Positions 1 through 64,000 of a stretch of 64,000 bases of DNA are shown piece after piece; position 1 is the first letter of the stretch, and the number at the start of each line of letters is the position of its first letter. Both the position numbers and the translations under genes were made by a program. Under the pieces are notes generated by a model. It saw nothing but the letters and a program-made list of their open reading frames with translations. It was not told the DNA's origin and did not search any database. This stretch comes from Enterobacter ludwigii (GTDB lineage Bacteria > Pseudomonadota > Gammaproteobacteria > Enterobacterales > Enterobacteriaceae), in contig NZ_CP017279.1 in NCBI RefSeq assembly GCF_001750725.1, forward strand, positions 1,736,001-1,800,000, written 5' to 3'.

Positions 1-879
1 GAAACGGTCGCTGTCGCCTTCGTCATGGTTTTCCCATTCGTAGGCGTATTCCAGCGTCATGGATAATCCATTGTTGAAGTCATACGCGTACAGTAAACCC
101 AGTCGGTTGAAATCGTGTCCTTCACGATCGGGATCGTCCTGCCAGTCCCAGTTCGACCAGCGATCCAGCCCCAGACGGGTATATGGCGTGAGCGTCGTCT
201 GGCCTAATGAAACAGGCAGATACGCGCGAATTTCCTGCGTTGAAAATTCGCCGTTATTACGTGAACTGTCCATATTGAAACCGCGCTCAAGATAATAGTT
301 CACTTTTGCAGAGAAGGTTTCATTAATGGTCCAGGTAAAACCCGTTTCCGTTTCTACACGGCTGTCGGCATAACCGGTTTTTTCCAGGTCATTCGCAAAC
401 TGATACATGGCAAACCAGCCACCAAAACGCCATTCGTCGGACAATTTAATATCCCAGTCCGGCTGAATTTTGTAACGCTGCATATTTGCGCTACCGTCTT
501 TGGCACCGTGTTCATCTTTAAAGTGATAACCGTAATTACGGAAACCGCCGGTCAACCCGAGTGTAAAATCATCGGTGCCGATAAAGCGATAGCGTAATTC
601 AAATTCCGGGCGGTCAAAATAGGTCCCACGGGTCATGCTGCTGTAATCAACCGGTCCTTCCTGATACATTGCCAGCGAAAGGGTCCAGGCATCCCATGTG
701 GCATTAAACCACACAGAGGGTTCATATAATCCATCTTTATCGTCGCCCTGACCTTCGACGTTTTCAATTTCATACATGGCACCGATATTAAATTCCCAGT
801 GTTTTGCTGATTCCGTTGCGTGCGCGCAGCTAACCCCTGCGCACAGAACGAGCGCAGCACTTCTTAGTAGAGTACTCAT
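1..879 (-). CDS. ompG: OmpG-type monomeric outer-membrane porin (3' end cut by window edge)
   Basis: The protein is a 14-stranded beta-barrel porin of the OmpG family, which passes sugars and oligosaccharides non-selectively across the outer membrane. The 293 codons visible begin with a signal peptide (residues 1 to about 21, ending in CAHA). The barrel follows, with family blocks such as NIGAMYEIENVEG, NYYLERGFNMD, LDRWSNWDWQDD and HDEGDSDRF. E. coli OmpG is 301 residues, so roughly a dozen residues are lost beyond base 1. The start is set by AGGGAA 6-7 bases upstream. It is the last visible gene of the ycj sugar operon, separated from ycjV by a hairpin, as in E. coli. It probably supplies outer-membrane entry for the sugars handled by that operon. 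Confidence 0.95.
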   Translation of the reverse strand, partial: MSTLLRSAALVLCAGVSCAHATESAKHWEFNIGAMYEIENVEGQGDDKDGLYEPSVWFNATWDAWTLSLAMYQEGPVDYSSMTRGTYFDRPEFELRYRFIGTDDFTLGLTGGFRNYGYHFKDEHGAKDGSANMQRYKIQPDWDIKLSDEWRFGGWFAMYQFANDLEKTGYADSRVETETGFTWTINETFSAKVNYYLERGFNMDSSRNNGEFSTQEIRAYLPVSLGQTTLTPYTRLGLDRWSNWDWQDDPDREGHDFNRLGLLYAYDFNNGLSMTLEYAYEWENHDEGDSDRF

Positions 880-905
880 TTAAATGTTCCCTTTATAATT
901 AACTC

Positions 906-933
906 AAAAAAAACCGGAAATTTGCATTTCCGG
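906..933 (-). terminator. Hairpin with U8 tract between ycjV and ompG
   Basis: On the minus strand an 8-bp perfect stem (CCGGAAAT/ATTTCCGG, 4-base loop) is followed by eight T residues. It lies 12 bases after the ycjV stop and 26 bases before the ompG start. This is a classical intrinsic terminator shape. It may partly insulate ompG from the ycj operon, in which case ompG would depend on read-through or on a promoter in the short gap. Confidence 0.75.
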
Positions 934-945
934 CGAACGCCTTTC

Positions 946-2028
946 TTATCTAATAGCCACTTCAGTATCAGCGTCGAAGAAATGGCATTTATTCATATCG
1001 AACTGGATGCCGATATTATCCCCCGCCGCATAATCATTTACCGCTCCTGCACGAACGACCAGCTCATGCCCGCCCACGGTGGCATAGAGCATGAACTCAG
1101 CCCCGGTCAGTTCGGCCACGCTGACTTTTGCCGCAATATCATCCCCACGGCTTTGCAGCGTCAGAATATCTTCCGGCCGGATCCCAAAGACCACGGCTTT
1201 ACGCTGATATCCGGCGGCATTCACCGCCGCCAGCGTGTCTTCAGGTATCTCCAGACGTAGCGTTTCCGTCACGAAATAGCGATCGTCTATCGCGCCCCGA
1301 ATAAAATTCATTGCCGGTGATCCGATGAAGCCCGCCACAAACATATTCGCCGGTTCGTTGTAGACCTGCTTAGGTGCCCCCACCTGCTGAATAACGCCAT
1401 CCTTGAGGATCACAATCCGGGTCGCCATCGTCATCGCTTCCGTCTGATCGTGGGTCACGTAAATCATTGTGGTGTTGAGCTTCTGATGCAGCTTGCTGAT
1501 TTCAGCACGCATTTGCACACGCAGCTTGGCGTCCAGGTTAGAAAGCGGTTCATCCATCAGAAAGACGCCGGCTTCGCGCACAATCGCCCGTCCTAACGCC
1601 ACGCGCTGACGTTGCCCACCCGACAATGCGCCAGGTTTACGCGTGAGGTAATCACGCAACCCCAGGATTTGTGCCGCCCAGTTCACGCGCTCTTCAATGA
1701 CCGCGGGGGCAATTTTCTGCATCTTCAGGCCAAACGCCATGTTGTCGTAAACCGTCATGTGCGGATAAAGCGCATAGTTCTGGAAAACCATCGCAATGTC
1801 GCGGGACTTGGCGGGCACATCGTTCATGCAGACACCGTCAATCACCAGCTCACCGGCGGAGATCTCCTCCAGCCCGGCAATCATGCGAAGCGTCGTCGAT
1901 TTACCGCACCCCGAGGGACCCACAAAGACGATAAACTCCTTGTCCTCAATTTCGAGGTTAAAATCCTTAACCACATGGACCTGGTTATCGTAGATTTTCT
2001 GAATATGTTTCAGAGACAGTTGAGCCAT
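946..2028 (-). CDS. ycjV: Sugar ABC transporter ATP-binding subunit (MalK/UgpC type)
   Basis: A 360-residue ATPase of the MalK family. The nucleotide-binding domain carries Walker A GPSGCGKST (about residues 37-45), signature LSGGQRQRV, Walker B VFLMDEPLSNLD and the switch His in YVTHDQTEA. The C-terminal third is the MalK-type TOBE/regulatory region (FGIRPEDI). It should energise import through the YcjO/YcjP permeases with the YcjN binding protein. An in-frame ATG 17 codons upstream is rejected, because MAQLSLKHI begins just after AAGGAA and right after the ycjU stop. The E. coli K-12 copy is, as I recall, a frameshifted pseudogene; here the frame is intact, so this transporter has its own dedicated ATPase. 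Confidence 0.93.
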   Translation of the reverse strand: MAQLSLKHIQKIYDNQVHVVKDFNLEIEDKEFIVFVGPSGCGKSTTLRMIAGLEEISAGELVIDGVCMNDVPAKSRDIAMVFQNYALYPHMTVYDNMAFGLKMQKIAPAVIEERVNWAAQILGLRDYLTRKPGALSGGQRQRVALGRAIVREAGVFLMDEPLSNLDAKLRVQMRAEISKLHQKLNTTMIYVTHDQTEAMTMATRIVILKDGVIQQVGAPKQVYNEPANMFVAGFIGSPAMNFIRGAIDDRYFVTETLRLEIPEDTLAAVNAAGYQRKAVVFGIRPEDILTLQSRGDDIAAKVSVAELTGAEFMLYATVGGHELVVRAGAVNDYAAGDNIGIQFDMNKCHFFDADTEVAIR

Positions 2029-2030
2029 TT

Positions 2031-2708
2031 TTAATTCCTTATCATTACCGTTCGGCATGCCCAGAAATCCGTCAGGCATTTCCAGGTCAGTTCCTGCGTT
2101 GAATGAAGTTGTAATCCCGCATGGTTCAGGCCAGGCCCAATCCCGACCGAGAGCATTCCCGCCGCGTTGATTGCCTCAACGCCGGCTGCAGCATCTTCGA
2201 TTCCAATAGCCTGCTCGGGGCGCACGTTCAGCCCGGCGCAGGCCGCAAGAAAGATCTCCGGGTCCGGTTTTGAGCGGGCAATGCGCGAGGCATCGGCGCA
2301 GAAATCAAAAGCCCTCTCAATGCCCAGCGCCTGCAAAATACCGGGGGCGTTAAGGGACACTGAGGCCAGCCCGATTTTGACGTTCGCCGCACGAATTTCC
2401 GCCAGCACCTCGCGGATGCCCGGAAGCAGAGAATCCTGCGTCAACGACGCCAGAGACCCGACGTAGCGCGCGTTCTTTTTATCCGCGAGCGCCTGCCGCT
2501 GCTGGTCGTTAAACTCCCCCTCTTTTCCGCCATGGCGCAGGATCCGCTGCAGCGATTCCATACGGCTTATCCCTTTCAGCTCGTCGTTGAACACCACGTC
2601 GAACGAGATGCCAATTTCCTGCGCCACGGCACGCCAGGCCAGAAAATGCAGATGCGCGGTATCGGTGATCACACCATCAAGATCAAAGACAACGGCCTCA
2701 GGCATCAT
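2031..2708 (-). CDS. ycjU: Beta-phosphoglucomutase
   Basis: A 225-residue HAD-superfamily phosphatase-like mutase that converts beta-D-glucose 1-phosphate to glucose 6-phosphate. The DxD nucleophile motif sits in FDLDGVITD (residues 8-16), followed by the family blocks LKGIS, GLASVS and [14 protein letters not shown] and the acidic motif IGIEDAAAG. The start is the ATGATG just inside the ycjT stop (11-bp overlap), preceded by GGGAGC, so translation is probably coupled to ycjT. It uses the beta-glucose 1-phosphate released by the phosphorylase YcjT. The C-terminus runs to 2 bases before ycjV. A perfect copy of the ycjM operator lies 13 bases upstream of its start. Confidence 0.95.
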
Positions 2709-4977
2709 GATTTGCTCCCGTGGTAGCGGTCCCATAAGTAGATGTAAAAAAATCCCTGAAAGAACAGACCTGCCGATCCGTTATGCACAGGGTTTTACCC
2801 CACAGCGTTAAGGTCACCGGTGCAGTGGTTTCAATCGTTAAAACATCATTTTCAAACGTGAAGTGCATGCGCGCGTTTCTCCATCGCAGCGGGAAAGCCA
2901 GTTTTCGCCAGTGGGCAGGCAACTTCGGGGCAAGATGCAATTCCCCCTGGACGATCTGCATGCCGGCAAATCCCTGAATAACGCCGGACCAGATAGCCCC
3001 GGTGGCGGCAGCATGAATCCCGTCATCGCAGCTGTGCGGATCGTCGCCCAGATCGATGGCGATACCCTCGCGCCAGAAGGCGTAGGCCCTTTCCGTATCG
3101 CCACACCGGGCAGCAACAATTCCATGAATCGCTTTGCTCAGCGAAGAGTCGTGTATGGTACGCGGCTCGTAGTACGCCAGGTTGGCAGCACACTGCTGTG
3201 GGGTAAACCGTTCCGGCAGCAGGTAGTTGAGCATCACCACGTCGGCCTGTTTAAGAATCTGCATCTCGTTCACTTCCGCGCGGGAGTAATCGAGCAGAAT
3301 GGTCTGTTTACCCGCTTTCGCCTTATAGCGGCTCAGATCGATTGCCGGTTTCGCCATGAAGGTGTCATCCTGAGGAAGGACCCCTTCTGCGTTGGCTTGC
3401 GGTAACCACAAACGGGACATAAACCGGCTGGCATTCTCCATGAAGCCGGCATCTTCACGATTGAACATCGCCATAAACTGGCGCGCACAGGCGACATTGT
3501 GCCAGGCCAGATAGTTGGTGTAGGCATTGTTATTGACGTGCTCCGTGTACTCATCCGGCCCGATCACATCGTGGATTTCCAGGCGATCATTGACTTCCGT
3601 CGCCCGCCCCATCCAGAACGTTGCCGTCTCTATCAGTAGCGTCAGCCCTTCGTTACGCATAAACGCGTCATCATGTGTCGCCTGCCAGTAGGCCACGACA
3701 GCCCAGGCAATGTCCGCCACAATGTGATGTTCTGCCAGCGCAGAGGCCACTTTCTGGCGCGTGCCCGTGCGGATGTTGATTGCTGCATATTCCGGCGTTT
3801 CCTCCTGACCGCTCGCGGCGCTCTCCCAGGGGAAAAGTGCGCCAGGCCAGCCGTTGCGACGCGCTTTTTCACGAGCTCCGGCCAGGTTGAGCCAGCGATA
3901 ACGCAGCAGACTGCGGGCGACCTGCGGACGCGTAAAGAGATGGAAAGGCAGCAGGAAAATTTCGGTATCCCAGAAGACGTGGCCTTTATACCCTTCGCCG
4001 GTCAATCCTTTCGCGGCGATACTGCAGCGCTCATTGTCGGCAGGCGTCATGGCGGTCAAATGCCAGACGGTATAATCCAGCGCGAGCTGATCCTGCGGTT
4101 CCGCAGACGTTACCGCCACCCGCGCATCTCGCCAGACGTCTTCCCAGGCGCAGGCAGAGCTCTCCAGCAACGATGCGTAGCCTCGTGCTGCGCACACCTT
4201 GAGTTCGGCCAGTGCGTTACGCGCAAACGACGCCTGCGAAAGGGCTTTGTCACTGCGGTGGGCGACCCAGACGATCTTTTCAATCGTGACAGTGTCACCC
4301 TGCGAAACGTTCAGGTCGTAATGCGCACTGATGCGACGATTTTTAGCGGTAAAGCAGCTTTCGCTACCCGCAGAAAGCCGGCAGAACGCGGATATAACGA
4401 CGTCAGAGACTCGGTCCTGCGTTTCATACACGCCCTGCATACAGTTCTGGTCGAATACCCGGACTGAAATCTCATCCAGATGCTGCCTGCCGCTGTTGGT
4501 TTGCGTCGCATCGATTCCGGTTTTCAACACCACCTGCGAGGGCCCATCAAGGGGAGTGATGGCGAGTTGCATTGCCACTAACGGCAGCTGAGCGAGAGAA
4601 ACGAAACGACGGCTCTCCAGGCGGTAGCGTTTCCCGTCGGGCGAGCGCCAGAGCACGCTGCGACGCAGTTCACCATTGGCAAACGCCAGCTCGCGCTGCC
4701 ACTCAAGAAGCGCCCCGGAAAGCAGGGTAAAATTCACACCATCCAGTTCAACCTCAATACCGGTAATATCCGGCAGGTTGATTAACTCCGTGGTCTCATT
4801 GCGACCTGCGCGATGATAAAGCCCGGCGAGATACATGCCCCTGGTTTGCTGGGTGTAATCCTCTTCGTGTGCCGCGCGAATGCCCATGTAGCCATTGCCG
4901 CAAGCCATGATGGAGGCGTATTTATTCAGACTGTGGGGAGAGAAGCCCGGTTCGGTTAAAACAGACACATTCAGCAT
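2698..4977 (-). CDS. ycjT: Kojibiose phosphorylase, glycoside hydrolase family 65
   Basis: A 759-residue GH65 phosphorylase. The E. coli homologue (755 residues) cleaves kojibiose, a 1,2-alpha-glucobiose, with phosphate to give beta-glucose 1-phosphate and glucose. The N-terminal super-sandwich domain is followed by the alpha/alpha barrel with [17 protein letters not shown] (about 323-339). The catalytic acid is Glu476 in [16 protein letters not shown]. Further conserved blocks are [13 protein letters not shown] and [15 protein letters not shown]. It overlaps ycjS upstream by 7 bp and ycjU downstream by 11 bp, so the three are tightly coupled. Its product feeds YcjU. Confidence 0.95.
2721..2734. 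promoter_or_regulatory. Internal copy of the ycj operator (TGGTAGCGGTCCCA)
   Basis: The 14-mer TGGTAGCGGTCCCA is an imperfect palindrome of the LacI/GalR operator style. It lies inside the last codons of ycjT, just before the ycjU start. Exactly the same 14 bases recur at the ycjM promoter (12665-12678), about 10 kb away at the other end of the transcription unit. The likely ligand is the LacI-family regulator YcjW, encoded beyond ompG in E. coli and outside this window. It could control an internal promoter or act as an auxiliary looping operator. Confidence 0.65.
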
Positions 4978-6026
4978 AACGTCACGCTTTCCCCTGTATC
5001 CGCCGATTCATAAAGCGCGGCAACAAGTTGCTGGATAACCAGCCCCTGTTCCGCATCTGCGATCATAACCGGCTCTCCCAGCACATGGCGTACAAACGCC
5101 TCCATGCTGCGCAGGTGACGCTGGTCGTCTGCCTCATCACGCTGCATGAGGGTCTGTAAAACGCCCGCCTCATCGTGGTAAATGTGTGCCGGGAAGAGCG
5201 TGGCCCCCGCCTTTTCCCCACAGAATGAAACATTCATGATCGACTGCTCGCGGATATTCAACGCAAACGACGTATCCAGGCGCAGAACGCCGCCATTGCA
5301 GAATTCAATTGTGCCAAACAAAGCATCTTCAACGGTAAACCGGGCGGGATCCCACTCGCCAAACTGTCCACTGTTTTTACGGTTCCCCAGCTTCTGGAAG
5401 CTGTGGGCGGTCACCCTTTTTACCGCCGGGAAACCCAGCACATACATCGCGGCATCCAGCATATGAATACCGATATCGATCAGCGGTCCGCCACCCTGTA
5501 GCGATTTGTTCGTAAAGACGCCCCAGCCCGGCACGCCGCAACGACGCAGCGCCTGCGCCGACGTAAAGTAGATCTCACCTAACGCCCCATTTGTGACAGC
5601 GTCACGTAACAGCTGCGTGTCGAGCGCAAACCGATGGTGGAAATCATACGCCAGCACTTTTCCCGCTTTACGGGCCGTCATGCGCATCTGGTCAGCCTGT
5701 TGCGGCGTCATGGCAGGCGGTTTTTCGCACATCACATGACATCCGGCCTCCAGTGCCGCCATGACATGTTCAAAATGGAACCGGTTTGGGGAGCAGACGC
5801 TGACCACATCAGGTTTTACCGCCTGCAGCATTTCAGATGCATTCTGCCAGACCGAAGGAATTGCATGACGTTCCGCAAACGCCTGTGCCTGTTCAAGGCC
5901 GCTGTCCATGACAGCGACCATTTGAACATCACTGCGTGTGGCGTAATACGAGGCATGCACTTTGTCCGCGACCTGCCCGGCGCCAATAATGGCGACGCGC
6001 AGAAGCGAAGGTGTTGAAGCACTCAT
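4971..6026 (-). CDS. ycjS: NAD(P)-dependent 3-keto-glucoside oxidoreductase, Gfo/Idh/MocA family
   Basis: A 351-residue Gfo/Idh/MocA dehydrogenase. The Rossmann motif IIGAGQVADK is at the N-terminus, the EKPPA motif carries the catalytic Lys, and GGGPLIDIGIHMLDAA is the family block containing the conserved Asp and His. In E. coli YcjS reduces 3-keto-D-glucosides to D-glucosides in the YcjQ-YcjR-YcjS pathway. The start chosen (MSASTPSLLRVAI) lies 11 bases after an AAGGA. Two other in-frame ATGs, at 6038 and 6047, overlap the end of ycjR and would add 4 or 7 residues. The stop overlaps the ycjT start by 7 bp. Confidence 0.93.
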   Translation of the reverse strand: MSASTPSLLRVAIIGAGQVADKVHASYYATRSDVQMVAVMDSGLEQAQAFAERHAIPSVWQNASEMLQAVKPDVVSVCSPNRFHFEHVMAALEAGCHVMCEKPPAMTPQQADQMRMTARKAGKVLAYDFHHRFALDTQLLRDAVTNGALGEIYFTSAQALRRCGVPGWGVFTNKSLQGGGPLIDIGIHMLDAAMYVLGFPAVKRVTAHSFQKLGNRKNSGQFGEWDPARFTVEDALFGTIEFCNGGVLRLDTSFALNIREQSIMNVSFCGEKAGATLFPAHIYHDEAGVLQTLMQRDEADDQRHLRSMEAFVRHVLGEPVMIADAEQGLVIQQLVAALYESADTGESVTLC

Positions 6027-6040
6027 CACGCTCGTCATCC

Positions 6041-6829
6041 TTAGCATTCACGCAGATACGTGAGTGAATCCTGGTAAGCCTGGGCCGGATCGTCGGCGCG
6101 GACACGGCACTCATACACCACGTAGCCCTGATAGTTGTCCGCACGAAGCTGCCCGAACAACGTGGCAAAATCCAGGGTCCCGCTGCCAGGCTGATAGCGA
6201 TGGTTATCGGCGATATGCACATGACCCAGCAGATCCCGGTTGCGATGCAGCGCCTCTGTTAGCGAATCTTCTTCGATATTCATGTGGTAAAAATCGCCGA
6301 TGATCTGCACATGCCTGAGCGCGTTCTCTTTGATATAGCGACGCGCATCCGCGAGCGTGTTGATCATGTGATCCTGGTAGCGGTTGAGCGGCTCAAGATA
6401 AACGGTGGTCCCGGTACGCGCCGCCACCTCATCCAGATAACGCAGCGAAGCACTCACCGCTTCGCGATCACCCGCCAGGCTGCGTGGAGAGGTCATCGGC
6501 GGCAAGCGGAAGGTAAACATTCCCCAGGCGGCGGGCACAATAATTCCCTTTCCACCCACTTCAGCCAGTGCTTCCAGGATGCGTTCGATCTGTTTTAATC
6601 CGTTCAGACGACGTTCTTCAATGAAGTCACCAATCCAGCCGTCATATCCCCCGCAGGCGGTGGTCACCGGCAGGCCCGTGGCGGTGATTGCGGCTTTCAC
6701 TTCATCGAGATTGTCCACCAGCAGTTTGCCGTCAATTTCATAGCCATCAAAACCCATCGCTTTGATGTACTGGAATTTCTCCAGAATAGAAGTCGGGAAA
6801 AAGGCCTGGTTTTGCGTTGCGATTTTCAT
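6041..6829 (-). CDS. ycjR: 3-keto-guloside 4-epimerase, xylose isomerase-like TIM barrel
   Basis: A 262-residue sugar isomerase/epimerase (AP endonuclease family 2 fold), the same length as E. coli YcjR. Metal-binding positions are visible in VYLEPLNRYQDH, IIGDFYHMNIEE and VHIADNHRYQPG, and in the late YVVYE block. In E. coli it is a Mn-dependent epimerase that inverts C4 of 3-keto-gulosides to give 3-keto-glucosides, between YcjQ and YcjS. One visible difference is Cys after the last conserved Glu (YECRV), where I remember Gly in E. coli. It lies 16 bases after ycjQ and its stop is 14 bases before the ycjS start. Confidence 0.95.
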   Translation of the reverse strand: MKIATQNQAFFPTSILEKFQYIKAMGFDGYEIDGKLLVDNLDEVKAAITATGLPVTTACGGYDGWIGDFIEERRLNGLKQIERILEALAEVGGKGIIVPAAWGMFTFRLPPMTSPRSLAGDREAVSASLRYLDEVAARTGTTVYLEPLNRYQDHMINTLADARRYIKENALRHVQIIGDFYHMNIEEDSLTEALHRNRDLLGHVHIADNHRYQPGSGTLDFATLFGQLRADNYQGYVVYECRVRADDPAQAYQDSLTYLREC

Positions 6830-6845
6830 TGATGCTCTCCTTAGC

Positions 6846-7898
6846 TTAAAAAGTGACGCCCATCTTGATGCTCAGTTCCGGATGCTGATCGACATACTTC
6901 ATGTAGCTCTCAGCGCTGGTGGTAAAGGTGACAACCGGGTCAATCAGATCTTCGCAGTTCAGATAACCGTTCATCAGCAGTTCCCAGCAGGTCTCTTCAA
7001 TACGCTTGCGGCTCCAGCGCGGGTAATCCGGGTTGGGTTCGCTGCAGGCGCGCGAGAAAACGATTTTCGCGTTATTGAAGTGGGCTTCACGCCCCAGATT
7101 GAACCCTTCTGCGAACGGTTTCGCGAAAGCCACGTAGGAGATTGTTCCACCGTAGGCGAGCCCGCGCAGCGCAGACTGCAATGCATCGGCAAAACCGCTG
7201 GTTTCGATAATCACGTCAGCGCCCTGCTTTCCGGTCAGTTTTTTAATCTCCAGACCGACATCGGTGCCAAACGGACTGAGGCAGTAATCAGCCCCGTGAC
7301 GGCGGGCAATTTCGCAGCGATGTTCGATAGGGTCGACACCGATGACGATGGATGCACCGGCTTTTTTCGCCAGCTGAATCGCAATCTGCCCAATAGCACC
7401 CAGTCCGACCACAACGACAAAATCCCCCACCCGCACGTTAGCATCACGCACACCGCTCATGGCGAACTGAGCAGGGTCGTAACAGACGGCATTTTTCCAG
7501 GAAGACCCTTGCGGCATTTTGCGCAGCTTGTAGTTATTAACGGCATTCACGATGACCGTCTCCTGCAGCGGCCCATAGCAGCAGACACGGTCGCCCGTCT
7601 GGTACTCCGTCACGTCATCGCCGCATTCGATAATGTCGCCAACGATCATGTTGCCCAGTTGGAACTTACCAAACTCAATGCCCCGCGCCGCGCCCTCTTC
7701 ACGCGGGGTAAACATCTGCCACTCCGCGTTAAACTCCTCATCAATGAAGGGACTTGCCGCACGGAAATCTACCACTTCGGTGCCGTGTTTTGGCGCGCCG
7801 AAGCGCGCACGAATTTTCACTTCATGGACGGCAACAGGACGATCTTCATATTCCACCAGCGCCGCTACACGAGGCGCTGTCGCAACTAACTTTTTCAT
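6846..7898 (-). CDS. ycjQ: D-guloside 3-dehydrogenase, zinc-dependent MDR family
   Basis: A 350-residue medium-chain dehydrogenase nearly identical in pattern to E. coli YcjQ (also 350). The cofactor-binding Rossmann motif is VVVGLGAIGQIAIQLAKKAG (about residues 170-190), with IGVDP at the end of the next strand. In E. coli it oxidises C3 of D-gulosides, the first step of the conversion to D-glucosides completed by YcjR and YcjS. The start is fixed by the conserved MKKLVATAPRVAALVEYEDR and an upstream AGGAGT. It follows ycjP by 28 bases in the same transcription unit. Confidence 0.95.
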   Translation of the reverse strand: MKKLVATAPRVAALVEYEDRPVAVHEVKIRARFGAPKHGTEVVDFRAASPFIDEEFNAEWQMFTPREEGAARGIEFGKFQLGNMIVGDIIECGDDVTEYQTGDRVCCYGPLQETVIVNAVNNYKLRKMPQGSSWKNAVCYDPAQFAMSGVRDANVRVGDFVVVVGLGAIGQIAIQLAKKAGASIVIGVDPIEHRCEIARRHGADYCLSPFGTDVGLEIKKLTGKQGADVIIETSGFADALQSALRGLAYGGTISYVAFAKPFAEGFNLGREAHFNNAKIVFSRACSEPNPDYPRWSRKRIEETCWELLMNGYLNCEDLIDPVVTFTTSAESYMKYVDQHPELSIKMGVTF

Positions 7899-7926
7899 GA
7901 CTGACTCCTAGTTAAAACTGGCCGCC

Positions 7927-8769
7927 TCAGCCCTTAACGCCACCGGCGGTCAAACCACTTTTGATAAAACGTTCAGACAGTGCGTACATGATGACCACCG
8001 GAAGCGCTGTCACCAGCGATGCCGCCATCATCCGACCCCAGATATAATCTGGCGTGCTAAAGAGCGTGTTCAGCCCAACCGGCAAGGTGAAATTGCTGGC
8101 GCTGGACAGGAAAATGGATGCAAACAGGTAGTCGTTCCATGCCACCATGAAGCAGTAGACGAACACCGACACGAGGCCGGAAATCGCCAGCGGAACGGTA
8201 ATGCGGAAGATAATTTGCAGGCGGTTAAGCCCGTCCATCATCGCGGCTTCTTCTATTTCATCCGGAATGGTGTCGAAATAGCTGCGCAGCATAAAGACGG
8301 CTGTCGGCAGCGTCTGGGTCACCATGGTGATAATCAGCGCCAGCTCCGTGTCATAGATCCCCAGCGCGGTGATGATTTTGAACAGCGGCACCACCAGCAA
8401 AATCCCCGAGAACATATAGACGGTGTAAAAACTCGCATTGATCGTCGTGCGTCCTTTAAAACGCAGTTTGGATAACGCGTAAGCCCCCAGCGTGCCGAGA
8501 AAAACGGCAATTACCGACGAGGTCAGCGAGACCACCATGCTGTTTCTGAAGTAGTCCACAAACGGGAAGATCAGCGGATTAAAGATGTCGATGTAATGCT
8601 GCAGCGTCCACGCCTGCGGCAGGATGGTCGGATGGAGCGATATCGCCTCTTTCGCGCTCTTAAGCGAGGTCATTAACATCACAAAGAACGGGAACAGCGT
8701 GATGATCAGAAACACCGCCAGCCCCAGATAAAAACCGAGACGGCCCAGTACGCGTTTATTTGTTGCCAT
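7927..8769 (-). CDS. ycjP: Sugar ABC transporter permease (MalG type)
   Basis: A 280-residue inner-membrane permease with six predicted membrane segments. The EAA cytoplasmic loop that docks to the ATPase is visible as EEAAMMDGLNRLQIIFRITVP. It pairs with YcjO as the membrane channel of the importer energised by YcjV and loaded by YcjN. The reading frame overlaps the ycjO end by 14 bp, indicating translational coupling and a fixed 1:1 output of the two permeases. Confidence 0.94.
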   Translation of the reverse strand: MATNKRVLGRLGFYLGLAVFLIITLFPFFVMLMTSLKSAKEAISLHPTILPQAWTLQHYIDIFNPLIFPFVDYFRNSMVVSLTSSVIAVFLGTLGAYALSKLRFKGRTTINASFYTVYMFSGILLVVPLFKIITALGIYDTELALIITMVTQTLPTAVFMLRSYFDTIPDEIEEAAMMDGLNRLQIIFRITVPLAISGLVSVFVYCFMVAWNDYLFASIFLSSASNFTLPVGLNTLFSTPDYIWGRMMAASLVTALPVVIMYALSERFIKSGLTAGGVKG

Positions 8770-9637
8770 TGAGGTTTACCCTTTTTCTGGTCAGCAGAAT
8801 GACGGCGAAGATGATCACGAACAGCACCACGGAGATGGCAGCGGCTTTCCCGAGGTCATTGAAGGCAAATGCGGTCTTGTAGAGATAGACGCCCAAAATA
8901 TCGACCTTGGTGGTCAGGAGATAAACATCAGCGAACATATAGAACATCCAGATGGTTCGCAGTGTAATCACCGTGGCCAGCACCGGCATAATGGCGGGCA
9001 GCGTGACGATACGAAAACGCTGCCAGGCATTTGCCCCATCCATTTCCGCGGCTTCGTACAGCGATTTATCGATGGTCTGCAATATCGCGAGGAACGAGAT
9101 AAACGCGTAGGGGAAGTAACGCCAGATGGCGAACAGCACCACCAGCACAAAACTGCTGCCCGGGTTGTCGAACCACAGCGGCGCCTGGTCATACAGGTGC
9201 AACAGATCGACACCCAGATAGTTCACAATGCCGTAGCCGTTGTTGAACATGTATTTCCATGCAAACACCAGCGAGATGGATGGTGTGACGTAGGACAAAA
9301 TCACCAGTGAACGCGCCGTTTTCCGCAGGCGAAATTCCCGGTTAAAAAAGAGGGCAACGGCCAGCCCCAGCGCCGTGCTGCCCATCACCACCAGGGCGGT
9401 GTACCAGAACGTCATCCACAGGGAGTGCCAGAATGCGCCATCGCTGAGGATACGAACATAGTTATCCAGCCCGACAAACACGGCGCTAATGCGCGGGTTA
9501 AGCGGCAAACGTAAAAAGCTGATTTCAATATTGGAAATCATCGGCCAGGCCACCAGGCCCCCCAGCAAAATCAGGCTGGGGGCCAACAGCAGCATGGCGA
9601 AAGGCATATCTGAACGACCAGAAAACAACGTCTTCAT
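8756..9637 (-). CDS. ycjO: Sugar ABC transporter permease (MalF type)
   Basis: A 293-residue inner-membrane permease of the MalF class. The first hydrophobic helix starts near residue 12 (PFAMLLLAPSLILLGG), and the EAA loop appears as YEAAEMDGANAWQRFRIVTLP. GGAAGG precedes the ATG. It lies 22 bases after ycjN and overlaps ycjP by 14 bp. Together these form the membrane part of the importer. The substrate is not proven; the phosphorylases in the operon suggest alpha-glucosides such as kojibiose or glucosylglycerate. Confidence 0.94.
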   Translation of the reverse strand: MKTLFSGRSDMPFAMLLLAPSLILLGGLVAWPMISNIEISFLRLPLNPRISAVFVGLDNYVRILSDGAFWHSLWMTFWYTALVVMGSTALGLAVALFFNREFRLRKTARSLVILSYVTPSISLVFAWKYMFNNGYGIVNYLGVDLLHLYDQAPLWFDNPGSSFVLVVLFAIWRYFPYAFISFLAILQTIDKSLYEAAEMDGANAWQRFRIVTLPAIMPVLATVITLRTIWMFYMFADVYLLTTKVDILGVYLYKTAFAFNDLGKAAAISVVLFVIIFAVILLTRKRVNLNGNK

Positions 9638-9659
9638 AATTTCCTTCCGCAGAGCGCTC

Positions 9660-10952
9660 CTATCGTTGTGAAATCAGGTCAGTCAGTCGCTTCTGGCTGT
9701 TGCTTAACGTTGCACTGAGATCTTGTTGACCCACTGTGACGTTATGCACCATGGAACTGATGATGCCGGACCCTGTTACATCACCCATGCGGGTAAAGTT
9801 TTTGTCGCCCACGGCGCCAAATACCTGCACATTCGGGAACTGGGCGATAAGCTCGTAGGGAAGTTGACCAAACGCTTTAATGACCTCGTTGTCTTTCCAG
9901 GAGTCCGTGCCGACAACCAGTTTGTTCACCGGTAGCGCGGCCCCCGGGGACATCATCACCCAGTCAGACGCGTTCTGTGCCTGCTCCATCCAGGTGACAA
10001 ACTTCTGTGCAGCCTGGGTTTCATCTTCTGTTTGACCGGAGGTGATCGTCAGCGATGTGACCATGCCGTAGACCGCTGAAGACGTTTCAGTCGGAACGAC
10101 AAAGCCCAGGTTGGCTGGGTTGCCGTCTTTATAGACCGCCGGCAGGATATAGGTGGAATACACCGCCATCGGCGCCGAACCATTCATAAAGGCATCTTTA
10201 ATCTCCATGACATCGTTCGAGCCCGGCATGGTGGTCGCGGCCAGTGCTTTATAGAACGCCAGCGCGTTCACCATTTCCGGGGTATCGATGTTGATTTTCC
10301 CGTTGGCGTCAAAAACGTTCGCGCCACCGGAAAGCGCAAACTGAGAAAACGCCTGCTCGGTCATCACGCTTTCTGCCGTGGGTAGCGCTATGCCATAGCG
10401 TTTTTTAGCCGGATCGCTGAGGCGTTGGCTGGCTTTCAGCAGCTGTTCCCAGTTATGCGGCTCCTCAATACCCGCCGCAGCAAGCACATCTTTGTGATAC
10501 CAGACGCCAGACAGCCAGGCGCTGATTGGCACCCCCGTCCAGGCTGAGCCGTCTTCCGTGCGAACGACACGTAAAATTCCGTCATAGAAGGTGTTTTCGC
10601 CCACCGCTTTGATGGCGGCGTTGATCGCATCCCGGTCCAGCAGCTGCTCTTTATCCATGACTTTTGCGTAGTCATGGCTGACCTCAATGACCTCGGGCAG
10701 CGCACCGGTGCGGGCCAACGTAATCACTTTGGTGTTGTAGGCATCCTCTTCTACCGGTACCTGTTTCACCGTAATCGTCGGGTTCTCTTTCTCGAATTTT
10801 TCAATCAGTTTTGTAATTACCGCCTGACGCTCCTGTTCAACTGAGGAGTGCATAAACTCAATGGTGACAGCAGAGGGTTTGTCATCCTTACAGCCTGACA
10901 ACAAGGCGCACGAAACCAGTGCTGATATCAGCACAATTTTGGGCATATTCAT
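9660..10952 (-). CDS. ycjN: Sugar-binding lipoprotein of ABC importer
   Basis: A 430-residue extracytoplasmic solute-binding protein of family 1. It has a lipoprotein signal with lipobox LLSGC (lipidated Cys21), so it is predicted to be tethered on the periplasmic face of a membrane. The mature part has the two-lobed binding-protein pattern (EVSHDYAKVMD, SAWLSGVWYHKDVL, AMAVYSTYILPAVY). The start is preceded by AAAGGA 8 bases away. It stands between ycjM and ycjO and captures the substrate for YcjO/YcjP/YcjV. Confidence 0.94.
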   Translation of the reverse strand: MNMPKIVLISALVSCALLSGCKDDKPSAVTIEFMHSSVEQERQAVITKLIEKFEKENPTITVKQVPVEEDAYNTKVITLARTGALPEVIEVSHDYAKVMDKEQLLDRDAINAAIKAVGENTFYDGILRVVRTEDGSAWTGVPISAWLSGVWYHKDVLAAAGIEEPHNWEQLLKASQRLSDPAKKRYGIALPTAESVMTEQAFSQFALSGGANVFDANGKINIDTPEMVNALAFYKALAATTMPGSNDVMEIKDAFMNGSAPMAVYSTYILPAVYKDGNPANLGFVVPTETSSAVYGMVTSLTITSGQTEDETQAAQKFVTWMEQAQNASDWVMMSPGAALPVNKLVVGTDSWKDNEVIKAFGQLPYELIAQFPNVQVFGAVGDKNFTRMGDVTGSGIISSMVHNVTVGQQDLSATLSNSQKRLTDLISQR

Positions 10953-10967
10953 GTTTAAGGTCCTTTT

Positions 10968-12653
10968 TTAGTTTTCTTTAATCCACAACACCTGCCATGG
11001 ATTAAGGGTCAGAGTCGTACCAGTAATATCTTTCCCGGCGATCAATTCCCTGCCGGATGGAATATTCGACTCAAGCGTTTGAACGCGATCGCTGAAATTA
11101 AATAAGGCGGTAACTTTTTCGCCACTTTGCGCAATACGCATTATTTTTAATACATGCTCGCCTGCCGTACTAAAACAAGCCTGACTGTCAGGGTGGAATG
11201 CTTTTTCTGCACGCCTCAGGGCGATTAATTCACGCAATCTATAATAGACTGTCTGCCGCAGGCTATTTTCGTTCTCAAGCTCACTGTCGATTGCACCGGC
11301 GAGGTATTTTTTGCGGTTAATCGCACGGTTATATCCCAGGCGCTCCACGCCCTCATAATCATTACGCGAGCCAAGAATACTTTGAATATAGACGGCAGGC
11401 ACACCGGGGAAACTCAGGAGTACCGCATGAGCCAGAATAAACCGGGCAATACGGTGATTATCATCGCAGTCCCTTGTGCTTAACGCATCAAGATAAGTGA
11501 CATTGATTTCATACGGGCTTCGCGTTCCATCCGGATTGTTTTTCCAGTTGACCAGCGCCCCCTCGGCCTGAAGTTTCTCAACCAGCGAGAGGATCTCAGA
11601 CTCGGGTAAAATTCCGCGTAACGGATTGAGGCCAATCCCGTCATGCGAGGCCAAAAAGTTAAACCAGGTGGTTTTCGTGGAAGGAAGCGTCAACGACGAC
11701 GCCCACTGACACAGCGCCCGGACATCCTGACGGTGTACCGCATGCAGCACAAGCGGCGGCAAGGAGAACTGATACACCATCTGCGCTTCATTGTTGCCAT
11801 CACCAAAATAGGCAACGTTGTCTTTATGCGGGACATTGGTCTCAGTGATTATCACCGTACCCGGCGCGACAGCCTCGGTAATGGCACGGAAAAGCTGGAT
11901 AAGCTGATGGGTTTGTTCCAGATGGATACAGCTCGTTCCGGGTATCTTCCACATAAACCCAACGGCATCCAGACGAATGTAGCGCGCCCCTTCAGTCAGG
12001 TAGTGCAGCAGCACGTCTACCATCGCAATCAGGACCTGAGGAGAGGCAAAATTGAGATCGACCTGGTCGCTGCTGAAGGTGGTCCACAGGTGGCGTACGC
12101 TGCCATCGTGAAGCGTAAACGGCGTGAGGAGGGGCAAAGCACGCGGTCGCGTGACGGCCGACAGATCCGTTTCAGGGTCAACAGAAATGAAGAAATCGTT
12201 ATACCCCGGCATTTGCTTAAGGTAATTCGCGAACCATTGACTTTGCGCCGACATGTGATTGCAGACGAAATCAAACATCAAACTGGCTGATTGTTTTAAT
12301 TCGGCGATGTCCTGCCACGTTCCTGTTTCTGGTGCAACGTCGTGGTAATCAATAACAGAAAAACCGTCGTCAGAAGACCACGGGTAAAAAGGTAAAAGAT
12401 GAACATGTGAAAAGGAGTGAGAGAGCCACTTATTATAAAACCGTGTGAAAACCGGCAGGGCTTTCTCCCCTTCTGCCGAAAACTGATCGGCATACGTAAT
12501 CAGGACAACATCTTTTTCATCCCACCCCACCTTACGCTTATCTGTAATAACAGAAATCGCGTTATCAATCTTTTCCAGCAACACCGAAAAATGGGTATCG
12601 GAAAATGATTCCCCGTAAACAAGATTAATGATTTCTTTAATTTTAGCCTGCAT
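10968..12653 (-). CDS. ycjM: Glucosylglycerate phosphorylase (GH13 sucrose-phosphorylase type)
   Basis: A 561-residue GH13 subfamily 18 enzyme. The E. coli homologue phosphorolyses 2-O-alpha-glucosyl-D-glycerate to alpha-glucose 1-phosphate and glycerate. Visible barrel motifs are FDFVCNHM, YIRLDAVGFMWK (nucleophile Asp in RLDAVG), IITETNVPH (acid/base Glu) and LASHDGIGL. The start at 12653 (MQAKIKEIINLVYG) aligns end to end with the E. coli N-terminus. An in-frame ATG at 12665 adds four residues and overlaps the operator. It is the first gene of the operon, with its own promoter at 12687-12715. Confidence 0.93.
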   Translation of the reverse strand: MQAKIKEIINLVYGESFSDTHFSVLLEKIDNAISVITDKRKVGWDEKDVVLITYADQFSAEGEKALPVFTRFYNKWLSHSFSHVHLLPFYPWSSDDGFSVIDYHDVAPETGTWQDIAELKQSASLMFDFVCNHMSAQSQWFANYLKQMPGYNDFFISVDPETDLSAVTRPRALPLLTPFTLHDGSVRHLWTTFSSDQVDLNFASPQVLIAMVDVLLHYLTEGARYIRLDAVGFMWKIPGTSCIHLEQTHQLIQLFRAITEAVAPGTVIITETNVPHKDNVAYFGDGNNEAQMVYQFSLPPLVLHAVHRQDVRALCQWASSLTLPSTKTTWFNFLASHDGIGLNPLRGILPESEILSLVEKLQAEGALVNWKNNPDGTRSPYEINVTYLDALSTRDCDDNHRIARFILAHAVLLSFPGVPAVYIQSILGSRNDYEGVERLGYNRAINRKKYLAGAIDSELENENSLRQTVYYRLRELIALRRAEKAFHPDSQACFSTAGEHVLKIMRIAQSGEKVTALFNFSDRVQTLESNIPSGRELIAGKDITGTTLTLNPWQVLWIKEN

Positions 12654-12664
12654 TTTATTTTCCA

Positions 12665-12678
12665 TGGTAGCGGTCCCA
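12665..12678. promoter_or_regulatory. ycjM operator (TGGTAGCGGTCCCA)
   Basis: This is the same 14-mer as at 2721-2734. It covers the predicted transcription start and touches the upstream in-frame ATG of ycjM. The half sites TGGTAGC and TGGGACC (right half read in reverse complement) agree at five of seven positions, in the LacI/GalR style. The expected ligand is YcjW, by analogy to E. coli. The site assignment is inference. Confidence 0.65.
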
Positions 12679-12686
12679 CGGAACGC

Positions 12687-12715
12687 AATCTACTCCCATG
12701 AAAAATATCTGTCAA
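12687..12715 (-). promoter_or_regulatory. Sigma-70 promoter of the ycj operon
   Basis: On the minus strand a perfect -35 TTGACA (12710-12715) is separated by 17 bp from a -10 TAGATT (12687-12692). Transcription should start near 12680, about 27 bases before the ycjM ATG at 12653. The operator at 12665-12678 lies right on the predicted start site, the classical position for a LacI-family repressor. Confidence 0.7.
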
Positions 12716-12747
12716 CGGACCGGGACGCAGAAAAACGCAATTGCAAA

Positions 12748-12774
12748 GCAGCTCAACGCAGTATTGTGAGCTGC
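12748..12774. other. Inverted repeat between psp and ycj operons
   Basis: There is an 8-bp perfect inverted repeat (GCAGCTCA/TGAGCTGC) with an 11-base loop. It lies 77 bases past the old pspD stop and upstream of the ycjM promoter. On the minus strand a short T run occurs only about 14 bases further on. It could be a weak end point for psp transcripts or a regulator site; neither is established. Nothing else is recognisable in 12716-12850, the place where E. coli has pspE. Confidence 0.3.
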
Positions 12775-12850
12775 CGCAAAGAAAGAAAGGGAAAGCGAAG
12801 AAGTATCGCTAGCCTGCCCCGAAAACGAGAGAGGCTAACGTACGCAGGAA

Positions 12851-13080
12851 TTATTGGGGAAAGTAGCGGCGTGAAAGCCGTTTTGCCACTTTTTGCAGCA
12901 GAGGTTCGAGCGCCACAGCCAGCAACATTCTTACCGGCTTGCGGGGCGGGCAACAGATTTTATCGCCCAACCCGCCACACCTGCCGGGCCGAAACGTAAT
13001 GCCGTCAGCAGGACCAGTTTACCTGCGATTTTCAGGCCGGGTTTTACCTTCTGACCGGCCTGTTGCCAGTTTTGCTTCAT
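12851..13080 (-). pseudogene. pspD: pspD, frameshifted
   Basis: PspD is a small peripheral inner-membrane protein of the phage-shock response. The frame from ATG 13080 reads the family N-terminus ([20 protein letters not shown], then [16 protein letters not shown]) but stops at 12931 after 49 codons. The expected C-terminus (RMLLAVALEPLLQKVAKRLS, ending RRYFPQ) continues in another frame to a stop at 12851. The 230-bp span is two bases over a multiple of three. The break lies in CCCGCCCCGCAAGCC (about 12937-12951), consistent with a 2-base gain or 1-base loss in a C-rich run. It may be a real disruption or a sequencing error. It is 12 bases after pspC. Confidence 0.85.
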
Positions 13081-13092
13081 GTATATTCTCTC

Positions 13093-13452
13093 TTAAAGCT
13101 GACGAAAACGGCTTCTCAGCGTGAAGGTGTCAGATGTGACATAGCGCTCCATCTCACGTAACCGCTTCTCCCCAGCGGCGAGTTGATCGTCAACCGCGTT
13201 CAGGAGATCGTTGCTGGTCGGTGCGCCTTCTGCGGCCAGTTCACCTTCCGGCATCGGGTCGAGTACAAATGACAGCACGATGTACGCCACCAGGGTGATA
13301 AACGCCAGACCGAAGAAGATCGACAGCACCGTTACCACGCGAACCAGTTTGACCGGGACATCAAGATAATGGGCCAGTCCCGCACAGACGCCGCGTACCA
13401 TTCCCTGCTGCGGAATGCGCCACAATTTTTTGTTCAGATTCAGTCCGGCCAT
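13093..13452 (-). CDS. pspC: Phage shock protein C, inner-membrane co-activator
   Basis: A 119-residue protein matching E. coli PspC in length and sequence pattern. An N-terminal PspC domain (LNKKLWRIPQQGMVRGVCAG) is followed by a membrane helix at about residues 40-66. A charged C-terminal region with leucine-zipper character ends LREMERYVTSDTFTLRSRFR. With PspB it senses secretin mislocalisation or membrane stress and draws PspA away from PspF. Its ATG overlaps the pspB stop (TAATG). Confidence 0.95.
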   Translation of the reverse strand: MAGLNLNKKLWRIPQQGMVRGVCAGLAHYLDVPVKLVRVVTVLSIFFGLAFITLVAYIVLSFVLDPMPEGELAAEGAPTSNDLLNAVDDQLAAGEKRLREMERYVTSDTFTLRSRFRQL

Positions 13453-13676
13453 TAACGGTCCCTCCAGTTTGGATGTTCTGCATCGAGGATATCTTCCAGC
13501 GCCTGAATGCGTTCGCGCATTTTATTCGCCTGTTCGGTCAGCTGTACGAGACGCTGTTGTTCACTCTGGGAAAGTTCGCCACGTGAAGAACGGTTGCTGT
13601 AGTGCAGCCATAACCAAATCGGCAGAACAAACAGCACGAAAATGGTCAGGGGAATAGCCAGAAAAAGCGCGCTCAT
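13452..13676 (-). CDS. pspB: Phage shock protein B
   Basis: A 74-residue protein of the usual PspB length. A single N-terminal membrane helix (LAIPLTIFVLFVLPIWLWLH) precedes a coiled-coil cytoplasmic tail (SEQQRLVQLTEQANKMRERI). It acts with PspC in the membrane to relay stress to PspA. The start MSALFLA is conserved, so an ATG 16 codons further upstream is not used. It lies 54 bases after pspA in the psp operon. Confidence 0.95.
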   Translation of the reverse strand: MSALFLAIPLTIFVLFVLPIWLWLHYSNRSSRGELSQSEQQRLVQLTEQANKMRERIQALEDILDAEHPNWRDR

Positions 13677-13730
13677 GTGTACTCCTTGTCTTACGATGCG
13701 TGGCGGCACGCTCAGGTGCCGCACAAATTA

Positions 13731-14399
13731 TTATTGGTTGTCTTGCTTCATTTTGGCTTTCAGCGCAGCAAGTTGCTCGCTGATTTCATCGTCCGCTTTC
13801 AGGTCAGCGAACTGCTGATCCAGTGACTTTTGTTTACCAATGCTGTGACTTTCCGCTTCCGCTTCCATATGGTCGATACGGCGTTCAAACGACTCAAAAC
13901 GTGCCATTGCTTCATCCAGCTTACCGCTATCCAGCTGGCGACGTACATCGCGGGATGAGCTTGCCGCCTGGTGGCGCAATGCCAGCGCCTGCTGACGCGC
14001 ACGCGTTTCGTTCAGTTTATTCTCAAGCTCACCAATCTCTTTCTTCATACGCGAAAGGGTATCATCGACCAGTGTGACTTCATGCTCGAGCGTCGCGACC
14101 ATGTCTGCCAGCTTCTGTTTTTCAATCAGCGCGGCGCGGGCCAGGTCTTCTTTATCTTTACGCAGCGCAAGTTCTGCTTTTTCCTGCCATTCGTTAAGCT
14201 GAGCGGTCGCCTGCTCAATGCGGCGCGTTAACTGTTTTTTCTCAGCCAGCGCACGGGCGGAGGTAGAACGCACTTCAACCAGCGTATCTTCCATTTCCTG
14301 AATCATCAGGCGCACCAGCTTCTGCGGATCTTCCGCTTTCTCAAGCAGTGAGTTGATATTGGCGTTCACGATGTCGGCGAAACGAGAAAAAATACCCAT
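13731..14399 (-). CDS. pspA: Phage shock protein A, membrane-repair ESCRT-III-like protein and PspF inhibitor
   Basis: A 222-residue, almost wholly alpha-helical coiled-coil protein beginning [20 protein letters not shown], the amphipathic membrane-binding helix of PspA. In unstressed cells PspA binds and inhibits the PspF ATPase. Under membrane stress it forms large scaffolds that preserve the proton-motive force. It is the first gene of the operon and is expressed from the sigma-54 promoter at 14451-14467. Confidence 0.96.
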
Positions 14400-14450
14400 A
14401 ATGTGATCCTCATAGTTCTGTTATCGGGCGATGCCCTGCTACATAGCTAA

Positions 14451-14467
14451 TACAAATACCGTGCCAA
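14451..14467 (-). promoter_or_regulatory. Sigma-54 promoter of pspABCD
   Basis: On the minus strand TTGGCACGGTATTTGTA matches the -24/-12 pattern TGGCAC-N5-TTGC-like, with the GG at -24; the -12 element reads TTGTA. It lies 52 bases upstream of pspA in the pspA-pspF intergenic region. Activation would be by PspF bound to upstream sites toward 14480-14540, probably with IHF bending the A/T-rich spacer. Those sites are inferred from the E. coli system. Confidence 0.85.
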
Positions 14468-14565
14468 GTTTTTATCTTGTTGATTTTACTTGATGTGGTT
14501 GATTTCCAGACATCGGCACACTATGCTCACCTGGTGAATATCACTAAGGAGTGGTTAATTTCATC

Positions 14566-15543
14566 ATGGCTGGATACAAAGACAATTTACTCGGCGAAGC
14601 CAACAGTTTTCTGGAGGTCCTCGAACAGGTCTCCCGTCTCGCGCCGCTCAACAAGCCGGTGCTTATTATCGGTGAGCGCGGCACGGGTAAGGAACTGATT
14701 GCTAACCGTCTACATTATTTATCCGGACGCTGGGATGGCCCCTTCATTTCTCTTAACTGCGCGGCGTTGAATGAAAATCTGCTCGACACGGAGCTTTTCG
14801 GTCATGAAGCCGGTGCTTTTACCGGTGCCCAAAAACGCCATCCGGGTCGTTTTGAACGCGCCGACGGCGGCACGCTGTTTCTTGATGAACTGGCCACCGC
14901 GCCCATGCTGGTACAGGAAAAGCTGCTGCGCGTGATTGAGTATGGCGAGCTGGAGCGTGTCGGCGGTAGCCAGCCGCTGCAGGTCAACGTGCGTCTGGTG
15001 TGCGCCACCAATGCCAACCTCCCGCAAATGGTGGCAGAGGAAAAATTCCGTGCCGACCTGCTCGACCGGCTGGCCTTTGACGTCGTTCAGCTCCCTCCGC
15101 TGCGCGAGCGAAGAAGCGACATCATGCTGCTGGCAGAGCAGTTTGCGATTCAGATGTGTCGCGAGCTCGGCCTGCCGCTTTTTCCGGGGTTCAGCGAGTA
15201 TGCAAAGGAGACACTCCTCGCTTACCACTGGCCGGGAAATATCCGGGAGTTAAAAAACGTCGTGGAGCGTTCTGTCTATCGCCACGGCAGCAGTGAGACC
15301 GAGCTGGATAACATTATTCTCGATCCTTTTCAGCGTAGCCCGCAGCCAGCTTCCGCCCCGCCCGCGTCCGGAGCTTCCCCTGCACTTCCCCTGGATTTGC
15401 GGCAGTTCCAGCATGAACAGGAACAACAGCTGCTTGAGCAGAGCCTGAAGGTGGCGAAATATAACCAGAAACGGGCGGCTGAACTCCTGGGTCTGACCTA
15501 CCATCAATTAAGGGCATTGCTCAAAAAGCATCAAATGCGCTGA
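14566..15543 (+). CDS. pspF: Sigma-54-dependent activator of the psp operon
   Basis: A 325-residue bacterial enhancer-binding protein that lacks a receiver domain, as PspF does. The AAA+ domain has Walker A GERGTGKE, the sigma-54-contacting loop GAFTGAQ and Walker B GGTLFLDELA, plus an arginine-finger region ending FRADLLDRLAFDVVQLPPLR. The C-terminal Fis-type HTH is YNQKRAAELLGLTYHQLRAL. The start MAGYKDNLLGEANSF matches the family, although AAGGAG is 14 bases away. A GTG at 14551 would add five residues. It is divergent from pspA and negatively controlled by PspA. Confidence 0.94.
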   Translation: MAGYKDNLLGEANSFLEVLEQVSRLAPLNKPVLIIGERGTGKELIANRLHYLSGRWDGPFISLNCAALNENLLDTELFGHEAGAFTGAQKRHPGRFERADGGTLFLDELATAPMLVQEKLLRVIEYGELERVGGSQPLQVNVRLVCATNANLPQMVAEEKFRADLLDRLAFDVVQLPPLRERRSDIMLLAEQFAIQMCRELGLPLFPGFSEYAKETLLAYHWPGNIRELKNVVERSVYRHGSSETELDNIILDPFQRSPQPASAPPASGASPALPLDLRQFQHEQEQQLLEQSLKVAKYNQKRAAELLGLTYHQLRALLKKHQMR

Positions 15544-15631
15544 CAATATCAGCACTTACCCGCAGACATTTTTACGAAGCAGGCGTAAGTGCGATACACT
15601 TTGCAGATCGAACCTAAAAACCTTAAAAATT

Positions 15632-17272
15632 ATGCGTCTGGTTTTATCGTCCTTCTTTGCACTTGGTCTGTTCAGCAGCCTGGCGTTTGCTGCGCCCGAA
15701 CCCGCTACGCAACCTGATATTCGCGACAGCGGCTTCGTCTATTGCGTAAGCGGTCAGGTTGATACATTTAACCCGCAAAAAGCGGGCAGCGGCCTGATTG
15801 TGGATACCCTTGCCGCGCAACTCTATGACCGTCTGCTTGATGTGGATCCCTACACCTACCGTCTGGTGCCAGAGCTTGCCGAAAGCTGGGAAGTCCTGGA
15901 TAACGGTGCGACCTACCGTTTCCACCTGCGCGATGATGTCGCATTTCAGCACACGCCATGGTTTACCCCAACGCGCAAACTGAACGCAGATGATGTGGTC
16001 TTTACGTTCCAGCGTATCTTTAACCGTAATCACCCGTGGCATAACGTTAACGGCAGCAACTTCCCCTACTTCGACAGCCTGCAGTTTGCCGATACCGTTA
16101 AAAGCGTTCGCAAGCTGGATAACCGCACGGTGGAGTTTTCGCTGAAGCGCCCGGATGCCTCTTTCCTCTGGCACCTGGCCACCCACTATGCGTCCGTTAT
16201 GTCTGCTGAGTACGCCGCGAACCTGAGCAAAATCGATCGTCAGGAGTTAATCGACCGTCAGCCTGTCGGTACCGGTCCGTTCCAGCTGGCCGAATATCGC
16301 TCCGGACAATATATCCGCCTGCAGCGCCATGCGCATTTCTGGCGCGGCACGCCGCTGATGCCACAGGTAGTGGTCGATCTTGGCTCTGGCGGGACGGGGC
16401 GTTTATCAAAACTGCTGACCGGGGAGTGCGACGTACTGGCGTGGCCTGCTGCCAGTCAGCTCACCATTTTGCGCGACGATCCGCGTTTGCGCCTGACGTT
16501 ACGCCCCGGCATGAACATCGCCTATCTGGCGTTTAATACCGATAAGCCGCCGCTGAACAACCCTGCCGTACGCCACGCGCTGGCGCTGGCCATCAACAAC
16601 CAACGTCTGATGCAGTCGATCTATTACGGTACGGCAGAAACCGCCGCCTCTATTTTGCCACGAGCCTCGTGGGCCTATGACAGTGAAGCTAAAATTACGG
16701 AATACAACCCGGCAAAAGCGCGTGAACAGCTGAAAGCGCTGGGGGCAGAAAACCTGACGCTGCAACTCTGGGTACCGACCAGCTCTCAGGCCTGGAACCC
16801 AAGCCCGCTGAAGACCGCCGAGCTGTTGCAGGCAGATATGGCGCAGGTGGGGGTGAAAGTGATCATCGTGCCGGTTGAGGGTCGTTTCCAGGAGGCGCGC
16901 CTGATGGACATGAACCATGATTTAACCCTGACAGGCTGGGCGACCGACAGTAATGACCCGGACAGCTTCTTCCGTCCGTTGCTGAGCTGTGCGGCGATTA
17001 ACTCCCAGACCAACTACGCCCACTGGTGCAACCGGGAATTTGACGGCGTGCTGCAAAAAGCGCTGGCGTCCCAACAGCTGGCGTCACGCATAGACGCCTA
17101 TGATGAAGCGCAGAAGATCCTTGCCGAAGAGCTGCCCGTGCTGCCGCTGGCCTCGTCCCTGCGCCTGCAGGCCTATCGCTATGATATTAAAGGCCTGGTG
17201 TTGAGTCCGTTCGGCAACGCCTCCTTCGCCGGCGTGTCTCGAGAAAAAGAACAAGAGGTGAAAAAACCATGA
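15632..17272 (+). CDS. sapA: Periplasmic peptide-binding protein SapA
   Basis: A 546-residue extracytoplasmic binding protein of family 5 (DppA/OppA type). A signal peptide of about 21 residues ends LAFAAPEP. The conserved blocks [40 protein letters not shown] and [13 protein letters not shown] are present. In Salmonella and Haemophilus SapA binds antimicrobial peptides and haem. In E. coli the sap operon has also been linked to putrescine export. It is the first gene of sapABCDF, with a 4-bp overlap to sapB. Confidence 0.95.
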
Positions 17273-18234
17273 TCATTTTTACCTTGCGCCGCCTTCTGCT
17301 GCTGTTGGTGACGCTCTTTTTCCTGACCTTTGTTGGTTTCAGTCTGAGCTATTTCACCCCGCACGCCCCGCTCCAGGGGTCGTCGCTGTGGGATGCGTGG
17401 CTCTTCTGGTTTAACGGTCTGCTGCACTGGGATTTCGGTGTTTCAAGCATCAACGGGCAGCTCATCTCCGAGCAGCTGAAGGAGGTTTTCCCGGCGACAA
17501 TGGAGCTGTGCATTCTGGCGTTCGGTTTTGCCTTAATGGTTGGTATTCCGGTAGGGATGCTGGCAGGGATTTATCGCAACAAATGGCAGGATAAATTTAT
17601 CAGCGCCCTCGCCCTGCTCGGCTTCTCGATCCCGATCTTCTGGCTGGCGCTGCTGCTGACGCTTTTCTTCTCCCTCAACCTGGGCTGGCTGCCGGTTTCT
17701 GGCCGTTTTGACCTGTTGTATACGGTAAAAACGGTGACCGGGTTTGCTATCGTTGACGCCTGGCTGTCTGATTCAGCCTGGCGACATGAGATGATCGTCA
17801 GCGCCGTACGCCATATGGTCTTGCCGGTACTGACGCTGGCGGTGGCACCGACAACCGAAGTGATTCGCCTGATGCGCCTGAGCACCATCGAGGTGTTCGA
17901 TCAGAACTATGTCAAAGCGGCCGCCACGCGCGGCTTATCGCGCCTGACTATCTTGCGCCGTAATGTGCTGCATAACGCCCTGCCACCTGTTATCCCGCGA
18001 CTGGGGCTCCAGTTTTCCACCATGCTCACCCTGGCGATGATTACCGAAATGGTCTTCAGCTGGCCGGGGCTGGGACGATGGTTGATCAACGCTATCCGCC
18101 AGCAGGACTACGCCGCCATTTCGGCGGGCGTCATGGTGATTGGCTCTCTGGTGATTATTGTTAACGTGATTTCCGATATTTTGGGTGCTATGGCCAACCC
18201 GTTGAAGCATAAGGAATGGTATGCCCTACGATAA
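17269..18234 (+). CDS. sapB: SapB ABC transporter permease
   Basis: A 321-residue inner-membrane permease of the DppB/OppB class. The first membrane helix lies at residues 7-26 and the EAA loop is [20 protein letters not shown]. The C-terminus is strongly hydrophobic. It overlaps sapA by the ATGA motif and sapC by 14 bp. It forms the channel with SapC. Confidence 0.95.
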
Positions 18235-19111
18235 CGTATACAGTGAAAAGCGCACGCCCGGTGCGCTGCGTACCGTGTGGCGTAAATTCTATGGTGACAC
18301 CACGGCAATGATTGGCCTTTATGGCTTCGCCGGGCTGGTGTTGCTCTGCGTTTTTGGCTCCTGGTTTGCGCCCTATGGTATTGATCAGCAGTTCCTTGGC
18401 TATCAGCTGCTGCCCCCATCCTGGTCGCGCTACGGTGAGGTCTCTTTCTTCCTCGGTACGGACGACCTCGGGCGTGACGTATTGAGCCGCCTGTTGAGCG
18501 GCGCGGCGCCGACGGTCGGCGGTGCATTTGTGGTGACGTTTGCTGCCACCATCTGCGGTCTGGCGCTCGGCATCTTTGCCGGGTCGACGCATGGCCTGCG
18601 CTCGGCGGCACTGAACCACATTCTCGACACCCTGCTCTCTATTCCGTCCCTGCTGCTGGCCATTATTGTGGTGGCGTTTGTCGGGCCACACCTGTCGCAT
18701 GCCATGTTCGCGGTCTGGCTGGCGATCCTCCCTCGCATCGTGCGTTCGGTATACAGCATGGTGCATGACGAACTGGAAAAAGAGTATGTCGTCGCAGCTC
18801 GCCTGGACGGTGCAACAACCTTAAACATCCTTTGGTTTGCCGTACTGCCGAACATCGCTGCCGGGCTGGTCACGGAGATCACCCGCGCCCTGTCGATGGC
18901 GATTCTGGACATCGCGGCGCTCGGTTTTCTCGATCTCGGCGCGCAGCTGCCGTCGCCTGAATGGGGCGCGATGCTCGGTGACGCGCTCGAGCTTATCTAC
19001 GTTGCGCCGTGGACAGTCATGTTACCGGGCGCAGCCATTATGGTGAGTGTGCTGCTTGTCAACCTGCTGGGCGATGGTATTCGCCGTGCAATTAATGCGG
19101 GGGTGCAATAA
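18221..19111 (+). CDS. sapC: SapC ABC transporter permease
   Basis: A 296-residue permease of the DppC class. It has an N-terminal OppC-type membrane segment, [15 protein letters not shown] (the hallmark of this class) and the EAA loop [20 protein letters not shown]. Its start overlaps sapB and its stop shares a base with the sapD ATG, so the operon is continuously coupled. Confidence 0.95.
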
Positions 19112-20103
19112 TGCCGCTTCTTGATATTCGCAACCTGACCATCGAGTTCAAAACCGGTGAAGGCTGGGTGAAAGCCGTCGATCGCATCAGTATCACCCTT
19201 GCTGAGGGTGAAATTCGCGGGCTGGTGGGTGAATCCGGTTCAGGGAAAAGCCTGATCGCCAAAGCCATCTGTGGTGTGGCGAAGGATAACTGGCGCGTCA
19301 CCGCTGACCGTATGCGTTTTGATGATATCGACCTGCAACGCCTTTCTCCTCGCGAGCGTCGCAAGCTGGTCGGCCATAACGTATCAATGATTTTCCAGGA
19401 GCCGCAATCCTGTCTTGACCCGTCCGAGCGCGTGGGCAAACAGCTGATGCAGAACATTCCCGGATGGACCTATAAAGGCCGCTGGTGGCAACGGTTTGGC
19501 TGGCGTAAGCGTCGTGCTATTGAGCTGTTGCACCGCGTCGGGATCAAAGATCATAAAGATGCCATGCGCAGTTTTCCGTACGAACTGACCGACGGTGAGT
19601 GTCAGAAAGTGATGATTGCCATCGCGCTGGCCAATCAGCCGCGTCTGCTGATTGCGGATGAACCGACCAACGCGATGGAACCGACCACGCAGGCGCAGAT
19701 TTTCCGCCTGCTGACGCGTCTGAACCAGAACAACAACACCACCATTTTGTTAATCAGTCACGACCTGCAAATGCTCAGCAAATGGGCTGATAAGATTGAT
19801 GTGATGTACTGCGGGCAGACGGTCGAAACCGCCCCGAGTGAAGACCTCATCACCGCGCCGCATCATCCGTATACGCAGGCGCTGATCCGCGCCATTCCAG
19901 ATTTTGGCAGCGCCATGCCGCACAAGAGTCGCCTGAACACCCTGCCCGGGGCTATCCCGCTGCTGGAGTCCTTGCCGATTGGCTGTCGTCTGGGGCCGCG
20001 GTGCCCGTATGCGCAGCGTAAATGTATTGAGACGCCACGTCTGACAGGGGCTAAAAATCATCTATATGCCTGTCATTTCCCGCTGAACATGGAGAGAGAG
20101 TGA
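19111..20103 (+). CDS. sapD: SapD ABC transporter ATP-binding protein
   Basis: A 330-residue ATPase of the DppD class. Walker A is GESGSGKS and Walker B is [12 protein letters not shown]. The signature is the degenerate LTDGECQKV instead of LSGGQ, as I recall it also is in E. coli SapD. The C-terminal oligopeptide-transporter region ([20 protein letters not shown]) carries cysteines that bind an iron-sulfur cluster in some DppD-type relatives. In E. coli SapD also supplies ATP function to the TrkH potassium transporter. Confidence 0.95.
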
Positions 20104-20104
20104 A

Positions 20105-20911
20105 ATGGTCGAAACCTTACTGGAAGTCCGTAACCTGAGTAAGACCTTTCGCTACCGTACCGGACTGTTCCATCGTCAGACCGTTGAAGCCGTGAAGCCG
20201 CTAAGCTTTACCCTGCGCGAAAAACAGACGCTGGCGATCATCGGTGAGAACGGTTCCGGTAAATCCACGCTGGCGAAGATGCTGGCAGGCATGGTCGAAC
20301 CCTCCGGCGGCGAAGTGCTGATAGATGACCATCCGCTGGAATTCGGCGATTACTCTTTCCGCAGCCAGCGTATCCGCATGATCTTCCAGGATCCGTCGAC
20401 ATCGCTCAACCCGCGTCAGCGTATTTCGCAAATCCTCGATTTTCCGCTGCGTCTGAATACCGATCTCGAGCCAGAAGCGCGACGCAAACGCGTTTTTGAA
20501 ACCCTGCGGATGGTTGGGCTGCTGCCCGATCACGAGAGCTATTACCCGCACATGCTCGCCCCCGGCCAGAAACAGCGTCTTGGGCTCGCGCGTGCGCTGA
20601 TATTGCGCCCGAAAGTGATCATCGCCGACGAAGCGCTCGCCTCGCTGGATATGTCGATGCGGTCGCAGTTAATTAACCTGATGCTCGAATTACAGGAAAA
20701 ACAGGGTATCTCGTATATCTACGTGACCCAACATCTGGGGATGATGAAACACATCAGCGACCAGGTGATGGTCATGCATCAGGGTGAGGTTGTTGAACGT
20801 GGCAGTACCGCGGATGTTATGGCCTCTCCGCTTCATGAACTGACTAAGCGATTGATCGCCGGCCATTTCGGTGAAGCATTAACCGCGGACGCGTGGAGAA
20901 AAGACCGCTAG
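20105..20911 (+). CDS. sapF: SapF ABC transporter ATP-binding protein
   Basis: A 268-residue ATPase of the DppF class, second of the asymmetric pair with SapD. Walker A is GENGSGKST, the signature LAPGQKQRLGLARAL and Walker B KVIIADEALASLD. It starts one base after the sapD stop. It is the last gene of the sap operon. The 147 bases that follow contain no recognised gene and no clear T-tailed terminator. Confidence 0.95.
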   Translation: MVETLLEVRNLSKTFRYRTGLFHRQTVEAVKPLSFTLREKQTLAIIGENGSGKSTLAKMLAGMVEPSGGEVLIDDHPLEFGDYSFRSQRIRMIFQDPSTSLNPRQRISQILDFPLRLNTDLEPEARRKRVFETLRMVGLLPDHESYYPHMLAPGQKQRLGLARALILRPKVIIADEALASLDMSMRSQLINLMLELQEKQGISYIYVTQHLGMMKHISDQVMVMHQGEVVERGSTADVMASPLHELTKRLIAGHFGEALTADAWRKDR

Positions 20912-21058
20912 CGCGTTGGTGCAAGGGGCGGATTAACAACGCTCACCACACGCGAAATCCTCGCGGCGTTTTAACGCCCCTTATCCGACAAAAATGCCCC
21001 CGGCACACCCATTCCTTTAAGGGTTAAATGGCAGCTCGCGCGCGTTAACCCTTTCCTT

Positions 21059-21649
21059 TCACTGATGGCGTAACCCGCTTGCAAGCAGGACAAACACCTC
21101 AATCGCATGTGGCAACGTCTTCTGTGGATCGTCACTGGCGGCTATCAACAGTGCAGCATTGAGCGCAGCGCCATTTAACAGCTGTGCAGCGACGTTTGCA
21201 TCCATGTCTTTCAGGACCTTGCGTTCAATCATTTTTTCTATGGTCTGACGGGTAGATTCCAGGCAGCTATTCTGGCTGGGCCAGTGGGCCGGGTCACCCA
21301 GAACAGCCGGACCATCACGCAGTACAATACGCTGCACTTCCGGATCGAGCGCCATTTTGATGTAAGCGACGCCTTCCGCCAGCAGTCGTTCCCAGTCATT
21401 CTCGGCGCTGGCGGCAATTTCCTTCGCCTTTCGTGCCATTTCGCTGTCTATCTGGGCGACCACCGCAGCCAGCAAGCCTTTCTTGTCAGTGAAATTATGG
21501 TATAGCGCTCCACGTGTTAACCCCACGCTTGCGGTCAACTCATCCATGGAGGCTGCGGCATAGCCTTTCTCGGCAAAAGCTTTGCGCCCTGCCTGTATCA
21601 TTTTTTCGCGATTTTCCTGGGCCGTTTCGGCACGGCTTTTTGCAGCCAT
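21059..21649 (-). CDS. TetR/AcrR-family repressor
   Basis: A 196-residue regulator. The N-terminal TetR HTH is clear (KMIQAGRKAFAEKGYAAASM, then VGLTRGALYHNFTDKKGLL). The C-terminal ligand domain is not assignable to a named member. The start at 21649 (MAAKSRAE) has AAGGA 6 bases away. Two further in-frame ATGs at 21688 and 21718 lie within palindromic operators and would translate operator DNA, so they are rejected. It is divergent from the RidA-like gene with two 17-bp palindromes between them, and so is probably autoregulated and represses its neighbour. The ligand is unknown. Confidence 0.88.
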   Translation of the reverse strand: MAAKSRAETAQENREKMIQAGRKAFAEKGYAAASMDELTASVGLTRGALYHNFTDKKGLLAAVVAQIDSEMARKAKEIAASAENDWERLLAEGVAYIKMALDPEVQRIVLRDGPAVLGDPAHWPSQNSCLESTRQTIEKMIERKVLKDMDANVAAQLLNGAALNAALLIAASDDPQKTLPHAIEVFVLLASGLRHQ

Positions 21650-21684
21650 AAGACGTCCTTGGTTACGTTGTGTTTTTCCGTTTG

Positions 21685-21701
21685 ACATACGTGGCGTATG
21701 T
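21685..21701. promoter_or_regulatory. TetR-type operator 1
   Basis: ACATACGTGGCGTATGT has perfect 7-bp arms (ACATACG/CGTATGT) around a 3-bp centre. It overlaps a plus-strand promoter-like -35 TTGACA (21682-21687), which is 17 bp from TTAGAT (21705-21710). Its centre is 30 bp from that of operator 2, about three helical turns, so both sites face the same side of the DNA. Confidence 0.8.
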
Positions 21702-21714
21702 GGTTTAGATTTTG

Positions 21715-21731
21715 ACATACGCCGCGTATGT
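21715..21731. promoter_or_regulatory. TetR-type operator 2
   Basis: ACATACGCCGCGTATGT has the same 7-bp arms as operator 1 with a different 3-bp centre. It too is preceded by TTTG, so each operator starts inside a TTGACA box. Both operators lie between the divergent start codons at 21649 and 21782, as expected for a TetR-family repressor controlling itself and the neighbouring gene. Confidence 0.8.
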
Positions 21732-21781
21732 TAATACGACCGCGTGATCTCAACAATACCCCCAATCGAAAAGGAAATGCC

Positions 21782-22177
21782 ATGCACCCACGTGAACCTG
21801 TATTTCCCGCTAATCGTCATGCCCTCTATGAAGAACATGGCTATTCTGCTGCCATTCGCTCTGGCGATCTGTTATTTGTCTCAGGCCAGGTTGGAAGCCG
21901 CAGCGACGGCACACCTGAAACGGATTTCGGCGCTCAGGTACAACTGGCTTTTGATAATCTCCAGGCTACGCTTTCTGCCGCGGGATGTACGTTTGATGAT
22001 GTGATCGACGTGACGACGTTTCATACCGATCCTGAAAATCAGTTTTCAACCATCATGGAAGCCAAAAAATTAGCGTTTCCCCGCCCCCCTTATCCAAACT
22101 GGACGGCCGTGGGGGTAAACTGGCTTGCGGGCTTTGATTTTGAAATTAAGGTCATTGCCAGAATCCCACCGCAATAA
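21782..22177 (+). CDS. RidA/YjgF-family protein lacking the deaminase arginine
   Basis: A 131-residue Rid-family protein with the family blocks LLFVSGQVGSRSDGTPETDF, AFDNLQATLSAAGCTFDDVI and VTTFHTDPENQF. True RidA deaminates 2-aminoacrylate using a conserved Arg in the strand before the C-terminus. Here that region reads YPNWTAVGVNWL with no Arg, so the protein belongs to another Rid subgroup of unknown activity. The start has AAGGA 6 bases upstream; an ATG 18 codons earlier is not used. It is divergent from the TetR gene and under the twin operators. A role in detoxifying a compound sensed by the TetR protein is a guess. Confidence 0.88.
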   Translation: MHPREPVFPANRHALYEEHGYSAAIRSGDLLFVSGQVGSRSDGTPETDFGAQVQLAFDNLQATLSAAGCTFDDVIDVTTFHTDPENQFSTIMEAKKLAFPRPPYPNWTAVGVNWLAGFDFEIKVIARIPPQ

Positions 22178-22249
22178 AGCAAGTATTCGGCATAGACCCC
22201 ACCGGCAATTTATTAATTACGTCATGACGCCACATGCTGTAGATATCGA

Positions 22250-23074
22250 ATGAAAGATAGTATTAGTAAATATATTCTCACCTGGGTAGAGGAAAATAAT
22301 TTTTCTATTTTACATATTGATCAACTGGTTAAAGATACCGGGTATAGCAGAAGAACCATCGAAACATGGTTTAAAGAGAAATATCACCTCTCTTTAGGTG
22401 AGTACATCCTAAGGAGAAGGCTGAGCCTTGCGGCCATCATGCTCAGAATGACGTCGCTTCCCGTTACGGACATTGCTTATTTATTTCACTACCAAAGCAG
22501 CCAGGGGTTTTCAAGAGCCTTTAAAAAGATGACGGGACTCACCCCTTCTGAATACAGAAATGCAAAAGAGTGGGATTTTGATATCCTTCAGCCCTCATTT
22601 TTATTAGACGATCTTCAAACACCCAAAATAACACTCTGTGAACTCAATGAGATTTTTCCGTATACCCATGAGATTATAGAGCACGATCATCTTTTTGATA
22701 CAGCGGTGCACGATGTCACTAAAAAAATCAAAAAACTCCTGCTTGAGAATCGCGATCGGATCCAACAGCTTGCCATAGTGCCGCGCCGACCAGAACGTCT
22801 GGGTAAAAGCCGTTCCTATCTGGTAGAAGTCTTAATTTCATATTGTTTAGACAGCACTAAAACAACAAAGAAAGACACACTTTTACTTACCGGGAAATAT
22901 GCAAAAATGTCCTTTGAAGGCAGCTGGGAGAGTTATAGCGCCTATAACAAAATTGCGTTTGTTAAGGCAATGGTGACGAACCGCCTGACGTTGCGCGATG
23001 GCATTCATTTAATGCGTTTTAACGCCTGCAGCGATGAGCGCGTTAACTTTGATATTTACATCCCTGTGTTATAA
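22250..23074 (+). CDS. AraC-family regulator, Rob-like architecture (paralogue 1)
   Basis: A 274-residue protein with the AraC double HTH at the N-terminus (about residues 5-105: LVKDTGYSRRTIETWFKEKY, LPVTDIAYLFHYQSSQGFSR, AFKKMTGLTPSEYR). The C-terminal part ends FDIYIPVL and resembles the GyrI-like ligand fold of Rob, though this is a pattern impression. It is clearly paralogous to the protein at 25401-26225: HTH blocks such as LRMTSLPVT and QGF-RAFKK and the ending FDIYIP are shared. Base composition is more A/T-rich than the flanking sap and fabI genes, suggesting horizontal acquisition. The target genes are unknown; the neighbouring dgcT and pgaA remnant suggest biofilm control. Confidence 0.85.
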   Translation: MKDSISKYILTWVEENNFSILHIDQLVKDTGYSRRTIETWFKEKYHLSLGEYILRRRLSLAAIMLRMTSLPVTDIAYLFHYQSSQGFSRAFKKMTGLTPSEYRNAKEWDFDILQPSFLLDDLQTPKITLCELNEIFPYTHEIIEHDHLFDTAVHDVTKKIKKLLLENRDRIQQLAIVPRRPERLGKSRSYLVEVLISYCLDSTKTTKKDTLLLTGKYAKMSFEGSWESYSAYNKIAFVKAMVTNRLTLRDGIHLMRFNACSDERVNFDIYIPVL

Positions 23075-23126
23075 CCCCGTTTTTTCTTGCGCGTAAATCA
23101 CACCGCGGGAGGCGCGCAACGCCGGT

Positions 23127-24482
23127 TCAGACCGACCCTGCGGCCTGTCTGCACACGGTTCTGTTTTTACCACCGTGCTTGGCCTCATACAGTGCTTCAT
23201 CCACATCACGAATGATATCGCTACTGTTGACGTTTTCCTGAATGGCTGAGCACACGCCAATACTTAACGTTACCGTCAGGGGCACCGCGTACAGGTTACC
23301 CTGCCCGGTGCGTTGCTCAACATTCTGACGAATCCGTTCTGCGACGGCTACGGCCATACTCCTGTCCGTGTCGGGCAACAGCAGGCCAAACTCTTCACCT
23401 CCCAGTCTGGCAAAGACGTCATTATCACGAATACTGTCTTTAATAATATCCACGACCGCCAGAATGACGCGGTCCCCCACAGGATGTCCCCAGGTGTCAT
23501 TAATGGTCTTAAAGTTATCGATATCCAGCATCATAATGCTGGTGCCCTTTTCTGTTCTGAGCATGCGGAGCCGCTGAAGTGCCTCAAAAAAATACTTGCG
23601 GTTGAAGATCTGCGTAAGGGGATCGCGGTTAACCCGATCGCCAAAAAATCTCAGCAAGCTGAAGACATGTAACAGTAAGGTACAGATAACAAATAGTTTA
23701 CTGAACACTTCTACCGCCCGGCTGATATACCAGAGCGACAGGTTATACGTATCGAGTAAGAGCAGGAAAAAGTTATAGGTGATCGCAGAAAGGCATACCA
23801 CGATGATGCTGTTCCAGACGCCAGATGAAAAGCGTGTCACGTAAGTCATGTAGCAGGCCAGGGCCGACCAGAGCACTATCAGAGCGTTAACGTAGCGGAC
23901 ATCCCAGACAGGATGATACTGATCGGGGCGATACGCGGCTATCGTTAATGTCCAGGTTGGATTGTAGCTGCTCAACGCATGGGCCAGCACCGGGAACATA
24001 ACCAAGGGGATTAACGATATTAGCGCCAGCCAGACCTTATTCCGTAATGTGAACCGTCGCCGTGCCGTGTGTTTCTCCACCCATACAGCAAGCCCCAGCA
24101 AAAAAATAAAACTTAACTGGCGGAAAAAATAAAATACCGCCGTATCGTTTGTTTTTAGCGTATGGGTTAACCCGGCGTCTTCAGGAAGCTGAATGACGAT
24201 AATGGTTTCTATGAAATAGATGAGACCGCTCAGAAACGCCATGCTCAGGATTAACAGAGATAAATGAGACCGGTCAGACGCATACTGCATCTGGGTAAAA
24301 ATAAAGATAATGGTATCCAGAAAAAATAGCGCAATCATGACGATCAAATAGGTTGTCATGGGTACCCTGAAACCTGGATTATCATTTACAAAAAAGGAGT
24401 TCACCGCGATCATCAGTGCAAACAGCAGCGCACCGGACAGCACGATCATTTTCTCAGCCAACGTAATGTTATTCATGTTCAT
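23127..24482 (-). CDS. dgcT: Membrane diguanylate cyclase, DgcT (YcdT)-like
   Basis: A 451-residue protein. The first 280 or so residues hold about eight hydrophobic helices of the MASE4 type (for example YLIVMIALFFLDTIIFIFTQ). The C-terminal GGDEF domain has RDPLTQIFNRKYFF, DIDNFKTINDTWGHPVGD and the active-site motif GGEEF, so it should make cyclic di-GMP. No RxxD inhibitory site is evident five residues before GGEEF. The sequence closely resembles E. coli YcdT, which sits beside pgaABCD. Here a pgaA fragment lies directly upstream on the same strand. The start is uncertain: ATGs at 24476 and 24482 precede the first helix, and an ATG at 24545 would add 21 unlikely residues; none has a good ribosome site. 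Confidence 0.85.
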   Translation of the reverse strand: MNMNNITLAEKMIVLSGALLFALMIAVNSFFVNDNPGFRVPMTTYLIVMIALFFLDTIIFIFTQMQYASDRSHLSLLILSMAFLSGLIYFIETIIVIQLPEDAGLTHTLKTNDTAVFYFFRQLSFIFLLGLAVWVEKHTARRRFTLRNKVWLALISLIPLVMFPVLAHALSSYNPTWTLTIAAYRPDQYHPVWDVRYVNALIVLWSALACYMTYVTRFSSGVWNSIIVVCLSAITYNFFLLLLDTYNLSLWYISRAVEVFSKLFVICTLLLHVFSLLRFFGDRVNRDPLTQIFNRKYFFEALQRLRMLRTEKGTSIMMLDIDNFKTINDTWGHPVGDRVILAVVDIIKDSIRDNDVFARLGGEEFGLLLPDTDRSMAVAVAERIRQNVEQRTGQGNLYAVPLTVTLSIGVCSAIQENVNSSDIIRDVDEALYEAKHGGKNRTVCRQAAGSV

Positions 24483-24622
24483 TAATACCGCATAAATAAA
24501 AGACGTGAAACGGCAGAGCGATTTACACCATTCTCTGCTTAACATCGAGGGGCAAACCGGTCAGGCTTGCCACCCTCTTTTCAGATGCTTCAGTTAACCG
24601 ACCTCAGTCTGTTGAAGTGGAT

Positions 24623-24654
24623 TATCCCGGTCGATGTCGTACCGAACCGGGATA
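24623..24654. repeat. Inverted repeat just after the pgaA fragment
   Basis: There are perfect 9-bp arms (TATCCCGGT/ACCGGGATA) around 14 bases. The repeat begins four bases past the pgaA fragment stop on the minus strand. There is no following T tract, so it is not a typical intrinsic terminator. It may mark a rearrangement junction or slow transcription into dgcT. Confidence 0.5.
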
Positions 24655-24658
24655 TTCC

Positions 24659-25018
24659 CTACTGCGCTTTACTCACCAGTGAGATCACTCTTACCTGCTT
24701 GTTGCGATAGGCTATCGCCAGCGCTGAATAGGCCCTCGCCGGTAACGTGTGATGTTTGTATTGTGAATAGACGTTGATAACCTCATTATCTTTACCGGCC
24801 CACAGGGCGATTTGCATCCAGTCGGCGACCTGAGACTCATCAAGCCGATGGTGGCCTGAAAACCATGACAAGGCTGGTTCCGTATTGCCTTTTCTCGCCT
24901 CGATAATCAGAGCGTCATACTGACTATGTTCCTCTGGTGTCATGGCCGACACCGTCGCGTAAGGAAAAGAAACCGTTCCGACAATTAACGTCTTAACTAA
25001 TAACTGTGCAATCCTCAT
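24659..25018 (-). pseudogene. pgaA: 5' fragment of pgaA (PNAG outer-membrane export porin)
   Basis: PgaA exports poly-beta-1,6-N-acetylglucosamine and is about 800 residues long in E. coli. This frame encodes only 119 residues. A signal peptide ends VSAMTPEE, and the start of the TPR region follows with YDALIIEARKGNTEPALSWF, ADWMQIALWAGKDNEVINVY, LPARAYSALAIAYRN. These match the E. coli N-terminus block for block. From about residue 106 similarity stops (VRVISLVSKAQ) and a stop follows. No beta-barrel and no pgaB, pgaC or pgaD is present. It is probably non-functional, although a secreted TPR stub could still be made. Confidence 0.87.
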
Positions 25019-25050
25019 GCATGCATTCCATATATCCGTATATGTTAAAC

Positions 25051-25287
25051 TTAGTGATGCGTTTTATTCTGTAAAAGAAAATGTGGAAAATACTCCTCCC
25101 CTGAAGCATATTGAAAGAAATGGCGAAACTCCTCTAACTTTCGCTCATATTTCCCCCTGTCCTCCTCCGAAATTCTTGTCAGGACACAATCCTGCAGATT
25201 ATCGATACCGAGCCATTCGCTAAATGCGACGGAATAGGCAATTGAGTCGATATCATTATCATCGAATCGATACAATTCTTCTTTCAT
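25051..25287 (-). CDS. Small acidic protein of unknown function
   Basis: A 78-residue frame rich in Asp and Glu, starting MKEELYRFDDNDIDSIAYSV, with no signal peptide, membrane helix or recognised domain. GGAG lies 9 bases before the ATG. It stands between the AraC-like paralogue 2 and the pgaA fragment on the same strand, 32 bases before pgaA, and so may be co-transcribed with the remnant of the pga operon. I do not recognise it. Confidence 0.6.
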   Translation of the reverse strand: MKEELYRFDDNDIDSIAYSVAFSEWLGIDNLQDCVLTRISEEDRGKYERKLEEFRHFFQYASGEEYFPHFLLQNKTHH

Positions 25288-25400
25288 CGTTCACAACTCC
25301 ATTTGTAAAACATCTGTTTTGCGAGGAATATATAGCGTCAGGGCTCACAGATGAGAGCCCGTACTGACTGATTCGTTTTAATTACGAGACGGTGCCAGAC

Positions 25401-26225
25401 TCAGACTATGGGTATATAAATATCAAATACGACCTTATCTTCGGAGCAGGAATGGAACGTCATTAAATGGGTTTCATTACGCAGCCTGAATTGATGATAT
25501 GACATTACCCACAAATAGTTCTTTTTGCTGAGCTTACCGTAGGCGCTCCAGCTACCGTCATACCGCATAACGGCATATTTACCGGAAAAATGATATTCCT
25601 GTTTTTGGTGCGACGTATTATCCGGTGACAGATAATCAATTATGACTTCAGCCATGTTTTCCCGGCTTTTATCCAGGCCTTCTGGACGCCGTCCCCTGAT
25701 GGCGATTTCTTTTACCTCCCCACGATGATCAAGCAAAAGTTTTCTCAGTCTTTTGGTCACATCCTGTATCGCAGGATTAAAAATATGATCATATTCCGTC
25801 AGGGTATCGTTATAGGAAAACGTCCGCGCCAGCCGACATATCTTCACGTCAGGTTTACGGAGCCCTTCTAATAACAGTGAAGGATGGTAACGCTGGAAGT
25901 CCCATATTTCATCGCTTCGATATTGAGACGGTGTTTTCCCGGTCAATTTCTTAAACGCGCGGGCAAAACCCTGTCCACTATGATACTGAAAAATGTGAGC
26001 GATTTCGGTGACCGGCAGCGACGTCATCCTTAATAAAGACGCGGCATAGCTCATTCGTCTCCTGAGCATATACTCACCCAGCGACTGGTGGAATTGGTGT
26101 TTAAACCAGATTTCGAGCGTCCTTCTGCTGTAACCCGTTTTTACGACCAGCCGGTCGATATGCTCCAGAGATAAAATATTATCTTCAACCCAGTCTATAA
26201 CGTGTTTGTTAATGATTTCTTTCAT
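25401..26225 (-). CDS. AraC-family regulator, Rob-like architecture (paralogue 2)
   Basis: A 274-residue protein, exactly the length of paralogue 1 at 22250-23074. The N-terminal AraC HTH pair reads VVKTGYSRRTLEIWFKHQFH and LPVTEIAHIFQYHSGQGFAR. The C-terminal region carries GKYAVMRYDGSWSAYGKLSK and ends FDIYIPIV, compatible with a GyrI-like effector domain. It is upstream of the 78-residue protein and the pgaA fragment on the same strand, and is a candidate former regulator of the pga genes. The two copies bracket the dgcT-pgaA remnant and point in opposite directions. Confidence 0.85.
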   Translation of the reverse strand: MKEIINKHVIDWVEDNILSLEHIDRLVVKTGYSRRTLEIWFKHQFHQSLGEYMLRRRMSYAASLLRMTSLPVTEIAHIFQYHSGQGFARAFKKLTGKTPSQYRSDEIWDFQRYHPSLLLEGLRKPDVKICRLARTFSYNDTLTEYDHIFNPAIQDVTKRLRKLLLDHRGEVKEIAIRGRRPEGLDKSRENMAEVIIDYLSPDNTSHQKQEYHFSGKYAVMRYDGSWSAYGKLSKKNYLWVMSYHQFRLRNETHLMTFHSCSEDKVVFDIYIPIV

Positions 26226-26542
26226 GTTTTGACTCTAACTGGATTGTAATACGTAAAATCCACTGAACGGATCATTTTGCGCAAAAACGCCCGCCTCTGG
26301 TTGGATGAGGCGAACCGGCCGCGCAGTGATATAATGGACGGATGCCTGTGAAACAGCGTGATAACGCGTTCGCTCACCCCCTTCCATGACATACGTCACG
26401 GGCTTTGAGCGAGAAATAGCGTGACACAAGGGGCACTGAGTGGGATATAATTTCGAGCTAATTTCGAATGACTTTGAAATGTTGCCTGTAATGCTATGAT
26501 TTACAAGGCAAAAAATAAGCAATGAATATAAGGATTAAATCT
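26226..26542 (+). promoter_or_regulatory. fabI upstream region with extended -10 promoter
   Basis: This 317-base spacer holds no supported gene. Near its end lies TGCTATGAT, an extended -10 (TATGAT at 26495-26500), with weak -35 candidates around 26472-26479. The predicted start lies about 35 bases before the fabI ATG. Just upstream the octamer AATTTCGA occurs twice, 11 bp apart (26449-26456 and 26460-26467), and could be a regulator site. E. coli has ycjD between sapF and fabI; no trace of it was seen. Confidence 0.5.
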
Positions 26543-27331
26543 ATGGGTTTTCTTTCCGGTAAGCGCATTCTGGTAACTGGCGTTGCCAGCAAACTGTCCA
26601 TCGCATACGGCATCGCACAGGCTATGCATCGCGAAGGCGCTGAGCTGGCGTTCACCTACCAGAACGACAAGCTGAAAGGCCGTGTAGAAGAGTTTGCCGC
26701 GCAGCTGGGTTCCAGCCTTGTTCTGGAATGCGACGTTGCACAAGACGAAAGCATCGATGGCATGTTTGCTGAACTGGCAAAAGCATGGCCGAAATTCGAC
26801 GGTTTCGTTCACTCCATCGGCTTCGCTCCTGGCGATCAGCTGGACGGCGACTACGTGAACGCGGTAACCCGTGATGGCTTCAAAATCGCTCACGACATCA
26901 GCTCCTACAGCTTCGTGGCAATGGCTAAATCTTGCCGTGCGATGTTGAACCCAGGCGCAGCTCTGCTGACCCTGTCCTATCTGGGCGCAGAACGTGCTAT
27001 CCCTAACTACAACGTTATGGGTCTGGCTAAAGCGTCTCTGGAAGCAAACGTCCGCTACATGGCGAACGCGATGGGTCCAGAAGGTGTGCGTGTGAACGCT
27101 ATCTCCGCGGGTCCAATCCGTACCCTGGCAGCTTCCGGTATCAAAGATTTCCGTAAAATGCTGGCGCACTGCGAAGCGGTTACGCCGATTCGTCGTACCG
27201 TTACCATTGAAGATGTGGGTAACTCTGCAGCGTTCCTGTGCTCTGACCTTTCCGCGGGTATCTCCGGCGAAGTGGTTCACGTTGACGGCGGCTTCAACAT
27301 CGCTGCAATGAACGAGCTGGAAATTAAATAA
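26543..27331 (+). CDS. fabI: Enoyl-[acyl-carrier-protein] reductase (NADH)
   Basis: A 262-residue SDR-superfamily enzyme that reduces trans-2-enoyl-ACP in the last step of each fatty-acid elongation cycle; it is the triclosan target. Visible features are the N-terminal [20 protein letters not shown], the catalytic Tyr/Lys in [20 protein letters not shown] and [21 protein letters not shown] precedes the ATG by 8 bases. An upstream in-frame ATG at 26522 would add seven residues and is unlikely. FabI also affects the fatty-acid pool from which the DSF synthase RpfF, encoded 6 kb downstream, would draw. Confidence 0.97.
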
Positions 27332-27338
27332 GCTGTGA

Positions 27339-27366
27339 CTCTCTTCCCTCACGGGAAGAGAGTTTT
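27339..27366 (+). terminator. Intrinsic terminator after fabI
   Basis: A 10-bp perfect stem (CTCTCTTCCC/GGGAAGAGAG) with loop TCAC is followed by TTTT, beginning seven bases after the fabI stop. Confidence 0.85.
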
Positions 27367-27487
27367 CCTTCCTCCGCCCGACCCCTTCGTTATTCCGTTC
27401 AGCTATTTGTTATCACCTAACAATATTTTTCCCCACATCTGCCTTACGCCAGGATATTGATCGCCATTTTGAGATCAAGGAACGCCC

Positions 27488-28474
27488 ATGGAACAACGCC
27501 GTTTTTCCGGCAAAGGCCACTGGTACCACGAAACCCAGTCAAACCACGCGCAGACGGATGTTCTGCCTCTGGTGCCCGAAGCCGCTAACGTCGACGATCG
27601 TTTTTTGCTCGATTTAGCCCTGCCTGACGAGATTGTCGCCGCCTGTACTGGCTGGCTCACCCCTGCCAGAACCTTATGCCACCTGTTGTTTCCGCTCTCA
27701 ATCTCCGTTAACCGGCTGCATACGCTCAGCGCCTACGACAGATTGAGTACTGCATTAACGGTCGCGCAGGCCTGTGGCGTCCAACGGTTGTGTAACCACT
27801 ATGCCGCCCTCCTCGCCCCGCTTCCCGGCCCTGACTCCTCACGCGAAAGTAACCGCCGCCTGGCACAAATCACCCAGTACGCCCGTCAGCTCGCCAGCTC
27901 ACCTGATGTCATCGATGATAAAGCACAGCAGCAGCTTGATGAGGTGGGCCTGACAACCTACGACATGGTGCTTATTAATCAGATTATCGGCTTTATCGGT
28001 TTTCAGGCACGCGTGGTGGCCGTCTTTCAGGCCCTGCTGGGGCATCCTGTACGCTGGCTACCCGGCCACCATATTCAGCCGCACACGCTGCCAGCCGCTC
28101 CTGAGTCCTGGGTGGCGCTTTTACCTGTCGTTGAACTGCGTTATGCCAGCGCGCATCAGCTTGAATCGCTTTCCCGCTGGCAGGCCGAACCCGCTCTTGA
28201 AGCGCTGACGCCAGTACTCAGCCATGAGCCCATCCTGCTCGACCTGACGGGTGAGATCCTGGTAAACAGCCATGATGATATTTCTCTTGATTCGCCGGCG
28301 CTTTCGGCGGCAATCGACTTGTTGACGCGTTCTCCGGACCGCTTCAGTGCCGCACAGTTCACCCCGCTCACTGAACAAGGACTGCCTGCGGTACGGGCGA
28401 TAAAACTGCTCACCCGGAGCGCGATGGATGGCTGGCTTGAACGCCTGAAAGTCGCGTTTGGCAAAGGGGAATAA
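27488..28474 (+). CDS. yciW: YciW, CMD/peroxidase-related protein
   Basis: A 328-residue protein in the position of E. coli yciW, between fabI and rnb. It begins MEQRRFSGKGHWYHETQS and contains two helical halves reminiscent of carboxymuconolactone decarboxylase/AhpD-like folds (VGLTTYDMVLINQIIGFIGF, ARVVAVFQALLGHPV). No AhpD-type CxxC is seen, so peroxidase activity is doubtful. In E. coli yciW belongs to the CysB regulon and has been linked to cysteine metabolism. AAGGA precedes the start. Confidence 0.85.
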   Translation: MEQRRFSGKGHWYHETQSNHAQTDVLPLVPEAANVDDRFLLDLALPDEIVAACTGWLTPARTLCHLLFPLSISVNRLHTLSAYDRLSTALTVAQACGVQRLCNHYAALLAPLPGPDSSRESNRRLAQITQYARQLASSPDVIDDKAQQQLDEVGLTTYDMVLINQIIGFIGFQARVVAVFQALLGHPVRWLPGHHIQPHTLPAAPESWVALLPVVELRYASAHQLESLSRWQAEPALEALTPVLSHEPILLDLTGEILVNSHDDISLDSPALSAAIDLLTRSPDRFSAAQFTPLTEQGLPAVRAIKLLTRSAMDGWLERLKVAFGKGE

Positions 28475-28562
28475 CCATACTAATTACCCAAAGACCGCTT
28501 GCTGTGACAGTGAGAATCGCGTAAAACTGTCAGCCGCTCAATGGCTACGAAAATAGAACATT

Positions 28563-30497
28563 ATGTTTCAGGACAACCCGCTGCTAGCGCAGCTTAAACA
28601 GCAACTGCATTCCCAGACGCCGCGTGCAGAAGGGGTCGTAAAAGCCACGGAAAAGGGCTTTGGCTTCCTTGAAGTTGATGCGCAGAAAAGCTACTTCATT
28701 CCGCCACCGCAGATGAAGAAAGTGATGCATGGCGACCGCATTACGGCCGTCATTCATACCGAAAAGGAACGTGAGTCCGCCGAGCCGGAAGAACTGATCG
28801 AACCGTTCCTGACCCGCTTCGTGGGCAAGGTCCAGCGAAAAGACGATCGTCTTTCTATCGTGCCGGATCATCCCCTGCTGAAAGATGCCATTCCTTGCCG
28901 CGCCGCCCGTGGTGTTGAGCATGATTTCAAAGAAGGTGACTGGGCCGTAGCAGAAATGCGCCGTCATCCTCTGAAAGGCGATCGTGGCTTTTATGCTGAA
29001 CTGACCCAGTTCATCACCTTTGGCGACGACCATTTCGTGCCATGGTGGGTGACGCTTGCACGCCATAATCTTGAGAAAGAAGCGCCAGACGGCGTAGCGA
29101 CTGAAATGCAGGACGAAGGCCTGACGCGTCGCGACCTCACTGCCCTGGAGTTTGTCACTATCGACAGCGCCAGCACAGAAGATATGGATGATGCGCTGTA
29201 TGCGGAAGAGAGCGCTGATGGCAAATTGCATTTGACCGTCGCCATTGCCGATCCCACCGCCTGGATCGTTGAAGGCAGCAAGCTGGACGATATGGCAAAA
29301 GTCCGATCGTTCACTAACTACCTGCCGGGCTTCAACATCCCCATGTTGCCGCGCGAACTGTCAGATGACCTCTGCTCACTGCGTCCAAATGAAGTGCGTC
29401 CGGTCCTTGCCTGCCGCATGACCATCGCCGCCGATGGCGCGATCGAAGACGATATTGAATTTTTTGCCGCAACCATCGAATCGAAAGCCAAGCTGGCCTA
29501 CGACAATGTTTCCGACTGGCTTGAGAATACCGGCACCTGGAAACCGGAATCAGACGCGATTGCCGCACAGATCCGCCTGCTGCACCGCATTTGTCTGAAC
29601 CGCGGCGAGTGGCGTAAAACCCATGCGCTGGTCTTTAAGGATCGTCCGGACTATCGCTTTGTCCTGGGTGAAAAAGGTGAAGTGCTGAATATCGTGGCCG
29701 AACCGCGTCGCATTGCGAACCGCATTGTTGAAGAAGCGATGATTTCTGCCAACATTTGTGCCGCTCGCGTCCTGCGTGACAAGCTGGGCTTTGGTATTTA
29801 CAACGTCCACACCGGTTTTGATCCGGCCAATACCGAAGCGCTGGCGGCCCTGCTGAAGAACCACGATGTGCACGTTGACCCTGAAGAAGTGCTGACGCTG
29901 CAGGGCTTCTGTAAGCTGCGCCGCGAGCTGGATGCACAGCCATCCGGTTTCCTCGACAGCCGCATCCGTCGTTTCCAGTCCTTTGCTGAAATCAGCACCG
30001 AGCCGGGTCCACACTTTGGCCTCGGCCTGGAAGCCTACGCGACCTGGACGTCACCTATTCGTAAGTATGGCGACATGGTCAACCACCGTCTGCTGAAGGC
30101 GATCATTAAGGGTGAGTCCATTGCGCGTCCGCAAAATGACACCACCCTGCAGATGGCCGAACGACGTCGCCTGAACCGTATGGCGGAACGTGACGTGGGA
30201 GACTGGCTGTACGCACGCTACCTGCAGGATAAAGCGGGTACAGATACTCGCTTCGCCGCAGAAATCATTGATATCAGCCGGGGCGGTATGCGCGTTCGCC
30301 TGGTGGATAACGGCGCCGTCGCCTTTATCCCTGCCCCGTTCCTGCATGCCGTCCGTGACGAACTGGTCTGCAGTCAGGAGAATGGTACTGTGCAAATCAA
30401 AGGTGAAACAGTTTACAAAGTCACAGACGTGATTGACGTAAACATCGCTGAAGTTCGCATGGAAACCCGCAGCGTTATCGCGCGCCCGGTCGCCTGA
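28563..30497 (+). CDS. rnb: Exoribonuclease II
   Basis: A 644-residue 3'-to-5' exoribonuclease, the same length as E. coli RNase II. Order: cold-shock domains ([20 protein letters not shown]), the RNB catalytic domain with [20 protein letters not shown] (metal-binding Asp cluster) and ADPTAWI, then the S1 domain near the end ([20 protein letters not shown]). It degrades single-stranded mRNA ends. Spacing from yciW is 88 bases. Confidence 0.97.
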
Positions 30498-30509
30498 TAA
30501 CCGCTTAAA

Positions 30510-30550
30510 TTGTCGGCCGTTTCCCTTCGGGAAGCGCCGACAATTTTTCT
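30510..30550 (+). terminator. Intrinsic terminator after rnb
   Basis: A long hairpin has outer arms TTGTCGG/CCGACAA and an inner GC-rich stem closed by a short loop. It is followed by TTTTTCTTTT. It starts 13 bases after the rnb stop. The rest of the 324-base rnb-rpfR gap (to 30821) is A/T-rich and holds a bulged inverted repeat (30734-30785) before the rpfR ribosome site but no gene. Confidence 0.85.
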
Positions 30551-30821
30551 TTTGAACCCCCGCCGCAAAATCATTATTTTTTCGTACTATTTTCAGCGTC
30601 TTCCCGCCCAAAATCGCCATAATTATCTACAGTAAAAGAGTGCCGTTATATTCGGTTACGTGAATTTTTATACAATAAATAGCCTTTTTCGCCAGACGCG
30701 TTTTTTATAAGAAAACCGGGAAAAAACACGACGTTCATTTTGGGGTTGCCGCTGTTTCACAACGGAAAAGTCGACGGCAAATGAATAATTTGTGCGCTAA
30801 TGAGCAGCTGCGGGAGAAAAC

Positions 30822-32813
30822 ATGATGGACGATCTGGAGCAGAATTTGCTGTTTCGTTACATGGGTACGCATAGCCCCTGGTGGCGAATGACAGCTGACA
30901 GCAATGCTCTGCACCTTGCCGCCAGCGAAAATGCCGATGTGACTGAGGTGGTGGCGCTGGATGATGAACAAGCCGAACTCATCCGCCAGTTAACCGTCAT
31001 TACCTCCAGCATCTCCATGACGCTCTCGTTGTACGGCGAAGATGTCCCGGTTCATCTTGTGGGGCGCAAAATAACCCGAAATGAATGGGCCGGCACCGCG
31101 TCAGCGTGGAACGATACGCCCTCCGTGGCTCGTGACCTGGCTCAGGGCCTCTCTTTTGCTGAACAGGTTGTCTCTGAAGCCAACTCCGTCATCGTTATTC
31201 TCGATCATAACGGCAATATTCAGCGTTTTAACCGGCTGAGTGAAGAATATACCGGTCTGAAAGAACAAGAAGTTATTGGCCAGAACGTGTTCAAGCTGTT
31301 TATGAGCCGGAGCGAAGCGGCAGCTTCAAAGCGCAATATCACCGGTTTTTTTCGCAACGGCAGCTCCTACGAGGTCGAACGCTGGATCAAAACGCGTAAA
31401 GGGCAACGGCTGTTTTTGTTCAGAAACAAGTTTGTTCATAGCGGCAGCGGCAAAAATGAAATTTTCCTTATCTGTTCCGGCACCGACATTACCGAGGAGC
31501 GCCGCGCCCAGGAGCGTCTGCGCGTGCTGGCCAATACCGACACCATTACCGGTTTACCAAACCGTAATGCGATCCACGAACTGATTTCTGATGCCATCGC
31601 CAGCCGCGGTGAAACGCAGGTAGGCGTGGTGTATCTCGACCTGGATAACTTTAAAAAGGTCAACGATGCCTATGGGCATATGTTTGGCGACCAGCTATTG
31701 CAGGCTGTCGCTCTGGCCATTCTGAGCTGTCTGGATGACGGTCAGGTGCTGGCGCGACTTGGCGGCGATGAGTTTATTGTCATGGCCACAGATACCTCTC
31801 AGGGCTCTCTGGAAGCCATGGCGTCGCGGATCTTAACCCGTCTGCGCCAGCCGTTCAGAATCGGCCTGATAGAAATTTACACCGGTTGCTCGCTCGGTAT
31901 CGCCCTCGCCCCCCAGCACGGTAACGACAGGGAAAGCGTCATCCGTAATGCCGATACCGCCATGTACACGGCGAAAGAGAATGGCCGGGGCAAGTTCTGC
32001 GTCTTCTCACCTGAGATGAACCAGCGCGTATTTGAATATCTCTGGCTGGATACCAACCTGCGTAAAGCGCTGGATAACGATCAGCTTCTGATTCATTACC
32101 AGCCTAAAATTACCTGGCGGGGTGAAATCCGAAGTCTTGAAGCGCTGGTGCGCTGGCAGTCGCCGGAACGCGGTTTAATCCCTCCGCTGGAGTTTATCTC
32201 TTATGCCGAGGAGTCGGGATTGATTGTCCCGCTGGGCCGCTGGGTGATGCTTGATGTGGTGCGCCAGGTGGCTAAATGGCGCGATAAGGGGATTAATCTG
32301 CGCGTGGCGGTCAACGTCTCCGCACGTCAGCTGGCCGACCAGACCATTTTCAGCGATTTAAAGCAGGCGCTGAAGGATTTGGATTTTGAATACTGCCCTA
32401 TCGACGTTGAACTCACGGAAAGCTGCCTTATCGAAAACGAAGAGCTGGCGCTCTCTGTGATCCAGCAGTTCAGCAAGCTTGGCGCGCAAATTCATCTTGA
32501 TGATTTCGGCACCGGCTACTCGTCTCTGTCGCAGCTGGCGCGGTTCCCTATCGACGCCATTAAACTCGATCAATCCTTCGTCAGGGGTATTCATAAACAA
32601 TCGATCTCCCAGTCTCTGGTGCGGGCCATCGTCGCGGTGGCACAGGCATTAAACCTGCAGGTCATTGCTGAAGGGGTCGAGAGCGCGAAAGAAGACGCCT
32701 TTCTGACCAAGAACGGCGTCAACGAACGGCAGGGCTTTCTCTTCGCTAAGCCGATGCCCGCTGCCGCATTCGAGCGATGGCTAAAGCGATATCAGTCGCG
32801 AAAACAACGTTAA
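30822..32813 (+). CDS. pdeR: RpfR/PdeR: DSF-sensing PAS-GGDEF-EAL cyclic di-GMP phosphodiesterase
   Basis: A 663-residue protein homologous to E. coli YciR/Gmr/PdeR and to Cronobacter RpfR. Order: an N-terminal region of about 100 residues corresponding to the FI (RpfF-interaction) domain of RpfR, a PAS domain (about 110-230, [20 protein letters not shown]), a GGDEF domain with intact LARLGGDEF (about 310), and an EAL domain with [15 protein letters not shown] and [13 protein letters not shown]. Both cyclase-like and phosphodiesterase motifs look intact. In Cronobacter and Burkholderia the PAS domain binds cis-2 fatty-acid DSF signals and raises c-di-GMP hydrolysis. The downstream convergent gene is rpfF; the two stop codons share the palindrome TTAA. 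Confidence 0.95.
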
Positions 32814-33676
32814 CTGGCTTTGCGTAATGCCCCATGATGGCGGTTTTGCAGCATCACCAGACGCTCCATATAGGCGATATCTTTTGGCTCGAGGCAGAAC
32901 GCCGCATCAACCCAGTCTTCCGTGATATCCATCAGTTCACTGCGCGGCAGTTGCAGTACCCGGGTTCGGGCGCGCAACATCGCCCTTACCCCGTTCAGCT
33001 TCGGCCGCAGCGTGTCGATGAAGGTTCTGACGGAGACGTAGCTCTGCCCGGGCTCAAACAGCACATCGACCAATCCATGTTGTTCGTACCATTCTGCCGT
33101 ATGCGACTCCCCCTTATAGATGAGTTCTTCCGCCAGTTTCATCCCTGCCCGACGTGCGACCAGCGAATATGCCCCCATGCCCGGGAACAGGTTGAAGGCA
33201 ATTTCCGGGAAGCCCAGACGGGCATCGCGCTGAGAGAGAACAAAATGGTGTGCCAGCGCAGCCTCAAACCCACCGCCTAGCGCGCTGCCTTCAACCATCG
33301 CCAGAGAGACCGCGCCCGTATCAAACCCCCGAGACGCTGCGTGGACACAGTCGACGCAGGCACGTGCATACGCGCGTAACGCTTCACGCCGTCCATTTTG
33401 AATGCACTCTACGAAGAACTGTAAATCGCCTCCCGCGTTATACATTTCAGGAACCAGTGACCCGGTTACCCAAAAATCGACCAGATACCCGGACTGGCGA
33501 ACCAGCCAGGAGAGGTTCATGATCTCCTCAATTAACGCATGATTAAAACAAGGACGAGGTTGCGCCCGCAGCATCATCCAGATGGTGTGCCGCTCTTCCT
33601 CGTAGTAGGCTGACAACTGTGTGAAACGTTCAGTATCGGTAAACAGGGTGCAGGTAGGCTGGTTGATAACTGTCAT
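32810..33676 (-). CDS. rpfF: RpfF-type DSF synthase (crotonase family)
   Basis: A 288-residue crotonase-fold enzyme closely resembling Xanthomonas and Cronobacter RpfF. Family hallmarks are [24 protein letters not shown] with Glu138, [16 protein letters not shown] with Glu158, and the C-terminal ITEDWVDAA. Glu138 and Glu158 correspond to the two catalytic glutamates of RpfF (141 and 161 in Xanthomonas). Such enzymes dehydrate 3-hydroxyacyl-ACP and release cis-2-unsaturated fatty acids of the DSF family. AGGAAT lies 8 bases before the ATG. It converges on rpfR with a 4-bp overlap. E. coli K-12 keeps yciR but lacks this gene. Confidence 0.93.
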
Positions 33677-33868
33677 AGTCTAATTCCTCACAGAAAAAGC
33701 GCCTTGCGCGCAGTTTTAGACTAATCCACTCATTAAGCCCGCAGCATGTGGGGGAATAAATTTATCACTTTCATTTATGTGATTTAGTTATTGCATTTTT
33801 TCCCTTCTCTTTTGATCCCATTTTCTGCATCATTGAAAATATTACCTTTTCGCACCTGGGGTGAGATT

Positions 33869-34051
33869 ATGTCTACTATTGATGCACAAGCTGTAGCACA
33901 ACGTATTGATACCGTGCTGGATATCCTGGTGGCAGGCGATTATCACTCGGCGATCCGTAATCTGGAGATCCTGAAGTCTGAACTTCTTGCTCAGAAGGGT
34001 GCTGAAAACGCGCCTGAGAACGGACAGCCAAAAGCGCCGTGGGAAGTTTGA
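33869..34051 (+). CDS. yciZ: YciZ, small conserved protein (UPF0509)
   Basis: A 60-residue protein of unknown function with the conserved core [20 protein letters not shown] and the C-terminal tail KAPWEV. The start at 33869 follows GGGGTGA. An in-frame ATG at 33791 would add 26 hydrophobic residues and is not conserved. It lies between rpfF and yciT, as E. coli yciZ lies between yciR and yciT. Confidence 0.88.
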
Positions 34052-34094
34052 TCCTGCTGTTTTCGAACCTGTTTCGCTTTATTAATTGGATGCT

Positions 34095-34847
34095 ATGAAT
34101 TCCCGACAACAAATCATTTTGCAGATGGTCATTGACCAGGGACGCGTCAGCGTAGTCGATCTCGCTAAAACCACCGGCGTTTCAGAAGTCACCATCCGCC
34201 AGGATCTTAACCTGCTGGAGAAACAGAGCTACCTGCGTCGTGCGCATGGATATGCGGTCCCGCTCGATAGCGAGGATGTTGAGACGCGCATGATGAACAA
34301 CTACGCCCTGAAGCGTGAGCTGGCGGAGTTTGCCGCGTCTTTAGTTAACAATGGCGAGACGGTGTTTATCGAAAACGGCAGTAGCAATGCCTTACTGGCG
34401 CGCACGCTTGCCGAACAGAAAGACGTTACTATCATCACGGTCAGTAGCTATATCGCGCATCTGCTCAAAGAGACCCGCTGCGAGGTGATCCTGCTGGGCG
34501 GCATTTACCAGAAAAAAAGCGAAAGCATGGTTGGCCCCCTGACCCGCCAGTATGTTCAGCAGGTCCATTTCAGTAAGGCCTTTATTGGTATTGATGGCTG
34601 GCAGCCAGAAACGGGCTTCACCGGCCGCGATATGATGCGTTCTGATGTGGTGAATGCGGTGCTGGAAAAAGAGTGTGAGGCCATTGTGCTGACTGATAGC
34701 TCAAAATTTGGCGCCGTTCACCCTTATACCATGGGGCCAGTCTCTCGCTTTAGCCGCGTAATTACCGACGAACGTTTGAGCGATGAGCATCGTATTAAAC
34801 TGGAAGATGACGGTCTTATCGTCAATATTATTAAAAAGTCGTCCTGA
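34095..34847 (+). CDS. yciT: DeoR-family transcriptional regulator YciT
   Basis: A 250-residue regulator. The N-terminal DeoR HTH is [20 protein letters not shown] followed by [14 protein letters not shown]. The C-terminal DeoRC sugar-phosphate-sensing domain has [26 protein letters not shown] and KAFIGIDGW. In E. coli it is a global osmolarity-linked regulator beside osmB. The start MNSRQQIIL is conserved; an ATG three codons upstream is not used. Confidence 0.93.
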
Positions 34848-34856
34848 GTCCTTTAA

Positions 34857-34875
34857 GCGCCCGAATGCCGGGCGC
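34857..34875 (+). terminator. Possible terminator hairpin after yciT
   Basis: A 7-bp GC-rich stem (GCGCCCG/CGGGCGC) with a 5-base loop begins nine bases after the yciT stop. There is no T tract after it, so termination may need Rho or may not occur. Confidence 0.4.
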
Positions 34876-35057
34876 CTATGCCCCTACTGTCTGAGATGAT
34901 TCCTAACCCTCCTTTAAGAGTTTTTACCTGTTTAACCCGCCTTAAAGTCGTAAAATTAATGTTAGCGATATAACAGGAAGTGACTATCACCTGCGTGATT
35001 ACGTAACGCCTGCGCGACCAGCTTTCACGGAAAACAGTTTTTAAGTATTCAATTCGT

Positions 35058-35067
35058 CTATACTTAA
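35058..35067 (+). promoter_or_regulatory. Sigma-S-type -10 of osmB
   Basis: CTATACTTAA shows the C before TATACT and the following TTAA that are typical of sigma-S promoters, 43 bases upstream of the osmB ATG. In E. coli osmB has a sigma-S-dependent, osmotically induced promoter in this position. Confidence 0.7.
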
Positions 35068-35110
35068 AGCGTAGCTCTTTCCGTGAATCGATAATTCAGG
35101 AGAAAGTATT

Positions 35111-35329
35111 ATGACCTTAACCAGCAAAAAATTAGCCGCCGCTGTTCTGGCAATCACTGTAGCAATGTCCCTGAGCGCTTGCTCTAACTGGTCTAAACGT
35201 GACCGCAACACCGCAATTGGTGCCGGTGCTGGTGCTCTGGGCGGTGCGGTATTAACAGATGGTAGTACGCTGGGTACATTAGGTGGCGCTGCTGTCGGTG
35301 GTATTATCGGTCACCAGGTCGGCAAATAA
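35111..35329 (+). CDS. osmB: Osmotically inducible lipoprotein OsmB
   Basis: A 72-residue lipoprotein with lipobox LSAC (Cys24). The mature part is a glycine-zipper repeat (IGAGAGALGGAVLTDGSTLG, then GGAAVGGIIGHQVGK). It is attached to the outer membrane and induced by osmotic stress and in stationary phase. GGAG precedes the ATG. The promoter at 35058-35067 fits RpoS control. Confidence 0.95.
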   Translation: MTLTSKKLAAAVLAITVAMSLSACSNWSKRDRNTAIGAGAGALGGAVLTDGSTLGTLGGAAVGGIIGHQVGK

Positions 35330-35394
35330 TTATTAAATAAGCCTCCACCGGTACTGCTATATTAGAACGCATTTCAGGTCTGACTTACGCACGT

Positions 35395-35425
35395 AAAAAA
35401 AGAGCCACGGCAAATGCCGTGGCTC
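35395..35425 (-). terminator. Terminator between osmB and yciH (serves yciH)
   Basis: An 11-bp stem (GAGCCACGGCA/TGCCGTGGCTC) at 35402-35425 is followed on the minus strand by seven T residues. It lies seven bases after the yciH stop. It may also stop osmB transcripts, although the plus-strand T run is weaker. Confidence 0.85.
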
Positions 35426-35432
35426 ATCTATT

Positions 35433-35759
35433 TTAGCCGCCCGCCAGTTTCACTTTCATGCCTTTGGCTTCGAGCAGGGATTTAATTAAATCACGTTTAT
35501 CGCCCTGGATTTCGATAATGCCGTCTTTCACGGCACCACCGCAACCACATTTCTTTTTCAGATCGGCGGCCAGCTTAACCAGTTCCGCGTCGTCAAGATC
35601 AATGCCGGAGATAAGGCATACGCCCTTACCTTTGCGTCCACTGGTTTGACGCTGGATACGAACAATACCGTCCCCCTTCGGGCGCTCGGCTTTCGCTTTT
35701 GGTTCGTCTATGCGCCCACTTTCTGTTGAATAGACCAGACGACTGTTTGAATCAGTCAT
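35433..35759 (-). CDS. yciH: SUI1/eIF1-family translation factor YciH
   Basis: A 108-residue protein with the SUI1 domain (TSGRKGKGVCLISGIDLDDA, ADLKKKCGCGGAVKDGIIEI) and a short basic N-terminal tail. It is the bacterial homologue of eIF1 and in E. coli affects start-codon discrimination and stress translation. Its ATG overlaps the pyrF stop (TAATG), so the two are translationally coupled. Confidence 0.95.
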   Translation of the reverse strand: MTDSNSRLVYSTESGRIDEPKAKAERPKGDGIVRIQRQTSGRKGKGVCLISGIDLDDAELVKLAADLKKKCGCGGAVKDGIIEIQGDKRDLIKSLLEAKGMKVKLAGG

Positions 35760-36496
35760 TATGCCCCCTTTTTCAGTGATGCGTTGATCGCCTTGAGCGT
35801 CTCTGACGGGTTAGCAGACTGCGTCACAGGACGCCCGATGACCATATAGTCTACCCCTGCCGCCAGCGCCTGTTCAGGCGTCATAATGCGACGCTGATCG
35901 CCTGCCTCGCTGCCGGCCGGGCGGATACCTGGGGTAACGAGTTTGAAAGCCTGGCCCAGTTCTGATTTGAAACGCACGGCTTCCTGCGCGGAACAGACGA
36001 CACCATCAAGCCCGCAATTTTGCGTCAGGCGCGCGAGGCGCTCTGCATGCTCCGCAGGTGACAACGTCACGCCGAGATCGCGTAAATCACTCTCATCCAT
36101 ACTGGTCAGTACGGTTACGGCAATCAGTAACGGTGCATCGCTGCCGAACGGCAGGAGCGCTTCACGGGCTGCGGTCATCATTCTTGCCCCACCCGATGCA
36201 TGCACATTGACCATCCACACCCCCAGTTCTGCAGCAGCAGCCACGGCGTGCGCGGTGGTATTCGGGATATCGTGGAATTTAAGGTCGAGGAAAACGTCAA
36301 AACCGCGCTGTTGCAGATCGCGTACGATTTGCGGTCCAAACAGCGTGAACATCTCTTTGCCAACTTTAAGACGGCAGTCGCGAGGGTCTATACCGTCGAC
36401 AAAGGCCAGTGCCGCGTCACGTTTATTGTAATCAAGCGCAACAACAACAGGAGAATCAGTAATTACGCGGGAAGCGGAGGAAGTAACAGACGTCAT
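35759..36496 (-). CDS. pyrF: Orotidine 5'-phosphate decarboxylase
   Basis: A 245-residue TIM-barrel enzyme that makes UMP, the last step of pyrimidine synthesis. The catalytic DxKxxD motif is visible in [12 protein letters not shown], with [19 protein letters not shown] in the phosphate-binding loop. AAGGG lies 8 bases before the ATG at 36496; an in-frame ATG 26 codons upstream is rejected because its extension is not conserved. The 185-base gap to lapB holds an 8-bp inverted repeat (36626-36646) without a T tract. Confidence 0.96.
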
Positions 36497-36681
36497 GACC
36501 AGCCCTTTTCGTCTATGGGCGCGCAGCGGCGCGGAACAGATAAACGGCGAGCATTCTACCTGCCAGCGCTGCAAATTGACAGGATCGATTTACTCTCCTG
36601 GCTGGCCGGCAAACCGCACGGACTCGATGGGTTCTGAAAACCCATCAGTATGTTGTAACTAAAATAGATCGTTTTTAAAAA

Positions 36682-37851
36682 TTACTGCCCATCAAGGCCT
36701 CGGATTGGCTTGATGGTCGACCATGCCCGGCATGAAGGACAGTGCCAGTACAGCGTATACGCCGTAAACCCACACTTCTGGCAACGATAGCGCGGTTTGC
36801 TTCGTACCTGCTCGCCTACCATGTCGCGCAGTACCATCAGGCTCTCTTTGGCGCGCCCTTCCTCTGCATCGTTGAGGTGGTAGTCCATCAGCTTATGGAA
36901 TACCCGCATGGTCGGATGACGCTGCAGCTGACGCGTAATATAGACCTGCGCGGTATCACTGCCCTCATACTGCTCAACCACGTCCGAGAGCATCAGTTCG
37001 GCAGTCGCGCCGGTGTTCTCTTCCACGCAACGACGCAGGAACGCCACCCATTCATCCTGCTTATCCAGTTGTTGGTAGCAGGTTTGCAGCATGTCGAGTG
37101 TTTCACTGGCCAGCTCTTTATCCTGGTCAATAACTCGCAACAGGCTCTCTACAGCTTTGGCATAGTCGCCATTTGCCATAAATACCCGCCCCATCATGAT
37201 GGAGATACGTGCGCTGTTACGGTCAGCGGCGGCACCCTTTTTAAGCAACGCCATGGCTTTGTCCATGTCGTCGTTGCCCATTTGCTGAAGGGCCAGTTCA
37301 CAGTAGAAGTGGGCTATCTCAACTCGCTGCTTATCTTTGCCCAGCTTCACCAGACGCTCGGCCGTATCAATGGCTTTCTGCCAGTCACTGGTGGCCTGAT
37401 AAATCTGCAGCAGCTGCTGCAAGGCACTGACGCGGAAATCCGTTTCATCCACCAGCTGCGAGAACATGTCTTCTGCACGGTCATACAGCCCCGCCGCCAT
37501 GTAATCACGGCCCAGCTGTTGTACCGCCAGCAGGCGTTGATCGTAGGTCAACGAGGCGCTTTCCATAAGGGTCTGGTGAATACGAATGGCGCGGTCAACC
37601 TCGCCGCGCGAGCGGAACAGGTTTCCCAGGGTGAGATGCGCTTCAACGGTGCCCGTATCCTCTTTGAGCATATCGAGGAACAGGTCTACTGCTTTGTCCT
37701 GTTGATTGCTCAGGAGGAAGTTCACCCCAGCAACGTAGTCGCGGGAGAGTCGGTTAGCCTCATCCTGTTTTGTTTGTTGCGCACTTCTGCGGCCCATATA
37801 CCAGCCATAGGCTGCGGCTACAGGCAAAAGCAGAAACAACAACTCCAGCAT
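36682..37851 (-). CDS. lapB: LPS assembly protein LapB
   Basis: A 389-residue protein, the same length as in E. coli. An N-terminal membrane anchor (LELLFLLLPVAAAYGWYMG) is followed by about nine TPR repeats. A C-terminal rubredoxin-type metal site is made by CQKCGFTAYTLYWHCPSC. It brings LpxC to the FtsH protease and so balances lipopolysaccharide and phospholipid synthesis. It starts six bases after the lapA stop. Confidence 0.96.
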   Translation of the reverse strand: MLELLFLLLPVAAAYGWYMGRRSAQQTKQDEANRLSRDYVAGVNFLLSNQQDKAVDLFLDMLKEDTGTVEAHLTLGNLFRSRGEVDRAIRIHQTLMESASLTYDQRLLAVQQLGRDYMAAGLYDRAEDMFSQLVDETDFRVSALQQLLQIYQATSDWQKAIDTAERLVKLGKDKQRVEIAHFYCELALQQMGNDDMDKAMALLKKGAAADRNSARISIMMGRVFMANGDYAKAVESLLRVIDQDKELASETLDMLQTCYQQLDKQDEWVAFLRRCVEENTGATAELMLSDVVEQYEGSDTAQVYITRQLQRHPTMRVFHKLMDYHLNDAEEGRAKESLMVLRDMVGEQVRSKPRYRCQKCGFTAYTLYWHCPSCRAWSTIKPIRGLDGQ

Positions 37852-37857
37852 AGTCGA

Positions 37858-38166
37858 TTATTCCTTGACGACCGGCACACCAGAGCTTTCCGGAATGTCG
37901 GACGCAGGCGCAATTTGATGTTCGAGTCGTTTAATTTTACGTTCAGCGCGCGCAAGTGAAACACGAACTTTCAACCAGAAAAGACCGCATACCAGCCAGC
38001 CAATCGCAAAGCCCGCGGCGAATAAAACCGCCAGAAGGCTCGATACACGATACTCGCCCTGCGCCAGCAGATAGTTAAACGTCACCTGTTGATCGTTTTG
38101 TGCACCCAATGTGACTGAAATGACAAAAATCGCCAATACCAGTAAGAAAATGAGTAAATATTTCAC
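37858..38166 (-). CDS. lapA: LPS assembly protein LapA
   Basis: A 102-residue inner-membrane protein with two hydrophobic helices (YLLIFLLVLAIFVISVTLGA and LLAVLFAAGFAIGWLVCGLF) and a basic coiled-coil tail. It starts with GTG at 38166, preceded by GGAAG, giving the same length and N-terminus as in E. coli. An in-frame ATG eight codons upstream is not used. It works with LapB in LPS control. Confidence 0.92.
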   Translation of the reverse strand: MKYLLIFLLVLAIFVISVTLGAQNDQQVTFNYLLAQGEYRVSSLLAVLFAAGFAIGWLVCGLFWLKVRVSLARAERKIKRLEHQIAPASDIPESSGVPVVKE

Positions 38167-38314
38167 ATTACTTCCCGTTATGTGGTTCAAGCGAATAAAG
38201 TGTGTTCAACTCACCGCAATCAGCCTTATAAACTACCATTTTAGTGGCGGGCGCGAAACGGAAAAAGTGACGCGCCAGTCATGGATTTATGGGCAAAACG
38301 CGGAATATCAACCG

Positions 38315-39082
38315 TCAGGCGTCGCTTTGGTCCCTTTCGGCGATCTCTTCTTCCTCGACAGGCGGTGGCGTTAACGGACCGCAGATGCGTTCAGCAAGCC
38401 ATGTTGCCAGCGTCACAAGCAGCCATGAGATCAGCGTAGCCACCACCAAATCCCGCGGCCAGTGCATCCCCAGCAGCAAACGACTGCCCATCACCCCTGT
38501 GGCCCAGACCAGTAAAATCGCGATCGTGACAGTACGTCGCCGTGGCCAAAGCAGCCCTACTCCCAGTAACGCCCAACTGGCGGCAAACATGGTATGGCCG
38601 GAAGGAAAAGCAAACCCGGTCTCTTTTTGCCAGTGTTTACGTAAGAACTTCGGGATATCCTGCTGTTCCGCAAGCTGTTCTTTGACCAGCGCACCACGAT
38701 CTTTACGTTTTAAATTGTAGAACTCATCCACCGGAACTTGATGCGCTTTTTCCAGCCAGACGACAAAAGGACGCGGCTCCTGGACATGATCTTTAACCCA
38801 GGACTTCACGCCCTGCCCGATGAGGATCGCCCCACCGAGTATCGCAAAGAGCATCAGCGCCGCACGCAGACGAAAGCGCAAACACCACAGAAACCAGGCG
38901 CAAAGGATCACATGCGTGATAATTCCCCACGGCTGGGTGACCGTCTCCGTTATCCAGTATAATGTTTTCAGCCATGTGGCGTTCTGCCCCGGCTGCCACA
39001 TCCAGCCTGAGACCCATACGGCCAGCGGCATAATAAGTAGAATGGCCGCACCTGCTGCCGTACGTCTGGCGATTGAAAGCAT
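38315..39082 (-). CDS. pgpB: Phosphatidylglycerophosphatase B
   Basis: A 255-residue PAP2-family membrane phosphatase acting on phosphatidylglycerophosphate, undecaprenyl pyrophosphate and related lipids. The three catalytic motifs are visible: KSWVKDHVQEPRP, FPSGHTMFAA and SRLLLGMHWPRDLV. There are about six membrane segments. AAGGAGA precedes ATG 39082; an ATG at 39115 would add 11 residues before the conserved MLSIARR. Confidence 0.95.
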   Translation of the reverse strand: MLSIARRTAAGAAILLIMPLAVWVSGWMWQPGQNATWLKTLYWITETVTQPWGIITHVILCAWFLWCLRFRLRAALMLFAILGGAILIGQGVKSWVKDHVQEPRPFVVWLEKAHQVPVDEFYNLKRKDRGALVKEQLAEQQDIPKFLRKHWQKETGFAFPSGHTMFAASWALLGVGLLWPRRRTVTIAILLVWATGVMGSRLLLGMHWPRDLVVATLISWLLVTLATWLAERICGPLTPPPVEEEEIAERDQSDA

Positions 39083-39279
39083 GTCTTCTCCTTTTTCGCT
39101 AAGCATCACAATCATAACTGAAATTCATCGGTTGGGTGGATATGTCGGATCGTGCGTTTAACATCCATATAGCATGGCGCCCATTAGGCGAACGTGCTGA
39201 GCTTGTGGCAAAATGAACAGATACAGAAAGCCAAACAGGCGAAAGGCACGAAACGTGTCAGCCTACTCTGGAGAATCAC

Positions 39280-39870
39280 ATGCAGCTTAAACGTGTGGCA
39301 GAAGCCAAACTGCCAACCCCATGGGGCGATTTCCTGATGGTGGGATTTGAAGAACTGGCAACCGGACAGGATCATGTCGCGCTGGTGTTCGGTGACATTT
39401 CAGGACAGACGCCGGTACTCTCTCGCGTACATTCGGAGTGTCTGACTGGCGATGCCTTGTTCAGCCTGCGCTGTGATTGCGGTTTCCAGCTTGAAGCAGC
39501 TCTTTCTCACATCGCTGAAGAAGGTCGTGGGGTGCTGCTTTATCACCGTCAGGAAGGTCGTAATATTGGCCTGCTGAATAAAATCCGCGCCTACGCGCTG
39601 CAGGACCAGGGATACGATACGGTTGAAGCGAACCACCAGCTCGGGTTTGCTGCCGATGAGCGCGACTTTACCCTGTGCGCCGATATGTTCAAGCTTCTTG
39701 GGGTAGATGAGGTCCGTCTGCTGACCAATAACCCGAAAAAGGTGGAAATCCTGACCGAAGCGGGGATTAATATCGTCGAACGTGTTCCGCTGATTGTCGG
39801 CCGTAACCCGAAAAATGCCCACTATCTTGATACCAAAGCCGCCAAAATGGGTCACCTCCTGAGCGAGTGA
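39280..39870 (+). CDS. ribA: GTP cyclohydrolase II
   Basis: A 196-residue enzyme that opens the GTP imidazole ring in the first step of riboflavin synthesis. Zinc ligands are the three Cys of [20 protein letters not shown]. The catalytic region includes [20 protein letters not shown] and the GTP-binding LLTNNPKK. It is monocistronic. A GC-rich 7-bp inverted repeat (39880-39906) follows the stop, without a T tract. Confidence 0.97.
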
Positions 39871-39914
39871 TCGCGAGATGCCCGGCATCGCCATCGCGAG
39901 CCGGGCTGACTGCG

Positions 39915-42590
39915 TCAATCCAGCATTTTACGAATCACGTAATGTAATATGCCGTCGTTCTGGTAGTAGGTCAGCTCGGTTGCCGTATCAATGCGACACC
40001 GGCATTCAAGCACTTCCGTTTTACCGTCTGCTCGCGTTAACGTCACCGGAACCGCTTTACCCGGCTGCAGGTTTTGCAGACCACTAATATCAATCTGCTC
40101 TTCCCCGGTCAGTCCCAGCGTTTTACGGGTGACGCCCTGCGGGAACTCTAGCGGCAGGATCCCCATCCCGATAAGATTCGAACGGTGAATACGTTCGAAA
40201 GATTCGGCAATGACCACGCGAACCCCAAGCAGGCGCGGACCTTTCGCTGCCCAGTCTCGACTGGAGCCGGAGCCGTACTCTTTACCGGCAATCACCGCCA
40301 GCGGCGTGCCTTCCTGCTGGTATTTGACGGCGGCATCATAAATCGATACCACTTCCGTGCCAGGTAAATGACGCGTCATGCCCCCTTCCACGCCCGGAAC
40401 CATTTCGTTGCGGATGCGGATGTTGGCAAACGTCCCGCGCATCATCACTTCGTGGTTACCACGACGCGATCCGTAGGAGTTGAAGTCCCGGCGTTCCACC
40501 CCACGGCTTTGCAGATAGCGGCCTGCCGGGCTGTCGGCTTTGATACTGCCCGCCGGCGAGATGTGGTCCGTGGTAACGGAATCGCCAAGCATCGCCAGAA
40601 TACGCGCCCCGTGGATATCCTTAAGCGGAGCAGGTTCAGCCAGCATGTCATCAAAGAACGGTGACAGACGAATATAGGTCGAATCATCCTGCCAGCCATA
40701 AGTATCCGAGCCCACGACGTTAATTGCTTTCCATTCCGGCGTGCCCTCAAACACTTCCGCATACTCTTTGCGGAACATTTCGGTTGAGACCTTTTCAACG
40801 GCTCGCGCGATATCGCGTGAAGACGGCCAGATATCTTTCAGGTAAACAGGCTCGTTCTTGCGATCGTGACCAATCGGGTCGGTCGTGAGATTGATGTTCA
40901 TGTTTCCCGCCAGCGCGTAAGCCACAACCAGCGGCGGCGAGGCCAGCCAGTTGGTTTTCACCAGCGGATGAATGCGCCCTTCAAAGTTGCGGTTACCGGA
41001 AAGAACCGCACCCACGGTAAGATCGCCCTGCTTGATCGCCGTTTCAATCGGCTCAGGCAGCGGACCGGAGTTACCGATACAGGTAGTACATCCGTAACCC
41101 ACGAGATTAAAGCCCAGCTCGTCAAGGTACGGGGTGAGTTTTGCCTGCGCCAGGTAATCTGAAACCACTTTAGAGCCCGGGGCCAGCGAAGCCTTAACCC
41201 ACGGCTGCGGTTTCAGGCCAAGCTCAACGGCTTTTTTGGCCAACAGTCCCGCGGCCATCAAAACGCTTGGGTTCGAGGTGTTGGTGCAGGAGGTGATAGC
41301 GGCAATAACCACCGCGCCATCCGGAAGTTGATACTGATGTCCGTTCAGGACATAGTCTATTGGACGGTGATCTTTTTTCGCGACATTGACTTCCAGTTCA
41401 TTGCTGGCGGCAAAAGCTTTCGGCACGTCCGGTAACGCGACCCGATCCTGCGGGCGTTTTGGCCCGGCAAGGCTCGCCTCGACGCTTCCCATATCCAGCT
41501 CAAGCGTGCTGGTAAATACCGGCTCATCACCCGGGTTTCGCCACATCCCCTGCGCTTTAGTGTAGGCCTCGACCAGCGCGACCTGCTCTTCACTGCGACC
41601 ACTCAGGCGCATATATTCCAGCGTGACGTCATCGATGGGGAAGAAGCCACAGGTCGCGCCATATTCCGGCGCCATATTGGCGATCGTGGCGCGATCGGCC
41701 AGCGGCAGCGAATCCAGTCCGTCACCGTAGAATTCAACAAATTTACCCACCACCCCATGCTTACGCAGCATCTGGGTGACGGTTAACACCAGGTCGGTCG
41801 CGGTAATGCCTTCCGACAGCTTACCGGTGAGCTTGAAGCCCACCACATCAGGAATGAGCATCGACACCGGCTGACCAAGCATAGCCGCTTCCGCTTCAAT
41901 ACCCCCGACGCCCCACCCCAGCACACCGAGGCCGTTAATCATGGTGGTATGTGAATCCGTCCCGACCAGCGTATCCGGATAAGCCACCCACTCTTTATCC
42001 TGCAATTCACTCCAGACGGCTTTGCCCAGATATTCGAGGTTAACCTGATGGCAAATACCGGTTCCAGGCGGAACCACGCTAAAGCGGCTGAACGCCTGTT
42101 GCCCCCATTTCAGGAAGACATAGCGCTCGTGGTTACGTTCCATCTCCAGACGTACGTTTTCGCCAAAAGCGTCATCATCACCAAAGTGGTCAACGGTCAC
42201 GGAGTGGTCAATCACGAGGTCAACGGGAGAAAGCGGATTCACTTTTGCCGTATCGCCACCGAGGCGCTTAACGGCTTCGCGCATGGCGGCTAAATCAACC
42301 ACGGCGGGAACACCGGTAAAGTCCTGCATCAGAACCCTCGCCGGGCGATAGGCTATTTCTCTGTCGGCATGGGCACTCTTCAGCCACCCCGCCAGCGCCT
42401 GGATATCCTCGAGGGTGACGGAATCGCCATCCTGCCAGCGTAAGAGGTTTTCCAGCAAAACTTTCAAGGACTTGGGTAAACGCGAAATGTCCCCAAGCGT
42501 TCTGGCAGCCAGTGGCAGGCTATAGTAATGCCAGGTTTTGTTTTCTGCCTGTAATGTGTCCTTACTGGCTTCGCGTAGGGTTAACGACAT
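39915..42590 (-). CDS. acnA: Aconitate hydratase A
   Basis: An 891-residue [4Fe-4S] enzyme interconverting citrate and isocitrate; AcnA is the stress- and stationary-phase isoenzyme. The cluster cysteines are in TSCTNTSNP and [12 protein letters not shown]. Other blocks are [15 protein letters not shown] and [14 protein letters not shown]. The start at 42590 is preceded by GGAGGAG. The frame is open for another 45 codons upstream to 42725, but that extension reaches the ymiC terminator and is not conserved. Confidence 0.97.
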
Positions 42591-42723
42591 AAGCTCCTCC
42601 TTAATTACAGAGATGTCCTGACAATCATCAGGGCTGTAATTAAAGATAACACAAAGATGTCGTAACGTTTTGATAACAACCCGAATTGATAAATTTAGGA
42701 ATGGTCCAGTGAAGTGCGAAAAC

Positions 42724-42747
42724 AAAAAACCCCGCCGCAGCGAGGTT
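42724..42747 (-). terminator. Terminator between ymiC-like gene and acnA
   Basis: On the minus strand the arms AACCTCGC/GCGGGGTT (one G-T pair, 4-base loop) are followed by a T-rich tract. It lies seven bases after the small-gene stop and 134 bases before the acnA start. It should separate the tiny upstream genes from acnA, which then needs its own promoter in 42591-42723. Confidence 0.75.
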
Positions 42748-42753
42748 TTGGAT

Positions 42754-42855
42754 TTACAGGAAGGCCAGCCAGATGAGCTGAGACCAGAACAGGATCGACA
42801 CAGAAAAAACGCCGAGCCATGACCAGTATTTGTGAGACATCATGTTATTCATCAT
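42754..42855 (-). CDS. ymiC: Tiny single-helix membrane protein (YmiC-like)
   Basis: A 33-codon frame, [20 protein letters not shown] followed by [13 protein letters not shown], forming one hydrophobic helix. E. coli has a similarly placed small protein, YmiC, upstream of acnA, and the pattern of an aromatic start plus a single helix fits. The exact start among the ATGs at 42855, 42852, 42843 and 42840 is open, since no strong ribosome site is visible. A terminator begins right after the stop, supporting a real short transcript. Confidence 0.6.
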
Positions 42856-42992
42856 AGGGTACACCAGGCATTATTTTTAAAAAGGCTCCGAGGTTTGCCC
42901 TCAGTTCTATATTGCTGATGTGTATTTATTAAAGAGTACAAAGGTGCAGAGTCTGTATTCAGACTATTTGCATCATTACGCAATTAACTAAA

Positions 42993-43163
42993 TTATTGTT
43001 TTTTGGGTTCGTCTTCTGCGAACACATCAATAAAGGCTTGCTGCTGTGGCGTCAGTTTCCAGGACGCGGGGACAACGGTCGCAGGTGCTTTGCGTCCTTT
43101 GTGACCACTGTCACGATGCTGACACATCTGTTTTACCGTTTCTGTACGTACCGTCACTGCCAT
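42993..43163 (-). CDS. yciX: YciX, small conserved protein
   Basis: A 56-residue basic protein (MAVTVRTETVKQMCQHRDSG, ending EDEPKKQ) that matches the E. coli yciX product. The function is unknown. It starts two bases after the ymiA stop, so the two are probably co-translated. A longer in-frame start at 43208 would lie inside ymiA and is rejected. Confidence 0.85.
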   Translation of the reverse strand: MAVTVRTETVKQMCQHRDSGHKGRKAPATVVPASWKLTPQQQAFIDVFAEDEPKKQ

Positions 43164-43165
43164 AT

Positions 43166-43306
43166 TCAACCCCAATATTTCCAGGCAAGGAGAGCAACCA
43201 CTACCCAAAACAGGGCGGAGACGAGAAAGACCGCCAGCCAGGCTTTACGCTTGAGCGCAGGATCCCTTTGCGGTTCTTCACTTCCTGAAGGCATTGCTAA
43301 CCTCAT
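43166..43306 (-). CDS. ymiA: YmiA, 46-residue membrane protein
   Basis: The frame reads MRLAMPSGSEEPQRDPALKR, then a single membrane helix WLAVFLVSALFWVVVALLAW and the tail KYWG, 46 residues, the same length as E. coli YmiA. It has a charged cytoplasmic N-terminus and one predicted transmembrane segment. It is followed two bases later by yciX. Confidence 0.88.
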   Translation of the reverse strand: MRLAMPSGSEEPQRDPALKRKAWLAVFLVSALFWVVVALLAWKYWG

Positions 43307-43644
43307 ACAATCGATATCGCTTATCATTTAGGACCAAACAATTGGTACAATTAATCATCTGTTGAGATAAATCCTAAAGAAACTTTAGCCGAAAAGCCAG
43401 TGAATTTACGCATCAATTGGTGGGAAATATTCAATCTTTTGACCAGAAATAAATAATTGAAAAGAAATATTTGCGTAGCCGTAAATTAGTTTCTACTTTT
43501 GTCGCCAATTCACGACATTAAAACCATACAAATTAAATGGGTAATGACATTATATGGCAGGGAAAATGTAGATGATGATAATTATGATTTAGCTTTGAGG
43601 AGTTAATTCGGTATCTTTCCGTGAGGGAAAGATACCGGGAGTGA
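43307..43644. other. A/T-rich intergenic region between cysB and ymiA
   Basis: No gene is supported here. It contains an 11-bp perfect inverted repeat (43610-43620 and 43626-43636, arms GGTATCTTTCC/GGAAAGATACC) nine bases after the cysB stop. This is probably the 3' end structure of the cysB mRNA, though no T tract follows. The remainder is A/T-rich and should hold the ymiA promoter, but no box could be fixed with confidence. Confidence 0.5.
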
Positions 43645-44634
<990 letters not shown>

Positions 44635-44753
44635 TTAGCGCACGCGGTCAATCGCTTAAGACGATTTGATAATAAGAAAAGGGTTAACTATAACCACTAT
44701 ATCATTTATAGCCTGACTGTATAGTACGGAACAAAAAATAATAACAAGGTAAT

Positions 44754-44781
44754 AAAAAAGGGCCGGAAGTCCGGCCCTTTT
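44754..44781 (-). terminator. Terminator between topA and cysB
   Basis: An 8-bp stem (GGGCCGGA/TCCGGCCC) is flanked by A6 on the left and TTTT on the right. It lies 26 bases after the topA stop, and on the minus strand the T run gives an intrinsic terminator for topA. Confidence 0.85.
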
Positions 44782-44806
44782 ACAGGTAAGTTACGGTAAG
44801 GGAAGA

Positions 44807-47404
44807 TTATTTCTTGCCTTCAACCCATTTTCCGTCGACAAAGAAGGCGGACCAGCCGGTCGCTTTCCCCTCTTTCTCAGCCGCAACGTACTGCTGTTTT
44901 GTTTTACGGCTAAAACGTACCACCGTTTTATTTCCTTCAGGATCCTGCTGTGGCGCATCGGCCAGATAACGCAGTTTCTCAGGCAGACGGTCGCGGAAGC
45001 GATGCAGCTCTTCCACCAGCGGCGCGCGGGTTTCACGCGATTTCGGGAAGGTGTTGGCCGCGAGGAAGACCCCGGCAGCACCGTCACGCAGCACGAAATA
45101 GGCGTCAGACTTCTCACACGGCAATTCTGGCAGCGGAACCGGATCTTCCTTCGGCGGCGCGACTTCACCGTTACGCAGAATCTTACGGGTGTTCTTACAC
45201 TCGTCGTTGGTGCACGCCATGTATTTCCCGAAACGCCCCATTTTCAGGTGCATTTCCGAGCCACACTTCTCGCACTCAACGATAGGGCCGTCATAGCCTT
45301 TGATGCGGAACTCACCCTCTTCGATCTCATAACCATCACACGTTGGGTTATTCCCGCAGACGTGCAATTTGCGTTTCGGATCGATCAGGTAGCTGTCCAT
45401 CGCCGTGCCACATTTCTTACAACGACGTTTGGCACGCAGGGCATTGGTTTCTGCATCGTCACCTTCCAGCACGTTAAGAACTTCGTTCTCAGGTACCAGG
45501 TTGATGGTGGTTTTGCAGCGCTCTTTCGGCGATAACGCATAGCCGGAGCAACCGAGGAAGACGCCTGTTGTCGCAGTACGGATCCCCATCTTACGGCCAC
45601 AGGTTGGGCAATCGATGCTGGTCAGTACCATCTGGTTAGGCAACATGCCGCCCTCTTCAGGATCTTTCTCCGCTTTTTCAAGCTGGTTGGTAAAGTCGCT
45701 GAAGAAGCTGTCGAGCACTTTCTTCCATTCCGCCTGATGGCTGGCAACCTGGTCAAGGCTGTCTTCCATCTGTGCGGTAAAGTCGTAGTTCATCAACTCG
45801 CGGAAGTTGGCTTCCAGACGGTCAGTTACGATCTCACCCATTTTTTCAGCGTAGAAACGGCGGTTTTCAACACGCACATAGCCACGGTCCTGAATGGTCG
45901 AAATGATTGACGCATAGGTTGACGGACGACCAATACCGCGTTTTTCCAGCTCTTTTACCAGCGATGCTTCGCTAAAGCGCGCAGGCGGCTTGGTAAAGTG
46001 CTGAGCTGGCACGAGGTCAACCAGAGAGAGTTCATCCCCTTTGTTCACCGCCGGCAGCGTTCGGTCTTCGTCGCCTTTACGCAGTGCAGGCATGACTTTC
46101 GTCCAGCCGTCGAAACGCAGGATACGGCCACGCGCTTTCAGACGGAAATCACTCGCACCAACGGTAAGCGTAGTGGAATCGTACTGCGCGGGTGTCATTT
46201 GACACGCGACGAACTGGCGCCAGATAAGCTGGTACAGCTTCTGGGCGTCGGCTTCCATATCCTTCAGCGATTCCGCTAACACAGAGACGTCAGAAGGACG
46301 AATGGCTTCGTGCGCTTCCTGTGAGTTCTCTTTGCTGGCGTACTGGTTAGCGCTTTCCGGCAGGTATTTCTTACCGAAATTGTCACCGATATAGCCGCGC
46401 ACCATGTTAACCGCATCCTGACTCAGGTTAGTCGAGTCGGTACGCATGTAGGTGATGTAACCCGCTTCATACAAGCGCTGGGCCATCATCATGGTTTTCT
46501 TCACGCCATAACCCAGACGCGTGCTTGCGGCCTGTTGCAGCGTAGAGGTAATAAACGGTGCGCCAGGCTTACTGCTGGTCGGTTTGTCTTCACGCTCCAG
46601 AACCTGATAGCGTGCTTTTTCCAGCAGCGCCACCGCGGCCATGGTCTGGTCACGGTTTTCAGGACGGAAAGGCTTGTCGTTCTGATGGCTCACCTGCAGC
46701 GGCAGAGCATCCCCGCCCGGCGTGGTGACATTCGCGTCGACTTCCCAGAACTCTTCTGGCACAAACGCTTTAATTTCGCGTTCACGTTCAACGACAAGAC
46801 GCACGGCAACGGATTGCACACGGCCTGCGGACAGACCACGGGCAATCTTTTTCCACAGCAGTGGAGACACCATGTAGCCTACAACACGGTCCATAAAGCG
46901 ACGTGCCTGCTGCGCGTTTACACGGTCAATGTTCAGTTCGCCCGGCTTTTCAAACGCCTGACGAATCGCATTCTTCGTAATTTCGTTAAACACTACACGG
47001 CTGTAGCGTTTGTCATCACCACCGATCACTTCCCGCAGGTGCCACGCAATGGCTTCCCCTTCGCGGTCAAGGTCGGTTGCGAGATAGATGTGGTCTGCTT
47101 TTTCAGCAAGCTGTTTCAGCTCATTAACAACTTTTTCTTTCCCGGGCAGCACTTCGTATTGTGCATCCCAGTTGTGCCATGGGTTAACACCCATGCGGTT
47201 GACAAGCGCGCTACGTTCATCCTTTTTAGGCTTTTTAGCCCCTTTGGTGGAGGTAGAGTCTGCGCTCTTTTTGCTGGCTGAGCCACTGGTCGGCAAATCG
47301 CGGATATGACCCACGCTGGACTTAACCACGTAGTCATTACCCAGATACTTATTGATCGTTTTGGCTTTTGCCGGGGACTCAACGATGACGAGAGCTTTAC
47401 CCAT
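44807..47404 (-). CDS. topA: DNA topoisomerase I
   Basis: An 865-residue type IA topoisomerase, the same length as in E. coli, that relaxes negative supercoils. Order: TOPRIM domain ([33 protein letters not shown]), the catalytic Tyr in [16 protein letters not shown], and three C-terminal Cys4 zinc ribbons ([33 protein letters not shown]) plus zinc-ribbon-like tail domains. The start [11 protein letters not shown] is preceded by AAAGGT; a GTG two codons upstream is not conserved. Confidence 0.97.
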
Positions 47405-47803
47405 ATTCACCTTTACCTAATTTAATTCTTCCAGGAATACGCCGCACGTTGATTTCCCTTCCACTGACGACGCGTCATTGATATTGCGACTGCGTCAGGG
47501 GATATCAACCCCTTTGTCTTACCGAACGTCAGAGAAAAGACGCCCAGGTGATTGAGTTTTCGGGTATTTTTCTCACGCCTCATATGATTCGTGACGAATT
47601 ACCGGTCGAATGTCAAGCAATTCTGTTGCCAGAATGACGAAAGCGCACACTCTACCTGATAAAATCCGTTACGCAACTTTATTAGCATGCAAAAGCAAAT
47701 CACGCCAGCCAGGCTCCTGCGCCTTATCCCCTCAGATTACAGGGAAAATTTGCCCCCAAAGCGCCCTCGGCGTAGACTATTGTCACTGTTTAAGGAGTGG
47801 ATT
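47405..47803. promoter_or_regulatory. Divergent topA/yciN promoter region
   Basis: These 399 bases carry no supported gene. For yciN a plus-strand promoter is visible: TTGCCC (47750-47755), 17 bp, TAGACT (47773-47778), 26 bases before the ATG. On the topA side a TTGACA box (about 47611-47616, minus strand) is present, but no matching -10 was found at normal spacing. E. coli topA has several promoters, including a heat-shock one; none can be assigned here by eye. Confidence 0.5.
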
Positions 47804-48055
47804 ATGCACAATACGACCCAACCAATTGACCGAGTCTCTCTGCTTATCGAAGCAAACAAGCTTATCCGTGATCATGAAGATACTCTGGCGGGCATTGAAG
47901 CCACCGGCGTAGAACAGCGTAATGGCGTGCTGGTTTTCAGCGGCGAATACTTTCTTGACGAACAGGGGCTACCTACCCCGAAAAGCACCGCCGTGTTTAA
48001 CATGTTTAAATACCTGGCGCATACGCTTTCAGAGAAATATCACCTGGTTGATTAA
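47804..48055 (+). CDS. yciN: YciN, small conserved protein
   Basis: An 83-residue protein of the same length as E. coli YciN (DUF2498), with the conserved core [20 protein letters not shown] and end LSEKYHLVD. The function is unknown. AAGGAG lies before ATG 47804; the frame is open upstream but the extension is not conserved. It converges on sohB with a terminator between. Confidence 0.93.
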
Positions 48056-48060
48056 TGCAA

Positions 48061-48087
48061 AACGCGAGGCCTGAGCCTCGCGTTTTT
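48061..48087. terminator. Bidirectional terminator between yciN and sohB
   Basis: A 10-bp perfect stem (AACGCGAGGC/GCCTCGCGTT) with a CTGA loop is followed by a T run on the plus strand and a shorter one on the minus strand. It sits five bases after the yciN stop and six after the sohB stop region. Confidence 0.85.
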
Positions 48088-48089
48088 GT

Positions 48090-49136
48090 TTACAGCAACG
48101 GTTTTTGTCCGCGCTGTAGCCAGCGGAGCAACAGCCGATCGGCACTTTCTGCCGCACTGTTGGTAAAGCGATCGAGCAGACGCTTGCGCTGCGTAAAGCG
48201 CACGCCCACCAGCTCACGGCCATCCATCAGGTTCAACAGCAGGTCATCGCTAGTGCCCACTTCATCTACCAGTCCTTTCTCCTGGGCCTGGATACCGTAC
48301 CAGTGCTCCCCCGTCGCGACCTGCTCAATATCGAGCGATGGGCGCATGCGGTGCACAAAGTCTTTAAAGAGGTGGTGCGTTTCATTGAGATCTTCACGGA
48401 ATTTCTGACGCCCCTCTTCCGTGTTTTCCCCCAGCAGCGTCAGAGTGCGTTTGTACTGCCCGGCCGTGTGCAGTTCAATGTCGATCTCTTTGTTTTTGAG
48501 GAAGCGGTTAAAGTTAGGGATTTGCGCAACCACACCGATTGAACCAATAATAGAAAACGGTGCCGCCACAATTTTATCCGCGACGCAGGCCATCATGTAG
48601 CCACCGCTCGCCGCGACTTTATCCACCGCAACGGTCAGCGGGATCTGTTTTTCACGCAGGCGCTGCAGCTGTGACGCAGCCAGTCCATAACCGTGTACCA
48701 CACCGCCCGGGCTTTCAAGACGCACCACCACCTGATCCTGCGGTTTTGCCACGGCAAGAACGGCAGTGACCTCTTCGCGCAGAGAAGAAACTTCATGCGC
48801 ATCCATGCTGCCTTTAAAGTCGAGCACATAGACGCGTGGCTTTGCCTCATCCTGCGGTGCATTGAGCTTGGCTTTCGCTTTTGCCGCTTTGGCTTCTTGT
48901 TTATGCTTTTTCTTCTGCGCTTTAAGCCACTGCTTCTGTTGATGGCTATCGAGCAGCGACAGAGACATATCTTCCTGCATCTCTTTATACTGCTCACTCA
49001 GGCGGGTAATGCGTAACTCCCCACGCTGACGCTTACGCTGCGTCAGGTTTACAATCAGAACGGCAATCACCGCAATGGCAATCACCACCGTTGCGATTTT
49101 GGCCAAAAACAACCCATACTGAGAAAGTAATTCCAC
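48090..49136 (-). CDS. sohB: Inner-membrane peptidase SohB (S49 family)
   Basis: A 348-residue S49 peptidase related to SppA. An N-terminal membrane helix (ATVVIAIAVIAVLIVNL) is followed by a lysine-rich linker and the ClpP-like domain with LESPGGVVHGYG, VDKVAASGGYMMACVADKI (nucleophile Ser) and GQYKRTLTLLGE (catalytic Lys). It begins at GTG 49136 with AAGGTGGA upstream, giving the E. coli-like start VELLSQYGLF. An ATG 15 codons upstream is less likely. In E. coli it is a multicopy suppressor of htrA (degP). Confidence 0.92.
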   Translation of the reverse strand: MELLSQYGLFLAKIATVVIAIAVIAVLIVNLTQRKRQRGELRITRLSEQYKEMQEDMSLSLLDSHQQKQWLKAQKKKHKQEAKAAKAKAKLNAPQDEAKPRVYVLDFKGSMDAHEVSSLREEVTAVLAVAKPQDQVVVRLESPGGVVHGYGLAASQLQRLREKQIPLTVAVDKVAASGGYMMACVADKIVAAPFSIIGSIGVVAQIPNFNRFLKNKEIDIELHTAGQYKRTLTLLGENTEEGRQKFREDLNETHHLFKDFVHRMRPSLDIEQVATGEHWYGIQAQEKGLVDEVGTSDDLLLNLMDGRELVGVRFTQRKRLLDRFTNSAAESADRLLLRWLQRGQKPLL

Positions 49137-49386
49137 GCGTTCCACCTTGTTTAACCACGATTCTTTCACGGCAGTGTACAACAGCCCTGCCCATGCGTCT
49201 CGCTCGTGACATTACCTCTGCGAGCCTGCTTCAGGAATCCCCTCATGGGGGTTTAAATATTTGCAAATTGTTAATTTTACAGTAATGCCTCCTGTAGACT
49301 GATTGAATTCTCATGCTAATTCGGGCATAAAGCCGAAAAGTCATAAAGAAGGCGTCATTGCGTCACTGCGCACCAGAGGAGTCCCC

Positions 49387-50148
49387 GTGCATTATCAACC
49401 GCAAAAAAATCTGCTGCAAAATCGCATCATTCTGGTCACCGGTGCCAGCGACGGAATTGGTCGCGAGGCGGCCCTGACCTACGCTGACTATGGCGCGAGC
49501 GTTATTCTTATTGGTCGTAACGAAGAGAAACTGAAAAGCGTCGCGCAGGAAATAGAGGCGGCAGGCGGCATTCCGGCCCCGTGGTATACCCTCGATTTAC
49601 TCACCTGCACGCCAGCGGTGTGCCAGGAGCTTGCTCACCGTATTAGCGCCCACTATCCGCGGCTGGACGGTGTCCTGCACAATGCGGGTTTGCTGGGAGA
49701 AGTCCGTCCTATGGACGAACAGGATCCCGATATCTGGCAGCAGGTGATGCAGGTCAACGTCAACGGCACGTTTTTCCTGACGCAGGCATTGCTTCCTTTA
49801 TTACTTAAATCCGAGTCCGGCTCGCTGGTCTTTACCTCCTCAAGCGTAGGCCGCGAAGGTCGAGCCAACTGGGGGGCATATGCCGTCTCGAAATTCGCGA
49901 CTGAAGGGATGATGCAGGTGCTGGCGGAGGAGTATCAAAGCCGCCATCTGCGCGTAAATTGCATTAACCCGGGTGGAACGCGCACCAAAATGCGCGCCAG
50001 CGCCTTCCCGTCGGAAGACCCGCAGAAACTGAAAACACCCGCAGACATTATGCCGCTCTATCTCTGGCTGATGGGCGACGACAGTCGTCGTAAAACGGGG
50101 ATGACCTTCGATGCCCAGCCGGGCCGTAAACCAGGGATTTCGCAATGA
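49387..50148 (+). CDS. yciK: Short-chain dehydrogenase YciK
   Basis: A 253-residue SDR with cofactor motif VTGASDGIGREAALTYADYG, an NAG block in VLHNAGLLGE and the catalytic TSSSVGREGRANWGAYAVSK. The C-terminal WLMGDDSRRKTGMTFDAQPG is typical of YciK. The substrate is unknown. A GTG at 49387 after GAGGAG gives the conserved N-terminus VHYQP; an ATG at 49303 would add 28 residues. The stop overlaps btuR by ATGA. Confidence 0.92.
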   Translation: MHYQPQKNLLQNRIILVTGASDGIGREAALTYADYGASVILIGRNEEKLKSVAQEIEAAGGIPAPWYTLDLLTCTPAVCQELAHRISAHYPRLDGVLHNAGLLGEVRPMDEQDPDIWQQVMQVNVNGTFFLTQALLPLLLKSESGSLVFTSSSVGREGRANWGAYAVSKFATEGMMQVLAEEYQSRHLRVNCINPGGTRTKMRASAFPSEDPQKLKTPADIMPLYLWLMGDDSRRKTGMTFDAQPGRKPGISQ

Positions 50149-50735
50149 GTGAAGAACGTCATCAACAACGCCAGCAGCGTCTGAAGGAACAGGTCGATGC
50201 GCGCGTTGCGGCCGCACAGGACGAGCGCGGGATAATTATCGTCTTTACCGGTAACGGCAAAGGTAAAACTACCGCGGCATTTGGCACCGCCACGCGTGCT
50301 GTCGGTCACGGGCAGAAAGTGGGCGTCATTCAGTTCATCAAAGGCGAATGGCCGAACGGCGAACGTAATCTGCTTGAACCGCATGGCGTTGAATTTCAGG
50401 TGATGGCGACAGGTTTCACATGGGATACGCAGAACCGGGAAACCGATACTGCAGCTTGTCTTGCAGTCTGGGAGCACGCCAAAAGAATGCTGGCAGACCC
50501 CGCCCTGAATATGGTTCTGCTGGATGAGATAACCTATATGGTGGCCTACGACTATCTCCCGCTGGATGTGGTACTGGAGGCGCTACAACAACGTCCGGCG
50601 CACCAGACGGTTATCGTCACGGGGCGTGGCTGTCATCGGGAAATACTGGAGCTTGCTGATACCGTCAGCGAACTGCGTCCTGTCAAACACGCGTTTGACG
50701 CGGGAATCAAAGCGCAAATCGGTATTGATTACTAA
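50145..50735 (+). CDS. btuR: Corrinoid adenosyltransferase
   Basis: A 196-residue BtuR/CobA-type enzyme that transfers the adenosyl group from ATP to reduced cobalamin. The P-loop is VFTGNGKGKTTAAFGTATRA, and MVLLDEITYMVAYDYLPLDV is the second family block. It overlaps yciK by 4 bp, as in E. coli, so the two are coupled. (Also known as cobO in other genera.). Confidence 0.96.
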   Translation: MSEERHQQRQQRLKEQVDARVAAAQDERGIIIVFTGNGKGKTTAAFGTATRAVGHGQKVGVIQFIKGEWPNGERNLLEPHGVEFQVMATGFTWDTQNRETDTAACLAVWEHAKRMLADPALNMVLLDEITYMVAYDYLPLDVVLEALQQRPAHQTVIVTGRGCHREILELADTVSELRPVKHAFDAGIKAQIGIDY

Positions 50736-50767
50736 GAAAAAAGCCCGGTGATCATCACCGGGCTTTT
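50736..50767. terminator. Bidirectional terminator between btuR and rluB
   Basis: GCCCGGTGA/TCACCGGGC arms with a 3-base loop are flanked by A-rich sequence on the left and TTTT on the right, immediately after the btuR stop and four bases beyond the rluB stop. Confidence 0.88.
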
Positions 50768-50770
50768 ATG

Positions 50771-51646
50771 TTAACCGTTGTTGTTACGGCTGCCAGAGCG
50801 GCGGTTGCTGCTCACCTGGCTATGGCGTTTCACCGCACGACGGATCTGATTCGCCTTCATACGACGACGATCTTTTTCCACCGCCACTTTAGAGGTGGTT
50901 TCTGGCGTCAGGCCAACCAGTTCACGCAGGTAGTTAGTCTGTGTCAGATCCAGCTCGGTATAACCACCCCGTGGCAGACCTTTTGGCAGCAGGATGTCGC
51001 CATAACGGACACGGATCAGACGGCTCACCTGAACGCCTACCGCTTCCCAAAGACGACGCACTTCGCGGTTACGGCCTTCAGTCAGAGTAACGTTGTACCA
51101 CTGGTTAATGCCTTCGCCACCGGTAAATTTGATGGTTTTAAATGCCGCAGGACCGTCTTCCAGCTGAACGCCGCGTGACAGATCGCGCAGTTTATTCTCA
51201 TCAACCTGGCCGAAGACACGCACGGCGTATTCGCGTTCCACTTCACGGCTAGGGTGCATCAGACGGTTTGCCAGTTCACCATCAGTGGTAAACAGCAGCA
51301 GGCCGCAGGTATTCACGTCCAGACGCCCCACGGCAATCCAGCGAGCGCCGCGCAGTTTAGGCAGACGGTCAAACACCGTCGGGCGACCTTCAGGGTCGTT
51401 GCGCGTACACAGCTCGCCTTCTGGCTTGTAATACGCCAGCACGCGGCAAATCTGCTCAGCGGACTCTTTCACGGAGATAAGATGACCGTCGATGCGGATC
51501 TTCAATCCCGGTACGATTTCTACGCGGTCACCCAGCGTGGCGATTTTACCGTCCACACTCACGCGACCCGCTTCAATAATGGCTTCGATTTCACGGCGTG
51601 AACCGTGGCCGGCACGCGCCAGCACTTTCTGTAACTTCTCGCTCAT
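50771..51646 (-). CDS. rluB: 23S rRNA pseudouridine(2605) synthase
   Basis: A 291-residue RsuA-family pseudouridine synthase. The N-terminal S4 RNA-binding domain is [20 protein letters not shown]. The catalytic Asp is in [20 protein letters not shown], followed by [21 protein letters not shown] basic C-terminal tail ([17 protein letters not shown]) ends in Arg/Asn. The start has a good AGGAAG. Confidence 0.95.
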
Positions 51647-51742
51647 TGAGCTTCCTCAGGTGTCGCCTTCACAGGCGTCGAATCAGGTCAAAAGAGGGCT
51701 CAGCCCTGCTTTGATGGCCGCGTAGTATATCTGCTTACACCC

Positions 51743-52363
51743 TTACAAGAAAGGCTTAACATCACCCACGCCTTCACGAATCACTTCTGGCGCATCTTCG
51801 GTTAAGTCAACAACGGTGGTTGGCTGCTGACCAAGGTAGCCGCCATGAATAATCAACTCGACCACCTTTTCCAGACGGTCTTTAATCTCTTCGGGATCGG
51901 ATTCGGTGAACTCGCTGCCAGGCAACATTAAAGAGGTCGAAAGCATCGGCTCGCCGAGGGTTTCCAGCAGCGCCTGCGCAATCGGGTTGGACGGTACGCG
52001 CATCCCGATGGTTTTACGCTTTTCCTGTAACAGTCGGCGCGGCACTTCCTTGGTTCCTTTAAGAATAAAGGTGTAGTTGCCCGGCGTGTTATTTTTGATC
52101 AGACGAAACGCCACGTTATCGACATACGCGTAGGTCGACAGTTCAGAAAGATCGCGGCACATCAGGGTAAAGTTATGGCCGTCCGGCAGCTGACGAATGC
52201 GGCAAATGCGCTCCATCGCCCCTTTGTCTTCAATTTTACAGCCCAGCGCATAGCCAGAATCGGTCGGGTAGACAATCACGCCGCCTTTGCGAACGATCTC
52301 CACGGCCTGATTAATTAAGCGTGGCTGCGGGTTATCCGGATGAATATAGAAAAACTGACTCAT
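51743..52363 (-). CDS. yciO: YciO, Sua5/YrdC/TsaC-family protein
   Basis: A 206-residue protein of the YrdC-fold family that includes the threonylcarbamoyl-AMP synthase TsaC. Blocks: GGVIVYPTDSGYALGC near the N-terminus, FTLMCRDLSELSTYAYVDN, and RVPSNPIAQALLETLGEPML. YciO itself is not the main t6A enzyme in E. coli. Its start overlaps the rnm stop by 4 bp, so it is coupled to rnm. Confidence 0.94.
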   Translation of the reverse strand: MSQFFYIHPDNPQPRLINQAVEIVRKGGVIVYPTDSGYALGCKIEDKGAMERICRIRQLPDGHNFTLMCRDLSELSTYAYVDNVAFRLIKNNTPGNYTFILKGTKEVPRRLLQEKRKTIGMRVPSNPIAQALLETLGEPMLSTSLMLPGSEFTESDPEEIKDRLEKVVELIIHGGYLGQQPTTVVDLTEDAPEVIREGVGDVKPFL

Positions 52364-53241
52364 ACTTCCCTCTCTTCAATTTTCTGCGGCTGTTCCCAGA
52401 GCTGCCAGACAGGCTCAACGCCTGCGGGCAACCAGAGCTTGCGTCCCAGCTCGATCCACGCACAGGGCTGATGGAAATCCGACCCTTGCGAACCCAGCAG
52501 ACCGAACTGACGCGCGTAGGTCGCGAGCTGCGCACGCTCATTGGGCGCCTGCTGACACTGGGCGACTTCCATCGCCTCACCGCCACATTCGGCAAAGTGT
52601 GCCAGCAGTCTTTTCAGCCACTTAGCAGAAAGATTATACCGCCCCGGATGGGCGAGCACGGCCTTACCGCCAGAATGATGAATGACATCAATAGCTTGTT
52701 TTATTGTACACCACTGTGGCGGAACGTAACCGGTTTTCCCGCGTGCCAGATATTTTTTAAACACGTCCGCCATCGTCGTGGCTTTGCCCGCCTCAACCAG
52801 AAAACGGGCAAAATGGCCGCGCGTCACCGCCCCACCGTTTGCCAGTTTCTGTGCACCTTCCAGCGCTCCGGGAATATGCGCTTTTTCCAGTCGCTCACCA
52901 ATCATTTCGGCGCGTTCGTTGCGGCGCGATTTTTGTTCTTGCAAAAACGCACGCATTGCCGGATGTTCAATATCGATATTGAGGCCAACAATGTGTATTT
53001 CGTGATTTTCCCAGACTGTCGAAATTTCGACGCCGGGCACCAGATTCAGCGCCAGTCCGCTGCGGGCAATTTCGGCGCGCGCCGCGGGAATAGCATCTGT
53101 CGTATCGTGATCGGTTATCGCCAGCGTGCCGACACGCATTTCAACGGCGCGATGAACCAGGGCTTCGGGTGTCAGCAGGCCATCAGAGGCCTGAGTATGG
53201 CTGTGTAAATCATAAATTACGGCGTAGGTGGTATCGCTCAA
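52360..53241 (-). CDS. rnm: PHP-family 5'-3' exoribonuclease Rnm (YciV/TrpH)
   Basis: A 293-residue PHP-domain phosphoesterase with the metal-binding motifs YDLHSHTQASDG, AITDHDTTDA, VPGVEISTVW, VLAHPGRY and GSDFHQP. The E. coli homologue hydrolyses 3',5'-bisnucleotides and trims 5' ends of 5S and 23S rRNA. The chosen start is TTG 53241 (LSDTTYAVIYD), which gives the E. coli length and follows GGGAAG. An ATG four codons upstream (53253) is the alternative. It diverges from the trp operon. Confidence 0.92.
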   Translation of the reverse strand: MSDTTYAVIYDLHSHTQASDGLLTPEALVHRAVEMRVGTLAITDHDTTDAIPAARAEIARSGLALNLVPGVEISTVWENHEIHIVGLNIDIEHPAMRAFLQEQKSRRNERAEMIGERLEKAHIPGALEGAQKLANGGAVTRGHFARFLVEAGKATTMADVFKKYLARGKTGYVPPQWCTIKQAIDVIHHSGGKAVLAHPGRYNLSAKWLKRLLAHFAECGGEAMEVAQCQQAPNERAQLATYARQFGLLGSQGSDFHQPCAWIELGRKLWLPAGVEPVWQLWEQPQKIEEREV

Positions 53242-53317
53242 AGCACTTCCCATAGCAGGTTAAAGACATCCGAAACCCCTATGATAACGGCTTGGCGCGA
53301 AATTCTGAAATCAAGGG

Positions 53318-53346
53318 TTGACAACTTGCCATCGAACTAGTTAACT
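53318..53346 (+). promoter_or_regulatory. trp promoter
   Basis: TTGACA (53318-53323), a 17-bp spacer and TTAACT (53341-53346) reproduce the classic trp promoter, with transcription expected near 53353. Confidence 0.92.
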
Positions 53347-53352
53347 AGTACG
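53333..53352 (+). promoter_or_regulatory. TrpR operator
   Basis: CGAACTAGTTAACTAGTACG has the ACTAGTTAACTAGT palindrome of trp operators and covers the -10 box, so tryptophan-loaded TrpR would block RNA polymerase. Confidence 0.92.
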
Positions 53353-53380
53353 CAAGTTCACACGAGAAAGGTATCTGAAA

Positions 53381-53425
53381 ATGACAGCACATTTCACTCT
53401 GCACGGTTGGTGGCGCACATCCTGA
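53381..53425 (+). CDS. trpL: trp operon leader peptide
   Basis: A 14-residue peptide [14 protein letters not shown] with tandem Trp codons at positions 10-11. Ribosome stalling at these codons when tryptophan is scarce favours the antiterminator. It differs from E. coli in the first half but keeps GWWRTS exactly. Confidence 0.95.
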
Positions 53426-53469
53426 TTATCGGGCAGTGTCACACGTCTGCGAAATGCAAACAGATACCC

Positions 53470-53497
53470 AGCCCGCGACTAAGCGGGCTTTTTTTTT
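53470..53497 (+). terminator. trp attenuator
   Basis: AGCCCGC/GCGGGCT with a six-base loop runs directly into nine T residues. It is the 3:4 hairpin of trp attenuation, 26 bases before trpE. Upstream segments that pair alternatively lie in 53425-53470. Confidence 0.93.
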
Positions 53498-53522
53498 GAA
53501 CAGAATAAATGAGAACAACATA

Positions 53523-55085
53523 ATGCAAACAGCCAAACCACACCTCGAATTGCTGACCTGCGAGGCGGTCTATCGCCACAACCCAACCGCGCTGTTTCAT
53601 CAGGTCTGCGGTGCGCGTCCGGCAACGTTGCTGCTGGAATCCGCAGATATTGACAGTAAAGACGATCTTAAGAGCCTGCTGCTGGTCGACAGCGCATTGC
53701 GCATTACCGCGCTGGGTGACACTGTCACGATTAAGGCGCTCTCTGAGAACGGTGCCGCGCTGCTGCCACTGCTGGACGCCTCCCTGCCAGCGGGTATCGA
53801 GAATGAACGTCACCCGGAAGTGCGGGTACTGCATTTCCCGCCGGTCAGCCAACTGCTGGACGAAGATGCACGCCTCTGTTCTTTGTCAGTCTTCGATGCC
53901 TTCCGCCTGCTGCAAAACCTGGTCTCGGTACCAGAAGATGAACGCGAAGCGATGTTCTTTGGCGGGCTGTTTGCTTACGATCTGGTCGCCGGTTTCGAAG
54001 ACCTGCCGGAAACCGAACAGGGCAACCGCTGCCCTGACTACTGCTTCTACCTGGCCGAAACCCTGCTGGTGATCGACCATCAGAAAAAATACACCCGTAT
54101 TCAGGCGAGTCTGTTCACGCCATCCGTGACCGAGAAAACACGTCTTGAGCAGCGCATTGCTCAGCTGCAACAGCAAATGACCGAAGCGCCACCCGCTCTG
54201 CCGGTTCAGCATGTAGAGAAGATGACCTGTGAGGTTAACCAGACCGACGATCAGTACGGTGCCGTGGTGCGTCAGATGCAAAAGGCGATTCGCGCCGGGG
54301 AAATTTTCCAGGTCGTCCCGTCCCGTCGTTTCTCACTGCCCTGCCCGTCGCCGCTGGCGGCCTATGACGTGCTCAAAAAGAGCAACCCAAGCCCGTATAT
54401 GTTCTTTATGCAGGACAACGAGTTCACCCTGTTTGGCGCGTCACCGGAAAGCTCCCTGAAATACGACGCCGCCAGCCGCCAGATCGAGATCTACCCGATT
54501 GCCGGTACACGTCCGCGCGGGCGTCGCGCCGATGGCTCTCTGGATCGCGATCTCGACAGCCGTATCGAACTGGAAATGCGCACCGACCACAAAGAGCTCT
54601 CCGAGCACCTGATGCTGGTCGACCTGGCGCGTAACGATCTGGCCCGCATTTGTACTCCCGGCAGCCGCTATGTGGCTGACTTAACGAAAGTCGACCGTTA
54701 CTCCTTCGTGATGCACCTGGTCTCCCGCGTGGTGGGTGAACTGCGCAACGACCTCGACGTGCTGCACGCCTATCGTGCCTGCATGAATATGGGCACCCTG
54801 AGCGGTGCGCCGAAAGTCCGTGCGATGCAGCTTATCGCCGCCGCCGAAGGGCGTCGTCGCGGCAGCTATGGCGGTGCGGTGGGTTATTTCACCGCGCACG
54901 GTGACCTTGATACCTGCATCGTTATCCGCTCTGCCTATGTTGAAGACGGCATTGCCACCGTCCAGGCGGGCGCCGGGGTAGTTCTTGATTCTGTTCCGCA
55001 GTCTGAAGCTGACGAAACGCGCAATAAAGCTCGCGCGGTATTGCGCGCCATCGCTACCGCACACCATGCACAGGAGATTTTCTGA
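53523..55085 (+). CDS. trpE: Anthranilate synthase component I
   Basis: A 520-residue chorismate-using enzyme, the same length as in E. coli. The feedback site LLLES with Ser40 is intact, so tryptophan inhibition is expected. The catalytic chorismate-binding domain has [25 protein letters not shown] and [16 protein letters not shown]. It acts with the TrpG domain of trpD. The start at 53523 has an A-rich leader; an upstream ATG at 53436 lies across the attenuator and is rejected. The stop overlaps the trpD ATG by one base. Confidence 0.97.
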
Positions 55086-56680
55086 TGGCTGACATTCTGC
55101 TGCTCGATAACATCGACTCCTTTACCTATAACCTGGCAGATCAGCTGCGTGCGAATGGTCACAACGTCGTTATCTATCGTAACCACGTGCCGGCGCAAAC
55201 CCTGATTGAGCGTCTGGCAACCATGCAAAACCCGGTGCTGATGCTCTCTCCTGGCCCCGGCGCCCCCAGTGAAGCGGGCTGTATGCCTGAACTGCTGACC
55301 CGTATGCGCGGCAAGTTGCCTATTATCGGCATCTGCCTGGGGCATCAGGCGATTGTTGAAGCCTATGGCGGATACGTCGGCCAGGCGGGTGAAATCCTGC
55401 ACGGTAAAGCCTCCAGCATTGAACATGACGGTCAGGCGATGTTTGCCGGGCTGCCGAATCCGCTGCCGGTGGCGCGCTACCACTCGCTGGTCGGCAGCAA
55501 CATCCCGGCAGGCCTGACCATTAACGCCTCGTTCGAAGGCATGGTGATGGCCGTACGTCACGATACCGATCGTGTCTGTGGGATGCAGTTCCATCCGGAG
55601 TCAATCCTCACCTCTCACGGCGCGCGTCTGCTGGAACAGACCCTGGACTGGGCGCTGCAGAAACTGGAACAGACCAACACCCTGCAACCTGTTCTGGAAA
55701 AATTGTATCAGGCACAGACCCTGAGCCAGCAGGAGAGCCACCAGCTCTTCTCCGCCGTGGTTCGCGGTGAACTGAAGCCTGAACAACTGGCGGCCGCGCT
55801 GGTGAGCATGAAAGTTCGCGGTGAAAGCCCGCAGGAAATTGCCGGTGCGGCAACGGCGCTGCTGGAAAATGCCGCCCCGTTCCCGCGCCCGGACTACATG
55901 TTTGCGGATATCGTCGGTACCGGTGGTGACGGCAGCAACAGCATCAATATCTCCACCGCCAGCGCCTTCGTGGCGGCTGCCTGTGGTTTGAAAGTGGCGA
56001 AGCACGGTAACCGCAGCGTCTCCAGCCGGTCGGGATCGTCGGACCTGCTGGCCGCATTCGGCATCAATCTCGAGATGAACGCCGAACGTTCGCGTGAAGC
56101 CCTGGACGACCTGGGCGTCTGCTTCCTGTTTGCGCCGAAATATCACACCGGTTTCCGCCATGCGATGCCGGTTCGCCAGCAGCTTAAAACCCGCACGCTG
56201 TTTAACGTGCTCGGCCCGCTGATCAACCCGGCCCATCCACCGCTGGCGCTGATTGGCGTCTACAGCCCGGAGCTGGTTCTGCCGATTGCAGAGACCCTGC
56301 GCGTGCTGGGTTATCAACGTGCCGCGGTGGTTCACAGTGGGGGAATGGATGAAGTGTCGCTGCATGCGCCAACGCTGGTGGCCGAACTTCGCGACGGTGA
56401 AATCCTGAGCTATCAGCTGGAGGCGAGCGACTTTGGTTTAACGCCTTACCATCAGGAAGCGCTGGCGGGCGGCACGCCTGAAGAAAACCGTGACATTCTG
56501 ACGCGCTTATTACAAGGTAAAGGTGAGGTCGCCCACGAGGCCGCCGTGGCTGCCAACGTCGCGATGCTGATGCGTTTGCACGGCGAGGAAGACCTCAAAG
56601 CCAACGCACAAAAAGTTCTGAACGTACTGCGCTCAGGTGCAGCTTACGATCGCGTTACCGCACTTGCGGCAAGAGGGTAA
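55085..56680 (+). CDS. trpD: Bifunctional anthranilate synthase glutaminase / anthranilate phosphoribosyltransferase
   Basis: A 531-residue fusion. The N-terminal TrpG domain (residues 1 to about 195) has [13 protein letters not shown] and the nucleophile Cys in [11 protein letters not shown], with His and Glu in MQFHPESIL. The C-terminal TrpD domain has [37 protein letters not shown] and the following phosphoribosyl-pyrophosphate-binding region. This fusion is typical of enteric bacteria. Confidence 0.97.
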
Positions 56681-56683
56681 AGA

Positions 56684-58042
56684 ATGCAGACCGTTTTAGC
56701 GAAAATCGTTGCCGATAAGGCCATCTGGGTGGAAGCACGTAAAGCACAGCAGCCGCTGGCCAGCTTCCAGAATGACGTTGTCCCGAGCAGCCGTCGTTTC
56801 TATGATGCTCTGCAGGGCGCACGCACCGCGTTTATTCTCGAGTGCAAAAAAGCGTCCCCGTCGAAAGGCGTTATCCGTGACGATTTCGATCCGGCGCGAA
56901 TTGCCGGTATCTACAAACATCATGCGTCAGCCATCTCCGTGCTGACGGATGAGAAGTATTTCCAGGGCAGCTTCGATTTCCTGCCCGTTGTCAGCGGGAT
57001 CGCGCCACAACCGATCCTGTGCAAAGACTTTATTATCGACCCGTATCAGATCTGGCTGGCTCGCTTTTACCAGGCCGATGCCTGCCTGCTGATGCTCTCA
57101 GTGCTGGATGACGAACAGTATCGCCAGCTCGCTGCAGTCGCGCACAGTCTGAACATGGGCGTGCTGACCGAAGTGAGCAACGAAGAGGAGCTGGAACGCG
57201 CCATTGCGCTGAAAGCCAAAGTGGTCGGCATCAACAACCGCGATCTGCGTGACCTGTCGATTGACCTGAACCGCACGCGCCAGCTGGCGCCGCGTCTGGG
57301 CTCTGGCGTCACCGTGATCAGTGAATCCGGTATTAACAGCTACGCTCAGGTCCGCGAGCTGAGCCATTTCGCCAACGGTTTCCTGATTGGTTCTGCAATG
57401 ATGGAACATGACGATCTCAATGCCGCGGTGCGCCGCGTACTCTTGGGTGAAAACAAAGTGTGCGGCTTAACCCGTGAAGAGGATGCCCTGGCTGCGTATG
57501 AAGCCGGTGCGATTTACGGCGGGCTGATTTTTGTCGCCTCCTCCCCGCGCGTGGTGACCGAAGCGCAGGCGCGTCAGGTGATGACGGCAGCGCCACTCAG
57601 CTATGTGGGGGTCTTTCGCAACGCGGATATCGCCGACGTGGTAGCAAAAGCCGAAGCGTTATCTCTGCATGCGGTACAGCTTCATGGCAACGAAGATCAG
57701 GCCTATATCGATGCCCTGCGCAGCGCGCTTGCACCTCAGGTGCAAATCTGGAAAGCGCAGAGCGTGGGCGACAGGTTGCCTGAGCGTAACCTGAATCATG
57801 TTGATAAATACGTACTCGATAATGGCCAGGGCGGCACGGGACAGCGTTTTGACTGGTCCCTGTTGCACGGCGAAGTGCTGGACAATGTTTTGCTGGCGGG
57901 TGGACTTAGCCCGGATAACTGCGTGGAAGCCGCCAAAGCGGGCTGCGCGGGCCTCGATTTCAATTCAGGCGTAGAGTCGCAACCGGGCATCAAAGATGCC
58001 AGTAAGCTGGCCTCGGTTTTTAAAACTCTGCGTGCATATTAA
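56684..58042 (+). CDS. trpC: Bifunctional indole-3-glycerol-phosphate synthase / phosphoribosylanthranilate isomerase
   Basis: A 452-residue fusion of two TIM barrels. The TrpC half (1 to about 255) has [27 protein letters not shown] and VISESGI. The TrpF half starts at [20 protein letters not shown] and has [17 protein letters not shown] and LDFNSGVES. It catalyses the two middle steps of tryptophan synthesis. It follows trpD by three bases. Confidence 0.97.
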
Positions 58043-58052
58043 GGAAGAGAAG

Positions 58053-59246
58053 ATGACGACATTACTAAACCCCTATTTTGGTGAGTTCGGCGGGATGTAC
58101 GTCCCGCAAATCCTGATGCCCGCCCTGCGCCAGCTGGAAGAAGCGTTCGTGAGTGCGCAGAAAGATCCGGCGTTTCAGGCTGAGTTTACCGACCTGCTGA
58201 AAAACTACGCTGGCCGTCCAACGGCCCTGACGAAATGCCGTAACCTGACCGAAGGCACCAAAACCACGCTGTATCTTAAGCGTGAAGATTTGCTGCACGG
58301 CGGTGCGCATAAAACCAACCAGGTGTTGGGTCAGGCGCTGCTTGCAAAACGGATGGGTAAAACCGAAATCATCGCTGAAACTGGCGCAGGCCAGCACGGG
58401 GTGGCATCAGCCCTTGCCAGCGCCCTTCTCGGTCTGAAATGCCGCATTTACATGGGCGCAAAAGACGTTGAGCGGCAGTCACCTAACGTATTCCGTATGC
58501 GTCTGATGGGCGCTGAAGTGATCCCGGTGCACAGCGGCTCCGCGACGCTGAAGGATGCGTGTAACGAAGCGCTGCGCGACTGGTCTGGCAGCTATGAAAC
58601 CGCGCACTATATGCTTGGCACCGCTGCAGGCCCCCATCCGTTCCCGACGATTGTGCGTGAATTCCAGCGCATGATTGGCGAAGAGACCAAAGCGCAGATC
58701 CTGGAAAAAGAGGGTCGCCTGCCGGATGCGGTGATCGCCTGCGTTGGCGGTGGCTCTAACGCTATCGGCATGTTCGCTGATTTCATCGACGAAACCAGCG
58801 TCGGGCTGATTGGCGTTGAACCTGCAGGCCACGGGATTGAAACCGGTGAGCACGGCGCACCGTTGAAACATGGTCGCGTCGGGATCTACTTCGGTATGAA
58901 AGCGCCGATGATGCAGACCGATGACGGCCAGATTGAAGAGTCATACTCTATCTCGGCAGGCCTGGATTTCCCTTCCGTTGGGCCTCAGCATGCCTTCCTG
59001 AACAGTACCGGTCGTGCGGACTACGTTTCCATTACCGATGACGAAGCCCTGGAGGCGTTTAAAACGCTCTGTCGCCACGAAGGGATCATTCCTGCCCTGG
59101 AGTCCTCTCACGCCCTGGCGCATGCGCTAAAAATGATGAAAGAGAACCCGGAAAAAGAGCAACTGCTGGTGGTTAACCTTTCCGGTCGCGGTGATAAAGA
59201 CATCTTCACCGTTCACGATATTTTGAAAGCACGAGGGGAAATCTGA
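58053..59246 (+). CDS. trpB: Tryptophan synthase beta subunit
   Basis: A 397-residue PLP enzyme, the same length as in E. coli. The Schiff-base lysine is Lys87 in [11 protein letters not shown]. The phosphate-binding loop is [15 protein letters not shown], and [12 protein letters not shown] is the substrate-binding block. It joins indole from TrpA with serine. The start [14 protein letters not shown] follows GGAAGAG; the ATG at 57996 lies inside trpC. The stop overlaps trpA by one base. Confidence 0.97.
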
Positions 59247-60055
59247 TGGAACGCTACGATAACGCATTTGCATCACTGAAATCTCGCCAGGAAGGCGCGT
59301 TCGTTCCCTTCGTGACGCTGGGTGATCCGGGTCCTGAGCAGTCGCTGAAAATTATCGACACCCTGATTGAGGCCGGTGCCGATGCGCTGGAGCTGGGTAT
59401 TCCGTTTTCCGATCCTCTGGCCGATGGCCCGACTATCCAGAACGCAACGCTGCGGGCATTCGCGGCTGGTGTCACCCCGGGGCAATGTTTTGAGATGCTG
59501 GCCGCTATCCGCCAGAAGCACCCGACCATTCCGATTGGCCTGTTGATGTATGCCAACCTGGTCTTCAGTCGCGGTATTGATACCTTTTATGCAGAATGCG
59601 CGCGCGTGGGCGTTGACTCGGTGCTGGTGGCAGACGTACCGGTTGAAGAATCTGCGCCGTTCCGCCAGGCGGCGATGCGCCATAACGTGGCACCTATCTT
59701 CATCTGCCCACCAAACGCCGATGATGAACTGCTGCGCCAGATTGCCTCTTATGGTCGCGGGTATACCTACCTGCTCTCCCGTGCGGGTGTAACCGGCGCG
59801 GAGAACAAAGCGGCGCTGCCTCTGCATCATCTGGTCGAGAAGCTGGCTGAATACCACGCGGCCCCTCCGCTGCAGGGCTTTGGGATTTCATCTCCCGATC
59901 AGGTCACGGCGGCAATTGACGCTAACGCAGCCGGTGCAATCTCAGGCTCCGCTATCGTTAAAATCATTGAGAAGAACGTGGACAAGCCAGAGCAAATGCT
60001 GGCTGAGCTGAAAACGTTTGTGAGCGCAATGAAAGCGGCAACGCGTAAAGCGTAA
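59246..60055 (+). CDS. trpA: Tryptophan synthase alpha subunit
   Basis: A 269-residue TIM barrel that cleaves indole-glycerol phosphate. The catalytic residues Glu49 ([15 protein letters not shown]) and Asp60 are in place. Its indole passes through the tunnel to TrpB. It is the last gene of the operon and a strong terminator follows. Confidence 0.97.
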
Positions 60056-60061
60056 CCTCTC

Positions 60062-60091
60062 CACCGTCTGGCTCCCCGCCAGACGGTGTTT
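60062..60091 (+). terminator. Terminator of the trp operon
   Basis: An 11-bp stem (CACCGTCTGGC/GCCAGACGGTG) with loop TCCCC is followed by TTTCT, seven bases after the trpA stop. Confidence 0.85.
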
Positions 60092-60098
60092 CTGCCGA

Positions 60099-61127
60099 TC
60101 AGTTATCCGGGTTCATCGTAAGCACTATCCGGTAGCGCGCCTTTCCCTGCCGTAACCTGTCGAGCGCCTCATTTGCCTGTTCAAAGGGCATCAGCTCTGT
60201 GACTGGCAGCGTCTGAAAGAGGTGGCTGAAACGCAGTGCGCGTTCGGTTTGCGACGGGGTGCTGACAAATGAACCGGTCAGGGTGCGTTCCGCGCCAATC
60301 ATCATACCCGGCATGACCTGCAACGGTGTGCGTCCGGCACCCAACAGGATCGCTTTTCCTCTGGGGGCCAGGGCTGGCAATAACGCTGAAACCGCGTCTG
60401 CATCCGGGGCAGTGGCCACAATAATCTCGACACCGCCTTCCGCTCTCAGCCGTTCCGCCGCGTTTTCCGTCTGCGCATCGATATAGTGATGGGCGCCCAG
60501 CTGTAAAGCGTCATGCGCCTTTTCACTGCCGCGCGCAATCACGATAACCTCAAACCCCATCCTCCGGGCGTACTGAATCGCCATATGGCCTAAACCACCA
60601 ATACCGAGAATAGCCACCCTGTCTCCCGCGCTGGCACCGGATTGACGCAACGCGTTAAAGGTTGCCGTACCGGCGCACAAGATCGGGGCCGCGTGAACGG
60701 AAGTGAGCGCTGAAGGAATGGCAATCAGCGCGGTATGGCGGATAACAACATACTCGGCGTAACCTCCGTCGCAGCTCAGCCCCGGCGTTAGCTGATTTTC
60801 ACACAGGTGAAAAAGCCCGTTACGGCAAGGCGGGCAATGCTGGCAATATCCCCCAAGACGCCCGACGCCCACGCGCTGACCGGTGTGCCAGATCCCGGGA
60901 ACTGCATCTCCTCTCCGGGTAATGTGGCCCACAATTTCATGACCCGGAATGCGCCCGGGCTGCCCCGCTTCCGGTACCTTCTCCGCGTCCTGAAGATCGG
61001 CACCACAAACCCCGCATACCTCAATTTTGATCAGTACGTCCTCGGGCCCCGGTTCGGGCAACGGTCTGACGACCCTTTCAAGCACGCCCGGCGAGGAAAT
61101 CTGCATAGCACGAAAAGTTTTATTCAC
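60099..61127 (-). CDS. Zinc-dependent alcohol dehydrogenase (MDR family)
   Basis: A 342-residue medium-chain dehydrogenase. The catalytic zinc region is CGVCGADLQDAE and the structural zinc Cys cluster is CQHCPPCRNGLFHLC. GHEIVGHI is present, and the NAD(P) motif is ILGIGGLGHMAIQYARRMG. The substrate is unknown. The GTG start at 61127 follows AGGTGA; an ATG at 61187 would overlap the upstream SDR gene by 35 bp. It is the second gene of a two-gene operon after the SDR, divergent from a LysR gene. E. coli has yciGFE here, so this is an accessory insertion. Confidence 0.88.
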   Translation of the reverse strand: MNKTFRAMQISSPGVLERVVRPLPEPGPEDVLIKIEVCGVCGADLQDAEKVPEAGQPGRIPGHEIVGHITRRGDAVPGIWHTGQRVGVGRLGGYCQHCPPCRNGLFHLCENQLTPGLSCDGGYAEYVVIRHTALIAIPSALTSVHAAPILCAGTATFNALRQSGASAGDRVAILGIGGLGHMAIQYARRMGFEVIVIARGSEKAHDALQLGAHHYIDAQTENAAERLRAEGGVEIIVATAPDADAVSALLPALAPRGKAILLGAGRTPLQVMPGMMIGAERTLTGSFVSTPSQTERALRFSHLFQTLPVTELMPFEQANEALDRLRQGKARYRIVLTMNPDN

Positions 61128-61152
61128 GGTATCACCTGTGATGAGCGGTGTA

Positions 61153-61929
61153 TTATGCGTTACGGCCAGCCATGACGCCGCCGTCAATGTCCCAGATTGC
61201 GCCGGTGACCCAGCCTGTCTTGTCAGAAAGCAGGAAGGCTACCGTTTCAGCCACATCGCCCGGCGTACCCACGCGGCCAATCGGATGGAAGCTGTCGAAG
61301 CTGTTCATCACCTCTTTTACATCGTCTTTCGGGATGAAGCCTTCATAAATTGGCGTGTGAACAACGGCCGGAGACACGGCATTGACGCGAATGCCTTTCC
61401 CGCCCAGCTCAATAGCCAGGTTTTTGGTCCACGCATGCAGGCCGGCTTTCGCCATGGAATATGCGGAAGACGGCGTGGCCCCGATGGCCTGCTGTGCCCA
61501 CATAGAGCCGATATTGACGATGGAGCCTTTAATACCGGCATCAATCATATTGCGCACCACATCACGGGTGATGAAGAAGGTCGCGCGGTTGATGCTCATG
61601 TACATGTCGTAATCTGACGCTTCATGTTCAGTAAATGGTTTCGGGAAGAACACGCCAGCGGCATTGACCAGCAGGCTGATGTCTTTGTGTTCAGCATTGA
61701 TGGTATTCATCACGTGCTGCATACCCTCTTCTTTCATCAGGTCAGCCACGATGATGGATACCGGTCCGTCGACCGCCAGCGCCTGACGAGCCTGCTCCGC
61801 TTTGTCCTTGCGGTTCCCCACCAGCACCACGCTGCCACCGTTTTTCAGAATCCGCTTCGCCGTTTCGAAGCCCATACCGCTTGTACCACCGACCACTAAC
61901 AGCTTTTTACCGGCAAAAGATGCGTTCAT
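61153..61929 (-). CDS. Short-chain dehydrogenase/reductase
   Basis: A 258-residue classical SDR with [16 protein letters not shown] (TGxxxGxG variant with Gly for the first Thr), LVNAAGVFF, the catalytic triad region [20 protein letters not shown] with MAKAG, and [14 protein letters not shown] after the motif. It starts downstream of AGAGG. With the alcohol dehydrogenase 25 bases downstream it forms a probable operon for stepwise oxidation or reduction of one compound, controlled by the divergent LysR protein. The substrate is not predictable. Confidence 0.88.
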
Positions 61930-62105
61930 CGCTAACCTCTTTTAAAACATTTGGTTGTCATTGATGAAAAGCCTCGCTCCTCATCGTGTGCATCCAGAAT
62001 GCCACCCTGCACCAGGGTTGACGACTGAGAAGAAATTGCGATACAGGAAAGAAAATCTTCTTCGCTCAGGTATACTGAAAGAAAGAATAAATCGGAGTAC
62101 CTGCA

Positions 62106-63020
62106 ATGCGTTCCCTGAACAGACTTAAATGGCTACATGCTTTTGAAGCGACCGCCCGTCACGGCAGCTTTACCGGTGCAGCGCAAGAGCTTGGCGTGAC
62201 GCCTGCCGCAGTAGGCCAGCTTGTTCGTTCGCTCGAAGACTGGGTTGGTCACCCGCTGCTTCGCCGTACGCGGTCGGGTAAGGAGCGCCTGACGCTGGTG
62301 GATGAGGCTCAGGATGCGCTGCAGGACATTACGCAGGGCCTGGACAAGCTGGAAAGCGGGTTAAACAAACTGCGCGGACGTCGCGCACGTTCTGTCGTGG
62401 TCGTCACCGCCTCTCAGGTATTGATGATGAACTGGCTGATGGAGCGTCTTAACCGCTTCTCAGAAACGCATGACACAATCGATCTTCGGCTTAACGTCAC
62501 GGAAAAGCTGATGGACGTATCACACGGCGAGGCGGATATCGGCATTCGCTGCGGACAGGGAGACTGGCCCGGCGTGAATAAAACCTGGCTGATGGATGAA
62601 GAGGCGGTGCTGGTCTGTAGCCCCCGCCTGGTGCCTCCGGAGAAAATTGCCTGTGGTGACTGGCTCGCCACGCAGAAGCTGATCCACGATGACACGCCGC
62701 ACCCGGGCGCGAATTTTCCCTCATGGGACGACGTTCTCCGTACCGTCAATGCCCCTGGCGCGCTGGAAAGCAGGCTGCATATTAACTCCACCTCCGCCGT
62801 TATTCTCTCGGCCCTGAGCGGCCGGGGGGTGGCGATTGTGCGTCACGCGCTGGTGAAACAGCTGATTGAAACCGGGCAATTGGTTCAATTGCACCCAGAC
62901 CATCGCTGGCCGTTAACATGGTCTTACTACCTGGTGACCCCGCAGCACACCGCCATGCGTGAAGAAGTAAAAATATTTCACGACTGGCTTCTTCATGACG
63001 TGGTCTCTGACAATCCATAA
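62106..63020 (+). CDS. LysR-family transcriptional regulator (GcvA/AmpR-like)
   Basis: A 304-residue LysR protein. The HTH is LHAFEATARHGSFTGAAQEL followed by GVTPAAVGQLVRSLEDWVGH, of the GcvA type, with the effector domain containing GEADIGIRCGQGDWPGV. It is divergent from the SDR-ADH operon across a 176-bp gap and should regulate it. GGAG precedes the ATG. A TATACT -10 box lies at about 62079-62084, and a short AAGAA-N4-TTCTT palindrome at 62049-62062 could be a binding site. Confidence 0.9.
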   Translation: MRSLNRLKWLHAFEATARHGSFTGAAQELGVTPAAVGQLVRSLEDWVGHPLLRRTRSGKERLTLVDEAQDALQDITQGLDKLESGLNKLRGRRARSVVVVTASQVLMMNWLMERLNRFSETHDTIDLRLNVTEKLMDVSHGEADIGIRCGQGDWPGVNKTWLMDEEAVLVCSPRLVPPEKIACGDWLATQKLIHDDTPHPGANFPSWDDVLRTVNAPGALESRLHINSTSAVILSALSGRGVAIVRHALVKQLIETGQLVQLHPDHRWPLTWSYYLVTPQHTAMREEVKIFHDWLLHDVVSDNP

Positions 63021-63033
63021 CCCCCCCTTTTTT

Positions 63034-63076
63034 AAGCATCATGCGGCAAGGGTCATCGCGTACCGGCATGATGCTT
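63034..63076. repeat. Long inverted repeat after the LysR gene
   Basis: There are perfect 11-bp arms (AAGCATCATGC/GCATGATGCTT) 21 bases apart, extendable by two more pairs with a one-base bulge. It lies 14 bases after the LysR stop, next to a C7-T6 run, with no T tract on the plus-strand exit side. It could be a transcript-end structure, a regulator site or a small repeat element. Confidence 0.6.
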
Positions 63077-63236
63077 CTCTCATCAGACGCCCGACATAGT
63101 TTTTCTTTTCTGCAACGCAAGATTAACTGATTTGTTGAAGATAACCGGCTTTCTCATAATCGCCCTCAACGAACGGTAAAGCAGACCGGTACCTTATCCG
63201 GCCGCCTTGCCTTAACCCTGAGCGAAGGAGAGAACG

Positions 63237-63518
63237 ATGGCTTATCTGCAAATCAGCCTTGATATCGGTAATGAAAACCGTGCGGCAGCCGCCGGGGTCT
63301 ACCAGCAATACAAAACCCCGTTCCTGACCACCATCGACGGTGCCATCTCTAAAGAACTGCTTGTTCGTGACGAGGACGTACAGGTCCTGCACGGATTTAA
63401 AACCGTGTCCCATGCACAGGCCTATCTCAGCAGTCCGCTTTTCACCCAGGACGTCGTTGAAGCACTGAAACCGTATCTGAACAGCGCGCCTGAAATCCGC
63501 ATTTACGACGTCCTGTAA
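63237..63518 (+). CDS. Small alpha/beta-barrel-like protein (ABM-like), function unknown
   Basis: A 93-residue protein without signal or membrane segment. The pattern beta-strand (AYLQISLDIG), helix (NRAAAAGVYQQYKTPF), strand (SKELLVRDEDVQVLHGF), helix (HAQAYLSSPLFTQDVVEAL) is that of dimeric ferredoxin-like barrels such as antibiotic-biosynthesis monooxygenases or EthD. No family could be fixed. AAGGAGAG precedes the ATG. It is 38 bases before the AhpD-like gene, probably in one operon. Confidence 0.75.
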   Translation: MAYLQISLDIGNENRAAAAGVYQQYKTPFLTTIDGAISKELLVRDEDVQVLHGFKTVSHAQAYLSSPLFTQDVVEALKPYLNSAPEIRIYDVL

Positions 63519-63556
63519 CGGGCATTTTCTGAAACCTACACGTACCGGAGCTATGA

Positions 63557-63901
63557 ATGTTTTTAAACTGGAATGAATATCGCACCAGCCTGCTGGCCAC
63601 CGTCGGGAAATTTGCCAGACTGCAGCCTGAATTTATGAAAGGCTTACAGCAGATGGATAAAGGGGCTTCTGAAAATCAGCACCTTGATCCCAAGACCCAC
63701 GAACTGATTGCGCTGGCTGTTGCCGTTACCACTCGCTGTGATGGTTGCCTGGCGGTACATGTGGAAGCTGCGGTTAAGAAAGGCGCAACGCGTGAAGAGA
63801 TAGCTGAAGCGCTTTCCGTTGCCATCAGTCTGAACGCCGGTGCTGCGTTAACCTACACCGCCCGGGCTCTGGATGTTTTTGACAACCTGCCAACAAAATA
63901 A
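63557..63901 (+). CDS. AhpD/carboxymuconolactone-decarboxylase-family protein
   Basis: A 114-residue CMD-domain protein. The redox motif CDGC is followed by LAVHVEAAVKKGATREEIAE, giving the AhpD-like Cys-x-x-Cys-x-x-x-His arrangement. Such proteins reduce peroxides or handle small electrophiles. GGAG lies 8 bases before the start; the ATG four bases earlier is out of frame. Downstream of the small barrel-like gene, it may form a two-gene stress or detoxification unit. Confidence 0.88.
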   Translation: MFLNWNEYRTSLLATVGKFARLQPEFMKGLQQMDKGASENQHLDPKTHELIALAVAVTTRCDGCLAVHVEAAVKKGATREEIAEALSVAISLNAGAALTYTARALDVFDNLPTK

Positions 63902-63910
63902 ACCTGTATA

Positions 63911-63933
63911 CGGCACCGCCTGCGGTGCCGTTT
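63911..63933 (+). terminator. Terminator after the AhpD-like gene
   Basis: An 8-bp stem (CGGCACCG/CGGTGCCG) with a short loop is followed by TTTAAT, ten bases after the stop. The remaining 67 bases to the window end show no gene. Confidence 0.7.
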
Positions 63934-64000
63934 AATGACTGACTATGATGTTACTGAATTCTGATTTTTCACAGCGAGCCATCATTACTCCTGATGACTA

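Follow-up and report, generated by a model that had tools for sequence, protein, structure and literature searches.

An rpfF/rpfR gene pair of Enterobacter ludwigii, and altered ligand-pocket and FI-domain residues in RpfR proteins of genomes without rpfF

Results

The rpfR/rpfF Locus

The window analyzed here, a stretch of 64,000 nucleotides from Enterobacter ludwigii (NZ_CP017279.1, positions 1,736,001 to 1,800,000), contains an rpfR and an rpfF gene that converge on a common TTAA (Table 1). Both frames are open over the extents listed and share their stop codons, as described in an earlier note made from the sequence alone. Around the pair, the gene order with rnb, yciZ, and yciT matches that of E. 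coli K-12. The earlier note had also drawn attention to fabI, which indeed lies nearby (26522–27331, its end about 5.5 kb from rpfF); the significance attached to this is not supported, since fabI occupies the same place in K-12, where the locus is devoid of rpfF, and the proximity is thus synteny shared with E. coli.

Table 1. Features of the rpfR/rpfF locus, with positions counted from the first nucleotide of the window.
Feature	Position	Strand	Basis
rpfR (pdeR/yciR/gmr orthologue), 663 aa	30822–32813	+	NCBIfam NF007474, 1292.9 bits, cut-off 782
FI (RpfF-interaction) domain, RpfR aa 1–95	30822–31106	+	phmmer to 6dga_A/6dgn RpfR 1–95, E 1.5e-32
DSF-binding PAS domain, RpfR aa 115–224	31164–31493	+	phmmer to 6dgg_A/6dgj RpfR, E 1.8e-61; Pfam PAS_9
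Codons of BDSF-contact residues S169, N172, Y183, R187, N202	inside 31326–31427	+	sequence; residue positions from the available text of PMC6361424
GGDEF domain, RpfR aa 237–390, GGDEF motif aa 314	31530–31991	+	Pfam PF00990, 6.1e-45
EAL domain, RpfR aa 412–644, EAL motif aa 440	32055–32753	+	Pfam PF00563, 9.6e-68
rpfF, DSF synthase-type crotonase, 288 aa	32810–33676	-	PDB 6dgn/5fus, E ~1e-124; NCBIfam NF006452
Catalytic Glu138 codon of rpfF	33263–33265	-	sequence
Catalytic Glu158 codon of rpfF	33203–33205	-	sequence
TTAA, two TAA stops (rpfR, rpfF) overlapping by 4 bases	32810–32813	.	sequence
yciZ, upstream of rpfF, divergent	33869–34051	+	same order in E. coli
rnb (RNase II), upstream of rpfR	28563–30497	+	named by position and synteny; same order in E. 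coli

The RpfF and RpfR Proteins

RpfF of the window aligns over residues 4–285, thus near full length, to the RpfF of PDB entry 6dgn (E 2e-124), and likewise to 5fus. Its two catalytic glutamates fall into register, Glu138 closing a GGGFE block (134–138) and Glu158 a GFPE block (155–158), and FPGMGAYS occupies residues 164–171, which bears out the earlier assignment of the two glutamates and of the GGGFE and FPGMGAYS blocks. The protein scored above the cut-off of NCBIfam family NF006452 (413 versus 177 bits) and below that of the RpfF equivalog NF053515 (181.6 versus 550 bits). The latter model was presumably built on Xanthomonas-type RpfF, and we did not treat its cut-off as decisive, given how much closer our protein is to the solved RpfF of 6dgn/5fus. 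Phe44 and Phe88 are present as well; according to the available text of PMC6361424, their conformation in the RpfF–FI complex would clash with a bound fatty acid. By homology, we infer an RpfF-type DSF synthase that would produce a cis-2 fatty acid.

RpfR shows the complete FI-PAS-GGDEF-EAL layout given in the earlier note, with PAS, GGDEF, and EAL detected by Pfam and the FI domain by the match of residues 1–95 to the 6dga/6dgn chain. The PAS pocket is intact in that S169, N172, Y183, R187, and N202, the five ligand contacts listed in the accessible part of Waldron 2019 (PMC6361424), are all present; the same source reports that B. cenocepacia alanine mutants equivalent to S169, N172, R187, and N202 raise c-di-GMP. 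RpfR of the window would accordingly, going by its homologues, be a BDSF-responsive phosphodiesterase.

Distribution of rpfF and rpfR

In a sample of 246 genomes of the family (rpfF counted at E up to 1e-40, rpfR at E up to 1e-190), rpfF was found in 55 and rpfR in 79, and in all 55 rpfF genomes rpfR was convergent with rpfF at a distance of at most 1.7 kb. A second sample of 391 genomes, partly the same ones, gave 102 with rpfF and 143 with rpfR. Each of the 117 paired loci retrieved showed the convergent orientation. One genome of the second sample carries a second RpfF homologue (G301:C7:1005864-1006712), 79% identical to the first and about 280 kb away from the pair.

Within Enterobacter, rpfF at 87% identity or more is present in 20 of 24 genomes. 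Genome G018 (locus L139) retains an rpfF scar of two short pieces with best hits 89–91% identical, G002 shows neither rpfF nor a remnant, and in G015, an assembly of 86% completeness, about 150 bp of contig without rpfF separate the rpfR stop from yciZ. Across the 25 orphan loci examined, 24 plus that of E. coli, the remnant of L139 was the only one. A distant blastn search, with a reach of about 65–70% DNA identity, returned no rpfF match in E. coli among 20,395 records of 5,426 genomes. Within this family the pair occupies a single locus, from which rpfF was lost repeatedly, about a dozen times as judged from the 12 orphan clades of the gene trees described below.

Some loci depart from this layout in other ways. 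In the Enterobacter genome G007 (L298–L300) both genes are gone and 130 bp of rpfR are left between rnb and yciZ. The rpfR frame is interrupted next to an open rpfF in L281 (G001), L282 (G013), and L162 (G263), be it through assembly error or in reality. Finally, rpfF appears in two pieces at G356:C1:1433590-1434449, and at G415:C1:2631299-2632081 the rpfF match covers residues 1–261 with one TGA reported.

The BDSF Pocket in Paired and Orphan Receptors

For the comparison of receptors with and without a synthase partner we aligned 156 RpfR proteins; 115 of them have rpfF close by and 41 come from genomes without rpfF, the orphan status resting on rpfF searches of the sampled genomes in 40 cases and on blastn in the case of E. 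coli. Four of 160 RpfR loci (G239, G001, G013, G015) were dropped as partial or interrupted; the partial RpfR hits of G100 and G067 and the full RpfR of three rpfF-carrying Enterobacter genomes (G020, G021, G022) were also left out. G356 and G415, with the rpfF irregularities noted above, were counted as paired, and both read SNYRN at the five pocket positions (169, 172, 183, 187, 202).

SNYRN was found in all 115 paired proteins, none of which has lost the pocket, versus 19 of 41 orphans. The 22 changed orphans read SYYRN (8), ANYRN (7), SNYLN (3), or, once each, SKYRN, SHYRN, SNWRN, and SDFRN; when Y183 is set aside and the count is restricted to the four experimentally tested positions, 21 of 41 still differ. 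SNYRN was also present in 79 of 80 named loci, namely those with RpfR within reach, which derive partly from the same genomes. Pocket variation does occur with a synthase present, as seen in the Y183F exchange of the rpfF carrier B. cenocepacia.

On the whole-protein tree as well as on the GGDEF-EAL tree, the orphans form 12 clades, eight of which contain a pocket change. Parsimony required a minimum of 12 pocket events, 10 to 12 of them on orphan branches (Sankoff range); a tie decides between a split of 12 and 0 and one of 10 and 2, the latter assigning the change S169A and the return to Ser to paired branches. Orphan branches make up 21.5% of the GGDEF-EAL tree, 29.3% of the whole-protein tree, and 42% of the PAS-fitted length. 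Given independent events and a correct gene tree, which these tests assume, the binomial probability of placing 10 of 12 events on orphan branches is 9e-6, 2e-4, and 0.004 for the three lengths in this order, and that of placing 12 of 12 is 1e-8, 4e-7, and 3e-5. Within the PAS domain, clade-level changes were also more frequent in the five pocket columns than in the 54 others (12 over 5 columns versus 29 over 54; one-sided p = 0.006).

Among the 19 orphans with an intact pocket are whole sampled genera (g40 and g111). Of six orphans from genera with paired members as well (G018, G002, G305, G409, G120, G392), four have SNYRN and two are changed. As four of these six are intact and no paired protein has lost its pocket, the data fit an order of events in which rpfF was lost first and the pocket later. 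In the whole-protein tree G392 clusters with another orphan genus rather than with its own, so the loss of its synthase may be older.

Constraint across the RpfR Domains

Departures of orphans from columns invariant in the 115 paired proteins were unevenly spread over the domains, with 101 of 615 cells differing in FI (16.4%) and 100 of 2419 in PAS (4.1%), compared with 17 of 2132 in GGDEF (0.8%) and 26 of 3075 in EAL (0.85%). In a leave-one-out control with the first 55 paired proteins, each compared at the columns invariant in the other 54, the respective values were 0.34%, 0.06%, 0.34%, and 0.28%. At FI position 29, every one of the 115 paired proteins has Ala, whereas 36 of 41 orphans have another residue; 16 of the 41 have a change at D26 and 21 at S27, both of which are invariant in the paired set. 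The motif D26-S27-x-A29 is thus invariant in the sampled paired receptors, and the B. cenocepacia record (L297) likewise has D, S, and A at these positions.

Relative to EAL, orphan branches over the whole tree were about 3-fold longer for FI and PAS and 1.5-fold longer for GGDEF. Within a core clade of 92 proteins, the orphan excess over EAL amounted to 1.7-fold for FI and PAS and 1.1-fold for GGDEF, and the terminal-branch tests gave p = 0.011 for PAS and a non-significant p = 0.09 for FI. The core-clade value of 1.7-fold is the fairer estimate of the two.

E. coli PdeR

According to the earlier note, E. coli K-12 retains the receptor alone, a statement that needs qualification. K-12 has no rpfF at the locus, and its PdeR carries Leu at position 187, one of the BDSF contacts. 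Leu187 was found in all seven E. coli genomes read, K-12 included, and the 101-base stretch around codon 187 is at least 95% identical in 5,371 matched E. coli records, which falls short of establishing Leu in all of them. PdeR of strain 2014C-3338, to which the K-12 protein is 99% identical, shares 42 of 95 FI residues and 91 of 110 PAS residues with RpfR of the window. On this sequence evidence, E. coli PdeR has probably ceased to act as an ordinary DSF receptor. Among the RpfR and PdeR papers listed, no title or opening abstract reported pocket loss, although such a report may exist in print.

In E. coli the slot of rpfF is filled by the small protein YmiD (L215:4240-4368); the corresponding site in the window is 33771–33830 on the minus strand. 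We considered YmiD as an eroded rpfF and rejected it: blast against 74 rpfF queries gave no similarity, and NCBIfam finds no family. Its start lies inside a DNA block upstream of yciZ that is retained at 92 of the 106 loci having a yciZ match (39 orphan, 53 paired), and the ORF behind this conserved start varies from 5 to at least 73 codons. YmiD therefore does not represent a remnant of rpfF, nor is it a leader peptide under conservation. Among the papers listed under the name YmiD, none was on the topic by title.

Discussion

By homology with characterized systems, RpfF of the window would dehydrate and hydrolyze acyl-ACP to yield a cis-2 fatty acid, and the FI domain of RpfR would bind and restrain the synthase; the fatty acid, upon occupying the PAS pocket of RpfR, would stimulate the EAL phosphodiesterase and thereby lower c-di-GMP. 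After loss of rpfF, the DSF pocket and the FI domain of RpfR would be freed from constraint, and the GGDEF and EAL domains much less so. Taken together, we consider it likely that the window carries an intact pair of the Cronobacter/Burkholderia type and that rpfF was lost repeatedly in the family, followed by relaxation of pocket and FI domain in the orphans. Synthase loss thus seems to release the ligand and partner surfaces of the receptor. Many orphans, E. coli PdeR with its R187L exchange included, are probably no longer DSF sensors; here, the pattern is observed and the function is deduced from it. Somewhat bolder is the notion, which we still favor, that repeated synthase loss in the Enterobacteriaceae leaves orphan receptors in which the ligand pocket and the surface for RpfF become free to change. 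PdeR would then be an ex-receptor in which R187L removed a contact to the BDSF carboxylate, and D26-S27-x-A29 of the FI domain would mark the partner interface.

The pocket changes might instead reflect retuning, with the PAS domain of orphans not decaying but sensing a different ligand, for which saturated C12:0 or a fatty acid of foreign origin would be examples. This would be in line with 37 of 59 paired-invariant PAS columns remaining unchanged in orphans and with the occurrence of N172Y in two genera, where all four members sampled from each genus have it. In the available text of Waldron 2019 (PMC6361424), the E. coli homologue (Gmr) is called highly conserved and a response to C12:0 is speculated upon. 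The substitutions are diverse, however (N172 to K, H, Y, or D; Y183 to W or F; S169 to A; R187 to L), and therefore look more like loss than like convergence on one new ligand. We regard retuning as possible, yet as the less probable explanation of the pattern when compared with relaxation after synthase loss.

A housekeeping role for the crotonase as an acyl-ACP thioesterase/dehydratase, with a pair that does not signal in Enterobacter, appears improbable. RpfF enzymes do cleave many acyl-ACPs, as stated in the available part of PMC6361424, and among the matches listed no Enterobacter signal appeared in titles or opening abstracts; against this, RpfF is associated with RpfR, and the invariance of the receptor pocket is tied to the presence of rpfF.

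Another issue is the junction of the two genes, for which the earlier note had proposed antisense coupling via the shared stop codons, with no terminator in between. The latter point was confirmed: a scan of 30500–34200 revealed no terminator-like site at the rpfR/rpfF junction, the five sites found in this interval comparing with 4.0 ± 2.2 in shuffles and the nearest one lying at 32440–32455 on the minus strand. Folding of the junction was unremarkable (z = -1.23 and +1.08). In 116 of the 117 paired loci (G001 was left out of the gap counts for its interrupted rpfR frame), the 4-base overlap occurs in 51, a gap of 0–100 bp in 57, and one of more than 100 bp in eight, six of which have 1.4–6.3 kb between rpfR and rpfF. 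With gaps varying in this way and inserts occurring, the shared stop represents just one of several arrangements. Coupling of rpfR and rpfF by antisense transcription from overlapping 3' ends, which would draw on the overlap in the 51 loci and on the terminator-free junction, was rejected as very unlikely, since 65 of 116 loci lack the overlap and one of these even holds a fimbrial gene set.

The inserts themselves are varied. In L237:2816-8421 (G287), a chaperone-usher fimbrial set (Pfam Fimbrial, PapD, Usher) splits rpfR and rpfF, which are 6.3 kb apart; L143:2324-3676 and L149:2357-3523 are further cases. By Pfam, one insert holds a LysR-family and a carboxymuconolactone decarboxylase-family gene, and another a WaaY-family gene plus a short ORF.

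Returning to the relaxation of orphan receptors, the dozen or so synthase losses make the comparison a natural experiment, which supports the crystallographic pocket and the FI domain from sequence alone. The pocket states suggest a division of the orphans into those that could still eavesdrop on DSF of foreign origin and those that could not, and the comparison provides a concrete reason to ask if E. coli PdeR is able to bind DSF in the first place. As for the pair of the window, it extends a known system by a further genome.

Convergent rpfF/rpfR genes, the FI domain, inhibition of RpfF by FI, and Enterobacter homologues are described in the available portions of PMC6361424, PMC4698668, and PMC4504480, and the pair of the window is accordingly another member of a published system, convergent layout and occurrence in Enterobacter included; the gene pair is ordinary for its group, and the comparative result on orphans is the new part. 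The closest likeness is to Cronobacter turicensis, whose RpfF and RpfR are likewise encoded by two convergent genes with the same domains and pocket residues at the same numbers (PMC4698668, PMC6361424). No architectural difference from the pair of the window was found, and none of the passages retrieved from these papers dealt with a stop overlap. In Burkholderia cenocepacia, RpfF is BCAM0581 and RpfR BCAM0580 (names from the available part of PMC4504480). The genes of the B. cenocepacia record (L297) are also convergent, and the proteins are 63.5% (RpfF) and 55.8% (RpfR) identical to those of the window; F44, F88, E138, and E158 of RpfF are kept, whereas RpfR has Phe in place of Tyr at position 183 despite the presence of rpfF. 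E. coli PdeR (YciR/Gmr) is the orthologue at the same locus, rnb-pdeR-yciZ-yciT, and differs from RpfR of the window in having no rpfF partner and in R187L. More distant is the protein of PDB entries 3m6m and 3m6n (E 1e-45), which we take to be Xanthomonas RpfF. This synthase is related to that of the window but works with RpfC/RpfG, a receptor type unlike RpfR, according to the available text of PMC4504480.
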